Source: Sabellastarte sp. h YS-2021
Taxonomy: Eukaryota > Annelida > Polychaeta > Sabellida > Sabellidae
Direction of reading: 5' to 3'
DNA length: 64,000 bases
Assembly: GCA_964017235.1 (NCBI GenBank)
Contig: OZ024930.1
Coordinates: forward strand, 157,604,221 to 157,668,220
Part shown: positions 1-64,000 of the stretch, in pieces
Layout of the letters: the number at the start of each line of letters is the position of its first letter
Position numbering within the stretch: the first letter of the stretch is position 1
The notes under the pieces: model-generated
The model's input: only the letters and a program-made list of their open reading frames with translations
What the model was told of the DNA's origin: nothing
Databases searched by the model: none
Program-made: the position numbers and the translations under genes

Positions 1-2
1 TT

Positions 3-1196
3 AAACTTATTTCAATTGATGACATTGTTAAAGAAATTTTGGACTTGCATGACCCCATGTTATTTAAAATCGACGTTGCCAGAGCATTTCGAAACTTAAG
101 AGTCGATCCTGTAGATGTTATGAAGTTAGGTATGAGTTGGGGTGGCCAGTATTATCTGAGTTCAGCAGTTGTTTTTGGCTGGAAACATGGTACAGCTAGT
201 TTTCAATTAGTAGCCGATGCAATAGCTTATATTATGGCCCAAGAGGGCTGTAAAGTACTGGCCTATGTGGATGATTTTTTGGTAGTAGCTGAGCGTCACA
301 TGGCATTAGCATTTTATAACAGGTTATCTAACTTGTTTACTGAGCTAGGACTGCCAATGAACTTGGACAAAAGAACCCCTCCAGCTAAATCGCTAACTTG
401 CTTAGGTATCTCCATTAACATAGAAGCAAATACTCTCAGTATTGATAATGCAAAACTTGTAGCTATTTATGAAGAATGTATCCATGTAATTGGTAAAAAA
501 TACCTGACAAAGAAATCCTTCCAATCTTTATTAGGTAAGCTCATTTATATTCATAAATGTGTGGCACCTGCTAGAATTTTTATCAATCGGATGCTAGCTG
601 TGTTTAGGGAAAATGCTAATAAGAAGCGGATCAGGTTAACCGAAGAATTCTTTCAGGATCTTACATGGTTTCTAGAATTTTTACCTACTTTTAATGGAAT
701 TACATATTTAGTTAAAACTGAGGTATTAGGTGAGAATTATGTATACTTAGATGCATCATTGACTGGTCTAGGAGCAATATGGAATAACAGAGTTTATAGT
801 ACACCCACATTTTCAATCCCAGGATTTCAGCTTAAGATTGTTCACTTAGAGATGCTGAACATCGTTTTAGCTTTGCGAACTTGGGGTTCCTACTGGCAAC
901 ATCACAAAATAAAAATTTTTTGTGACAATTTAGCTGTCGTTCAGGTGGTCAAATCTTCCAAAACTAAAGACAAATTTTTAGCAGCTTGCATTCGCAATAT
1001 TTGGTTGATTTCAGCTTCAAATGATATTGAGATTGTTATTGAACATATTGAAGGAAAAAAGAATGTCCTAGCTGACCTTCTGTCGAGATTACACTCTCCT
1101 GCAGGGGTGAGTAACACCCTTCTCACTTTATTGAATCAAAAGTATACATGGGAAAAAGTAAATATTAGTAAATTTGACCTTAATCTGACCTTGTAA
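3..1196 (+). CDS. DIRS-type reverse transcriptase-RNase H ORF, 5' end outside window
   Basis: The reading frame is open from the window edge, so the true start is not visible. The first part carries the RT palm: KIDVARAFRNL near 70-100, then the catalytic YVDDF motif around 262-276. The second part is an RNase H domain with LDASLTGLGAIW (about 748-783), HLEMLNIVLAL and a C-terminal NVLADLLSR. This RT-RH fusion with no integrase or protease is typical of DIRS/Ngaro tyrosine-recombinase retrotransposons. It makes cDNA from the element RNA. No stop or frameshift interrupts 398 codons, so the copy is fairly young. The recombinase ORF follows in another frame with almost no gap. Confidence 0.88.
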   Translation, partial: KLISIDDIVKEILDLHDPMLFKIDVARAFRNLRVDPVDVMKLGMSWGGQYYLSSAVVFGWKHGTASFQLVADAIAYIMAQEGCKVLAYVDDFLVVAERHMALAFYNRLSNLFTELGLPMNLDKRTPPAKSLTCLGISINIEANTLSIDNAKLVAIYEECIHVIGKKYLTKKSFQSLLGKLIYIHKCVAPARIFINRMLAVFRENANKKRIRLTEEFFQDLTWFLEFLPTFNGITYLVKTEVLGENYVYLDASLTGLGAIWNNRVYSTPTFSIPGFQLKIVHLEMLNIVLALRTWGSYWQHHKIKIFCDNLAVVQVVKSSKTKDKFLAACIRNIWLISASNDIEIVIEHIEGKKNVLADLLSRLHSPAGVSNTLLTLLNQKYTWEKVNISKFDLNLTL

Positions 1197-1198
1197 TT

Positions 1199-1630
1199 TC
1201 AGGTGGAAATTCATCTTCTGCACCACTTTTGCAGTCAGCTTGGACAAGAGTTTCTTCAGCTTTTCGACCTTCAACCAACAGAGCTCATCAACTACATTTT
1301 CAAACATTTTTAGCGTTTGTGTTATTCATGAAACTGCCAGTGAATTTTTCGCTACACAACATTCTTGCATTTCTTGAATACCTGTATCAGAACCACATAT
1401 CCCCGCAGGTGATAAAGAATTATGTTTCATCTTTAAATTCTATGGCCAGAACTTATAATATTCCAGCTGAGGACCTGTCACATGTTACAGTGGCCCATTA
1501 TCTCAGAAGTATTTCCATCAATTCGACTTTCAGACCTACTCCTAGGGGCATCTTTGACATTCGAACATTATATCACATTTCAAAGGCATGTGACAATTTA
1601 ACTGATCCACTACACTTCCCCCCTCTTGAC
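1199..1630 (+). pseudogene. DIRS tyrosine recombinase, N-terminal part only
   Basis: The frame opens just past the RT stop at 1196 and is offset from the RT frame, as in DIRS elements where the recombinase follows RT. The visible part is the SAM-like, core-binding half of a tyrosine recombinase, with FRPSTNRAHQLHFQTFLAF, the helical FLEYLYQN segment and a DIRTLYHISKACD segment. The catalytic half with the R...H-x-x-R...Y residues is missing. Similarity to a recombinase fades near 1615-1630, where sequence belonging to the opposing gag begins. This copy cannot encode an active integrating enzyme. Confidence 0.75.
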
Positions 1631-1682
1631 AACTATGCTGATCAATCACAGCCAAGCTGTCCTCAGGTGATCGTTTCCATTC

Positions 1683-2906
1683 CTATTTATCATTCTTCTC
1701 AAGTGATTTGACCTTGAAATGACATTTGACCTCAGGGTGAGCCAAATAACGTCCTTGACGACTACAGAAAGCACAAAAATGTTTGTAGTTACCATGATGT
1801 GAGTCATGGGAGCAAGCTCCCTCATTGAAAAATTTACATGTCTTCCTCTGGTGAAGTTGTGACGCATTATTCGACGCTATATTCGCATTGGCCATTGCAA
1901 TCTGCGAGGCACTGAGTCGATTCAATGACCATTGGGTTGCATCCGCCCACGTAAGTGACCCATCTTCAATTTCATGCATGGAAGTAGCCCAAGCACTTTT
2001 GACCGCCTGCCATGGTAGAGATGTAGCATCTTTGAGCGCTAATATGACTTGTAGCAAAGCTTGTTTTGAAACGACAGCATCCTTCATTTGGTAAACATTT
2101 GAAAGTTGCCCAACTGCCCACTGTGTTAACGACAAGTCATCATACACTACTCTTTTCTTTCCCTGCCCACTATGGAACCCTTCATTCGCCCACCTGGTTT
2201 CTGGGGGAGCTTGGATTAGATCAGTTGTATTATAACGACCTGAGCGTCGTACTGTTGACGCCTTACCTTGAAATGCCTCCATTTTCGCGTGGCCATCATA
2301 TGTCGCCATGATCCGCGACACAGCTTGTGATAAAGTGGAATTCTGACGCAGTGATTCTAAACTGGGCACCACCGAATCATGATGTACATTCTGTTCAACT
2401 GTCCTCATTGAATCTGGAAGCAAGGGGTGGGGAATCTCCTGGTTGTTATCAGCCCCCATATGATCCGCCCTTCCTGTCGTTAGGTTGTGCCCTAACATAT
2501 AATTCGCACTTGTGGACCTAGATATTTGAGGTGCTACTGATGTGGCCATGGCGGTTACTGGGTTCGAATCAATGTGAACCCTTGATTGCTGTTTCCCAGT
2601 CAAGGGTGTCGAATTGACTGACTGTTGACGCTCCAATGCATCTATACGGTGGACAATGTCTTTATTGGCTTTGCTCATTTCTTGTAACAGTGTCAAAATT
2701 ACGTCATTCGTGTCTTTAGGAGCAGTGGAGGATATGACGGTGTCTTTGACGATGATATCTTCTGTACTTACAGGATGTTGCAGATATGATCCATTGTGTG
2801 CTGTAGCCTTTACCCTTGGTTTTCGAACTGATGTCTTTGCTCTTGCTGACGCTGTCACCTTCTTTCTCACATTAGTTACAGGAGTCTTTTTGTTTGCTGA
2901 TGACAT
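1683..2906 (-). CDS. DIRS/Ngaro-type gag protein
   Basis: An uninterrupted 407-codon frame starts at the ATG at 2906 (MSSANKKTP). The N-terminus is basic (many K and R, residues 1-40), as expected for nucleic-acid binding. The middle is polar and low in complexity. The C-terminus carries a Cys/His cluster, C-K-F-F-N-E-G-A-C followed by H-x5-H-x-C-x2-C...H...C, which resembles the zinc-binding end of DIRS/Ngaro gag proteins. It would package element RNA. It reads toward the RT/recombinase ORFs of the + strand, so either an inversion or a second element is present. A few extra in-frame codons upstream start with TTG and were not used. Confidence 0.75.
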   Translation of the reverse strand: MSSANKKTPVTNVRKKVTASARAKTSVRKPRVKATAHNGSYLQHPVSTEDIIVKDTVISSTAPKDTNDVILTLLQEMSKANKDIVHRIDALERQQSVNSTPLTGKQQSRVHIDSNPVTAMATSVAPQISRSTSANYMLGHNLTTGRADHMGADNNQEIPHPLLPDSMRTVEQNVHHDSVVPSLESLRQNSTLSQAVSRIMATYDGHAKMEAFQGKASTVRRSGRYNTTDLIQAPPETRWANEGFHSGQGKKRVVYDDLSLTQWAVGQLSNVYQMKDAVVSKQALLQVILALKDATSLPWQAVKSAWATSMHEIEDGSLTWADATQWSLNRLSASQIAMANANIASNNASQLHQRKTCKFFNEGACSHDSHHGNYKHFCAFCSRQGRYLAHPEVKCHFKVKSLEKNDK

Positions 2907-2945
2907 TTTATCCAGTAAAATGTATAAATACAAATTTAAAATCAA

Positions 2946-4690
2946 CTAAAAACGTAACTTGAATTCATATAACTAAAATCAACGTAAAAACTAAAAACCC
3001 TAAATGTTCTCATGTAAAAATCTTGACCCATTCACTTTGACTTCAAATTCAAATGTGAGAAAGTTAATGGCAAAGGGCGGGCTAATGAAGCATGAAGAGC
3101 CCTGATTGGATATAAATAGTAAATAGAGGGAAATACAGGTAGACCTGACAAAATTCATAAAATTAAGGTACCCCACAAACTGCCATAGTAGGCTCCTACA
3201 TAGCCGTACTGACAACATTTACATCATACAGCAGCGATATTAGGGCCAATAAGGCAAAGCCTGACTGATTCTAATGAGCTCTGAATTGTAAAAGCTCTTA
3301 TAAGACTAAGATTGGAATTGGTTATTTATATTTTAACGTGATTATGCTGATTTTACTGATGAAAATATTTCCTCGATAAGCCAATCAGAATTGCGAAGAC
3401 AGCCATGTCATGTTTGAATATATTTTATATTTTAATTCTGAGTCTGGACATGGGGACAAATCTGAACATAAAAGTAAATGTCATGTCTACAATTTGTGTG
3501 GAATACTTGTCTCGGCCTCTGATGCAGTTCACATACATATATAAGTGTAACCGTTCATTTAATGTGACCTGAAGTAAATAAGGTTAACTTTGATGTAATT
3601 AATATTTATGTTAAGATTACCTTTCTTGGACACTAGAACTGTATATTTCTACTAACCTACTAATGTAGTTTATGGTAGCCTTAAACTCCTTATGATTTGC
3701 TTATATTGTGCTTGTGTGTGTTGTTTGAATCGATACAAGTATAACGTAATAAATGATGGAGAATAAAGTTTTTCCTCTAAATCATCTGTACTTGACTCTC
3801 TCGCCTTTTTTCTATCTGGCTTGGCTAGCTGTTTTCAATGTTTCATATGTGAATGAAGAACATGTTGTAACTTTCAAACATGAGTTTGGAGTCAAAGTAT
3901 GAAACAGAACCAGGTATGCCGCTGAAGCATTATGAGGTGGCTTAGTCAACCCCACTGCCTGTGCTACTGACCGGAGTTCATATGACTAAATGTCTGGTCC
4001 ATTTCCTCCACCCATGTAAAGTAGAGCTTAGGTGAAATTGTGAGTGTCAAATCTGCATTTGTTTAGTAATCAATTCATTAATTTAGTAATTCTAATTCAT
4101 ATTTGACCTGTTCAAGGCTATAATATCAAAGAGGCAATTGACGCACAAGATCTATCAAATGTCAATCTGATACAATATGAGAGGAGAGAGCAGTGGTAAC
4201 TCTTAGAATAATGAAAATCTTGACTTTAAACTCAGCCCTGAGCTGGAACTACAGCGTCTACTTGAGGTACATCAAGACCCAGCATCTCTTTTAATCTGAT
4301 CTAATCCATTACTTTGCACGTGAATGGCTTTTAATCTAATCCAGGGTTTTGCAGACACAGTATCTTACCCACAATGGGGAACTCAGTGTGCTTTGATACC
4401 GATTCAGTATTCCCGCCCATTTTACCTTTTTTTTTCACTGACTAAGAGCCGCTGACAGGATCGGGCCTTAGTCCTTTGGTGGAACAGGGGCATTAACAAA
4501 AGTATTTTTCATACGGATGCTCGAAGGACGATCTGGATCGGTAGCTTTGGTCATAATTACATGTCATCAATTACAAGTAAAATTCTTTGCAAATGGTTTG
4601 TAAACCAGTATGTTACGTGGTGGGTCATACTATCAATTGATATATAGAAATAGTTACTAATTTTTATTTAAATGGCTAGGTGATGTTTTC
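2946..4690. other. No gene seen; probable gag leader then unassigned AT-rich DNA
   Basis: 2946-3220 is probably the leader of the minus-strand gag. From 3220 to 4690 no reading frame, RNA gene or clear repeat was recognised. No further CAP-domain exons were found between the isolated first exon at 4733 and the DIRS block. Confidence 0.5.
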
Positions 4691-4732
4691 TTAAACAATA
4701 TAATATAACATAGTCTCCTTGCAGATACTTAC

Positions 4733-4927
4733 CATGTACCTCATGTTAGAGGCTCCCTCTGCACTCCGTAAAGAGTTGTGTTTATCTAACAGAGTCTGTT
4801 GTTGCTCTGTGCTGAGTGCTGCATCACCTCCCACAGGCAGGCAGAAGAGAACACACAGGACCCACACTCCTCTCACTTCCCCACGAAAGAATAGTCCATT
4901 CATATCCAACAGATAACTACCTAACAT
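4733..4927 (-). CDS. Isolated first exon of a CAP/SCP-domain secreted protein, paralogue of the 17-25 kb gene
   Basis: The exon encodes a hydrophobic signal peptide (core WVLCVLFCL) and the start of a CAP domain (LLDKHNSLRSAEG). It ends at NMRYM with the donor GTAAGT at 4732. It matches exon 1 of the 17-25 kb gene closely over about 140 bp, including the donor. The Met that begins the other copy is a Val codon here, so translation would start further up, at 4903 (57 codons) or 4927 (65 codons). The downstream exons are not found between here and the DIRS block. They may lie beyond the left edge, or this may be an orphan duplicated exon. Confidence 0.65.
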
Positions 4928-5623
4928 TAAGTGTCTTGCCCCTTCTGTCTTAGCACTTGCAATGTGTCAAATGTGTCAATATGTTTAGTGTCAGTTTGTC
5001 TGTTACGCTAATAAAACACTTCTACAAACAACACCACACAGTTCACGTCTTTAATAAGTCCAGGATTTGTTTACTGAGAATAACGACAAAAGAGTCTTGA
5101 AACATTTACTTTGACATTGGAATTACAGAGGGGTTTCATGTCTGGCTAGACTGTTGTGTAATAGTTTTTTTTTTAATATCAAACATTTCCCAGGTGATCT
5201 TAAACTAGGAAGTAACACAACCCATTGTCAACTATCTTTTGAATTTCAACATGCCATTAAACCGTGAAATTTACTACTCACTGTTTGTTTCATGTGACAT
5301 TTTAGTTTTTTAATGTATTCATGAAATAAGGAATGAGAGAACATTAAATATAATATTTGAAAAGCCAGATATACTGTTGTTACCTATTATATCCCAAATA
5401 TATATTTTCAAAAGTAAGTGAGGCATACATGTCATTAGTGAAAAATCATACACTTTGTAACCGGGAATGCAGCTGTTTTATTAAATATATGCGTATTATT
5501 TAAGGTGCATAGAAATGTATTCAATACAGACAGGACATACTAGTGTAATGGGTTATGATGTGAGACTAAATGACTTACAGAGCCAAGTCCTAGTGAGTTA
5601 TCTGCACTGCATGATGCTGAATG
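4928..5623. other. AT-rich intergenic DNA, nothing recognised
   Basis: No long frame, RNA gene or repeat was recognised between the isolated CAP exon and the left end of Harbinger A. Confidence 0.5.
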
Positions 5624-5930
5624 TAATGGGGGTGTTCCACTATATGACTCTAAGGTCGGTTGCAAATTTGTGGAATCAGGGACAAAAAACATAAAAAAAG
5701 CGGGCAAAATGTTGGGTCAGTTACATGTCCCCAACAGGACGTAGTGCATCCTGGCTTGTCTGGATCAAGATCCTGACCTGACTTGGGGTCGGAATGATTT
5801 TCTCCATGACAAGATGGGAAACTACCATGAAAAACATCATTTGCCACTGACAAACAGACAGGACTGGAGCATTTTCCGACTCACCCAGACAAGACTGGAG
5901 TCGGGATCCAGAATCAGAATCAAAGCAACA

Positions 5931-5940
5931 CTATATAAAC
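5931..5940 (+). promoter_or_regulatory. TATA box of Harbinger A transposase
   Basis: CTATATAAAC lies about 300 bp inside the left end and just upstream of the transposase start region. Harbinger D has the same CACTATATAAAC string at the same place (40011), and C has a decayed version near 29488. Conservation between copies supports a real core promoter. Confidence 0.55.
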
Positions 5941-5978
5941 TCCCTCTGGCTGTCATAAAACATCATTTGCCACTGCAA

Positions 5979-7103
5979 AGATGCCAGCTACACATCAGAG
6001 AGACTTTCTATAAAAGCTTAGAGTACTTTTGGTTTTTATTGAGTTTCATATATTGATTTTGATCATGGTTTCCAGACAGAGAAGGACACATTTGAACCCA
6101 GGACCAGCACCTGCCTTACAGCCAGCACCACAGCAACAGTCCCAGCCAGTCCCCAGGAGAAGAAGAAAGCCACCAAACCCCAGATTTATGCCCTGTATCC
6201 TTCAAAGTCAAGAAAAAGGATGCTACAGCCGACCTAATACACATTGACATCCAAGGATACCAGAATTTTGTACACCCTCTCATCAAGAAATAGGATGAAA
6301 TGGGCAATAACGCTGAGACACCTGGGTACTGGAGAGACTTATACCTCCTTGCAATATCACTCGTTGGTTGGCCGAACCACCATTTTCAAATTCATTCCCC
6401 AGGTCTGCCGAGACATCCTTGTTGAATTTCAGGAAAAGTATTTGTGCTGCCTTTATAGGCCTGATGAGTGAAAAAGGGTCGAGTAGAAATTCAGAATGAG
6501 ATGGAATGTCCCCCACACTGTAGGGGCAATAGTCGGGAATCATATCGCCATGAAAAAGCCACAGAAATCAGGCAGTGACTATTACAAGTACAGGGGCTTC
6601 TTTTCCCTGGTTCTCCTGGTCCTGGTCGATGCAGAATACAGATTCCTGTTGATTGTGGGTCAAGTGGCTCTTGCTCAGATTCACAGATTTTCAACAGAAG
6701 CGATTTGAGGGAGAAGATCGAGGACAGCAGCTTGGTGCTTCCAGCACCTGAACCACTTGGAGACAGAGGGCCAGATTTGCATTACTTCTTGCTGGGTGAT
6801 GACCCTGTGCCTTGATGCAATGGATGGTGAAACCCTACCGCAGAAGACAACTCACAAGGTAAGAAAGAATATCTAACTACAGGATCTCCAGAGGCAGGTG
6901 GGTGGTTGAAAATGCCTTTGGAATCTTAGTGAGCCAATTTAGGGTACTACTGGGTACCATGGAGCAAAGGCCAAGGTTTGCCAGAGACATTGTGTTCATG
7001 CGTGTGGTGTTGCACACCATGATGAGGACACACCAGTTAGGAGACAGGGCACCAACCCCAGCAAATGATGTAGCGGCCCTACAAATGACCATATGTGACT
7101 AGA
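5979..7103 (+). pseudogene. Harbinger A transposase relic
   Basis: Fragments in several frames match the transposase of element D: the basic, Pro-rich N-terminus, the RWNVPHTVGAI segment near 6498-6530, the FFSLVLLVLVDAEYRF core, the VMTLC remnant of the second acidic motif near 6800, and [13 protein letters not shown] near 6906. The first catalytic Asp of the DDE triad (GALDGKH in D) is Val here (GAIVGNH). Stops and frameshifts fall near 6246, 6471, 6706 and 6814. The C-terminus ends at 7103. The enzyme would cut and join DNA at TAA-like targets; this copy cannot. Confidence 0.85.
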
Positions 7104-7849
7104 TGTATGTGCGAATGAGAACTATAGGAATCATTTGAGGGAGGCCAAACATCAACAAGAACTACTGAAAGACTACTTCAGTCACATGTGTAAACCAAAA
7201 ATCACTCTTTTTCAGGACTACTATCAGTCTTTTTCAGGACTTTTCAATTTTTAAGCTGGTGTTGCTCAAATTTCCAACCAATTTCTAAACAAAATCCAAA
7301 CAATTTCCAAGTTTCAAAACTATTTCAAACCAAATCACAAGTCCCCTGTTGAAAACATTCAACCAAAGTTATGCAAAAATGACCCCTCCCCTTTAATGTA
7401 AAAAAATTGTAAACCTTTAATTTTTTTTTCAAAATTATTTTCTTCAAATTTGCAAGATATTTTAAAGTTCAAAATCATCCAAATTTTAGGGGAACTAAAA
7501 GTTTCTCAAAGGGTCAAAGGTCAAAAGGTCGAATCCAAAGGTCAAATTACTTCTCCCAAATGTCAGACCCTTCAAAACTCCAAATATATATTTTTTTAAA
7601 TTGTATTTTTTTTGGTGGGCCAAAATTTTATTGGGTTTGCCCCATTTTTTCTACCAAAGTTTTTAAAAGTTCTTTATCATTTTCCTTTTAATGAATTTTT
7701 TTTAGCTTTTTTTTTAGTTATTAAGCCAAAATTTTTTTCTAAGTTAGGAATATTTTAAGATCAGGTTTTTTAAGCTTCAAATGTTTCTTCAATCACATAT
7801 TCATTCATTCATTCTTGTTTGGGGAATTTTTGTTAAACATCAGCTATTA
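7104..7849. other. AT-rich spacer inside Harbinger A
   Basis: T- and A-rich sequence lies between the two convergent relics. It includes short repeats of AAAGGTCAAA near 7507-7545. Elements C and E have similar AT-rich spacers. No coding potential was seen. Confidence 0.5.
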
Positions 7850-8867
7850 ATTGTTTTTGGAAGATTCGGGTGGTCGTGAAAAGGACCTTTAAATTGTTTA
7901 CAGCAGTGGTCAAGAAAAATACTGATTGGAGGCAATGGCAGTAGTTCTACTGCTACTGCTGTTTGGTATTGGTTGACTGCAGAGGAGAGTGAGGCTGGGT
8001 TGGTGCCTGGTGATGTTCTTGCTGTGAGGCGGTGGTGGTTGGAGGAGAGGGGGTTGGTGGTTGCATGCCGGCTGGTGAAAATGGCCACTACGTTGTGTTG
8101 ATCTGCTGGTAGCTCAGCACTGAGAGTATATTTCTAACGAAGCTTGATAGTCCTGATATGTCGTGTTGACTTTCTTCGCTTGTAGCAGAGGCAACTGATG
8201 GAGGGTTGAAGTGCTTTGTTGGCGTCAATATGAAGGTAAGTGGTCAATGTGAAGGTAAGAAGGTCCAGTCTGTTGGTTGTCATTGACTAGGAAGGATGTT
8301 GGCTGCTCTCTGGATTGCTGCTGCTGCCCTTTGGTTGCCACTTGACTCTGCTGACTGGGTTGGATAACGTCTCTGGGATAGTTAAGACGTATTCTCTTGC
8401 AGCTGGTGCTGGCTTCTGTGACTGTTTAAATGTCTGTGGTACAAATGCTGAAGTTGCACCTGAGCTTCATGAAAGCTTCTGTTGATGTGGTTCTGTTGAT
8501 GCAGAAGGCTATGCATGTTGCCTCCTGCTTTTGCCAGAGGAATGACAATAATGTAGTGTCTGTTGGCCGCATGCTGATCTCCATACTGTCTGTGTTGGTT
8601 GAAGCTCTGGAGATGTCGTGTGCTGAAGCACTGGCTCCTTGGGTCTGGTACTTTTGTCTGTTCTTGCATGCTTTTCTGCCACTCCCTCCTCTGGTGAGTG
8701 TGTAGCTGCCTCCCTTCTTACCACCTCCCTCTGTTTCTGTGCCTCTTCCTCACTTTCTCTTGCCTCCCTCTCCTCCCTCCACCTCTGAATATCTGCCGCT
8801 CAAATTCAGGAACACTGTCAGTGGTAACTTCTATCTTACTCACTCTTCTGGCCTTCTTAGGACCCAT
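7850..8867 (-). pseudogene. Harbinger A Myb/SANT-like second gene, relic
   Basis: The reading starts at an ATG at 8867 with GPKKARRVSKIEVTTDS, which aligns with PRGRRRKIEVTTGD of the intact D copy. The charged region that follows is frameshifted. The conserved C-terminal motif is still readable near 8088-8150 (SGLSSF, then SVLSYQQ). Most of the DNA-binding domain is lost. In known Harbinger elements this protein binds the element ends and brings the transposase into the nucleus. Confidence 0.7.
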
Positions 8868-9010
8868 TTTCTTTGTTAAATAAGCAGCGTTTTGTAAAAA
8901 ACAAAATCCTAAAATTAAAAGTCAGCCAACTTCAACTCAACACTGAGCTATATAATTGTTAAAATAATAAACTCCTATTCTTGAATTGCTGGTGTGGAAC
9001 ACCCCGGTAA

Positions 9011-10046
9011 TGTAAGTAAGAAAAGACAAGAGACTGTGATACTAATTAATACTAAGAGTTTTTTACTTACTGTAGGGAACGTTATATTTTTTTATTGATT
9101 GGCGTAGATGCAAAAAGTGTTCCTTTTATCAAAAACCTTTCTGTTATAGTTTTAGAGAGTAAATAAAACTGTCAGCACTTGACACCGGGTTACACATGAC
9201 GTTGGTGGGAAATTAAGCTACAAAGCCAAGCATTTAAGCCTATTGGGGTGTTCTTCAAGACTGACTTTCTGACATGTTATGATAATGTATTTTGTAAGAA
9301 CCATTTATAAACCCAGACCAATAAACACTATGGCCCCAGGGATCACTTAAATACACAGTTAGAGTTACAATAATTATGTCAGCTTTTGTCATCAGCGTCT
9401 TCATTAGCAATATACAATTGTGTTAATATTTGTATTACTACTCAAAAATAGACAGACAGCTCAAGGATATAATAACAATAAATCGAATAATTAAATACCT
9501 AATGGTGACAACCTACTTATAGATTATACAATAAAAAATTTTCTGCATTCCCAAAACGTTGTAACCAAAACATTTACTGTACTGACCCTTGATAGTTCAC
9601 ATAACTGTAAGCTTCCATTCATCGTTTATGACAACGATAATAAACTTTTCAGATAATGGATCACTGTGTATGATTGTGACTTCAATGATTGCTATGATAA
9701 TCTTTTGACAATAGACATTTTGTTTTTATCCTAAGCAGCAAGAGAACTTTAATAGTTATGCACTTGATTTGGCCATAATAATGCACTTAAAGGGATGCAG
9801 TAGTGTACCAAAATTAGCAGTCCAACATTTTCTGTTTTCCAGAAAACTTCTAGGGCTAATTTCATGGACTTAGACCTAAAGATAAGACTTTCATCTCAAA
9901 CTCAGGCCAAGTCTGTGGTCTTAGAGAGCTTCACAAAGCTTCTAAGACTAAGTTTTGGCTTAGTCTATCTTGGCGTGGGCTTACCTTTTGTAAATACACA
10001 CTTACATATGGCCGCTGTAATTTTTTTAATTCAATATTTGAAATGC
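9011..10046. other. Intergenic DNA ending in half of an old MITE
   Basis: 9011-9840 is AT-rich with nothing recognised. From about 9845 to 10046, TTAG/CTAAG-rich sequence resembles, in inverted orientation, the stretch at 15106-15375 beyond Harbinger B (GTTTCACAAAGG-like end and many CTTAG runs). The two parts appear to be halves of one older inverted-repeat element into which Harbinger B was inserted. Confidence 0.45.
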
Positions 10047-10650
10047 TAAGACCCCAGTTACACATGGCCGGATGTACCTCCGGATCGTGGCAGGTTACCA
10101 AATATGGAAAATTGTGAGTGATTTATGGCTCATATTTTTCATCTGTGAACATGTACGTACCGTCCTTAATATCCTTGTGGCATCCACCACAGATGTGATG
10201 TGTCTGTGGGGGGCACCACGGAAAAATCAAACTACCTGATTTTTCTGTAAAAGGTTTGTGGATACCAGGTGTAATTAATATCCACAACTGATCCTTATAT
10301 AATCTGTATGTCATCCGTATTGTCCTTACAGCACCTGTATATCTCCTTGTGGCATCCGGGACATCCTTGACTCATCACCACCAATTATTAGTAAGGATGC
10401 CACAGGAAGTAAACAGACATTGCCGGCAAACACACAGACCAATAGGAATGGTCCGTGAAGAAGGTCACGGATATGTAATTAGTCTGCGGACATGCACGGA
10501 TATCTACAGATCTATTCACGGACAATAGGGATGGGGTTTACATATGAAAAGGACGCCTCAAGGACAATAAGGACGGGGTATACGGATAGAAATGTAGTTT
10601 CCCACAACACTTAAGAACTTATGGAAAGATACTTTCTCAAGCACGAAAGC

Positions 10651-10660
10651 CTATATAAGG
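10651..10660 (+). promoter_or_regulatory. TATA box upstream of Harbinger B Myb-like gene
   Basis: CTATATAAGG lies about 190 bp before the ATG at 10846. The spacing resembles that of the corresponding TATA boxes in D and E. Confidence 0.5.
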
Positions 10661-10825
10661 GGCAATAGGCTTGGCTTTTGCTAATATACACTTTCTACAA
10701 TTTGATGTGCATACATCAATTTTTGGAAGCCTACAGCTTACACTGTACATGTTTGAGGATATATTTTGTTGGTATACAGATTTAGTCAAAATGTTAGAGG
10801 TTTTAGTTTTTTTTAAAAAGAAAAT

Positions 10826-10931
10826 TTGGTGAATACTTGTGTAAAATGCCACCAAAGAAGAGATCCAAGAGGAGATGCAGTCAGGAGACAGAGAGGATGT
10901 CCACCAGGGCCAGGAGTCCAGAGGTGGATGA
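10826..10931 (+). repeat. 106-bp segment repeated inverted at 13323-13428
   Basis: The start of the Myb-like gene, with 20 bp of leader, recurs on the opposite strand at 13323-13428 with one clear mismatch over 106 bp. The inverted copy opens a short frame with the same MPPKKRSK start. See findings. Confidence 0.9.
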
Positions 10932-12573
10932 ATTGAGTTGTGTACCAGAGACTCAGCAGGCAGCTGGGGGGGGGGCGGAGTTGGTGGTGGGAGTGGAGGA
11001 TTCTCTGGAGATGTCGGATACAGAACAGGGTGACATTGGGCTGGAGACACAGCAAGAATCGGATACAAGTGATGAGGATACACAGGATACACAAGCTGCT
11101 GCAGCTACTACACAGAAGGGCAAGGACACAGGCAAGGGCAAGGCTGACAAAAGGAGCAAGAAACCCCCAGTTCTCTTTAGTGCTGAGCAGGAACAGAAGT
11201 TAGTGGACTTTCTGTGTGACAATGAAATTCTCTACAACAAGCATTTAATGGCCTACAAGGATAGGTCCAAGAGGGAGGCTGTGTGGGCAAAGTTTGGGCA
11301 ACAATTTGGATGAAAATGCCTGCCAAAAGTGATTCCAGAGCCAGCACACACTCTTTGGGAAAGTCACACACATGAAGTCCGGCCAAGGGGGAACCAGTGC
11401 TGACAGAGAGGCAGAAATGGACCAGAGACAATTTTGACTTCCTCAGGGAACACATCGTGCGCCATCGTATAGCAAAAAGTGAATTCAGGGCTCCCAAGGG
11501 GTCTGCTTCTCAAGCCAGTGCAGCAGCGGGCTCATCATCCAGATGGGAGACTGTGCACATGGAACCATTCCAGGATACTTCTCGTCCAGAGTCAACTTGT
11601 GACCCCTCAGACATCTCGCACCTGGATACACATACGTCTACGACCCTATCAAGTTTAGCAGATTCAGACCTCTAAGCAGCTCTTGCCGAATCGCAGAGGG
11701 GGATAACCGAGTTAAAAGACATTGTGGTGAAAAAGTTTGAAGACACGCCTGATAACCCAAGATTGGGCTTCTGTGACTTTCTGAAAATGGAGGTGGTACA
11801 ACTGACAAGTGACTCATATGACGAATTTCAACAAGAAACATTCAACTTATTGATGCGAATTAAACGTAGGGACAAGCAGCAGCAAAGATATCAACATGGA
11901 ATGTACACGAGCATGTCGCAGACCTACACCTACAGCCAAGCCTCAATGTCACACCATTACCCAGTGTCTCACACACAGATCCATGTACCGCAAGGGCTTG
12001 CACAGCAGCAATTGCAGCAGAACTTTCAACAGACAGCCGCATGAACCAGCTCAGCAGCAGATCCATGGACATGCTCCACAGCAAAGCATGCAGCCACAGC
12101 AACACGCTTCACAGCAAAGCATGCAGCCACAGCAACACACTCCGCAACAAAGCATCCAGCCACAGCAAAACTTGCAGCCGATGCAGCAGCTGCAGGCAAT
12201 TCAACCACAGCATTCCATACAGTCACGGCAGCCAGTACAGCAGCAGCAACAACAGACACATCAGCCAAGTCAGCAAACATCACAGCAGCAAACGTCACAG
12301 ATCACTGCTTCTTCATCACAGCTGCGTGTCATATCACCACCCACTACAATACCAAACATTAGATGCCAAGGCAGCAAACTACTCACCAGCATACCAACAG
12401 GATTCTCTCTCTCACTACCAATGAATCCACCCTTAGTTGACAGCCAGTACTTCAACAACATTCCAAACACGCCACAGGATGTCCGCTTCTGTGCCATCAA
12501 CATGCCTCAGTTCCATGCGGTCGAAGACACATTGACCACCCAACCAGACCAACCAGGCTCAAGGGACCAGTAG
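10846..12573 (+). pseudogene. Harbinger B Myb/SANT-like DNA-binding protein, broken
   Basis: Starts at MPPKKRSKRRCSQETERM, a basic nuclear-signal-like N-terminus. An acidic linker follows, then a Myb/SANT/MADF-like helix (LVDFLCDNEILYNKH, near 11200-11250) and WAKFGQQFG. The first frame stops at 11313. The domain continues in another frame (FQSQHTLFGKVTHMKSG near 11330-11380; LTERQKWTRDNFDFLREHI from about 11400) to a stop at 11675. A third segment (11700-12044, MEVVQLTSDSYDEFQQETFN) aligns with the C-terminal helix of D. The tail to 12573 is strongly Gln-rich, with repeated QQSMQPQQH units. At least two frameshifts or stops break the protein. Its role would be to bind the element ends. Confidence 0.75.
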
Positions 12574-12579
12574 CCAGCC

Positions 12580-13322
12580 AGCCAGTAGATCAGCAATAGC
12601 TGATAATTTTATAGGCCCTTCTCAGGGCCACCAAATCTTCCAAAACAAATTATTTGAGCTCTGTTTGTTATCCAAAAAAAAACAAATAAAAAAATGCCCC
12701 ACACCATACAACACCCCCCAAAAAACCCAAAATAAATAACACAATCATTTCCCATGGTTCACCCATAGTGAATATAGTTGAATGAAAATAGAAGTTCATC
12801 CCAAATTAAAATTACAACCAAGACACAGGTCCCTACCCCCAAATACACACAACAATACAAACATTGATATATTATTTGGCAATCAACTTATGTCACTCAG
12901 AACCCCCCGCCAAAAAAAAAGCAGAAAAATCCGAAATTTTGTTAAAACCTGTGCCCAGAATGCTGTGGACCCCTCATTGCAACTCTCATGTAGTGATGTG
13001 GGGCATCTTTCTCTAAAATAATTACACTTTGTAGGACAAGGCCTTTCTTGCTTGCCTGTCCATTTTTAAAGCATCGTGTTTCACCCCTTTCCAAACCAAA
13101 GTTTATGCTACATTATTCAGCCAAAGCAAAGATGTCATTTAGGTCCAAATAGATGCTGTTGTTCTTGATGCTATTTTCCAATAAAATAAATGCAAAGAAA
13201 CTTAAAGCTTATAGTTGGCAATAATACAACAGCAAAATGATAATATATACACAAGCAATACTATGTGACATATGAATAGCAGAAGAGAGTAATTATCTTT
13301 CAAATGTAACAATCGTATACTA
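12580..13322. other. Central spacer of Harbinger B
   Basis: A- and C-rich non-coding DNA between the two converging genes. Nothing was recognised in it. Confidence 0.5.
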
Positions 13323-13428
13323 TCATCCACCTCTGGACTCCTGGCCCTGGTGGACATCCTCTCTGTTTCCTGACTGCATCTCCTCTTGGATCTCTTCTTT
13401 GGTGGCATTTTACACAAGTATTCACCAA
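13323..13428 (-). repeat. Inverted duplicate of the Myb-like gene start
   Basis: Reverse complement of 10826-10931 with one mismatch. It reads into non-homologous sequence just after the duplicated codons. Confidence 0.9.
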
Positions 13429-13529
13429 TGTACAATGTACAAAAGTTCACACTTCACAGTCCATGTAGCGCTATTCCATTTTTATCACAATTCTTACTCA
13501 TTTCATCTGGTTTTTGTCTTAAAAGTGCT

Positions 13530-14638
13530 TAGATGTTCTATATATTAACATTTAGAGAGTCACAGTATAACAGTATTTCAAATTTAACTACTGGCCATTG
13601 GACAGGGGAGCTGCCCCTCATTCATGAAATAGTCCCTGAGAATATTCCTCTGCCTTTTAGCTGCCCCAATTGCGATACAGTCCTCATATGGAATGTCATT
13701 GCCCTCAAGCACTACTGTATGCTGGCCCTCCCCCCAAAGTCTTCCTGTGGAGCTGTGGGATTAGCCAAAGCGTGAGGGGGAACGCGTCATCCCCGAGAAG
13801 GAAAAAATTCACCTTTTGTCCACCAATCCCCAGTGATTCACTGTCAGGGAAGCCGATGCTGATGTTCTCCATTTTGTGCCTAAAAATCTGAGCATCTGAA
13901 GTTGACCTGGCTGCCCCCATGTCCACCCACAGAAACTTGGAATCTCCATCCACATAGGCCAAGAGAACAATAGAGTGGAAGCCCTTGCTGTTGTGGAAGA
14001 GGCTGCCTCCCCCTTATGGACATCTGATTGGAATATGCCTTCCATCCAGGGCACCCAGGGCATGTGGGAAGTTCCACCTCTGGGGGAAGACAGACTCGAC
14101 CAGTAACCAATCCTCTGGGAGTGTGGGACACCACATCACCTGATCTCGATAGGCCCTGGTGATAGCGTCACAGACCTCAGACACAAACTTCTCGATAGTC
14201 AGACTGGCCACCCTGAAAGCATACTACAGGGTGGTGTAGCTGTCACCGATGGGGAGATGGCTGAGGGTTACTGCCAACTTTACTCCTGGACTCACGGTAT
14301 CTCTCATCAAGGTCCTGTCCCTCTGGAACTCAGCAGTGATTCTCTGCTCCAGCTCTTGATAAAGCTCAGGCGATGAAGTTTCTATATGCCATAGGGTCAT
14401 CTAAGTGGTGCATTGGCATCGGTCTGCTGTACTGACCCTCTTCTTCAAGCTCTGCCCGGGTTGGCCAAGGCCTGAACCTATATCTTCTGTGTCTTCTCTG
14501 TCTAATAATTGGCAGACCACCTGGCAGACCCCATCTGCTTCTCAACCGGTCTATCATAGCTAAAATGAGGAGTAACTGCCTCTCCATTTCTAACAGTAAG
14601 AGTTGAAGTTGTGCAAGATGTCTGTTGTGTCTGTCCAT
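13530..14638 (-). pseudogene. Harbinger B transposase relic
   Basis: Starts at MDRHNRHLAQLQ (ATG at 14638), with a basic stretch near 14480. The core is clear: VKLAVTLSHLPIGDSYTTL near 14230-14290, RWNFPHALGALDGRHIPI near 14020-14075 with the first catalytic Asp, VDGDSKFLWVDMGAARSTSD near 13880-13955, and LLGDDAFPLTLWL near 13760-13800 with the second. The third acidic motif is not readable. Stops at 14366 and after 14014 and frameshifts break the gene. Catalytic motifs are better kept than in A. Confidence 0.8.
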
Positions 14639-14683
14639 GTTGCAATCTACATTATATCTGGCAAGTGAGCTGGACCTAACCCC

Positions 14684-14691
14684 CTTTTATA
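14684..14691 (-). promoter_or_regulatory. TATA box upstream of Harbinger B transposase
   Basis: TATAAAAG on the minus strand, about 50 bp before the ATG at 14638 and about 410 bp inside the right end of the element. Confidence 0.5.
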
Positions 14692-15105
14692 GCCATTGGC
14701 ATCCAGGCATCCAGATATCCATTGGTCAACCCCTCCCATAGAGACAGGTGTAATGAAGATCTGTAAACCCCATCCGTGAGGTCCGTAAACGCATCCTGGC
14801 TGTCCTTGAGACGTCCTGATGCATCCATATTTTATCCTGGGGTGTCCTGGGGTCTTTCTTCCGCGCTGCAGGTGGTCATGGAGGAGTATCCATAGGTCTT
14901 CCACAAGAAACGTAATGCATCCGTAACATCCTTGTGGCATCCCTATTATCCGGAGAGTTATCCGTGATGCATCCATAAATCACTCACTTTTCTAAAATTC
15001 CCCCTCCCCAATCCCCATGATTCGAAACAGATCCTTGGCAGTTTCCATATATGGAACCGTGGCCTATATCCATGGGGGATCCGTGAAAGTGTAACTGGCC
15101 CCTAA

Positions 15106-16085
15106 ACATAAAGAATACATGTATAGGAAACCTCCCTAAATTTTCTCTTTGGCCATGTTTATGGAATTACAAGGTTTTCCATTGAAACAAAACAGTATGT
15201 TATCAAAGATAAAATCAGTGAAAGAATGGATATATGTTACCAGTAAAATATTTTGACAAGAAATAGTCCCCTTTGTGAAATCAATTTAAATCCCAGACTT
15301 AGCTAAGACAAAAGGCTCAGATTTAAGCCCCTGACTTAAGCCTAAATCAAAGACCCTTTGTGAAACTGACCCCTGGAAACTATCTATAATTCTAATCAAT
15401 GACTAACTCTTTTATCAGGTCTATTTTTTCATATTTTAAATAACCAGGTTTGTAGTGTTTCTATTTATTTGTAAGGACATCACGGAGAGCAAGGAAATCA
15501 CGATACATTTGGCAGTATTGAAACACTTGTTTCCCACCAAAATGAACAATGGTTGTTGTTTTAGTGTGCACACAATACACCTTAGTTTTTTAAAACTCAT
15601 GCTGGTTTCAAGGTCAAGACTTTTAGGATTTATTCATCTTAATCAAGCTGAAACTAAACAAGATGCAATGATTATCGGCCAAAAGCATAAATATCGAAGA
15701 AAACAAGTTAACGCAAAAAATTTTTAATTCACCATGATCAGATATAAACCGTTCATGTAATGAAACCAGTTGAAAGCTTTTACTGTGTCTCACAGGCCTT
15801 GTTCGGGTTATTATTAAGGGATATTTATTTTGTCTCAATAACATGTAAATTTGTAGCTATAATTAATATTCCAGTTTTAAAAGTAATCTTTTTTATAATT
15901 AAAGAAAAATGTGAAAATTTGTGTACAAAGATTGTTTGGAACTTTTTAAGTAGAAAGACAAAAATATTAAACATTTATTTCCTGCACCATACAGTTTGGT
16001 TGACTGTTTACTGATGAGATAGCATAATGTTAGCTCACCTAAGTATTTCCACATAAAAGATTTAAAGTGATACAAATATTCGTAA
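15106..16085. other. Second half of the MITE split by Harbinger B, then AT-rich DNA
   Basis: 15106-15375 is the probable partner of 9845-10046, ending in CCTTTGTGAAACTGACCC. From 15376 to 16085 the DNA is AT-rich with no recognised gene. Short open frames here look like chance. Confidence 0.4.
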
Positions 16086-16087
16086 TA

Positions 16088-16863
16088 CAGTAGAACCTCA
16101 ATTATCCGGCCCTCTATAATCCGAATCTCTGGATAAACCGAACCAAAATCTTGTCTCCCTACTGGTAGTACATATAATGCACGGTCTAGCGTGAGCGATA
16201 TTAAAGGATTTTACACATTCACGGAAACCGTTAATTCTAGTGCTTCATAAAACATACCGTCCACAAAAATGCCTAACATCTTTGATCTTTATTGCATAAT
16301 TGTTTCAACACGGGAGGGGTTATTTCACTGATTGTGTGGTCGATTGCGTTTTGCAATTTATAATCTCCCGGAGTAGTTCCATTCATAGACTGATGTGTAT
16401 TAAAAGAAAAATGTGAACAATGTATTACCAAGTGAACATACCAATTGAAGACGTGTTTTACTAGGTCCTTGTAAAAAATAATGTCCCGAAGTTTTTCACT
16501 TGACAAAATGCATGACGAGGTTCATCTAAAAATGAAACGTCAACACTGCATGTACAAAACGAACACACCCAGCTGAAGTCCACGTAATATTTTAAATAAT
16601 AATGCATGAAAATATCCATAGATATAGAGTAAATAAGTCAAAATTAGAAGATTAGTTATATTATATTACATATATTCATTAATCTACTTCATCAATGACC
16701 ACCCACATCTATATTTAGTGTGTAAAATCAATTTTTCTTCAATTATTACCCACTTGGTAACCCATAGATCGTGAATTTCGGTTTCCTTCATCTATCCGAA
16801 CCCCTCGATTATCTGATCCAATTGTATGTCTCCCATTCAGTTCGGATAATTGAGGTTCTACTT
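16088..16863. mobile_element. pogo/Tigger-like MITE (776 bp)
   Basis: Inverted ends of about 20 bp (AGTAGAACCTCAATTATCCG) face each other and are flanked by TA on both sides (16086-16087 and 16864-16865). An end reading ...GTAGAACCTC.ATTATCCG is characteristic of pogo/Tigger members of the Tc1/mariner group. Related ATTATCCGA-type sequence recurs just inside the ends. The interior has no transposase, so the copy is non-autonomous. Confidence 0.8.
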
Positions 16864-16865
16864 TA

Positions 16866-17096
16866 TAAAGTTGTTCAAGAAAATTACTGTCAATAGGAAT
16901 GCAAAGTATATAGATTTTGGATAAAATCTCTAGCATACTTCCATTACAATAAAGTTGGCTTAAAATGTATTGGGAGGTAAGACATTTAAAGGTTACATGA
17001 TTTGAGAAGGTGATTGGTCGAATGTTATAACTGCTGGTAGGAAAAGTATACGAGTATGGTGTAAAATGTCTGAATAAAAAAAGTTTAATGTTGCAG
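16866..17096. other. Probable 3' UTR and downstream flank of the CAP gene
   Basis: AT-rich sequence follows the stop codon of the minus-strand gene at 17097. AATAAA-like strings occur, but no polyadenylation site can be fixed. Confidence 0.35.
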
Positions 17097-20000
17097 TTAC
17101 TGAAAGGCATATGGAATGATAATCCCTACTAAAGGCAGAACTTCTATAGCAGCAAGTAGCAGCACTGTGTGGACTGAAGAAGAACCACTTCTTTGGGCTT
17201 CTGTTTCATCTGTAAACTGGGAATCAGTGCTATTTTGGTTCACACCAATTGGACTAATGCCACCAACTGTCTGGGTATCTGCCGTGCTGGTTGTACTCGT
17301 TGTCTGAATTCCACAGAACTCTTCACCAGTGACTGTACAATCTGAGCTACCATCAGAGGGCTCTGAAAAATAACAATTTAAATAAATAGGTAAATAAATA
17401 CCCCCCAACCCTCGAAAATAAGATAATTTTTCTAGTATTTTGTATTTTGCAGACTTAAATAATTTTTTTCACATACAAGTAAAATTTATGAAAACCAGTA
17501 TTCGTTGATGTACTGCAACTTCAGTTTCTCCTATACAGCTATATTAATCAGGCATATAAGATTCAAACCTGATCCAAATATTTTCTATATCACATGCTTT
17601 AACTGGTCTTTGTAAAGTGTCAGATTCCATTCCATCTTATTTATGATGATGAGTTTTTTCTTCCATCTTGCTACCTACCTCTATATTTTAAAGTTACGTA
17701 TAAGGGGGTAAGATTACAACATGCATTGCTTTAATTCTGAATAATTGTAATGTGGCTGGCTCGTGGGTAAATCTGGATAAATACCGGTAATAAAAGGAGA
17801 CAAAGTAGATTCTAGAAAACCCAAAGTTAACTTATTAAAAATTTCATACTTGGGGTCTCCTTTCTCATATAAATGTCCAAACTCTTAAGATTACTGTCAA
17901 CAAATGCAGAATCTCTGACCCAGATAGCAATGGAAAAAGTTAGCAGTTCAAAGGATGCTGGTTTCAACCATATAATGTTAAACACCTTATATTCCTAGTT
18001 CAAGCAGTTTTGAAACTCTTTATGACTACATGTTCTTCTTTTAATAAGTTTTGAAGTTTCATGTTTTACAGTCACACACTTATATATGACCTTGATTCAA
18101 CTGAGTTTAATAATTTTTTAGGACTTTAGCTGAATTTAATCTTGGTTTGGGCCACACTTACCACACAATTTACAGTATATGGGACAGTTCTGCGACATCC
18201 ATTCAGCGTCATCAACACAAGCATTCTCTCCATAATTACAGTTCACTGTTTGTTCACAGGTACCTACAAAAATCAGTAACATCAAACAATGAAAACCTTA
18301 AAAGTACTGTACTGTACATAATTTCATCTATTTGTACAGAACTGGTTAAAAATAATCCCACTAATTCTCAAATTTTCTTATCAGTTTACAGCTGTAATTT
18401 TAGTGATCATTATTTCAAGTTAATGAAAATACTAATGCAAGACGTTATTTATTTATTTTTTTGCATTTATTTTTATTTTTTTTTAAAGTTTTTACAAACA
18501 AAAGATTGTACATTACAAGTGTGCAAGACATAAGTAAATTTACATCCGTTGTATACATATACACATATATGTTTTGTATAACCTGCTATGTTATCTTATA
18601 CTACCGAACACCTTTTTAACTTATAACGTTTTTACACATTAACTATGTCTATAACAATGTTATAACAAAGACACAAAGACAACTACTACAAGAACAAGTT
18701 ATTTGTAATCAAAATTTGTTTAGATTTTCAACTTTCAAACAATTGTTTCCAATGAGACCAATTTCTGCTGAATATATGCACTGTATCTTTTATTTTGGAC
18801 AGGGTATATTGTTCCACATACTTCTCTTTAACAAGCTTTTGCAAATTATATATGTTAATGTCATATGTTTGTATTTTGAGCAATGAAAAATATACTGTCT
18901 CGTAATCAGAAGAATAAAGTTTAGGGGCCAAAAGTTTTGGTCGTAATTTTGATAACCAAATATTAATTCTATATCATTGAACTTTACTTTAATTGAGAGT
19001 TTTAATTCGAACCAAATTGTGACATTTTTCCAGAGATCTAATACTTTTTCACATCCTGAGAATAAGTGGTAAATGCTTTCTTGTTGTTGACCACATATCC
19101 CACATAAAAATGATTTTAAGGCCTGACAATGAACCAAAAAGTTCCAATATATTTAATGCTGTCTGCAAGGATTTTTGGCTTCCATCAAGAAGTAGTGTGG
19201 TGTCATCTGCAAGACGTTATTTCTAGACACTCTACATGTGACCTAAATTGCCTGATCAGAAAATGTATAACACTAGGGGCGTAGCTTATGTAAAAGCCAG
19301 TTTGCCCTGGCGTACCATTCTGTCAGTAGAAACATAATGATATATAATTTACTGTGGTGTGCACAGACTTTTTTTGGAAAATCCTCCCCAACCCCTCAAC
19401 ACTTACATTAAAACAGTAAGGCTACATGAGTACAGAATCAAGTTAAAGCGATGATCATTTTATGGGTCTACTTTTGGTGAATGTTTTACTTTGAACCTCA
19501 ATAACACAAACAGTATTTTACATATCTTAGATGTTAATAGCTAAAATAATAGGCGTGTTATCCCTTTATCTTTGTGCCAAATGTTATTCCCCTAGTATTT
19601 ATGCAAATTTTAAAAATATTACTATTTCTGTCTCTAATTGATGAAAACCCTGGTATTAGCTTATGGGTCTATTTTGTCTTTTCAAAAAGGTTACATTATA
19701 CTGAACCCCAGCTGTTTCAAGTTTACCATACAAGGCCTGTGATCCATGTACAGTGATCAAATTGTGAGCCTATTTGTGGCCCAGCCAGTTGTATAGTGGT
19801 GTCTCTTCAGGTATTTATAAAAAACGTATGTTTGGTGTTTGATAACAAATGTAAACAAAAATGATGCTTGTGGTATTTTATAAAAGTATTTTACTTTCCT
19901 GTTCATCACTGTTAATTAAATTTAACAAGTGAAAAAAACATCAGATATGCCCAATTATTACCCCACAGGTGAGTAAGACTACCCCAACATGAGGTCTATT

Positions 20001-23000
20001 ATAAAACGATTATTGATGTTTTATCCAATGTTAACTGATTTTGTTTGATTTCAATTTTATTTTCGAGATTATGTTGCACAACCATGTTCGTAGATTGGAA
20101 CAGCGTACATTAGTTTCTCTATTAAGTAGTCTCACGAAATGCGCAGAGACGTATAGTCGTCGACTGCGCAGGTGTCCGTTTTATCATGAAAGATAAATGA
20201 TAAATGACATATCCTTTGACCAATCATAAACTAGCCACACATAACATTATGAAAAATTCAAAACCAAATTATTTACCTGTACATGTTTTACCCTTCCATC
20301 CTTTAGCACACTGACAAGAGCAGTCTGACGTGATACTTGCACAATTTTGACACACATCACAGGCCTTACAGTCTGTAACACATGCAAAAAATTACACACG
20401 TCACAGTTTCATGTGCATATAAATATATAATTCGTAAAACACAAATCTGCATGTCTCAGTTCTCACATGCATTACAAGCCCTAGTGCCTGTACAACATAC
20501 ACCATGAATGTACAAGTCACAGCTCTCACGTATATCACAAGCCTTGCATATCTTACATATATTACAGCTTTTATTAATCTACAACGAGGAGGCATATACA
20601 ATTAGAGGCGTGCATTTATTTGTTTGCAAAATAACTCAAAAAGTGGTGGGACTTTATTGAATATTTTTAGGACAATGTTGACAATGGCACAAAGAACAGA
20701 TGATTAAATTTTGGTGGTGATCATGATTACAGTCTGGATCCAAGAATGTGTTAAAAGATTTTTCATTATGGCACTCATAAGTTATGTAGAAGGTATTGGA
20801 CCTTTGGGAGGTCTGCCCTCTCCAAGTCATTTTCTTATTATTTTATATACTGTATTAAATTTCTTTGGTTTTATTTTGTGTAAGTTTTAGAGAAAAGTTA
20901 TGAAGACCACATGGTCACTATTCTGTGAATGATCCAGTAAATGGAGCAAGACAGAGGTGTCTAAACTTAAAAATCCTATCATCAAATGACTTTTCCTGTC
21001 AGAGATCACACAAAATATAACATATCCTGACTTACCACAATCCAGTCCAGTACAGTCAGTCACTGAAATTTGAGAAAAAGAATGGAGAATTAGGAACAGT
21101 TCCAAGCTTATGCCAAAAAGGTATCAAATTTGTGGAACTAACTAGGACCATTGATTTTTTTTATTATTTATTTGGGGTTTTACGTCGCTTTCAATACTAT
21201 ACAGGTCATATCACGATGGGTAGTTGGAAGGGCAGAGGAAACCAGTACCTACAGTTGGTCAAGGTTGTATACTGTTAACTGCCGACCAACAGCAAGCAAC
21301 TACCAGCTTTCCCACTTGAGGTCGGGCCGGGAACCAAACCCCGATCTCAGAGGTGGCCCCACTGGGACCATTGGAGTAGCTCCATCATTATCTACGCATT
21401 CATACATGTTAGTAAAACTACTCTACATTATATTTGTATATGGGCAACCATTTTAATTTAATAACTTAAAGATTGTTACTCATTGATATTTAAACATACA
21501 TTGATATGCAGGTGAACAATAACCTGGAAGTTATATCAATGTTGTTACATAATAAAACTGCACATAACATCAGTTGAGATCTTGTGATTGTTTGAGATGC
21601 ATGAACATGAATACTAACAACAATTGCTGGAACTGATAAAAATTAGGTGACCAAATACATGAACAAAACACTCAAATAAGTTCAGCAATTATTTATGTTA
21701 AGATTCATTGTAAATAGACTTAAGCCAGTCAAAAATTTGTAATATGCTGCATATCCTGGACAACATACATATTGTTATGATCTTAGGACAATAGTTTACT
21801 AAATGAGAGCATGACTGTGAAACCATAAGAACAAAGAAAGTGCATGCGTGTGTGTAGTACAACTCTGTAACTTGAAATAATGAAATTATGTTTTATAGTA
21901 TCTCTGTATAAATAATCACTGAAATCTACTACATGGGCATATTTAGTAAAGTGTCTTAATCTACCTACTACACTTTTAAAATCTACTTACTACACATATC
22001 TTGGTAGCAGTTGTAGATGCCATTGTCACAAGCTGTGCAGGCATTGCCTGTTTTAAAAGGCTTGACACCTTGATAATTTCCTCTGTTCAATAAAACACGA
22101 AAATAAGCTAATGACATTAATCCTTTAATATTGACAAAGATATTTGATCTAGGTTCATAAAACATTTCTTCAATATTTTAAAATATGATTGTTCAGTTAT
22201 ATATTAATTACTTATTTATGTATCTATTGTCAGAATATTCCTTATAAAGGGTTCACCTTTTATTTTCAAGTAGAGTGGTAATACTGCCTCTCTACACTCC
22301 ATATTGCCATATATTTCTATGCATGGTGACTGTTAAACATACTTGTGATATGAGAAATCATAAAAGGAAACATGTGTCAAGAAAAACACCATAGCTTTTT
22401 GCGATATCATGCAGGACTTTGCGTTATTCTACCAGTTACATCCATAGCCATGAGTTAACCTGCAATAGAATTAACATTCTGCCTTCGTCCATTAGAAAGC
22501 AGTTTTACTCACTTACTGACTTGTAATATATTTTGGAAAGATGGCTAGATACACAAGGTTTAAAAAAGAAAACTATGGTCTGACTCAAAGTTTTCCTACA
22601 ATCCATGTTAATTTAAACCGTTATTATGGTGAATTTTAAAATATTCTGATTACACTTGATTGGTTACTTACGGTGGGTTGTAGTTGCACACAATATATGT
22701 TCCAGAACCAAAGTGTACATCGTCAAGTGGATCACAAACTGCCATCCCACATCCCACTTCATAGGTAGTGGCCCACACCACCTAGAAATGTGATTTACAG
22801 GATATAAACTAAGCCCAATCTATTACATTATTCCTTGATACTGTGAAAAAGACATTCCATCCAAATTTGCTGATGTCTGAAGAGAGAGATTTAATGCTTG
22901 ACAAAATTACAGTTTTAGACAATAAAGATTGGTTTACATGTACCCAAGCTAGATATTTGATAAAAATATTGGTGTCCTATATATGAATGTACATTTTCAT

Positions 23001-25577
23001 CCATATTATTTACCTGGGTGTAATGTCCACAAGGTGGGCTGCTGCAACTTAAAGTATCATAATCATAGCCTGTCTTCTCATCAAACCAATCTTGTACAGC
23101 AACAGTGACATCACTGATTGACTTGGATGAGTGTGCAAACAGGTTTTCTCCTGAAATAGTGAAAAGAATGATCCTAAATGGTAATATAGCTTTAATATTT
23201 AATACACTGACTGCCTACATATGTATTCACTAAATGGCCGAAAATGTGTGAAGTAATCAGCATAACTTACAATGCAAGATTTAATGTTTTTTATCAGAGC
23301 AACATACTGCCTTTTCCTGCTGTCCCCAAAATAAAGGTAATGGCCATATTATAAGAAACATTTGTATTTTATCAACTATATACATAGCCTTTCATGGATC
23401 ACTCTTATCTTGTTCCATATTATCAAGAGCAACACTTCAACCTTTTTTTTCACATCTTGATGAAATAGGGGCTACAACTTCAAAATAGCGTTATATGTCT
23501 CAATTTTACGTAGCTGTCACATATTGCAGTTGTGGAAGTACAAACTGTTTTTTAAAGCCAAATGTTTCTGAAACTTCCATTTTGTCATTTATTCCATAAT
23601 CACTTTCCTTGGAGGAATTAGTTTCAGATAAAGGACACACTGACAGCATACTTACCTTTTAATGACCAGCAGATTAAGTTTTAAAAAACTAGTTACCATA
23701 ATCTGTGGTGTCATGTGTGAATCTACACCCATCAGCCCAGCTCTGTGCTTTCTCAGCAAGTGTGGAACTCCAACTCTGAACATATATATATATATATTTG
23801 AACAATTTTAGCTGCATGTAAACTAAACAGAGCAAGTGATTGAAATGTCTTAGTGCAGTCAAAATAGGATTTGACCAACAACAAATTGAAAGTGTCCACG
23901 GTGGTGCAATGGTAACAGTCTCGCCTTCCACTGCTGAGGTCTGAGTTTCAAACCCCGGACCCTATGTGGGAAAGTAGGTAATTGCTTACTGATGCTCAGC
24001 AGTTTACAGTACAGAGCCTTGACCTACTGCATGTACTTGTTTCCTCTACCTGGTAAACAGTGTAATAACACTAAGAAAGTGGTAAAAAATTGCAATAAAT
24101 ATACCAACCAGAATAATAGGGCTATAATTAGGGTTGACACAACTTAAATAATCAAGTGGAAAAAGTACTAATCTCTTTTTTAGGATTGTGGGAGTTTATA
24201 ATGTTTATACATGTACTAACGTTGTGCAGTTTAGATATTTCGTAATTTCGTCAGTAGTTGTCATGTAATTATTAATGTGAGGTTATGTTTAATTAATATT
24301 CCTCTATAAGCGGAGTAAGTTTTATCCAGTGAGTCTATTTCCATTTACCCTCTCAGTTCAATAATGTAGTGTTACAATGGCATTAAGTACCACTTCTATG
24401 TTAATGACATCCAATTATACATAGCACCAGATATCTGTTTTACTCTTTACATAATGATACCAAAATGAAGTGGCAGATGCTATGACCATGTTGGTAAATA
24501 ATAACGAATCGATAACAGAAATAATAATACTATCTAAAGGGATTTCAAAATTGTTCAGACCCAAAACATAATATGAAAAAACTGCAGTGATACTTGCAAA
24601 CTAGACAATTAAAAATACCAAAGTGTTTTCACAAATAATTCAACAGAAATGCATTTAAAACTGGGTATCCAGTTCCCAGACAACCCCAGTGCAATTATTC
24701 TAAATTATTATTTTTATTATACTTTTTTCGTATCCACAGTGGTCTTTTTGGACACATGAAAATATATGGATTATATGGATTATGAACCATGAGATAGATT
24801 CAATAGTCTATGAAATTTTGCTTTGTTTGCACATTGATGAAATGCAAAAAGTGCTTATAACTTTCAAATCTGTTATTAGTGCCATGCGTAAATGGTATAT
24901 AAATAGCAGAGGATAAGTAAATACAGTTTTGACTTTCAAAGAATACTTAGGCTTTCAAAGAGTCAAATAACAAATATTTATAAGAATATGGGGTTTTAAA
25001 ATCTACATTTGATGAATTCAGTAAGAGTAAAGGAGATTAACTTTTGCCATGCTCAAGGCGATGAGAATGTCAAAGGAGGGACTGTTGAATGGGACGTAAA
25101 ACCCCAACTTTGACTTTGACAAGACCTTTCACCCTTCCGACCAAACTGTTGAAAAGTTTGACTGTAAATGTGATCCAGTGTGTCACCAAATTAGTTGCCA
25201 AAATATCTAACATGTTCAATATTTCTGTAATCCTGCAATTGAGCATGTTGACCGTCTGTGTCTCCCTCTGCCTCTCTTTAAAATTTCGAGTCCCAATAAA
25301 GTCTGCCAATGGAAAACCCCTAAACGCAGTTTGTCATGTGGTAATCCAAAAATCATTATGTAGCTGTCTTTCAACGGGAAATTGATACCTTATGAAAAGC
25401 TGTATCTACTCTAGACCCCCTACAGATACTTACCATGTACCTCATGTTAGAGGCTCCCTCTGCACTCCGTAAAGTGTTGTGTTTGTCTAAAAGAGCCTGT
25501 TGCTGCTCTGTGCTGAGTGCTGCATCACCTCCTGCAGCTAGGCACAGGAGAACACACAGGACCCACACTCCTCTCAT
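17097..25577 (-). CDS. CAP/SCP-EGF-ShK multidomain secreted or GPI-like anchored protein, 9 exons
   Basis: Exons, in order: 25577-25434, 23775-23697, 23150-23014, 22781-22672, 22082-21991, 21062-21036, 20372-20277, 18263-18162, 17362-17097. They total 1053 nt (350 codons plus stop), all with AG/GT borders and matching phases. Residues 1-19 are a signal peptide (WVLCVLLCLAA). About 25-157 form a CAP domain with H69, GENL (E76), E98, and the signatures GHYTQVVWATTYEVGCG (H117) and YIVCNYNPPGNY. Residues 158-196 are a Cys-rich hinge. 197-229 are EGF-like (CSCQCAKGWKGKTC). 231-262 are a ShK domain with six Cys (231, 237, 244, 255, 259, 262). A Ser/Thr-rich stalk and a 25-residue hydrophobic end suggest a GPI or membrane anchor. 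The ATG at 25595 would add six residues. CAP proteins are extracellular and often act in immunity, reproduction or venom; the role here is unknown. Confidence 0.9.
18720..19216 (-). pseudogene. Tx1/L1-like LINE fragment in intron 7
   Basis: Reading leftward, the catalytic ADDTTLLLDGS motif of an RT (about 19216-19180) is joined, after a deletion, to the C-terminal zinc knuckle CGICGQQQESIYHLFSGC (about 19100-19050) and the tail FILLITRQYIFHCSKY. A frameshift near 18850 leads into EKYVEQYTLSKIKD. This order is typical of L1/Tx1-type LINE ORF2 ends. The fragment lies inside an intron of the CAP gene on the same strand. Confidence 0.7.
20430..20590 (-). repeat. Degenerate Cys-rich sequence resembling exon 7 of the CAP gene
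   Basis: Just upstream (in gene direction) of exon 7, one frame reads CNICKICKACDIRESC and then RACNACEN before a stop. This resembles DCKACDVCQNC at the start of exon 7. The DNA also shows loose 35-45-bp repeats. It may be a decayed duplicate of the EGF/hinge exon, or simple repeat expansion. Confidence 0.4.
21150..21400 (+). repeat. Dispersed repeat with GGGGTTTTACGTCGC core (SINE-like)
   Basis: TTATTTATTTGGGGTTTTACGTCGC followed by GC-richer sequence with Pro- and Gly-rich chance frames. The complement of the core recurs near 25090 (GGGACGTAAAACCCCAA). Similar TTTGGGGTTTTACG-type repeats are common in mollusc DNA, from memory and unverified. It lies in intron 5, between exons 5 and 6. Confidence 0.4.
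23893..24110 (+). repeat. tRNA-derived SINE
   Basis: The first 70 bases resemble a tRNA: GTCCACGGTGGTGCAATGG holds an A-box-like element (GGTGCAATGGTAAC) and GAGTTTCAAACCCC holds a decayed B box. A 3' part unrelated to tRNA follows and ends AT-rich. It lies in intron 1 of the CAP gene, antisense to it. Confidence 0.6.
24390..24900 (+). pseudogene. Decayed CR1/L2-like LINE fragment
   Basis: YHFYVNDIQLYIAPD near 24389-24432 corresponds to the YHFYADDTQLYI box of CR1/L2-type RTs, with the second catalytic Asp pair decayed. A downstream LITFKSVIS-like piece near 24850 fits the RT C-terminus. It is in intron 1 of the CAP gene. Confidence 0.5.
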
Positions 25578-25595
25578 TGCAGTGTACCTGCTCAT

Positions 25596-26019
25596 ATCCA
25601 ACAATGAATAAGTTCAGCATGAGTCAACTATCTGTATATATACTGCTGACTATATTCTTGTCATGTGCTCGTGAGTTATTTACAAAACTAAGAGCTTTTG
25701 TAAATAACATATTTTAGGACAAGAAAACAGTCCTAAATTGGGGCCATCAAAATACTTGCAATCATTATCTCCACTATGAAAAATAGAAAAAAAAACTACG
25801 TCACAGCAAAACAATCTGTCTGAAAGTTTACATGAGCATACATCCTGTGGCTATCTTTTATTTGTATCTAGATAAAAATGATTATATTATGATCTCATGG
25901 AAATATCAAATTATAAGATTACTTGTCTTCTTTGATCTAATTCAAAAATTTACATACAACATTGCAAATGCGTGAAATTATGTTATATTGTATTAATGTA
26001 TCTTTCTTACTTGGCAGAT
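25596..26019. other. Upstream flank of the CAP gene
   Basis: AT-rich DNA with no recognised promoter element or gene. The 5' UTR and promoter of the CAP gene should be here. Confidence 0.35.
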
Positions 26020-26280
26020 GCATATGTCCGGTGCCCTGCCCGTACCGCCAAACATTACAAAAAAGTATCCCAAGCTGGCGCAAACCAGTAGTATCCTGTC
26101 CACTTGCCAGGTGGCCACGGTGCCTCAAGATCTCGCTAGATGGAGCAACATACAAATTTTCTTGTTTCCTACCTTTAGTATGTCCCATTTGAGCAGTGTC
26201 ATTTCAGAGAAGGTAGGGTGGAATCCCCTTGTCCACTAGGTTAGGTATTAACTATAAACATTTAATTTACTTATTAAACT
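26020..26280 (+). repeat. Left inverted terminal repeat of DIRS relic
   Basis: Matches the complement of 28916-29160, including GCATATGTC, the CAAGATCTCG.TAGATGGAG block, TTTAGTATG and TCCACTAGGTT.GGTATTAA. Confidence 0.75.
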
Positions 26281-26476
26281 GGTAGTGTCCTGTTCACTCA
26301 CCAGGTGGCCACAATGCCTCAAGCTCTCACTTGATGGAGCCATGTACTTATTTGTTTTTTTTGGTGCGAGGCGTGTTAACACATTTAAGAGAAACTTTTT
26401 AAATACTTAATCTACTTTATCAGTTAGTTTGGATATCATGACATTTTCAGGACAGAGATGCAAATAATGGCACATT

Positions 26477-26930
26477 ATGACTGCGTTTGACAAGCATGAC
26501 AAATGGGCTAGATGCAGAGACAAGGGCATCAGCCAAGATATCTGCATGATTGGAGGCGCCATCTGCAAGATTTTTGAATCATTCATTGATACTCAAAAGG
26601 AAATGGGGGCTACATCTCAATACAAGATACGAAATGACAAAAAATCTGGTGTCTTGTTATCTCCCAATGGACTTTACTGTTGTAGGTGTAGTTTAGTCTG
26701 AGGAACCCCAACCTATGGACACTGACTCTGGTATGCAGGCTAAGACCTCTACTTAATCCCCAGCAGGTCCAACTGGTGTTACCTGCACGAACCTGTCTAA
26801 TGCTGAAACTCTTCTCAAGGGCCCTCTCCCACTAGTCATCAACCACCTCATACCAGTTCCACTGACACTCCAAAAGAAACTGGCTACTTAGAACAATGAA
26901 TGGCTTTGCCAGAAAATGTAGAAATTGATC
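26477..26930 (+). pseudogene. DIRS gag-like remnant
   Basis: A 74-codon piece (TAFDKHDKWARCRDKG) resembles the zinc-binding region of DIRS gag proteins, with Cys and His residues at similar spacing. It stops at 26701. What follows to 26930 is broken Pro/Ser/Thr-rich sequence with no clear frame. Confidence 0.45.
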
Positions 26931-27439
26931 CTGCAGATTATCAAGTCTATCCTTTAAGGTCACAGGAAACTGTCAGGACTTCAAAGTCTCAAGTGAAATG
27001 TTATGATATGCACCGGCTACGTCCTGATTCTCCACCCAAAAAGAAGCTTGGAGTAATGAGGAAGTAAAACTGAATTGAAAACTGATAGATAGCTCAGGAC
27101 ATGCTGTACAAAGTATTGGTCTTACATAGTCAACCATGCTGCTGGCTTTACCAAGTATACAACAAAAATCCAAAGTAATATGTTTGAGAACACTGGAATA
27201 CCCCGAACTGAGTAAAGACCAGTCCTCAACTAAAGTGGAAGAAGCTTTAAAGGATCTTAAGGATTTAACTTGTTTTCATACTTTTTAGAATACTTTTGCG
27301 GCACTGGACACCTCACTACAGTTCTTAGTAGATAGCTTGTTTATTCAGCTGGGTAAATTTGTTATGTTTTGACAAGATGCTTACTTCGATCATGTGGAAG
27401 CTGGGGTTAAAGTAGACACCTTGAAAAAGCTCCATATGG

Positions 27440-28480
27440 CCAATCTCTTTGGATGGGGTCTATTTTGGAGCGGTTTACAGACGCATCAAACCATGGATGG
27501 GGTGCACACTTGGGGGACTGAGCTGCAAAAGGCCTTTGGTCAAAGCCAGAATGCAAATTTCACATAAAGGAGTCTTACTGGCCCTCATGAACTTTGTGCC
27601 AGACCATTCTAGTTGAGACAGAAAACACAACAGTTGTATTGTACACAAACAAGGGGACATTAGATCAGGTTCTCTTTGTACCCTCCTCTGAAGCATTCCA
27701 GGTGCAACCTCACAAATAGTGACGAGGACCAGACACATTCCGGATTAGCTAAATGTGATAGCAGACAGGCTGCCTATGCATGCACAGGCAGGTGGTCTCT
27801 GCCACCTATACATCAAATGGCACACACCTCATGTTAATCTATTTGCCACCAGGTTCAACAGTAAACTGGCCAAGTTTGTGTCATCGGTTCAAGACCAGAT
27901 AGAAATGGATGGTCTACGGTAATCCTGGGAGAATCTATACATGTATGTGTTTCCCCCAGTATAAATCTTTGGAAAAGTGGTCACTAAAGTGATGGACCAC
28001 AGCTGCAAGACAATGGTCTTGATTGAATAAGGCTGGCCAAACATGCCCTTGTTCTGGGATCTGGTTAATCTAAAGCTTGTGTGCACTTTCCCTGTTATGA
28101 CAACCCTCTGACTCAACCATTAAATGAATATCCATGAGGCCTTCACCTCATTCAAGAAGAGTTTTACCAAGGATATAGCTCCTGCAGCAATCTCTTGCTT
28201 GATTAAGCAGTATATCTTTCCTATGAACTGGCCAATGAATTTCTGAAACTCTATTAAGTAAGAGCCCATGACGTCGGAGCTTTTGCAGCTTCAGAGGCCT
28301 TCCACGGAGAAGTCTCCTTAGAGCAAATCCTTTTAGTCTGTCATTTTAAGCAACACAATACCTTCACACAATTTACTTGAATGATTGGCTTGGGCTGACA
28401 CAGAGCTCTATCATCTGGGTTCTGAAAAGAGCAGATCTCTAAATAATTGGACCCCTAAGTTATGTGCATAGTGTATACAG
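27440..28480 (+). pseudogene. DIRS RT/RNase H and tyrosine recombinase remnant
   Basis: RNase H is recognisable as FTDASNHGWGAHLGD near 27475-27520, followed by IADRLP and NLFATRFNSKLAKF near 27835-27875. GWPNMPLFWDLVNLK (28030-28075) is the segment seen in DIRS polyproteins before the recombinase. The recombinase C-terminus is readable at 28260-28430: RAHD, FAASEAFHGEVSLEQIL, then WADTELYHLGS. Stops and frameshifts are frequent. Confidence 0.7.
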
Positions 28481-28736
28481 TTTTATACACTAGAGAAAAG
28501 ATGCTTCTATTTCACTCAAGAATTTTCATTCTATTGTATGCTGCCATGAATAAAAGAGTTTGACTTAAGACTATTTCATTCCTCTTATTGCTGCCATGAA
28601 CATAACTGACAAAGGAAGACCTCATTCCTGTTCTGAAACCCTTGGAACTGAACTGTCTCTTTGTCCCTCTCCTTCTATGCTCAGATGAAGTGGAAAAGAA
28701 GGATGGGGGATACCTGTCCAACAACGGTTAAAGGGT

Positions 28737-28782
28737 AGTTTTAATTTCTGCATCATTCCACAAGGTAAGACGTATTAATGAA
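28737..28782 (+). repeat. First copy of 45-bp direct repeat flanking an 18S fragment
   Basis: Repeated at 28861-28906 with about three mismatches. It includes CTGCATCATTCCAC and GGTAAGACGTATTAATG. Confidence 0.85.
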
Positions 28783-28783
28783 A

Positions 28784-28862
28784 TGGATAACTGTGGTCAT
28801 TCTAGAGCTAATACATGCATCCAAACTCCAACCTCCAGGGAAGGGCACTTTTATTAGACCAG
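28784..28862 (+). other. Fragment of 18S rRNA gene (about 79 bp)
   Basis: GGATAACTGTGGTCATTC, TAGAGCTAATACATGC and GGGAAGGGC-CTTTTATTAGA follow the conserved 5' domain of eukaryotic SSU rRNA with only scattered changes. Only this stretch is present, so it is not a working rRNA gene. It lies between two copies of a 45-bp direct repeat. Confidence 0.75.
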
Positions 28863-28906
28863 TTTTAAATTCTGCATCATTCCACTAGGTAAGACGTATT
28901 AATGCA
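28861..28906 (+). repeat. Second copy of 45-bp direct repeat flanking an 18S fragment
   Basis: Matches 28737-28782. Its CCACTAGGTAAG segment resembles the TCCACTAGGTTAGG part of the DIRS inverted repeat. Confidence 0.85.
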
Positions 28907-28915
28907 ATAAAATGG

Positions 28916-29160
28916 CAATTTGACAAGTAAATTAAATTTAATACCAAACCTAGTGGACTACCATACCTTCGCTGCAAGTACACTACACAAAGGGGGCATA
29001 CTAAAGATAAGGAAACATGAATAGAAGTATGTTACTCCATCTAACGAGATCTTGGGGCATTGTGACACCTGGCCAGTGAACACTACTGGTTTGGGCACAG
29101 CTCAGGATGTTTTTTCTCATGTTTAGTGAGACTGACAGGTTGCCAGACATATGCATTGGT
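28916..29160 (-). repeat. Right inverted terminal repeat of DIRS relic
   Basis: Complement of 26020-26280 with moderate divergence. Confidence 0.75.
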
Positions 29161-29659
29161 CCACTAGGTAATGCAGGTGTTTCACTGAAGCTGACCCTAA
29201 ACAACTCTACAGTCGGGAAGGAAAGTAATTAAATGGGGCAGTCAAACATCCACAACAGGATGCATTAAATCCCGGCTTATCTGGATCCACCTGACTTGGG
29301 CTGGGCTGTTGTTCTGCATGATCAAATGTGAAAGTATTAGGACAAGCTGTAGAAGCCTCACTGACAAGTTGTAGCTGTTCATGATAACCCATAGTGACAA
29401 TCCAATAAGGCTTGAGCAGTGTCCTGATTCACACAACTGGACTGATTAATTCTGGGGAGGGATAGCCAGTCTGGATCCAAGCACCACTATGTAAACCTGT
29501 AGACCAGCACCTGTAATACAGCCAGCACCTTCACCACAGCACCCCAATGCTGCGGTGAGGAAGGAATTTGCCATGGATCCACCAAGACAGTTTACTTGTG
29601 AATTCAGACATCCTCTCAGCAAAGCTTCGTAAGTGGAAGTATGAGTGAGTATGACACAG

Positions 29660-31650
29660 TGACAATTCTGCAATCAACCGTCGTACATATCGAGCTGCTG
29701 TCAATTGCTATAATTTTCTACTGGAACAGTCAAGACGCAGGAACTATTCTACAGTCATTGCTGAAAATAATGGTAATCCCAAGTGTCTGTGGAACACTTT
29801 CAAAAAATCTTACATAAATCCTCAACCATCATCTTACCTTATCACATTAGTCCTACTGATTAGTCAACACCTTTGGACATTTTTTTCAGTGACAAATTAT
29901 GAAAATCAGAGTTGAAGTACAGTCATCAGTGCTTGTTTCCCTTACAAGACCAAGAAGCAACAACAGCACCCTATCCTCCTTTGAGCATGTATCTGAGGGC
30001 AACATCCTCAAAGTCCTACATTCTTCCCTACCAAATCATGTCATCTATACCCGATACCAACTCATTAGTTAAAGAGTGTGCAGAAATTCTAGTCACTCCA
30101 ATTACCAATATTATATATTACTCACTCAAAGAAGGGAGCTTCACAAACTGCTTCAAAACCGCATATGTCACCCCCCTTCTCAAGAAACCTAACCTAGACA
30201 GAAATCTCCTCAAATACTACAGACTGGTGTCAAACCTTAGTTTCATATCCAAACTGATTGAAAAAGTAGTGGCTAAACAGCTAAATAGTTACATTGATAG
30301 TGAGGAGTTCTCAATGTTAACCAATCCGCCTACAGGAGATTGCATTCCACAGAAACAGCACTCCGGAAAATCCAAAGTAATATTGCTGCTTCGATGGACT
30401 CTGGTAAGGCTGCTGCGCTCACATTGTTGGACCTCTCAGTGGCCTATGACACTATTGACCATAACATTATTTATAGTTACCTCAAGGATTGGTTTGGGGT
30501 TGATGGCACTGTGTTAAGGTGGATCAAATCCTATCTTTCAATCCATAAACAGAAGGTTAAAATAGGTAATAGCTTTTCAGATGCCTTTTCACTCCCTTGT
30601 GGAGTGCCCAGGGCTCTGTGCTGGCCCCCTCCTTTTTGCCCTTTACACAACCCCTGAGTAATATTATTTCCAGTTTCAATGTCACGCACCATCTATATGC
30701 AGATGACACCCAAATATATCTAGCACTTGACCATAGCACCTTTTATTCCAGTTTTGCTGAGCTCACCTGAGTGTCTCACCTGTGTTCAAAAGTGGATGGA
30801 TGGTGTGAAATTGAAACTCAACCCAGCCAAAGAGTCCCCCATCCAAAAATTTCCAACCCACCTTCTATCTCCCTACTGATACAGTCAAGGACCTAGGTGT
30901 TACCTTTGACTCCGAAAACACCTTCACCAGCCACATAACCAGTGGTTGTTGCACCTGTTACTATCACCTCAAGGACCTAAGACGCATCTGCAAATTCCTC
31001 AGTGTGGACACTGCAGCCTTGCTTGCAAACTCAATGATCAGCAGTTAAGTTGACTACTGTAACTCCCTACTCTATGGCATAAGTAAATACAATGTGGCTA
31101 AACTCCAAAGGATTCAAAATTCCCTTTGCAGAATTGTTTTTAGACTTGGCAATACTAGCCATGTAACTCTCTTTCTTCAAAAACTACACTGGCTCCCCAT
31201 TACATACCGGTTTAAATATAATCTAATTACTTTCAAGGCCAATGAATTCTCTCAACTTACATACTTATCATCCTTGATCAAAACCAGTAGCCAACTCGTG
31301 GAAATCAGCCTTCTCTTTCCTCAGTTTGTCCTAGAAAGGCCGTTGGTAGGCAATGTTTTGCGATGGCTTCCCCCACCGAATGGAACAGACTCCCACTAAC
31401 AGTTTGTCACAGCACACAACAACAGGTTTCTGAAGCCAGTTGAAAACCTATTTTTTATACTAGCATATCCTCCACCACAGTACATCCCCCTGGTGGGTGC
31501 TAATTTGAATCTCGACCTGATATATCCCTGGACTTTCCCTTTTTGATCTTGAGCGCATTAGGATGTTGTATCATTGAGCGCATTAGGATGCTGTAACAAT
31601 TTTGCACTATATGTATGTTTCTATACTATTCTGTTTCTATTCTATTAAAG
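29660..31650 (+). mobile_element. CR1-like LINE, 5' truncated
   Basis: The insertion splits Harbinger C. It carries an RT ORF in several frames and a 3' end with a doubled TTGAGCGCATTAGGATG unit (near 31543-31590) and a TTCTATTCTATT tail. Such short 3' repeats are usual for CR1/L2-like LINEs. Confidence 0.75.
29912..31440 (+). pseudogene. CR1-like LINE reverse transcriptase, broken
   Basis: RT motifs in order: VTPLLKKPNLDRNLLKYYR, LVSNLSFISKLIEKVVAKQL (30220-30285), then in the next frame LHSTETALRKIQS and LTLLDLSVAYDTIDHN (30416-30465), FSLPCGVP (30590-30610), [15 protein letters not shown] (about 30685-30730) and a C-terminal thumb LHWLPITYRFKYN (about 31185-31220). At least four frameshifts or stops break it. 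Confidence 0.85.
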
Positions 31651-32260
31651 ATGTTACAACAACCTCTTGTCTGAGTTAATGCAGACTGATGTTCCAGCTT
31701 ACCAGAATTTTGTGAGGATGTCTCCTGCAGTTTCTAACCTCATTGAAGAGCACAAACATAACCACTTGCCGAAAAAAGAAATTTCAAGCAGCTCTACGAA
31801 GTAGACTTCAAGCTGGCCATAACACTCAGACAATTGGCTACTTTTGAAACTTACAAGTCCTTGGCCTATTACTGGATGTTTGGATGAACCACCATATGTA
31901 AATTTGTTCCTAGCGTCTGCCAAGCAATACTTGACGAATTCCAGAAAGAGTATTTGACATGCCTAGCACTCCTGGAGAATGGGGGAAGATTAAGGGAGGT
32001 TCAGAAAATGAATGTCCCTCATAGATTGGAAACTTATTGCCATGAAGAAGCCTACCAGATCTGGGAGCAATTTTTACAACTACAGTGGTTTCTTTTCCCT
32101 GGTTCTTCTAGCCCTGGTTGATGTTGAATATAGATTCCGTTAAACATTGTGGTAGATGTTGGCGCTAATGGATCTTCATCAGATGCACAAATTTTTAACC
32201 ACTGCATTTTGAAGTGTTACATCAATTTCCAAAAAGTTTAAAACCAATTTCCGACAACTT
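31650..32260 (+). pseudogene. Harbinger C transposase relic
   Basis: Begins with NLLSELMQTDVPAYQNFVRM, matching LLDELITSDIPGYRNFARM of element D. It passes through a frameshifted region and ends in NYHCHEEAYQI/FSLVLLALVDVEYRF-like sequence near 32090-32135 and SSDAQIFN-like sequence near 32180-32200. The second and third acidic motifs are absent. Confidence 0.75.
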
Positions 32261-32800
32261 TCCAGCGAATTTCTACCAAGTTTCAAAAATATTGTTAAAG
32301 AAGTCCCAAACTATATGATTGCCCCTCACCAAATAAGTTGTTGCATTATCACCAATCAAAAATTGAGCATACCCCAACAAAAAAATGCTAAGGGAAATAT
32401 TCAAAATGCTCATGACAAATGTTTCACAAAGTTTAAAATTTTTTAAGTTTCAAGTGTTTTCACAAACAATTCCAACCTTCCAAGTTTTACAAAGTTTACC
32501 TAGCCCTTTTTCAAACCAACCAAAGAAAAGAATTATATTCTTAAAAATACAACAAAAAATTCAAAAGTTTAAAAAAATCTGAAAAATATTTTTATGAAAT
32601 TAAAAAAACAAACAAACAAAAACTAGCAATTCATTCATTTATGAATTCACCAAGTCAATCATACACTCACTTAGTCACTCACACTCTCATTCACTCAGTC
32701 AATCACTCGTACATGTTTGTATTTGTGCATATGAAGGCGATATGTTTGGTGCTGGGATAGTTCTATGTTTTATTTGGGTTTGTTCAAACGGTCAGCTTAA
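32260..32800. other. AT-rich spacer of Harbinger C
   Basis: TTTC/AAAC-rich sequence with CATTCATT- and CACTCA-like runs. It parallels the spacer of Harbinger A at 7104-7850. Confidence 0.5.
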
Positions 32801-32879
32801 TAGTTGGTTTTGGAATATTTTGATGGTCCTGAGAAGGACTTCTAAATCAGCAGTGGTCCTGAAAAGGACCTTTAAATAG

Positions 32880-33743
32880 CAGTAGCTCTAAAAAGAACTG
32901 GCAGTGAATGTCTGCTGAAGCTGATGTGGGGGCTGTGATGCCTACTGCTGGAGGGGGAGGAGCTGGGATGACTACTGTGGTGGCTTTTGGTGCTGGGTGG
33001 TTGGATGATAGGTTGTGTGATGCTGGTCAGCTGGTGTGTATAGTTGCGCCATGTCTATCTGCTGGTAGCTCATGACTGACTTAATTTTCCCAAAGAGACT
33101 TGAAAGGCCTGAGATGTTATGGTATGCTTCATCTCCCATGGGCAAGGCAACAGACGGGTTGAAACTCTTTTGTGACTGACCACTGGGCTGTTGTGTTACT
33201 TGTGACATCTGGAGCACCTGGCTTTTGATGTTGAATCATCTGTGTTTTGGGCATTGTCACTATGTACTCCCTTGGAGGATCTGCTGGCTGCTATGGCTGT
33301 TTCTGGTTAAAGAGTCTTTGGCACATAAGTTGAAGTTGCAAAACATAATCTGTGTTTTGGGGATTGTCACGATGTACTCCCCTGGAGGATCTGCAGGCTG
33401 CTATGGCTGTTTCTGGTTAAAGAGTCTTTGGCACATAAGTTGAAGTTGCACTGGTTGGGCAGCTAGCGGATCCTCTCCTCTTCCTTCATCTTGGTAGTTT
33501 AAAGGTTTATATTCAGAATTTTTGATCAAATGTCAAAGAACTAACTACTTCTTTTGTGTTGTTTTGACACAAAACAAAAACACCAATGAGGCCATCTACA
33601 TTTTTGACCCAAATTTCGAGAAAAGTCAAAACAAGTTTCTATTTTACAAACTGTTCTCTTTGACCTGTTTACTTATATGGACATTGTATACAGTTGTAAA
33701 ACTAAAGCACCTTTAAAATATGAATATACACCTTTAATAGCCT
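32880..33743 (-). pseudogene. Harbinger C Myb/SANT-like gene, C-terminal part
   Basis: The minus frame from 33217 reads MLQMSQVTQQPSGQSQKSFN and then the conserved motif ISGLSSLFGKIKSVMSYQQ, as in D and A. Just upstream in gene direction is a 110-bp tandem duplication (33235-33450). The left flank of the 4.5-kb insertion still aligns with element E to about 33743. Confidence 0.7.
33235..33450 (+). repeat. Two 110-bp tandem units
   Basis: TGTGTTTTGG and the following 100 bases occur at 33241 and again at 33351 with few differences. The duplication lies inside the Harbinger C second gene. Confidence 0.9.
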
Positions 33744-34000
33744 GTAACAACTTATTTTGTATCAACGACTTATTTTGTATTACCTGACTTATTTTGTATC
33801 AATTTTTGACTTATTTCGTATTACTGGCTTATTTTGTAGTAAAAGTGCCTTATTTTGTATTACTTGGCTGACTTATTTTATACCAACAGTTGACTTAATA
33901 TGTTACAAAATGGTGCACAAAATTTTGACAAGATTTCAGAGTGATACAAAATAAGTCTATAATACGAAGTAATCTGCTCTACAGACAACTTGATTTGTAT
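33744..34000 (+). repeat. Left iteron-bearing terminal inverted repeat
   Basis: CTTATTTTGTAT-like motifs start at 33751, 33769, 33788, 33810, 33828, 33849, 33872 and 33894. The spacing is 18-23 bp. The arm matches the complement of 38030-38260. Confidence 0.85.
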
Positions 34001-34011
34001 CACTGACTTAT

Positions 34012-34560
34012 TTTGACTTATATTGTTTATTGTCAGGTTATAAAACTCCAATTTGTGTTTTTTAAAACTGTGGAACTCTTTGTTTATTCATTATTTTTAA
34101 GCTACATTAAGACTTTTGCATAGATTATACTAAAACATAGATCATAAGTTTGAAAATACATCCAAATTGTTATAATTCTCAAATATTTGCCTCGTATTAG
34201 CCATTCCAAACTGAAAATCCTTGGACATCTCAAAAACTATAATAGGTACAATATGTTAAAAAAAGACATAGCAATCTTTTGGAGTGATGATAAATATGCT
34301 AAACTTGACAGTATTTTTTTCATCCATTTCATGTAAATTAATCCTTTTTTTGTATTTATGACAGAGGGGAGAGCGAGCGGGTCCGCCAGCTCCCGCATTT
34401 TATATTGCTTATAGCTCGGCAACTTCTGTGCGGATTCTCTTCAAATTTAGCACATGTATGCAGTAGCCCTGAGAAAAATTTCTGAATATGGTGTCACAAC
34501 ATTTAAACCAATCACAGAAGTCACATGACCAAAAACATGTTTTTCAAATGGGTGTGCTTC
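34012..34560. other. Interior of the 4.5-kb element, left of the nested LINE
   Basis: AT-rich, then a GC-rich patch near 34365-34400. No coding potential was found. Confidence 0.4.
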
Positions 34561-34569
34561 TCCGAATGA

Positions 34570-36373
34570 TAACTTTAAAAGGACTTCACCTATTCGACGG
34601 CAGATAAACAGATGTAACCACATCCTAAATAGAAACAAGGGGTGTTTCTATCGTGATCTAGTCAGTGAAAATTGCGGCGATAGCAAGAGGTTATGGCATG
34701 CACTAAACAGAACATTGAGTCGGTCAAATTCTACTGTCCTCCCTTCCTTTGATGATGAAAAATCTTTAGCAAACAGATTTGGTTCGTTTTTCATTGATAA
34801 AATTAAAAAGATTCGAGACACCTTTAAATACACCCGATCTCAGGTTCTTCATCCAGACAAGGAGCCGCCGACTTTCTGTTCCTTTCAAGCTGTCACTGAG
34901 ACTGAAGTCCTTAAGTTTATCAAGGAATCCCCTTCTAAAACTTGCTCCCTTGATCCATGCCCCACTCACATTGTGAAACAATGCATTGACATTCTTCTCC
35001 CTTCATTGACTAAACTAGTTAACTTGTCCCTCAAAAACGGCATTTTCCCTAATCCTTTCAAACAGGCTATTGTCACTCCCCTCCTCAAAAAGTCCACCCT
35101 TTCAAAAGAGGATTTGAAGAGCTACCGACCAGTGTCCGGTCTTAGCTTCTTGTCAAAATTGGTCGAGCGAATTGTGGCTGCCCAAATTAGATCTCATATG
35201 GATTCTCATGATCTTGGTAATACTTTCCAGTCAGCCTACAAGGTGGGGCACTCGACAGAAACTGCCTTGTTGTGCATCAAAAATGAGATTCACTTATCTC
35301 TGTCCAAGGGCATGCCTACAGCACTAGTGCTACTCGACCTGTCTGCGGCATTTGATACTATCGATCATGACACACTCCTATCCTGTCTGTCGTCTAGATT
35401 TGGTTTTGCTGGATCGGCATTAAAGTGGTTTAGATCCTATCTCCAGGATCGTTTTCAGTCAGTCAAGATTGGTTCTAGTCTTTCGAATTTGTTCAAATTG
35501 AAGTTTGGAGTCCCCCAAGGTTCTGTCTTAGGTCCCCTTCTGTTTTCCCTCTACACAACACCTCTTGGTCAAGTCATCAGAAAATATACCGGAGTCCGTT
35601 ACCACTTCTATGTGGACGACACTCAGTTGTTCATTCACTTATCCCCTGATGATAGTCTCAAGTTTTTTGACCGTCTTAAATCATGTTTGAATGATATTCA
35701 GGTCTGGATGTCTGAAAACAAACTCAAGCTAAATCCTGATAAAACAGAATTTATAGTCTTCGGTGCCAAAGACAGATACAAATGGCTCAGTGACTCACTA
35801 CCTGTCAATATCCTGGGTAATTGCCTCTCTCCCGCAGATGTTGTACGCAATCTGGGTGTTCTGTTTAATGCAAAGTTTTGTTTCACCAATCACGTAAATT
35901 CTGTTATCAAATCCTGCTTTATCAGCCTCAGGGACCTTCATCGTATCAGGAGGTTTCTTTCTGTGGATACATCAGTGGTGATTGCAAATGCTCTGGTCAG
36001 TAGTCGTTTGGATTATTGCAACTCTCTTTTTCGCAGTTTGTCATCCCGAAACACTACAAGGCTCCAATATGTTCAAAATGCGCTTGATATTGAAAAATAG
36101 TTTCTCATATGATGCCCCTAAGTTATGGAATGATCTTCCATATGATATACGCAGCGCTCCAAATCTCTCCAGTTTCAAAAGTCGACTCAAAACCTACCTA
36201 TTTCAGAAATTATTCCCACCATAGCTTCTTACTACCGAACACCGGACCGCCTCCCTGGCAACGACTCGGAACATGTCTAATGTCTCATGATTTATGCCTT
36301 ACGGATTGGATGGTGTGCCTTAGAATCCGTTGATACGGAGATTAAGCACCTGGACAACTGATTGATTGATTGA
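34570..36373 (+). mobile_element. L2/CR1-like LINE, 5' truncated, nested in the 4.5-kb element
   Basis: Contains most of the RT and a 3' end with GATTAAGCACCTGG and a short TGATTGATTGATTGA tail (36359-36373). The similar 3' end at 61080 (GATTAAGCTCTATAAAAG) supports a common LINE family. Confidence 0.85.
34572..36224 (+). pseudogene. L2/CR1-like LINE reverse transcriptase with internal deletion
   Basis: One frame runs open from about 34572 to 36100 with all RT blocks: VTPLLKKSTLSKEDLKSYR, SFLSKLVERIVAAQI (35140-35185), GHSTETALL, LDLSAAFDTIDHDTLL (35332-35380), FGVPQGSVLGPLLFSLYT (35505-35560) and FYVDDTQLFIHL (35605-35640). It stops at 36100 just after LQYVQNA. The usual last block resumes in another frame (APKLWNDLPYDIRSAPNLSS, 36115-36170). 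About 100 codons of connecting sequence seem to be missing. The long open frame indicates a young insertion. No ATG begins it, because the 5' end is truncated. Confidence 0.85.
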
Positions 36374-38029
36374 AAATTTGGCAAGTGGGTTCGTTATATA
36401 GATGTCTGGAAATCAATAACTTATTAATGATTAACTAAAAGGTATGATTATTCTACTGGCACTTTTCCCAAAAATCATTCTCCTGCCATTTTGGTGGCCA
36501 TCTTGGATTTCTGCGTAAAACATAAAAACACATTTATCTCAGAAACTGTGCGAGATAGAGCGACTTCGACGAAATTTTTGACCCATGGGGTATCTGCAGA
36601 GTCTACTGGCGACATTTTCCAAAAATCATTTTCCCGCCATGTTTGCATTTTGTCTTAAATTGAAAAAAATATATTAAACACAGGAAGATGGTCATTTCTA
36701 TAAAATTATTAATACTCATTAGGTCGCTTTGTTTTACTGTGCAAAAACAATTACTTTTTCTATTGAGAACAAGGACTGCTTTACAATGGTCAAAAAACTG
36801 GAAAAATTGTATTTATCACTGAAATTTTAGTACTTGCAAAGATTTTGGTTATTAAAATGATGCACAGTCATTCTTGTTTTCTTTCTGATACATAAAAAAA
36901 TCCTTGATGCTACCAATGAATAAACACATTTGCCACCTTCTATATATTCTATTGAATAATGCTGAGCATTGATTACCCTTTGCTTGATGTCTATAGAATT
37001 GGACATTTTGCATAATAGAATTTGGGATATATGTAGTTTTTATGCTGTGCAGGTTTTGTTGTGACCCATGGTGTCAGGCTGGGCAGTTGGGCGGTCTCTC
37101 GGCCAAGCGGGCGGGCTGGCTTCAGTGATAACTTGTCCCTGCTGTATCTCAAAAACCATAAGGTGTAGGATGTTGAGCCTTGATAGAGACATTGTGAGAT
37201 ATTGGTTAGGGGGGATGTAGGTATGCATCATAGTATGACCTTGATTTGACCTTTGACCTTGCCGTAGTGACTTTGATCTTTAATATCTTATCCAGCCAAT
37301 ATCTTTCAAACTATAAGGTGCAGGATGTTGATACTTGGTAAGGATGTTGGTTAGGAAGTGTAGGTTAGCATTGTGCAGCATAACATGTTGACCTTTGACC
37401 TTGCCATAGCAATGCTGAACTTTATAGGTTTTAGAAAGTTGATACTTCGCATGAACATTGGCTGGGGGACAGGTGTATTATTCAATTTCATAGTCTTATG
37501 TCAATGCTCCCTATAATTTTTAACTCTGTAATGTTGAATTTAATATTTAGGCAGATATTTCTTGAGTGTACGAAGTGTACATTTTAACATCTAATCTCAT
37601 GGAGTTCATTGATTTTTCCCAAGGTTGTTGGATCTGTGCCTCTCTGATGTTATTTTTTATCTAGAAACACAACATTTTTGTTGCTACCAGTTGCAGCATT
37701 TTAACCTTTTTATGCCAGTGTTTCTACCAATAAACCAAATCTGAGCTCTCTATATGTAAACGTTATCTGATTCAACAAGGACATTCATACTTCCACAAAT
37801 ATATTCCAGTCCAAGATTTAACACCAAACTCAAATTCATTTAGATATAATTTTCAATATACTACTGAAAAATCTAATTAATTATATTTCTGTGAAATGTC
37901 AGTACTGAAAATATGAATTACTATCAGGCAAATGGTAAATGGACTACAAGATTGAATACAGTAAGGATTAAATTCCTTTGAGTCCATCCTTTGATGGAGA
38001 CAAAGCACTATAAAAGGTGAATTGAAATT
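36374..38029. other. Interior of the 4.5-kb element, right of the nested LINE
   Basis: Non-coding. It holds two loosely repeated paragraphs with ACTATAAGGTGCAGGATGTTG and TTTGACCTTTGACCTTGCC (37150-37260 and 37310-37410). Two CAAAAATCATT-CCGCCAT modules occur at 36465 and 36615. Confidence 0.45.
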
Positions 38030-38260
38030 ACTACAAAACAAGTTGTCTATAGAGCAGCTTATTTTGTATCACTCTGAAATCTTGTCAAAATTCTGAGCAA
38101 CTTTTTGTAACATATTAAATCAACTGCTGATACGAAAGTTAGCCAAGTAACACAAAATAAGGCACTTTTACTAAATATGGTTATATGAAATAAGTAAACA
38201 ATTGATACAAAATAAGTCAGGTAATACAAAATAAGTTGTAGATACAAAATAAGTTGTTAC
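38030..38260 (-). repeat. Right iteron-bearing terminal inverted repeat
   Basis: Inverted partner of 33744-34000, with ATACAAAATAAG motifs. Confidence 0.85.
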
Positions 38261-38267
38261 TTAGCCT

Positions 38268-38880
38268 CATTTCTAAAAATGGAAAGACTAGTGTTCTGGT
38301 GGTCTCCTGTCTTGGCACAATGAAGAAGTTAACATTGTCTTCATCTGTGAAAACTGATATAGGACCTGTTGATCTACTGATGATAGCTAGGACAGTACAC
38401 TGTTACTGTCAGTGTTGGTAAAGGATGGCTGGTATGTATCAGAGGAATGCTGGTCTCCATGCTGCCTGTATCTGTAGAGCCTCTGGATAGGTCGTGTGTG
38501 GAGCCTGCACTGGCACTGGGTCCTCTGTGTGGGTTACTTGAACCCTGAATACTTTATTTTACCTTTCCTTTTTTTGTGTGATCTGAGAAACTGAAACTTG
38601 GCATGTTTCCTATTCTGTCTATCAATCAGCTTCTTCGGGGCTTGGTTGGACTTGCACTGTGTGAGCTTGCCATATCAAGTCCTTTGAAACTTGAACCACG
38701 TGTTGCAGACCTGGACAGAGAGATTTAGCATCTCTTGGCAAACCTTTTCCATAGGCTATTTTCCTAGTCTTGTTCTTGAAGAGCTTATTGGTCTTGCCAC
38801 ACGGTTCCTCATTGTCCGTGACGACTGACTTGTTTCCCCCGAAGGCTCCATCTCCATCTCACTCTCACTTCTTTCTGCCC
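38268..38880 (-). pseudogene. Harbinger C Myb/SANT-like gene, N-terminal part
   Basis: Aligns with the minus-strand gene of element E at 55080-55700: TGTTCTGGTGGTCTCCT, the CACTGGCACTGG-TCCTCT block, and the Thr/Lys-rich start of the DNA-binding region near 38640-38820. Frames are badly broken. The matching C-terminal part lies across the 4.5-kb insertion at 32880-33743. Confidence 0.65.
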
Positions 38881-38989
38881 TCTATCTGTCTTTTTTATTT
38901 AAAATAAAGTTAGGATTTAGTGCACAGACATAAACTTTGCTGGCTAGCTGATACTAAATGATTGTGTCAAACATGAGTTCAAAATGGTT

Positions 38990-39646
38990 ACACCTTCTAT
39001 AGTTTGTTTGTTAGATATTGGTGATTTTCCACAACACAGTAAAATTGAAATTAAAAATTCTGAGATCTTGGGTATTTTGTCTCAGCAATGACAAACCCTG
39101 TCAGACTGAAAATTAGTATGCGATTTTTAATCCTTAAGTTTCCATCATTTTAGAAAATACTGTAAAGTCACAACAAACTGCCGTAAATTCAATAATAGTA
39201 CTTTTGAACAGGCAAAATCATCAAATTTTAAATTGCTGCATATTCTATCATTCAGTTAGCAAAAACATTTCAACATTTGGTCAAATGTGTGAGAACCCTA
39301 TTGCTAAAAACTAATGCGTTGTGATCTTAACCAAAAAGAGACATATTCAGCATATTTATTCCCTGTTGTCCCCCTTAGTATGAATATCTTTTTCTGATTT
39401 CCTGTAAATAATCCAGTAATAGTGCTATTTGTTCAAAGCTTCCACGGACTTTGTTGCATTAAAATCTGTGATTTGAAATCTCAAATTAAAAATAGCAGTT
39501 ATTATTATTATTATTTTTATTATTTTAATAATGCCTGTGGAGTATACTGTTTAAAACGTATTGTTCAAAAAGAAAAATCTAGTAGTAAAATCTTAAGATT
39601 TTTTAGAAATGATATAACAATGAAAGAAGAAAGAGGTTGTCACTAT
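38990..39646. other. AT-rich intergenic DNA
   Basis: No gene was recognised. An (ATT)n-like stretch lies at 39498-39530. Confidence 0.45.
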
Positions 39647-40010
39647 TGCAGTGTTTCCACTGGAACCAACCGTACCACCCTAGGGTCGGTTGTAAAAGTC
39701 ATAGGGTCGTAGAAAAAAAGGCGCAAAAATGATGAGTCGGTTATAAAATCCTGACAGGACAGTAAAGTTACAGACACGTCGTAATGGCCATCCCGACAAG
39801 CAGTAGGGTCGGGAACGTTTTTAGCACGGCCAGACGTAGAACTTCTACGACAGGCACTAAACCCCTAACAGACAAGCCGGATCACAAGCAGACAAGCCGT
39901 AAAGACAAACAGACAAGCTGGGAGCATCTTCCCGACCCTTCCCAACAGGACTGATTGTTTTTGTGGGTCGGAATCTATAGTCGGGATCCAGAATTGGGAT
40001 CTATATCACA

Positions 40011-40020
40011 CTATATAAAC
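40011..40020 (+). promoter_or_regulatory. TATA box of Harbinger D transposase
   Basis: CTATATAAAC, 365 bp inside the left end, conserved in sequence and position with 5931 in element A. Confidence 0.6.
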
Positions 40021-40060
40021 CCCCCCTCCCCTGTGATGTGCCATTCATTTCACACTTCAA

Positions 40061-41225
40061 AGATGACAGGAACACATCAAGAGCAACTGAGAGATCACTT
40101 GAGGGTCCTTCTGTTTTTTATTGAGTTAAATGTATTTTTATATGTTGTGATTACAACACACAGAAGGCAGCAGAACCCAGCACCTGCCCAGCCAGCATCA
40201 CCCCCAGCACCCAGAAGGAGAAGGAAGCGACAGAATCTGTGGGTACTGCCCTGGATACTGCAGAGAGAGGAGAGAGGTTGCTACAGAACACTCTTGGACG
40301 AACTGATCACTAGTGACATACCAGGCTACAGAAATTTTGCCAGGATGGAGCCAGCATTTTTGATTTGATTGAAGAATCACCCCCCACCTCAGGAAGTCAA
40401 TCACCAACTTCAGGAAGCCACTGGAAGTCGGCTTGAAACTGGCAGTTACTTTGAGACACTTATCTCACAGGGGAAAGCTGCACCTCACTGCAATACCACT
40501 GGAGGGTTGGAAGATCAACCATCTGCAAGTTTATCCCCTAGGCATGCAAAGCCATTTTGAAAGAATTTCAACAAGAGTATCTGGTGTGCCCCACTGATCC
40601 TGAAGACTGGAAGAAAATTGAACAAAGATTTAGAAACAGATGGAATGTCCCCCATGCAGTTGGTGCATTAGATGGAAAACACATTGCTATCACGAAGCCC
40701 AAGAAATCAGGCAGTGAATATTTCAACTACAAGGGCTACTTCTCCCTGGTACTTTTGGCTTTAGTCGATGCAGATTACAAGTTCCTGTGGGTCAATGCGG
40801 GGGCCAGTGGGTCATCATCTGATGCACAGATTTTCAACCGCAGGAAACTGAAAAGAAGAATTGAGAACGGAAGGTTGGGACTACCACCACCTGAACCACT
40901 TGGACCTGGGGGGCCAGATCTACACTACTTCCTGCTGGGGGATGACGCCTTTTCCCTGATGCCATGGCTGGTCAAGCCTTACAGTAGACGCCAACTGACC
41001 AGAGAAGAGAGAATAGCCAACTACAGGATATCCAGGGGGAGAATGGTGGTCGAGAACTCATTTGGTATACTTGTCAAGCGATTCAGGGTGCTGTTGACCA
41101 CCATGGAGCAGAGGCCAAATGTTGTGAGAGACATTGTGTTAACATGTGTTGTACTACATAACATGTTGAGAAGTCATCAGGGGTCATCATTCACACAATT
41201 TTGTTTGTACTGTGGGGAGGTGTAA
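40061..41225 (+). pseudogene. PIF/Harbinger DDE transposase, nearly intact
   Basis: An ATG at 40061 opens MTGTHQEQLRDHLR, followed by a basic, Pro-rich region and LLDELITSDIPGYRNFARM (about 40290-40350). A frameshift near 40360-40400 leads to ITNFRKPLEVGLKLAVTLRH, and a TAG near 40540 replaces the Gln of the family PQVC motif. From there the catalytic domain is open to 41225: RWNVPHAVGALDGKHIAI (first Asp near 40671), FSLVLLALVDADYKFLWVN, FLLGDDAFSLMPWL (second Asp near 40941) and VVENSFGILVKRFRVLL (Glu near 41052). The end after LRSHQ differs from element A and looks truncated. All three DDE residues are present, but the N-terminal breaks disable it. Confidence 0.88.
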
Positions 41226-41305
41226 GTGTTGGACGGTGTGCTTTTTATGTTTTTGGGCACAAACATGTAGCTTGTTAATTGTGTTTGGATGATTCGGGTG
41301 AACCT

Positions 41306-42848
41306 AAGAAGGTTTGAAGGTTTGTCGTGTTTGGTGCGACTTGTGCGGGCTAATCCGCTGATTTGGGCTGACTTTGACTCTGCTGGCTGGACTGGCTGGG
41401 GGTCCTGAATGTTCATGATGAGTGGAAGATGGCACTGGTGACGGTGCTGGTTGAAGTTGAGAGGGTGAAAATGGCTGTGGTGTGTCCATCTGTTGATACG
41501 TAAGCACACTGTGAATAGCTACAAAGAGACTGGATAATCCAGATGTGTTGTGCTGACTCTCCTCCTGTTGTAAAGGTGCAACTGAAGGTGGGTTGAAAAT
41601 CATCTGTCTGAAAGTCCCAGGCTGTTGGTCATCCACAACAACATAAGAAGTAGGCTGTGCTGATGATGATGAAGGCCCCGATGGTTGCTGTACTTTCGCA
41701 ATCACTGTAACAGGCTGTCCTCTGGTAGTCTGTTGAGGCTACACAACTGGAATGGAGACTGGTTGAGTTTCCAGGATGGTGAGTACATATTCCCGTCCTG
41801 CTGTGGACTGTGATGCTTCTGGATGTTGATATGTGGTGACCTCTTGACTTGTAGTGACCTGTCTCTTCCGTTCTTCGGCCTTGTACTGTATTTCACTGAG
41901 AAGCTTCACTGTCTTGTTCCTGAAGCTTAGAAAGTCCCTTTCTTCAAGATGTTCAATCTCAGAGTGGAGATAGTTGCAGAACAACTGTCTTGGACTTGGA
42001 GTGGGGTCCTGACGTGAACCCAGAAATGTGGAAATCATCGACTTCATCTGCTGGAACTGATCTAAGACTGGATCTGCAGACGTGGTGGTAGTCACGACTG
42101 GAGGCTGTCGTCGCTTGGGACTGGTGCTCGAAGGCTGATGAGTAGCATCTGAGGTAATGCTGATTTCCATCTCAGATTCTGTGTTCCTGGATGTATCTGG
42201 AACTGAAGCTGAAGCTGCGGCTGCAGAGGGCCTCTGGGGTGACTTGAAAGCAGAAGACTTGGAAACTCCCTTCCTTCTGATGTGACCTCGTAGAAAACTG
42301 AAACTGTCCTTCAGCCGTGTCTGTCGTTCTGTGCTCTTCTCAGCTGCTTGTCCTGGCTTCGTCTGAGTGAGCTTGCCATATCTGGTACATTGAGTATCGA
42401 ACCACTTCTTCACAGTCTTGACAGGCAAGTTTCTGGTAGCTGCTAGCTGCTCCCAAAGTCGTTCCTTCTTCTGCTTGTCTTTGAAACTGTCATTGGTCTT
42501 GTCATACAGTTCCTCATGCTGTTTATCGAACTCCACGATGGTTTCTTCGTCTGAATCACTCAGGAAAATGGACTTCATCTGGCGCTTCTTCTGTCTGGAT
42601 TGAGTTGATTCTACATCAGTATCCGTATCAGTTCGCACTCTCTTCTCTCCTCGTTCCTGGCTCTCTTCCCTCCTCTCTTTCTCCATCCTCTCTTTATCCC
42701 TCTCCTTCTGTTCAATCCTCTCTCTCTCACCCCTCTCCTCTCTCTTCCTCCTCCTTCTCTCTATATCTTCAGCTGTATTTCCTAACTCAAACTGTGGTTC
42801 AGTGTCTCCAGTTGTTACTTCAATCTTTCTCCTTCGGCCCCTTGGCAT
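41306..42848 (-). pseudogene. Harbinger D Myb/SANT-like DNA-binding protein, one in-frame stop
   Basis: The ATG at 42848 opens MPRGRRRKIEVTTGD, a basic start, then a long charged Arg/Glu-rich helix with (R)RKREERGERER-type repeats. The Myb/SANT/MADF-like domain follows (IVEFDKQHEELYDKTN, then LWEQLAATRNLPVKTVKKWF; about 42550-42390), and then LKDSFSFLRGHIRRKG. A TAG at 41739-41741 ends this 369-codon frame. The same frame continues after the stop for about 140 more codons, with Gln/Ser/Pro-rich sequence and the conserved motif TSGLSSLFVAIHSVLTYQQ (near 41560-41490). It probably binds the element ends and partners the transposase. A 369-residue product without the tail could still be made. Confidence 0.82.
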
Positions 42849-43050
42849 GCTGATCAATCAATCAATTGTACAGCTTGTTTTAAAAAACAAAAACTTAAAA
42901 ATAAAAGTGAAACCTCACAGAACAGATTTCACTCCCAACCAGTCCAGCCTAGCTAATTTCCAAAAAATAAAAACCTAAAGAAAAGCTGCACACCAAGTTG
43001 CCTCACGACAAGTCAAAGCCCAAATATACGCAGATTGTCTACTGACTCGC

Positions 43051-43060
43051 CTTTTTATAC
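43051..43060 (-). promoter_or_regulatory. TATA box of Harbinger D Myb-like gene
   Basis: GTATAAAAAG on the minus strand, about 200 bp before the ATG at 42848. The same TGTGGGTATAAAA context is found in element E at 56081. Confidence 0.6.
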
Positions 43061-43536
43061 CCACAGAAGCCGACAGGCCATAAACAGCAAAAATATTGCC
43101 GGCCTGTCTGTTACAGTTCCCGGTTAGTGTAAGCCTATAAATACAGCTTGTCTGTTAGTGTTACAGGTCTGTCGCTTGTTGTTTATGGCTTGTCTGTTTC
43201 AGTTTATGGCCTGTTGGTTACAAATTTTCCCGACTCTAGGGCCCAGTCTGTAAAAGTTACCGACCGGCCTGTAAACTTTACAGGCCTGTCGGGAACAGTT
43301 ACAGACAGGCCGGCTAAAGTTACCGACTGTACTGTAACACTTCCCGCACAGTCAGTGAGTCATCACATACAGTCTGGAAGTCCATATTTGGGACAGGCTG
43401 TATATTTGTTACAGACAGTCCTGTTTCATTAACCGACAAGCTGGGAAGTGTAACCGACAGGCCGTTAAGTTAACCAACATTCCTGTTGCTAAGGGGCTGA
43501 AATTAGGGTTGGATACAAGGGTGGGCAATGGTTGTA

Positions 43537-43562
43537 GAAATATCAAACATGTTTGATATTTC
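43537..43562. repeat. Perfect 26-bp palindrome
   Basis: GAAATATCAAACA and its exact complement, with no spacer. Element E has a decayed, looped version near 56538-56560. Confidence 0.9.
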
Positions 43563-43685
43563 ACCGACTCTCCCCGACCGGCCGGTAACTTGCATCCGAC
43601 CCTAACCGACCATGTAAACATTGGTCCCGACTTTCCAAAAATGCATAGTTACCGGCCTGTCCGTTCCAGTGGAAACACTGCATAT

Positions 43686-45186
43686 GTACGAATAGACTAG
43701 ACAACAAAAATATAAATTGATTCAGCTTCTGTACTGATACTTGTTTGAAATAATACTTTTCTGAATCCCCCACTCTCCTCCCTTTCTCACCCTCTGGAAA
43801 TTAATTTAATTTTAACAAGAATTATACATTTTTCTCAGTCAAGTCACACAACTGACCCTATCCCTATTGGATTCTGCAGTTGGGCAACCATTATGACGTC
43901 ACAAATAACAAACGTAAATAAGTTGTTTTTTTTTAATGATAAAGAAATTATTTCTTGCTTTTTATTTGTAATATATCTCCCAATTACGAGTATAATTAAG
44001 ACAAATGGTTGTCATCTATAATATATTGTTCATATTTTGTATAATAATTTAGATTGTACATACAGTTTATGTATAATTTATATACATGTATGTTTAAGTG
44101 CCAAATTCCTTCTGTGTATTATTTAGACAGACCATCGTGAAAATTTTTCTTTTAAAAGGTCACACCAACTGGAATTAAGCATGGTGTTTAGAGACACTCA
44201 TTTACGCGTGGGATTATCCATTTATTAGATCATCAATGGCTTGTTTGGGCTGTAACTAGTGACTTTCTGACTTCATTTGTTGTGATGAGGGATACCACGC
44301 ACTTGCACCTCCAGTTGACACATATCATTTAAGTATTAATGCAGTTAGTGTTAGTGTAAGCCTATAAATACAGCCTCGGGAAATGACTTGGTGTCCAAAT
44401 TATAGACAGGCAAACAATGTCACTTTCTTGAAGCCAACAGCATAACATAACTGGAGCCATATAGATACAGTGTCCAATGTATATATTTATAGTTTATACC
44501 TCATTAAGTGGCTAAGTGCTGTTGATGGAAAATTCATTTTGGTTGATATCATCTGTATGGGTAAAAGTGTATGTCATAATAAATAATTATGTACCATGTC
44601 TTATGTAAGATTTTTTTAATGGAAAGAAAACAAACAGAAAAAAAATTCTTAAATACCCTGAAACTGACACATTTGTTAAAGTAGAACTATTGTGAATAAC
44701 TGAATAACCACTTGCTCATTGAAAACAGTCCACTCTCATATTGAGAAGTTTTGAATACTTAAAGGAGATAGGAAAAGAAAATTTATGAAACTCAACTAAT
44801 ATACCCCACAGCTTGTTTTGTGTACTGAAACACATTTATAAAGTTCATTCTTGAAGAGAGTACACAATACAGCACATAATTGCCTTTTTATCTCCACTGC
44901 AGAGAAGGTGTGTATGTTTCTGTGTGAAATCCCTCCTCAGTTGAACTACGTCACTGTAGATAGTGCACAGTGATCCTGTTTATCTCAGTACACAACTCTA
45001 CATTTACACAAGTCCTCCTTGTGTTTTAACAAACATTAAAGCTTTTATGCAAATTTTATGTTTAAAAGATTTATCAAAAAATGAAAAAAAAAATTTGGGG
45101 GGACCAATAAAGCTCATTATTTCTATGGATTTAAAAGTTAGTCTAATGATCTATGGATAAAAGTAGGAGTTCTGATGTGGCATATA
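43686..45186. other. AT-rich intergenic DNA with a short Harbinger-like scrap
   Basis: No gene was recognised. At 44345-44371 the string GTTAGTGTAAGCCTATAAATACAGC (split here as GTTAGTGTAAGCC and TATAAATACAGC) repeats a piece of Harbinger D (43123-43147). Confidence 0.45.
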
Positions 45187-48100
45187 CACCCCCTGGAATC
45201 CTGTACTGTGAGAAACGATTTTTTCCGATGAATTACTGATTTTTTCTGATAAATTACTGATTTTTTCTGATGTAAACATAACACTGTGCAGATCTTTCAA
45301 CATATAAACAAGAAAATGTGACATTTAAAACCACAAATGGTGCAATAAAAGATGCTGCTGACCTTGCCTAACTTCCTCTCTTGATTATGTAGAAGAAAGG
45401 CTAATGGTTGAGTACTTGAAATGAATAAATTACATCAGTATTTGACTTTGGAAAGACATGTATGAAAGAAAATGTTTATTTTACTGTAATAAATTCTGTC
45501 TTAACAATTTATATCTAATATGTTACATTTTAAGATGCCTTTATGTATCATACAAGATAGGTAAAACATCCAGAAATATCATTAAAATCATGTAATGGCT
45601 TGAATATTAATGAGGTGCAACTCTTTTTGACTGTACAGATTTTTTCTGATGCAATTTTTCAAGTGTACTGCTTTTTCTGCTTACTGTACAGATTTTTACT
45701 GATGCAGCAATGTCTCTGCTGATGCTCTAATTATTTAATTATGTCACTAATATAACCATTCCTTGCCTAAAGGTAATATTTTCTCTGTACAAGATTTGTT
45801 GCTTCATTTCCTCATAATTTATCCCCTGGCCTGACATATTTTCTGATATGTAGGTGTTGTTTTCGATCACATTTGCAACAATATCAATCACATTAGCAAA
45901 AATACTGGGTCATAGGTAGGAAACCTGTGAAAGTTTTATTCAAACAATAAAACTTGGAACAGCAAAAGTGGAAAGCTGTTTATGAATCCATGTGAAACCT
46001 CATGCATGTTGTGTTTATGTTCAAAGAAAACCAAGAAACAAAAGAAACTAGAAAGCACTCATAGAGCGCAGACCTCCACCAGGTGACATTTCCATGAAAT
46101 CAGAATTTTTTGTATCCAGAATATGATCCAGATCTTTCGCAAATTGAATTCACTTCTTTCTTTGGCCAGGCTGTATGCACATAAAAAATCATTTAAATCC
46201 AGTTATTACTTTTGGAGTAATGTCAGCCAGAAAGTCATAATAATTGAAAATACATTGAAAATCAGACCTTGGGACTTTTGGGTATTCAGAATATGATCCA
46301 GATCTGTCCCCAAATTTCTTCCCCATTTCAGGCCCTACGCACATAAAAAATTTGAAAGATCTGAAAATTGAATCAATTTGTCCTTTGGCCAGGCCTAACC
46401 CACATAAAAATCACAAAGATCTGTTTATTACTTAGAGTTATCATGAACAGAGATATAGACAGACAGACAAATGCACCAAAAATATAACCGTCTGGTGGAA
46501 GTAATTGTATCTTGTGGAAGGATAATAATTTGTTTCACTTCAGTTTCCTCACCATCGCTGCCACCTCCGCATTATGGTCTCCCTTGAATATCTCCCTTAC
46601 TATTGGAAGCTTTCAAATCATATTTGGCAGTTATTTAACATGTTCATATTATCAAAAATGGGAGCTGATTATATTTTGGGAGTGATCTGATGAAATTGAC
46701 CGATTTATGACCAATTTTCTCAAAGGTACCAATCAGAAAGCTTAAATTTCATATGAACCCCATATTATCTTCTTAAGTATTGCATTTAGAGCCATCACAT
46801 GTATTGGAAGGTTGTAGGAAACCATATGTGGCGAGTCCCAAAAGCAAGTCAAATACCCCACCCCACCCCCACCAGCTGTAGGGGTCAAACTTGGGTCATA
46901 AAATGGCAGATTTTGACATTTTGCCTTATATCACCTTGAGTATTCGTTTTAGAATGTATTAAGAGGTATTGGGAAGCCGGTCAGATTTATGCCCTGACAC
47001 CCCTATGGGTCAAACTGGGGTCATAAAATAGCAGATTTTGTCTTTTTGCCTTATATCTCCTTTAAAACAACTCTTCTTACAAACTATAGCATTTATTAAA
47101 TAATGATAGAAAACAAAAAACTTGCATTTTTTCTTTAAAGTTAATGCATGAACCTCTACATGGCTTAACTTTCACTTGTCTGAGTGCTGCTGCTTCTTCC
47201 TACCTTATTCTACTTTTATACTTTATTGCATCCATATCATTATCATCAATATGTGGCTCATCATAACATCAGTGACAAGATCAGGTGAACCAGATTTTTC
47301 TTTATGTTGCTTGGAGGTAGTAGTGGAACAGTGTTTTGAATGTATCTTATTTACCCAGTGAATCTGCACTTACCAGTTTCTCTTTTAGTGCATTGGTAGG
47401 TGTTGGTAGTGGAACAAATAATAACATTTTTAAAATCATTTATGTGGGCACTTTTAAAATTTTTGTGATATTTTGAGGAATTACAAAATAATAACGTCCG
47501 GTTTTATATTTGTTCTGTCCATTCACATCAAAAATGTCCACATTATCATTGGCAAATCAACATGGCATTTAGAGTGATGGTCCAGTGCATCTTTCAGGGA
47601 CACATTTTATCTCTATGGTAATAACATTTTATTTTATTCTCCTTGGGTCGCAAGACATAAGTATACTAGAATCATAAAAAATCAGATCACATCAAAAAAA
47701 TTATCATAAAAAATCTGTACATTAAGCATAAAAAATCTGTACAGTGAGTTTGCCAACTTTATATTCTGTTTCCAGATTATATTTACCTATTCTATGTCCT
47801 AATTATTATTATTTTGTAATAACTTTTAACTAAATGGTGCATTAACATTTGTTAACCAATATAGGAACATGCTTTTGTAAAAATCCAATTGAAAAGGGAG
47901 ATTTAGTTATAATTTTTTATAGCACATTCCACAGCACTCAATATGAATTCCATATAATGCTAAGAAAACACATACAATTCTAACTATAAAGGTTCTTGGT
48001 GACAATATACACACTGATAATCACCAGAGAGAGGTTATAGGTGTGCAAAATATAAACTGGAGCCATATATGTGTTATTTATATTGTAACCTGTGTATTTA

Positions 48101-48196
48101 CTTCAAAATTACATCGGAAAAAATCAGTAATTTATCAGAAAAAATCAGTATTTATCAGAAAAAATCATTCCTCACAGTAAAGGATTCCAGGGGGTG
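45187..48196. mobile_element. 3.0-kb non-coding long-TIR element with GATTTTTTCTGAT iterons
   Basis: Inverted ends (CACCCCCTGGAATCCTGTAC and its complement with small changes) are flanked by ATATA on both sides (45182-45186 and 48197-48201). Just inside, TTACTGATTTTTTCTGAT-like motifs are repeated every 20-21 bp on the left (45216, 45236, 45257) and in inverted form on the right (48125, 48145, 48165). A second inverted set (CTGTACAGATTTTTTCTGAT-like) lies at 45635-45710 and 47675-47745. No protein-coding frame was found. A dispersed repeat sits inside. Confidence 0.75.
46040..46505 (+). repeat. Dispersed repeat, partner of 61130-61470
   Basis: Starts AGAAAGCACTCATAGAGCGC, then CAGACCTCCACC and two or more paragraphs with AGAATATGATCCAGATCT and GGCCAGGC...CACATAAAAA. 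The complement of the same order appears at 61130-61470. Confidence 0.7.
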
Positions 48197-48201
48197 ATAT
48201 A

Positions 48202-49700
48202 GTTAAAAGAATTTTCAGTAACTTTTAAAACTCTCTTGCTTTGAACCACAAAAATCTTCTGATACATTTGATGAAAAATATTCAGACAGTAGTAAAGAAA
48301 ATAGGACCTAGCTGATTTATTTATGCATTGGTGAAAGACAAAGAAATATGAACTAAACTTTAGCAAAATTCTTACTTCAGTGTTGTAAACTTAACTTACT
48401 TTTTGTACAAGTAGAACCATATAGATAAAAGGTTAACTACTTTATTCTTGACTAGTCTTATCATTTCTTGTTCAATAATTATTATATATAGTACCAAATA
48501 TGTATAAAAGTATAAAACTCGAGGTGGCTATGCATCCAGTAACCAGTTCCGATGCAGTTTTTTTGAAGCCATCAGAGGTAGATGAATAGGGTTTAAATGG
48601 ATGATAATTAAGAATCTTAGCAATCACATTTTTTTCACTTTGTTTTCATTCATTTTAACTTACTTTACATGAGCATAACTTTTTGTCATCTGTTCACCAC
48701 AGTGTTCATTTCAATGAGCTGAACTAAACCATAGTGTGGTTGTTGTATGATCTTGTACTGTAAACTATTACTCAGAAACAAACTCTCACCTGTGCACATT
48801 TATTGAAATTGAAGTGGTAGACTTTTTGTTCAATTTTAATGCCAAATGTGACAGTCTAAACTGAAGATGTCTGATCTGAATGTGATAATTTGCATATCTT
48901 TCATACAATAATTTGCTTATTAATGGCTGCAGTCCTTTAAGAGACATATAACTTACTAGTTCTGGAATTTTATTGAAAGTATCAGAACTAAAATAGTCAT
49001 AACAAAGTGAATAGACTGTATTTTCAATTTCCCTTTTCCTTTTATATTGCACTTGCTTTCCATTTATTTCTCAAAACAGTACCTCTTACTTGATGAAGCC
49101 AAAATAATTTTAAACACAGATTTATAAACTAATTTTATAGATAGAATGTGGAAAAGTTTAAAATCTGATTTAAAACATCACAGGTTTTCAAATGAGACAT
49201 GTAACCTTTTGATGTGAAAGAAATAAAACTGTGAAACTATTGTCTCAGAATCTAAGAAAATGTATCCATTCACAGCTAGTGTGGGAGACTCTGACAATAG
49301 TGATGTCATTTCCCCCTTCTTGCCAGTTGTGTGTGGAGAGAGGGATTGTTCATCAAAGTGGAGATAAAAAGCTGTGTATTTCACATAACAGAGCCTGCTG
49401 GGTGGTGTTTTCATGTGCATTCATCACAACCCCCTGTATACTTTCAAATATATTTAAGTAAAGTTCTTTGCCTATCTCCTTTAAAGTAGCCATTAGTACG
49501 CTATTTTGCAACCAAAATATCCGATAGTGTCACATTTTGTAGGTCATCAAGTAAATAGCTTTAAGGAAAACAACACAGGAGTTATGATTAAATTACAGAA
49601 AATAAAGATTGGGATGTATATTTTATTCCTACACAGTCCCTTACTTCACAATGCCAGCTTTGTGTAAACATTTCTACAAAATTGTGACCTACAAGTAAAT
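48202..49700. other. AT-rich intergenic DNA; no gene recognised
   Basis: Small frames (for example minus 49052-48786) show no known domain and have AT-driven composition. Confidence 0.4.
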
Positions 49701-49759
49701 ATGTTAATTGTGTATATCGTTTGGAAGGTATTATGGATAGCTTCTGCTCGTTTCCATTG

Positions 49760-49988
49760 CAGTAAAATCCATGCAGAAATGCCAGAGAAATCTACAGCTA
49801 AAAACCTATATTCACTGGTCTTAAGGCTTGGATCCCCCATGCAAGGACCAATTTCAAAAAAGAGGTCAAAAATGCAAATGCGTCCTGACTCTTGTGATCA
49901 CACTGGGAACAAAAGGAACGATGACATGATCACACTTGGTATAACATCCATCATATCACTGCCAGGGTTCTGTGAATCCAGATCCTGA
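49760..49988 (+). CDS. Weak candidate exon, unrecognised
   Basis: A pyrimidine-rich acceptor-like TTCCATTGCAG (ending at 49762) precedes an open frame with balanced composition (AEMPEKSTAKNLYSLVLRLG, then GPISKKRSKMQ) that stops at 49988. It stands out from the AT-rich surroundings. It could be a terminal exon or a piece of an unrecognised transposon gene. No domain is visible. Confidence 0.2.
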
Positions 49989-50349
49989 CAATGATATAAT
50001 TCTTGACTGCTGTGGCAAATACTTATGACCACCTCATCCATAGATTTTAAGGGGAGTTTTGTATTTTTTTTTGGACTTTAAATTATATATTTTATACTTA
50101 TTACATCTAAATGAAAGATAGGGACTCAGCTGTTTTTGCTGCATCTGTGGCTGTTGTGTATGCTATTGTGGTTGAACAGTCTGCAGGCTGGTTGACTGAA
50201 GAGATGGACCAGATCTGTTGCTGGTCTTGAATGCATAAGAGAGGCTAGTGTGGTACATGTGTTGAGGTCAGCTGTAGCTTCACAACTTGAAATCCTGGGG
50301 GTAGATAAAAATGAGGTCTGTTGCCCCTGGGCTGATTCACAAGCCTAGT

Positions 50350-50378
50350 TATATATATATATATATAATATATATATG
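50350..50378. repeat. (AT)n microsatellite
   Basis: An AT-dinucleotide run ending in TATGTGTG. Confidence 0.9.
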
Positions 50379-50429
50379 TGTGTAAATTTTGAGTAAGTCC
50401 AAGTAAAGAAATCGGTATCGGATGAACCA

Positions 50430-51900
50430 GGGGCCTATTGCACCAGGAATGTGAAGAATGTTGCCCGCTTTGTCTAAGGCTTCTTGGATTTCTCCATATC
50501 TATAAATGTTGTGAACAGTGATCTAATCTGTCCAAAGTATGCTAGCAAATCCCCACAAAAGCCAGGATTCCCTGTGAGTAAGAGTAAAACCTGCATAGGG
50601 GTCTCGTTCTGGCTTGATACAATTGTCTCTGCCATACTTTCTACACTACTAGGGCACTTCGAAATGTCATGCCTCCCAGAATGATGGGTGAAGTTTGGAC
50701 ACCTTTACTTGATGAAATTATGACGATCCACTTGAATTAAACCACACTTTTGGTAACAGACAATAGAAAAATGTGTGAATTATTTTTCACGAATCCACAT
50801 TTTTCAGCTTGAGAAGCCACACTTTTAAGTTTGAGAATTCACACTTTTTATGTAAAGAATCGACACTTTTTAGATAAAAAATCACACTTTTTAAATTGCT
50901 TAATTTAATGGCCCTGATTATAATGTAATCAGGTAAACATAGTCTGTCAATTTCAGTTTTTTTAAGAATTTTGTTTTATGAGCCATCATTCTAACAATTT
51001 ACACATATAAACCAGAGTAGTAAAAATACATACAAATCAAGCTCTTCACACTGTATCAAAATTATAAGCATTTCACAAAAGACACTGACTTTGAAACAAG
51101 CAATCTTAATATTTGGAACAAAAATTGCTTTCAACATTTATGAGCAATTTTACAATCCCTGGTGTATTTGGTGATGTGTACAATGACTGAAGCACAATTT
51201 TTCTTTATCCAACAATGCAAAACATTTTGTAAAAAACACCATGTGTGACCCACATCCATTTTAAATCATTTTCATATTGCTGTAGGTGTATTTGAATTGA
51301 GATGATATCATGCAAATCCTCAGCAGGAAAATCCTCCACCCAAAGTGAAGCAGTGAATGAAATCCAGCAAGTCTGAAAACAATTTTAGATAAAAATATAC
51401 AATGAAATATTATTTGATGCTAAATGCATTTTGGGAACAGTATTTGATGATGGTGTTCTTCTGAGAAACTAATACAGAATTTTGTTTTGTCATTTGAAAG
51501 GGCAGTCAATAATTCAAATGGCAAGACTTTCGGCCTCATATTTTCTGATTCACAAATCCACACTTTCTCGTGATTTCTCCTACACAGAAGTACTTGTGAT
51601 GATTTGTGGGATATGAGACTTCACAAATGAGATTCAGTTTTCAAGCCAGGCTTAATGGGCTGTCATTTCATGTGGTACACTACCTCGCTTTGACTTCCGT
51701 AGTGATAGTTTCCCATATTGGGTACCTTGTGAGCCAAACCAGGTCCTGGTACCAATGACTTTCTAGTCTGTATGCTACTTCTTGCCACATTTTCTCCCTC
51801 AAACAGCGGTTCTTAAATAACTTGTGTCTCTTGTCATTGAGGCCTTGATGTTCCACCATAAACTCCAATATGGCCTCCTTATCCACTTCAGTAAAACATG
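50430..51900 (-). pseudogene. Fragments of another Harbinger-like element (F)
   Basis: At 51886-51680 the minus frame reads FMVEHQGLNDKRHKLFKNRC followed by MWQEVAYRL, and in a shifted frame TWFGSQGTQYGKLSLRKSK. This matches the Myb/SANT-like domain of D and E (FDKQHEELYDKTN, KKWFDTQCTRYGKLTQTK). At 50500-50430 EIQEALDKAGNILHIPGAIG loosely resembles the GFPGVIGAIDG block of transposases. The first match is good; the second is weak. Between them lie an iteron array and AT-rich DNA. Confidence 0.5.
50742..50893 (+). repeat. CACACTTTTT iteron cluster
   Basis: Copies of (T/C)CACACTTTTT start at 50742, 50794 (variant), 50816, 50839, 50861 (CGACACTTTTT) and 50882. The last four are 21-23 bp apart. 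An inverted AAAAATGTGTGAA lies at 50768. No inverted partner array was found to the right. Confidence 0.65.
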
Positions 51901-51994
51901 TTGTGTTTTCTCTTCTTTATGCAGGCTGCTTTCTACGGAGCCCCTTATAGGACATGGTAAAATAAAAATTGCACCATGTATTAAGTCGTGCACA

Positions 51995-52175
51995 AAAGAT
52001 GATGTCGTGATAACGAGAAAATAAGTCGTGATAATGAGATGATCTCATTATAATGAGATAATAAGTCATGATAACAAGATCATCTCATGATATCAAGATG
52101 ATCTGGTGATAATGAGATCATCTTGTGATATCAAGATCATCTTGTGATAGTTATTTTCTTGTGATAATGAGATCA
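51995..52175. repeat. GTGATAATGAGATCATC iteron array
   Basis: TGAT-AATGAG or TGATATCAAG units recur near 52008, 52029, 52049, 52069, 52088, 52107, 52126, 52145 and 52162, mostly 19-21 bp apart. Each unit carries palindromic AGATCATCT or AGATGATCT. The array probably belongs to an older MITE that begins near 51940 (TACGGAGCCCCTTATAGG). Confidence 0.75.
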
Positions 52176-52192
52176 TCTTATTAGCACCACTT

Positions 52193-52233
52193 GTTTTCTT
52201 GATATCACAAATCGCTTATGGAACAACTCTAAC
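52193..52233 (+). repeat. 41-bp target duplication, left copy
   Basis: From GTTTTCTTGATATCACAAAT to GGAACAACTCTAAC. Identical to 54221-54261 except one base (G/A at 52213 versus 54241). Confidence 0.9.
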
Positions 52234-52467
52234 CAGTTCCCAAGAAGTTAAGGTTGCAGTGAAAAGCAATATGGGATTAAAATTTTTATTTAATTTAATA
52301 TTTTAAGTTTTCTACATCTACCTGATTTTTACCAGGCACATCATTTAAAATATTATACATTTTTTAACGATTGTATTTCCTTAACTGGCCAAAAAATCCC
52401 ACCCAGCAAGTGAAACATGAGTTTGAGCTTTAACCAAGGTCAGATCCAAGATGGCATTCCGACCTTC
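52234..52467 (+). repeat. Left direct terminal repeat
   Basis: Matches 53986-54220 almost completely; the main difference is the length of an A run near 52390 and 54145. The repeat ends in GACCTTC, which with the next bases forms a hairpin (GACCTTCAA...TTGAAGGTC, 52461-52481). Confidence 0.95.
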
Positions 52468-52853
52468 AACCCTTGAAGGTCAAGCTCATACGACAAGGTC
52501 AACGAAAGGGCAGCAGCTTGGTCAGTAGTAAATAATGACATATCTAAAGTCCTTTGGTTTTATAAACTGCCCAAACTGCCAGCCAATCGAGCAGTAATCA
52601 TGCAAGACACAGGAAGTCATGCAAGGTCAGGCAAGACCTTCAAGGTCAAAGAGAGGTCAAATTCCCAGCTGACAAACGTGGTCGGGTAAGGCAAGAAGGC
52701 CAGAAGCTAGTCAGTGTATTCTAAATCGCTGATGGTATTTGATCTTCATTTAACAATTAAAATGTAAGTATTTTGAGTAAAATAATTATGAATGATATAT
52801 AAACCATGTACAGGGTGAAGGAAAACTACCCTAAAAGTTAATTATAAAAGGTA

Positions 52854-53112
52854 GCTGCAAGTGCACGTCTGTGCATTGCCGTGTTGTAAGATAAATGAAT
52901 AAAAAAATAGATAATGTAAGACTGCAATGTTGTTCTGGCTAGCAGTAAATTGGTAATAACTGCAAGTGCACCACTGTGCATTGCAGTGTAAGCTGACGAG
53001 CAGATCCAAAGGAAATAATGCCAGCAGAAGGGAAAAATACAGTCTCATCTTACATTGCAGTAGTGAATGGGAACTGCAATTGCACATATGTGCAATGCAC
53101 TGTTAATGTAAG
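52854..53112 (+). repeat. Three related hairpins, about 100 bp apart
   Basis: CTGCAAGTGCAC...GTGCATTGC at about 52856, AACTGCAAGTGCAC...GTGCATTGCAGT at about 52958 and AACTGCAATTGCAC...GTGCAATGCA at about 53073 each fold into a 10-13-bp stem with a 4-nt loop and one bulge. Spacing is about 103 and 115 bp. Confidence 0.75.
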
Positions 53113-53985
53113 GTAGGTCAAAGTTAAATACAGGTTCATGAATATGTATTACAGTAATTCAGAAGATAAAAGGCAATAAGAACACACTGCTATCTAATTG
53201 TTGGAAGGGGTGGTCGTTGTGATCCCCTCACTAGATTATATTTTATTTTTCCTTAGTGACTGCACCATGCAGCCTCTGCTTAACAATAGTTTAGCTCATG
53301 ATCACAACTTAGCTTGATGACCACCCCTACCAACTAATGTTGTATGTATGCATTATGAAAGTATCTATAAAATATATAAAATATAAGACAGAGAATCATT
53401 GATATACATTGGCATCATGATAATATACAAATTTTACAGTTCATTATAAATATTTTTAGGTGGCACAAGCGACAACATAATTTTTTAATCTTCACACAGA
53501 AGCAAAGCATCACACAAAATGAAAACATTTGGCAGGCGTGAAAAACAGCAAGCTGGAGATATTGCATCACTTGACAGCACAACCACGTGTGAAGCAAAAC
53601 ACATATATTGTGTCCATAGGAATGAAGGTCCAGAAGCTGAACTAACTGGTAGCCTTCAACGTTGAAGTTTAACACTTGACCACCATGATATATATAGCAA
53701 TCTGGAAATATATAATTCTACAAGCAATAATACGTTACAAAATGACATAACATTTGCATTTCATTTAGGGAAGGGTTAAAAAAGAAAGGGTGGGCAAAAG
53801 TTTATAGGTGTTGCCTCGTGTGATTCCAACTTCAAAATGGCAGAGTGAAGGAGGGTTCAAAAGCGATGACCAATGGTCAACCAATCAGAAAGTGCCACGA
53901 GAAATTTTTGGATGAAGTAAAATAATTTAAGGTTTAAAGAACTTCTTCAGAACTGACCTCGGCCACACCTTCATGAGGCCCCGAA

Positions 53986-54220
53986 CAGTACCCAAGAAGT
54001 TAAGGTTGCAGTGAAAAGCAATATGGGATTAAAATTTTTATTTAATTTAATATTTTAAGTTTTCTACATCTACCTGATTTTTACCAGGCACATCATTTAA
54101 AATATTATACATTTTTTAACGATTGTATTTCCTTAACTGGCCAAAAAAAAACCACCCAGCAAGTGAAACATGAGTTTGAGCTTTAACCAAGGTCAGATCC
54201 AAGATGGCATTCCGACCTTC
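53986..54220 (+). repeat. Right direct terminal repeat
   Basis: Second copy of 52234-52467. Confidence 0.95.
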
Positions 54221-54261
54221 GTTTTCTTGATATCACAAATCACTTATGGAACAACTCTAAC
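54221..54261 (+). repeat. 41-bp target duplication, right copy
   Basis: Matches 52193-52233 with one difference. Confidence 0.9.
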
Positions 54262-54459
54262 TTGTGTTAAATTTTTACTCCCTCATTTTGTTTCATGTGT
54301 TTTGGGGGCATGTGTTTGGTGTGGAACGGTGTAAATGTTTTTTATTCCTTGTTATCAGATTTTTTTCAGCTTAATAATTGTTTTACGAAGATTCAGGTGG
54401 TCCTGAGGACTTATGAATCAGCAGTTGTCCTGGAAAGGAAATTTTAAATTGTAGGTAGG

Positions 54460-55969
54460 TGCAGTGAGCCTACTGCTCCTGCTGCTTGGGCTCAGATTAC
54501 TGCTAGGGGGGGACTTGGCTGGCTGCTGAGGAGCCTCTTGCTGCTGGGTGGTTGGAGGAGAGGCGACATGGAGATATGGATCACTTGGTGTTAACTGTTG
54601 AAGTGTATCCACTTGCGGGAAGCTCATGACTGTATATTCCCCAAAATGCTACAGAGTCTTGATATGTTGTGTGCACTTTCTTCACCTGTGACAGAGGCTA
54701 CTGATGGTGGGTTCAAGACCTTGCTTGGGTTGATGGTGAAATGTAGCTGTGTTGAAGTCCCGAGCTGTTGGTCATCAACAACTACGTAGGAAGTCTGTGG
54801 CCTTCTGAGTTGTTGCTGTCATCTGGTTGTATGACCTGGTTTGCTGGCATCTGGGTTTCTGGAATATGCAAGATGTATTCCATGGCAGAGGCTGCCGGTG
54901 ATAGGTTGTTGGCATATGTGGAAGTGGTACTGGAGTTCCTAGGAAATGTTGGTTGCTGTGGCTGATATGTCCTTTCCTCTCCCCTTTTCTGTAGCCCACT
55001 TAAAGGTTGACTGCCTCATTTAAAAGATCTGAAAGTCTCTTTCCTGTAAGTTTTCAACTTCTTATGCCAGGTAGTTGCAGAAGGCTGTTCTGGTGGTCTC
55101 CTACCTGTGGCCAAGGAAAGATGTAAACATAGTTTTCATCTGGGCAAATTGATCTATGACCTGAAGGTCGACTGATGAAGGCTAAGATACTACACTGGTA
55201 CTGGCAGTGCTGCATATGGATGGCTGGTGTGTTGTGTCAGAGTGGATGCTAGTCTAGATACCGTCAGTATCTGTGGACCCTCGTAAAATGTTGTGGGCTG
55301 TGGCTGCACTGGCACTGGCTCCTCTCTGTGGGGACTTGAAGGCTGAAGATTTGCTGAGTCCCTTCCTTCTGATATGGGTCTTCAAGAAGTTAAATTTATC
55401 CTGAATCCATTTCTGCCTCTCTGTCATTTCCTTGGGAGCCTGACCAGACTTGAACTGGGTGAGATTTCTGTAGTGAGTCATTTGGGATTCAAACCAAGTT
55501 TTGCACACCTTCACTGACAGGTTGCAGCTGCTTGCACACCTCCCCCACAGGCAATCCTTCCTGGCCTTGTCCTTGAACTTCTGATGGGTTTTGTCATAGA
55601 TCTCCTCATGATCCTTGACAAAGTCTACAATACCCTCCTCATCTGAGTCTGTTAAATACATATTTGTCATATGTGCTTCCTTGCACCTTGATTGTGATTG
55701 AGATATGCCAGCCTCAACTCCACCCTCTATGTCATTTCACTTTCGCTCCTTTTTGTTCTTGGTCTTTTTTCACCCACTCCCTCGCTGTGGACTTTGTCCC
55801 TCTCCCTCTCGTCCCTTTATTGTTTCTCTGCCTCCTCCCTCTCCCTCTGTTCTCTCTCCTGCCTCCTCCTCTGTATGTCACAAGCTGTATCTCCCAACTA
55901 AAACTCTGTAGGTGTGTCTGTGAGGACATCTATCTTCCTCACATTCTTTCTGCCCTTTTTAGGACCTAT
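54460..55969 (-). pseudogene. Harbinger E Myb/SANT-like gene, decayed
   Basis: The start codon is ATA (55967-55969) where A has ATG; the next codons GPKKGRKNVRKID match. The DNA-binding domain is the best part, open from 55670 to 55254: DSDEEGIVDFVKDHEEIYDK, LWGRCASSCNLSVKVCKTWF, QMTHYRNLTQFKSGQ and IRRKGLSKSSAFKSPQRG. An early TAG at codon 22-23 and later frameshifts break it. The Gln-rich C-terminus runs to about 54460, with the SGLSSLF motif decayed. Confidence 0.8.
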
Positions 55970-56080
55970 CTTATAAATCAAATCAAAGCAGTGTTTAAAA
56001 AAATCAAAAGCCTGTCACCTAGCCAGCCAATGTTATAACTGTACACTAATTTCTAAGTTAATTTTAAAAAATGGCAACCC

Positions 56081-56090
56081 TTTTATACCC
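56081..56090 (-). promoter_or_regulatory. TATA box of Harbinger E Myb-like gene
   Basis: GGGTATAAAA on minus, about 120 bp upstream of the former start codon, in the same CTGTGGGTATAAAA context as in element D. Confidence 0.55.
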
Positions 56091-56652
56091 ACAGACTGCA
56101 TAACCGACAAGCTGCGGGTCAGTAAAATGACGCCGGCCTGTCCTACACACTTCCTTGCTTGTCTGTGGCTCTAACCACCTTTTGAGTTTTGTTTTACGTC
56201 TTGTCCTGTTGTGTTTCCGGCTTGTTCTGCTGCGATGTTACCAACTGTGTGACCCAAGACTTGGAGACTTCCTGTCTTGATGGGGAGTGATCAAGTCAGG
56301 TCATGGTTGTTTACGACAGGCTGGTTTCCTTTCAAGTAAGTCGGTATTGTTCTATGCCCTGCTTTGAAGTGATACCCAGATACTGAACATGGACAGGCCG
56401 ACAATTGCTTCCTGACAAGAAGCCACACAGTATAGGACAAGACAGGAAGTGTGTACAACAATGCGTAGAGGGACAAGACAGGATGGTTTCCAAGTGTGTG
56501 GAGCCATGGTCGGGATCAAGTATCAAGAAGAGTTGGTGAAATATCATTTTTTGATATTTTGCCGACCCACCACGACAAGAGGGGAATCTACAAGCGACCC
56601 TCGAAAAATCGTTAGTTACCGACAAGACAGCCCCAGTTGAACACCCCCATAA

Positions 56653-57179
56653 GGCCGTGACATATATGCTACAATGTAGGAGTACGTTGTGATGCAGCTT
56701 TTGGAGAATCAAACAGAAAACGATCCTGTGCGTTCTGGTTCAAGGTACTAATTCACGTTCTTTGCAACTGGAACAATTACTTTTACTTTTACATAAAAAT
56801 AAGTGCATATTAACATATATCCATTAATAAGGGTATCCGCGCACGTAGATGCTAAATATTCATAACCATATATTAACATACACTTGGAGCCTCAGACATC
56901 ATACAACGTACTCGTACAAGATTGTAGGGTTGACCTGTCGTAAAGATGTTCTCCTTCAAACATCAGTTTTCTACAACCTTTGCAATGTTACGTAATCTGG
57001 TAGGCTTCCTACTTATAATGTAACACCCCATAGTTGCTGTTTTATTGAGTTCACCTTGTGTGACCTTCACCTTTTTAACATCATTATTCTTAACATTATT
57101 TCACTATGGGTCTTGAATATGTACTGGTCGCTTTAACCTTCACGTGACCTTGTGCCATCTGAGATTAAGTCATAAGGCA
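56653..57179. other. Intergenic DNA, nothing recognised
   Basis: Mixed composition between Harbinger E and the RTE-like relic. Confidence 0.4.
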
Positions 57180-58560
57180 GTACACGATTTCCTCCAATCT
57201 GTGGTAGCAGCCTGCAGCCTTCTTTCCAGCTAGATGTCAATCCCACCCCCAACAATGTTATACCTCTCAGATTGGAGCAATTGTTCAGGTCACCCTTCTT
57301 TGGGAGTGTTTTGATAACTCATTACTCAATTCTCTTGCTGTTGTCTCATCTTACCAGATTTTGTGCTAGAACCTTTTTTAACCATTTTACCGGGACTCCC
57401 CAACCTGCCTTTAACATTTCACTTGTGATGTTGTCTAATAGTTCTGGATTTTTTTCAGCTTTCTCAATGCCTTTCAATATTTTTTTTTCTTTTTTGTTGT
57501 TGTTATTGTTGAAGTTGTTGTGTGATGATATTGGTATCCATAGTTTTCCTTGCATTACCGTTTTGTTATATCTAGCTTCTCTGTTGTCATGTTTTCTCCA
57601 CAGAAGGTCTGTGAAGTGATCATCCTATCATTTTATGCTATCTGAGACTGTGGTCCAGTTCGTTCTACTCTTTCCACTCTCTTTATAAATCGTCCTTTGC
57701 ATTTCTTTGAATATCAAACTTTGTCCTTTGGATGTGTTTGCGCCTTGTTCTTTATATGACTGATGAGTTGGTGGTCGTTGTATGTGTCTGCATGTCTTTT
57801 ACTTCTGGGCCCGTATTCACTAAACCTCGTTTAATCCAAGGAACTCTTAAAACTATTTCCTTTAATCCAAGGAAACCTTAAAAATCTAGGAAATCCTTAA
57901 CTTTCGAGGAAATCTTTTATTTTTTTATATTCACTAACCTTCCTTTACTGAGGTTACTGTGTGACTACCTTTATGATAAAGGTGAATTTTTGTGGTTTGA
58001 ATTTTTAAGTAAACATTGAGGTTATTGGTGAAGTGTTCTGATATTTGCTAAAATAATAATAATAAAAAAAAAACCTTTTTACACATTTTTTCCATATGAT
58101 ATCATTTATATCACCGTACTTCTTTCTTTGAAATGTTTATTTGTGTATTTCCATTTGTTCTATGTTTGTTTTATCTGTTCCCAATTTTGCATTGAGTTCA
58201 TTCATTGTTATGTTCAGATGATGTTCTCTTGCATTGTTCCTTTAAGTCTGAACTATTCATAGAACTGTTCCTTCTCTTCTTTGACCTCATTGGTTGGTGC
58301 ATAACACTTGGTGGGCGTTTTTACATACTTGGACTGGAATGGGGCTTATTATTCTATCACTAATGACTTCCCATTCTCCCAGTCATTTGTCACTTTCATG
58401 TGAGATGATTATCACAACTCCTCTTTTGGGTTCATCATTGATTCCTGAATATATAATGGTCTCACATATTTGCATGCAATTTCAAGAAAGCCAAAGGGTG
58501 AAGAAAAGCTGTGCACATCATATGGTCACCGGGTGTCAGCAAGGAGCTAACAAGTTTCTG
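57180..58560 (-). pseudogene. RTE-like LINE relic (endonuclease and RT fragments)
   Basis: Reading leftward: 58540-58300 has YSGINDEPKRGVVIIISHES, then WEVISDRII, as in the APE-type endonuclease of RTE LINEs. 57560-57340 has LDNITSEMLKAG and VPVKWLKKVL, and 57300-57240 has KKGDLNNCSNLRGITLL, the first RT blocks of RTE-like elements. The catalytic Asp block is not found. The DNA between (57620-58280) is broken linker, including a GGGCCCGTATTCACTAAACC segment near 57808 from another insertion. Confidence 0.65.
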
Positions 58561-58624
58561 CACTGAATGTTAAGGCCGAGACCATTTTCATGAAGGCATG
58601 TTTCTTGTCAAAAACAAATCCTAA

Positions 58625-59017
58625 TGCCCCGTTCACACTATGGGCGGTGTATCCCATGGTTAGACGTTTTACTCGGTGGCCTGAATTGCCTCCCAGCATG
58701 CCTCATATCCACCGAGATTTGGTGTACCCATAAGGTATCACGAGCCTGGCCACTGATGGGACACGGTGTCTAACCATGAATAACAGAAGGATGAGAGTAA
58801 TACAAACGTTGGTCAACGAAAGGCAGCCTGCATAAACCTCACTTTCAGTATGAAAAGTTTATCTGTGGAATGGCACAGTGAGAAATCAGAGGCATAAATT
58901 TTAAACATTTCCACAGAACGCTCAAGGAATAGGACGTCAAAAGACACTTGAAGGACAGAGGCATTTTGTCTAACGCCTGTAACTGTGGGCTATATCGCCT
59001 GTAGTGTGAAAGGGGTA
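58625..59017. mobile_element. Harbinger-like MITE (393 bp)
   Basis: Ends (TGCCCCGTTCACACTATGGG and, inverted, TACCCCTTTCACACTACAGG) are flanked by TAA on both sides (58622-58624 and 59018-59020). GCCCCGTTCACACT-type ends with TAA duplications fit Harbinger MITEs. It has no coding region. Confidence 0.8.
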
Positions 59018-59020
59018 TAA

Positions 59021-60712
59021 GGGTAACCACATGGAATTCTTGGAATTTATTCAAGAACCCTGTTTCACAAATGTTTTATTAATATATATCTATTTGTCAT
59101 ATATTTATGTAAATTTTTATACATATTAAGCAATATTTATTGTAAAATATGTGCAAGTAAAAGTATTAAGCGAGACATTTGGGTTTTTGAGGGATATTAG
59201 TGTTAACCACTACAGTTCAGACCACCCCCTTACATCTCTTGAACAACGGAGTTCATGTTGCTACCTGTATCCAGTATTTCCATTCTCACTAGAATTGAAG
59301 CCAAGTCCAGTCAGTAATAATCCAGTGGAACAATTCTCAAATATCCACTATTCAATTATTTGAATGTTTCTTCCATAGCTTCTTTCAGATTCAGAAGGAA
59401 TGCATTTCATGTGCCATTATCTGTCAAGTAACTTGGTGAGTAAAAACATTTAGATTATAGAATGCTTGTTACAACTCTATTGTCACTAATAGGGGACATG
59501 TATGAATGACCCAGTGGAAATGTGATTGTGGAATGAATCAGGACTTCAGTTTGTGTACGTGTTATTAAATAATTCTATATAAGATAGTCGTATCCTATGT
59601 ACAGAGATGTTTAAATAAAGGATGATTTATCTAGCAGTATTTTAACGTCTTTTACTTCAAACAGATTCAACTCAGTTCGGTTATTTTTTAAGTTGCTGTT
59701 GTTGTATTGATAGTTTCGTTGTCGCCTGAAATTCCTGGTTATTTTTATTATATTTTTGTCCTCTTCAGATTAGCCATAACCTAATTTAATTCGAAGTACA
59801 GTAATTTTCGTGATAATTGCATATTTCACTACAACCGTAAATGTTCAGTTTGGAGCAATACTTCCACTTAAAACGACTTCCACACCAGAGCTTACATTTC
59901 AGAAAATGCTTTGTAAGGGTCAAGTCATAATTTTAATACAAAAGGGAATTTGACAGAACATAGCTGTTCTTGAAAGCATTACACTGCACCGATTTATTAG
60001 TACTAGAAAACAATAAGATTTCTTTGATTTATATTTGACACATAATATTAATGTGTAAGTAAGTAAAAGCTTAAATAGCTGTCCATACATTCTGACATAA
60101 TGGAGAATAATTAATTAACTATTCAGGGTTGGTTGATAGACTCTTGATTTTACCGTGATATATTGAAGAAATGTGAAGATTTGTTTGAAAGTGTCAAGTG
60201 TATTTGCCCACATGCAGTAACTATCAATGCAGTGGGCAGATTTACTAGATAGGACACCACTTACTTCAAATACCGTACTCTGTCTAATAGACTCTGAGGC
60301 TGTTAATTTGATTTCTTGTTTTTGTGTGTATGGGCTTCAAAAGTTAGTGTAGGTCCTATCATAAATATGGGTTGGTATAGGGTTGAGTTAAGAAGTGCAT
60401 GTTCCCAGTTTAGTGCCAAGATTTGAACTCAAAACTTCGGAGGTATATGAAGAGTTTTCTTAGAAATTAAAATATTTCCCTTTTTATACTGTTAGCATGT
60501 TTAGAATGTGCCTATTGTCTCGGAAAATCCCTAAATAAGTATTATTAAGTAAGACTTAGTTTCCAGAATTGACCACTGATGTGTGTCAGCCATTTTTGCC
60601 GGGCGTCTCTGTGATAATTCACTACTTACATATATATGTAAAATATATATATAATAGGTTCTTGGAGGTTCCTCAATTCTATCCATCTGTACATAAATAA
60701 AAACAGTTTGGC
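59021..60712. other. AT-rich intergenic DNA, no gene recognised
   Basis: Only short frames. Alternating TATATA-rich DNA occurs near 60630-60656. Confidence 0.4.
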
Positions 60713-60713
60713 C

Positions 60714-61107
60714 ACAGGTTTGCTTTTGATGCTGCCATGGTTTGGAATGATTTACCTGAGGAAGTTCATTCTGCCCCAACTCTCACCTGTTTCATAAAAA
60801 GGTTAAAATCAAATGTCTTCAAAAAGGCATTCCAAAAACACATTGGCCACAGCTTTGCTTTTGATGCTCCAATGGTTTGGAATAAATTACCTGATGAGGT
60901 TCGTTCTGCCCCAACTCTCACCTGTTTCATAAAAAGGTTAAAATCATATCTCTTCAAAAAGACATTCTCACCTTAGAATATACTCTATCTCACATCTCTG
61001 TGGTACTGGAATTAGCAACAACTATGGAATGAGGATTTTTATTGGATTCTGGTGATATGCTTTTGAGTCTGCCTGGCAGAGATTAAGCTCTATAAAAGAA
61101 CAGAATA
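60714..61107 (+). mobile_element. 3' end of an L2/CR1-like LINE, last coding block duplicated
   Basis: FAFDAAMVWNDLPEEVHSAP and FAFDAPMVWNKLPDEVRSAP occur in tandem (60719-60846 and 60848-60976), each followed by LTCFIKRLKS. This block ends RT proteins of L2/CR1-like LINEs. The frame stops at 60976. A 3' UTR with GATTAAGCTCTATAAAAG and an AGAATAGAATAG tail follows. Confidence 0.8.
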
Positions 61108-61129
61108 GAATAGGTAGTACTTCTCCCAG

Positions 61130-61470
61130 GAGGTTATTTCTTGTTCATAATGAATCCAAAACTAATGGACAGATCTTTCTCAAATTTCATGTAGGTATGG
61201 CCTGGTTAAAAGAAGAAGTGATTAAAATTTAGGAAGGAGCCTGGATCATATTCTGTATACAGAAAATCCCGAATTTTCCATGTTCCTATTTTCAATATAT
61301 TTTTGACTGACGAGTAATAATCCATGTCCCATGAAATATTTTATGTGGGTAGGAAGGTGATGACATTTTGGCAAAAATCAGGATCATACACTGGATTTTA
61401 AAAAATGAATATAAAATTTCAAATTTTCAGAAGCACGTCGAAGGTCTGTGCTCTATGAGTGCTTTCTAGG
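61130..61470 (-). repeat. Dispersed repeat, inverted partner of 46040-46505
   Basis: Reads the complement of the other copy: ends GTCTGTGCTCTATGAGTGCTT (written in two parts: GTCTGTGCTC, TATGAGTGCTT), with ATTCTGTATACAGAAAATCC paragraphs inside. Confidence 0.7.
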
Positions 61471-62177
61471 TATAACTTATTTGATTTGGCCTGTATTATT
61501 CGGGTTTTTTTTCAATTCTCTTGCTATCTTGCTACACATTTATCGCCATCAATAATGTTATGTTTTTTTGGGGGGATGCCTTTGTTTGTCAGTTACAGTT
61601 CTATGACTTATCTTTTGGGTCTGAATACAATGAGAGTTTAAATGGTAAAAAAAATCACGGTTTTCCTGCCTAATTTCCCTTGAACAGTCACAATAAGGGA
61701 AGACTAATAGTTCGTCTAGGTCTTATGATAACGTGTGTATAAGGAACAGCAGCATCGCCAGAACATGGGCACATTCAGAGCCATTTCGTTGTCTCATATG
61801 TCTCAGATTGTGCTGGTTATATAGATATTAAGTGATCTGATTAGTTAAGATAACACTTTACCTTTGTCTTGTGAAAACCAAGCTAGACTACAACTGGTAA
61901 AAGGGCTACTAAAACCTTTTCGCTTGGTCTGAAAACTACAAACCAATATTAACCAGTGTAATAGGAATGATGTCACAAATTGGGCTCAAAATAACACTGT
62001 GGTATTAATCACAGGAAATATGGTATAGCTAATTATTGATGCAAGATACACATTGATGATGTGTAATCAAAATACAAACCATGGTAGTTTTGTACATAAT
62101 ATCTGTGTATAATCAACATTTACCCAGGCACTTGAAAGTGTAGAGTTGCACATTAAGACATTATTATTATTACCAGC
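61471..62177. other. Intergenic or 5' intron DNA of the next gene
   Basis: No repeat recognised. It ends in TTATTATTATTACCAG just before the ATG at 62178, an acceptor-like sequence, so this may be an intron of the 5' UTR. Confidence 0.4.
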
Positions 62178-62912
62178 ATGGCTTCCTTTGGAAGTTATGA
62201 GGATTATAATTCAAGTTATATGAGACCAACAGTACATACTAAAAGCCAATTACATAGAAGGTATGAGGATGTAAGTCAACATGGTAACCACTACCGAGCT
62301 AGTGGTATGCAAACTATCAATACTGTAAATTTGATTAAGGGCAAAGAAAATATTAATCCACCTAGGATGAAACAAGGCAAAAATGGAGTATACTCATACG
62401 ACCATCAGGATTTCAACACACCCAGTGATTCACTAGATAAAAGACACAAGCAAACATTAGACACTCGTGGTAACCATAGACAGGGATTCTTCACACAGCA
62501 GAAGCCAGACTATGACAGCTTTCAACGAACAGCTAGAACTGTAAACAGACAGGCAGGAATTAAAATGAACGATAATAGGGCTTTAGTACCCATTAAGGAC
62601 TTGCAGGACAGTGGGGTGGTAACTCCAAGATTGCCCTTAACACAAAGACCACAAGAACATTATGGGCAGAGGGATATAAATACAGGCAATGAAAACAAAC
62701 CAGGTGGTATGTCATCAGCCACTAGACTGGATGTTTTAACCAGGAATAAACAGCTTATTTACGTAGAAACGGTTTGGACCAAGAAACGACTGGAAAAGCT
62801 CCGGTCCATTGGATTTGGAGATCATGTTCTGGCAAAGAAATTAAAGGTGGGGTTTATGAAAGGTTTTATTCGTGGATTGGACACAATCTATCACATAATG
62901 TATTTGACCTAA
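62178..62912 (+). CDS. Unrecognised polar protein, probable first coding exon
   Basis: The ATG at 62178 follows an acceptor-like TTATTACCAG. The product is rich in Asn, Gln, Tyr, Arg and Lys with no membrane segment. Residues 56-58 form a KEN motif (GKENINPP), and a second NENKPG lies near 173. The best-structured part is near the end (TKKRLEKLRSIGFGDHVLAK). The frame stops at 62912, but a possible donor (AAAG/GTGGGG) lies near 62845, so the last 20 codons may be intron. KEN motifs in disordered proteins can be APC/C degrons. Composition is unlike that of the transposon genes, so it is likely a host gene. The family is unknown. Confidence 0.6.
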   Translation: MASFGSYEDYNSSYMRPTVHTKSQLHRRYEDVSQHGNHYRASGMQTINTVNLIKGKENINPPRMKQGKNGVYSYDHQDFNTPSDSLDKRHKQTLDTRGNHRQGFFTQQKPDYDSFQRTARTVNRQAGIKMNDNRALVPIKDLQDSGVVTPRLPLTQRPQEHYGQRDINTGNENKPGGMSSATRLDVLTRNKQLIYVETVWTKKRLEKLRSIGFGDHVLAKKLKVGFMKGFIRGLDTIYHIMYLT

Positions 62913-62915
62913 ATA

Positions 62916-63803
62916 TCCCAGTAAACATTTTTCATGCTTGCAAAGGGTTGATGGCAAAGGTTTAATAAACGTTCCAAAATCATGAGTATGAAATCATGAG
63001 TATGCCATTCATTAATAAATGTTTGAAAAACATTACAAATGAACATTAAAATGTCTCAGAAATATTATTTCAGAATAGCTTACATTAACCTTAATTGGGG
63101 TCAGAGGTCAAATTAAACATTTTGTTAGGTTGCTCACCAATGAAAATATTATTTTCATGTCTAAAATTGTAAGATAAGTGGCTTAAAAATTTTGCCCTTA
63201 TTCAATTCTTACAGTTAGGTATAAAATATTGGATAACTTGTGACATAAATCCCCAATTATTCCTCACCACCATCTTTGTTTGCAAATGTTTGACAGTAAA
63301 CATTAAATAACCATTCTGAAAATATGGTAAAAAATCGTTATGATAGAATGTATTCAAAACATTAGACAGAAAACATTTGAAAAAAACGTTTTAAAATGAA
63401 GGGTATGCAACCTAGTTGCTATGGAATGTGAGTAAATCATTTTAAGAGCAAACATTTACAAAACATTGTCAACAAATATTGTTTAAATGTTTTATGTATA
63501 CTGTTTATCAAACATTTAATGGTGAATGTTTGAAAAACATTTATAGTATATACTTCATTTCTTGGGCCAGTTTATGTTTTAAAAAACGTTTCCAGGCAAA
63601 ACCTCAGTTCTTTTAGTTATTTTGTTAACATTTATTAAATGTTTTCAGCAAAAGCATTTACATAGAGAATGTTTATCAAGCGTTTTTTTAAACATTACAA
63701 TATAAACAAAACCCTAAGAGACGTTTAGCAACCCCAAAGATACAGTTTACAAACATTTTGTAAATGTTTATACTTTTATTACCTGACTAATGTTTACTGG
63801 GAT
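62916..63803. mobile_element. Non-coding TIR element rich in AAACATT / AATGTTT
   Basis: TCCCAGTAAACATTT at the left and AATGTTTACTGGGA at the right are inverted ends. The interior has about thirty AAACATT, AAACGTT or AATGTTT motifs in both directions with irregular spacing, and a short tandem AAATCATGAGTATG at 62980-63005. The target duplication is not clear (possibly TA or TTA). No frame. Confidence 0.65.
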
Positions 63804-64000
63804 TAGGCCAGACAGTAATATTTTGTTTTGCATTTCCAGCGCCTCTTACCATAGATAACTGGTGTTACAAATTTGTAAACAAGTGTCCATGTTTGTTAGT
63901 CATTTCATAAGTTATATATGCTACAAATATGTTATGTACATTGTACACCATTAGAACGGTATAGATCCTCTGTTCGTTATTGTTGTGTTAAATGGAGAAA
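63804..64000. other. Flanking DNA to window edge, nothing recognised
   Basis: AT-rich, no open frame of note. Confidence 0.4.

What the first reader, a model, noticed from the sequence alone, without database searches (positions are those of the whole stretch)
52193..54261. Element with 235-bp direct terminal repeats and an exact 41-bp target duplication
The order is X, L, interior, L, X: X is 41 bp (one mismatch) and L about 235 bp. Borders are exact. Classical LTR elements duplicate 4-6 bp and have TG...CA ends; L starts CAGT and ends CTTC. Penelope-like elements have LTR-like repeats and variable, often long target duplications, but no Penelope RT or GIY-YIG domain is visible in the 1.5-kb interior. 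This may be a short non-autonomous relative or a new kind of element.
Basis: partly seen in the sequence, partly recalled or inferred. Interest (0 to 1): 0.75.

Follow-up and report, generated by a model that had tools for sequence, protein, structure and literature searches.

The report
Truncated Ngaro-like tyrosine-recombinase retrotransposon copy
The repeat-flanked element is a broken-off, non-coding copy of a tyrosine-recombinase retrotransposon family in an animal-like genome; what is unusual is that some such cut-short copies carry long duplications of the target DNA, which none of the complete copies examined has.

Summary
The X-L-interior-L-X structure is real, and X is duplicated target DNA: at 38 other places in the genome the left flank runs into the first 22 bp of X in one alignment. 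The interpretation changes: no Penelope domain, ribozyme or LTR end was found, and L is not a terminal repeat.

Copies elsewhere in the 1.79-Gb genome show a retrotransposon family for which window + is the antisense strand: A1(192 bp)-gag-like-RT-RNase H-tyrosine recombinase-B1(601)-A2(192)-spacer(959)-B2(601). These are split direct repeats, as in Ngaro/PAT-type elements of the order DIRS, but with a spacer between A2 and B2. The window copy is cut short on its 5' side: B1 (last 235 bp), A2, spacer, B2. "L" is the part of B present twice.

Of 22 complete copies, none has a target duplication, as expected for recombinase insertion. Of 16 copies counted as cut short, three have clear duplications (31, 41, 81 bp), one is probable (16-20 bp), two are weak (7, 9 bp) and ten have none. 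The likely reading: reverse transcription stopped early and the incomplete cDNA was joined to DNA without the recombinase. The family is a variant of a known kind; this side route is the interesting, unproven part.

The parts
52193..52233 (.). X1, first copy of the 41-bp target duplication; its first 22 bp match the end of the interrupted inverted-repeat element
52234..54220 (-). the whole inserted element, 1987 bp; sense strand is minus
52234..52834 (-). B2 repeat, complete (601 bp); its window-left edge (CAGTTCCC, sense 3' end ...GGGAACTG) is the fixed 3' end of the family
52461..52481 (.). hairpin GACCTTCAA-CCC-TTGAAGGTC inside B; in B1 the copy breaks off inside this hairpin
52835..53793 (-). 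959-bp spacer between A2 and B2, not found in the two larger copies A13 and A09; no Pfam match in the frames tested
53794..53985 (-). A2 repeat (192 bp); its window-right edge (GGCCCCGAA) is the 5' end of the sense unit
53986..54220 (-). B1 fragment: last 235 bp (sense) of the 601-bp B1 repeat, cut short on its 5' side
54221..54261 (.). X2, second copy of the target duplication
51983..52214 (.). interrupted target: palindromic inverted-repeat element (MITE-like); 52149-52214 is the part found elsewhere in the genome

Best explanation
The element is a copy, cut short on its 5' side, of a tyrosine-recombinase (YR) retrotransposon with split direct repeats. Full structure in sense: A1-gag-like frame-RT-RNase H-YR-B1-A2-spacer-B2. 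Shown: the architecture, the shared ends, the nearly one-sided truncation, and the target duplication. Inferred: complete cDNA is made circular and put in by the YR at the B|A junction, leaving no duplication. Recombination between repeats or junctions leaves single A-body-B or A-spacer-B units. For the window copy, reverse transcription began at the exact 3' end of the RNA, copied B2, the spacer, A2 and 235 nt of B1, and stopped inside a hairpin. The incomplete cDNA cannot form the circle, so it entered a staggered break or nick by target priming or end joining, which duplicated 41 bp.
For:: 39 of 40 scored L matches start at base 1 of L; upstream flanks are unrelated in 33 of 35 rows (L018 and L022 have the A end there), while the far ends vary; two larger copies (5808 and 5911 bp) share 601 bp and 192 bp at their ends with the window unit; frames of the 5808-bp one match RT (PF00078, 9.1e-9), RNase H (PF13456, 1.8e-4) and YR (PF00589, 1.8e-5, 25.0 bits, under Pfam's cut-off of 27.1). 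A1/A2 187 of 192 and B1/B2 595 of 602 in L026; 189 of 191 and 584 of 593 in L030 (2 and 11 gaps left out); 190 of 192 and 603 of 605 in L042; of 17 further loci picked by A plus spacer, 16 have the exact B2 end (the 17th aligns from base 8) and 12 have B1 directly at A2; of 35 loci picked by L, 16 were counted as cut short on the 5' side; duplications in 0 of 22 complete copies; in 16 truncated ones three clear (31, 41, 81 bp), one probable (16-20 bp), two weak (9, 7 bp). B1 breaks off inside a hairpin with 9 paired bases. X is target DNA.
Against: Ten of the 16 truncated copies show no duplication. The statistics are thin: 4 of 16 against 0 of 22 gives one-sided p = 0.025, and 3 of 16 (without L021) gives 0.066. 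L021 overlaps an A-rich stretch like the element's. L017 may be interrupted rather than truncated: an A end lies 16.6 kb on in the same direction. The fetched stretches run 1.3-2.7 kb past each break, so a longer nested insert would be missed. L018 has only 38 bp of A2 beside B, a loss on the other side. Complete copies show no shared core between target and junction by eye, which a YR would normally need (recalled). No experiment was done.
Confidence: 0.75

Rival explanations
1. Penelope-like element: L is a pseudo-LTR made by a truncated tandem copy, inserted by target priming with a GIY-YIG nuclease.
For: Fixed 3' end, 5' truncation, a partial repeat and variable duplications are Penelope-like (PMC8969392 and PMC3846280, passages seen).
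Against: The larger partner codes RT, RNase H and tyrosine recombinase; the repeats are split direct repeats; no hammerhead family among the Rfam matches; the 22 complete copies examined lack duplications.
Confidence: 0.02
2. Truncated copies were moved in trans by a LINE of the same genome (target-primed reverse transcription of this family's RNA).
For: Fixed 3' end, 5' truncation and variable duplications; a non-LTR-like RT (RVT_1) with many relatives in the protein database is in the window.
Against: The ends show no poly-A tail (by eye). No LINE 3' end was compared, so this is little tested.
Confidence: 0.2
3. Truncated copies are recombinase insertions later cut by deletion or interrupted by nested inserts; the few duplications come from chance or later repair.
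For: Ten of 16 truncated copies have no duplication; L017 may be interrupted; L010, L015, L022 and L029 are rearranged.
Against: The 41- and 81-bp duplications abut the 3' end and lie 0 and 1 bp from the break; X is target DNA; loss is nearly always on one side.
Confidence: 0.12
4. Miniature LTR element (TRIM) or plant-type retrozyme.
For: Direct repeats around an interior without Pfam matches.
Against: L begins CAGT and ends CTTC, the duplication is 41 bp, no hammerhead match, and L is part of a longer repeat.
Confidence: 0.01

Closest known systems
Ngaro-like YR retrotransposons (order DIRS)
   Different: A 959-bp spacer lies between A2 and B2 (order given as B1A2B2 in PMC8547959 and B1, A2, B2 in PMC9210276, passages); some copies cut short on the 5' side carry duplications of 31-81 bp. 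An amphioxus Ngaro-like element with an unusual repeat arrangement is on record (PMC2632668, passage), so variation is not unheard of
DIRS1-like and PAT-like elements
   Same: YR retrotransposons; DIRS1-like insertion is described as leaving no duplication (PMC3266345, passage); PAT elements have split direct repeats (PMC4157794, passage)
   Different: No inverted terminal repeats or internal complementary region above controls; no methyltransferase match
Penelope-like elements
   Same: Fixed 3' end, 5' truncation, a partial repeat at the 5' side, variable duplications
   Different: Different proteins and repeat order; complete copies examined lack a duplication

Membership tests
Order DIRS (YR retrotransposons) | RT and RNase H with a tyrosine recombinase in place of DDE integrase | tested here: met
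   PF00078, PF13456 and PF00589 (25.0 bits, cut-off 27.1) in neighbouring frames of L009; no integrase-type DDE match in the five frames given
Ngaro-like | split direct repeats A1...B1, A2, B2, the internal ones after YR | tested here: met
   L026, L030, L042; A1/A2 and B1/B2 97-99.7% identical, gaps left out
Ngaro-like | B1, A2 and B2 follow each other directly (my reading of 'B1A2B2'; whether contiguity defines the group is open) | tested here: not met
   B1|A2 is direct, but 959 bp lie between A2 and B2
Ngaro-like | no methyltransferase domain between RNase H and YR | tested here: met
   no such Pfam match in the frames given; the RNase H and YR frames abut
Ngaro-like | RT falls in the Ngaro clade | not tested
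   no named reference RTs were used
Ngaro-like | insertion without target duplication | tested here: met
   0 of 22 complete copies; but the truncated window copy has 41 bp
DIRS1-like | inverted terminal repeats and internal complementary region | tested here: not met
   no shared 11-mer, direct or inverted, between the ends of A13; in A09 and the window unit nothing above 40 shuffles; a 14-of-16 inverted likeness between the 3' end and bases 31-46 from the 5' end is within the controls
Penelope-like | Penelope RT with GIY-YIG nuclease | tested here: not met
   no GIY-YIG match in 10 interior frames and 5 partner frames; the partner has RNase H and YR
Penelope-like / retrozyme | hammerhead ribozyme in the repeats | tested here: not met
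   no hammerhead family among Rfam matches up to E 5; one core pattern in the element, outside L, without a pairing stem (read by eye)
LTR retrotransposon / TRIM | TG..CA ends and 4-6 bp duplication | tested here: not met
   CAGT...CTTC, 41 bp

The most novel reading that the evidence does not exclude
A retrotransposon that normally inserts with its tyrosine recombinase has a second, recombinase-free route: incomplete cDNA is primed on or joined to broken chromosomal DNA, giving 5'-truncated copies with duplications of up to about 80 bp. The second route would be a general fate of aborted reverse transcription in YR elements.
Probability: 0.4. Interest if true: 0.6.

Novelty: new variant of a known kind. 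Interest (0 to 1): 0.42.

Why it matters
How YR retrotransposons copy themselves is known mostly from models (recalled). This family has complete copies without duplications, single units and truncated copies, some with long duplications, in one genome, so the order of steps can be read from the copies: where reverse transcription starts, where it stops, and which step needs the recombinase. It also warns that direct repeats plus a target duplication do not by themselves make an LTR or Penelope element.

Tried and rejected
Rfam scans of the window and of the element gave no ribozyme; all 13 listed matches in 51900-54500 are miRNA or snoRNA families below their gathering scores, 10 of the 13 on the palindromic flank. 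RNA folds of L2: z -0.32 on the plus strand, -2.46 on the minus strand, not pursued. Pfam on ten frames of the interior: nothing. No match in plasmids by blastn; exact patterns of 30 and 21 bases from L found nothing in viral contigs and prokaryote genomes. ARAGORN found no tRNA. NCBIfam and PDB searches of partner frames added only weak YR matches under cut-off and nothing. A first idea that the unit L+interior forms head-to-tail arrays, as in Penelope, was dropped once A1-body-B1-A2-spacer-B2 was seen. An early idea that the partner has no repeats at all was wrong: A13 and A09 are single A-body-B units.

Rows dropped: of the 35 loci picked by L (34 fetched plus the window), 16 were counted complete, 16 truncated, and L022, L024 and L029 were left out because an end was rearranged or not found. 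L022 gave a false 20-bp 'duplication' because both sides there are A ends. L010 and L015 are internally rearranged but were counted as complete on their two ends. For L011, L014, L023, L026, L030, L032, L034, L035, L041 and L064 only the two ends and nearby stretches were fetched, not the middle. Of the 17 loci, six (five single A-spacer-B units plus L064) entered the complete count; the other 11 run into B1 and their far ends were not fetched. In L070 the B2 border was set by offset, since the match begins at base 8. The hit C4:24050030 (1-262 only) was not fetched. L038 also has a 25-bp match at -299/+23, which by eye belongs to an inverted-repeat element in the flank. L040 has 6 matching bases, just above its controls but under my limit of 7. 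Genome counts are lower bounds: 40 of 179, 40 of 406 and 40 of 677 candidates were scored.

Full report
Observation. X1 (52193-52233), L1 (52234-52467), interior (52468-53985), L2 (53986-54220) and X2 (54221-54261) are present with exact borders. X is 40 of 41 identical, and L differs at three positions plus one gap. The window lies in a 1.786-Gb genome of 647 contigs, at C4:157604221-157668220. Its transposon proteins (RVT_1, DDE_Tnp_4, MADF) and a histone 3' stem-loop suggest an animal to me; the species was not identified.

X is target DNA. The left flank is a palindromic inverted-repeat element whose pattern runs on into X. With the two flanks joined at one X and searched in the genome, 38 places other than the window match the left flank and the first 22 bp of X in one alignment, most from query base 9 to 74 (40 of 677 candidates scored; some places are the two ends of one element). 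So X spans the end of an older inverted-repeat element and 19 bp of DNA next to it, and was duplicated when the new element came in.

L is not a terminal repeat. Of 40 scored L matches, 39 start at base 1 of L. In one search, 32 of 34 L copies begin with the same 12 bases; the flank before L is unrelated in 33 of 35 rows and is the A end in L018 and L022. On the other side 30 of the 34 fetched loci run past L into the window's interior to about base 363 or further, and L015, L018, L031 and L040 stop sooner. Of 20 stretches beyond base 367 compared, 19 share one further sequence, which in the copies translated codes for proteins. Window + is therefore the antisense strand, and CAGTTCCC is the fixed 3' end (sense ...GGGAACTG).

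The partner. Two copies followed to both ends are 5911 bp (A13 = L013+L043) and 5808 bp (A09 = L009+L044). In sense they read 192 bp, a gag-like frame, RT, RNase H, tyrosine recombinase, 601 bp. Pfam on frames of A09: RVT_1 9.1e-9, RVT_3 1.8e-4, Phage_integrase 1.8e-5 (25.0 bits, cut-off 27.1). The gag-like frame has no Pfam match; calling it gag rests on position. The two end parts (601 and 192 bp) are those of the window unit; the 959 bp between them in the window unit were not found in A13 or A09.

Full structure. L026 and L030 (with L050, L051) read A1-body-B1-A2-spacer-B2 between the two shared ends, 7935 and 7675 bp (the middles were not fetched), and L042 is the same with most of the body missing. 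A1/A2 and B1/B2 are 97-99.7% identical, gaps left out. C3:181810741-181819106 (L064, L065, L090) has the same order of ends. These are split direct repeats, as in Ngaro and PAT elements (PMC4157794, PMC9210276, PMC8547959; passages seen), with a spacer between A2 and B2. Of the 22 complete copies 11 are A-body-B, 7 are A-spacer-B and 4 have both. The single units look like products of recombination between the repeats; solo AB repeats are reported for Cafeteria Ngaros (PMC8547959), and a Ngaro-like consensus without split repeats for Xenopus (PMC9210276).

The window copy is B1 (235 of 601 bp), A2, spacer, B2: cut short inside B1, within a hairpin of 9 paired bases (52461-52481). L016 and L028 are alike but break off further on: B1 whole plus 106 and 179 bp of the body.

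One-sided loss. Of 35 loci picked by L, 16 were counted as cut short on the 5' side, 16 as complete, and 3 were dropped (and the far ends). Loci picked by L cannot show loss of L, so A plus spacer was used as a second bait: of 17 new loci, 16 have the exact B2 end and one aligns from base 8. L018 is the one copy seen with loss on the A side. Two cautions: L017 may be interrupted rather than cut, since an A end lies 16.6 kb on in the same direction, and a nested insert longer than the 1.3-2.7 kb fetched past the breaks would be missed. The pattern is what early stops of reverse transcription give, and not what random deletion gives.

Duplications. Complete copies: 0 of 22. Truncated copies: W 41 bp (40 identical), L019 31 (30), L036 81 (80), all above each of 20 shuffles; L021 19 of 20, of which 16 in a row are identical, but partly ambiguous because the element has a similar A-rich stretch; L039 9 and L038 7 are weak; ten have none. 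The offset allowed was 0-6 bp for complete and -25 to +25 for truncated copies; 17 of the 22 complete copies were also tested with 15-20 bp either way, and only L068 came just above its controls (6 of 7 bp at offset 11). One-sided exact test: 4 of 16 against 0 of 22, p = 0.025; 3 of 16, p = 0.066; 4 of 15 without L017, p = 0.021. This is suggestive, not firm.

Mechanism. Complete copies without duplications fit insertion by the recombinase, though no shared core was seen at the ends (by eye). Truncated copies cannot give the B|A circle; long duplications at some of their ends suggest target priming or end joining at a staggered break. DIRS1-type insertion is described as leaving no duplication (PMC3266345 passage). 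Four searches of the held library (listings, plus the passages cited) showed me no report of long duplications at truncated Ngaro or DIRS copies; that is not proof of absence.

Noticed in passing
52852-52884, 52957-52989, 53071-53103: Three copies of a 33-bp imperfect palindrome (CTGCAAGTGCAC..GTGCATTGCA) 105-114 bp apart in the spacer between A2 and B2; role unknown.
   Followed up: no
53194-53335: Likely nested palindromic insert in the spacer (GGGGTGGTC...GACCACCCC), read by eye.
   Followed up: no
34529-36100 and 29903-31399: Two RT regions; the first matches RVT_1, has many close relatives in the protein database and looks CR1-like to me from recall; the second is judged by eye.
   Followed up: partly
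40542-41225, 55254-55736, 51680-51916: Harbinger-like transposase (DDE_Tnp_4) and MADF frames (the third by eye); the element sits between two MADF fragments.
   Followed up: partly
1184-1711 (+) and 1683-2945 (-): A different YR-type fragment (phage-integrase N-terminal match under cut-off) beside a gag-like frame on the other strand (by eye).
   Followed up: no
12609-12655: Histone 3' stem-loop (Rfam RF00032, 37.8 bits).
   Followed up: no
L013:670-1616: Remains of another DIRS-like RT on the minus strand next to the complete copy A13 (by eye).
   Followed up: no
G000 C7:98910928 and C7:98915743 (by L041): Two A ends 4.8 kb apart in the same direction; the first ends in a unique flank, so a second copy seems to lie close by.
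   Followed up: no
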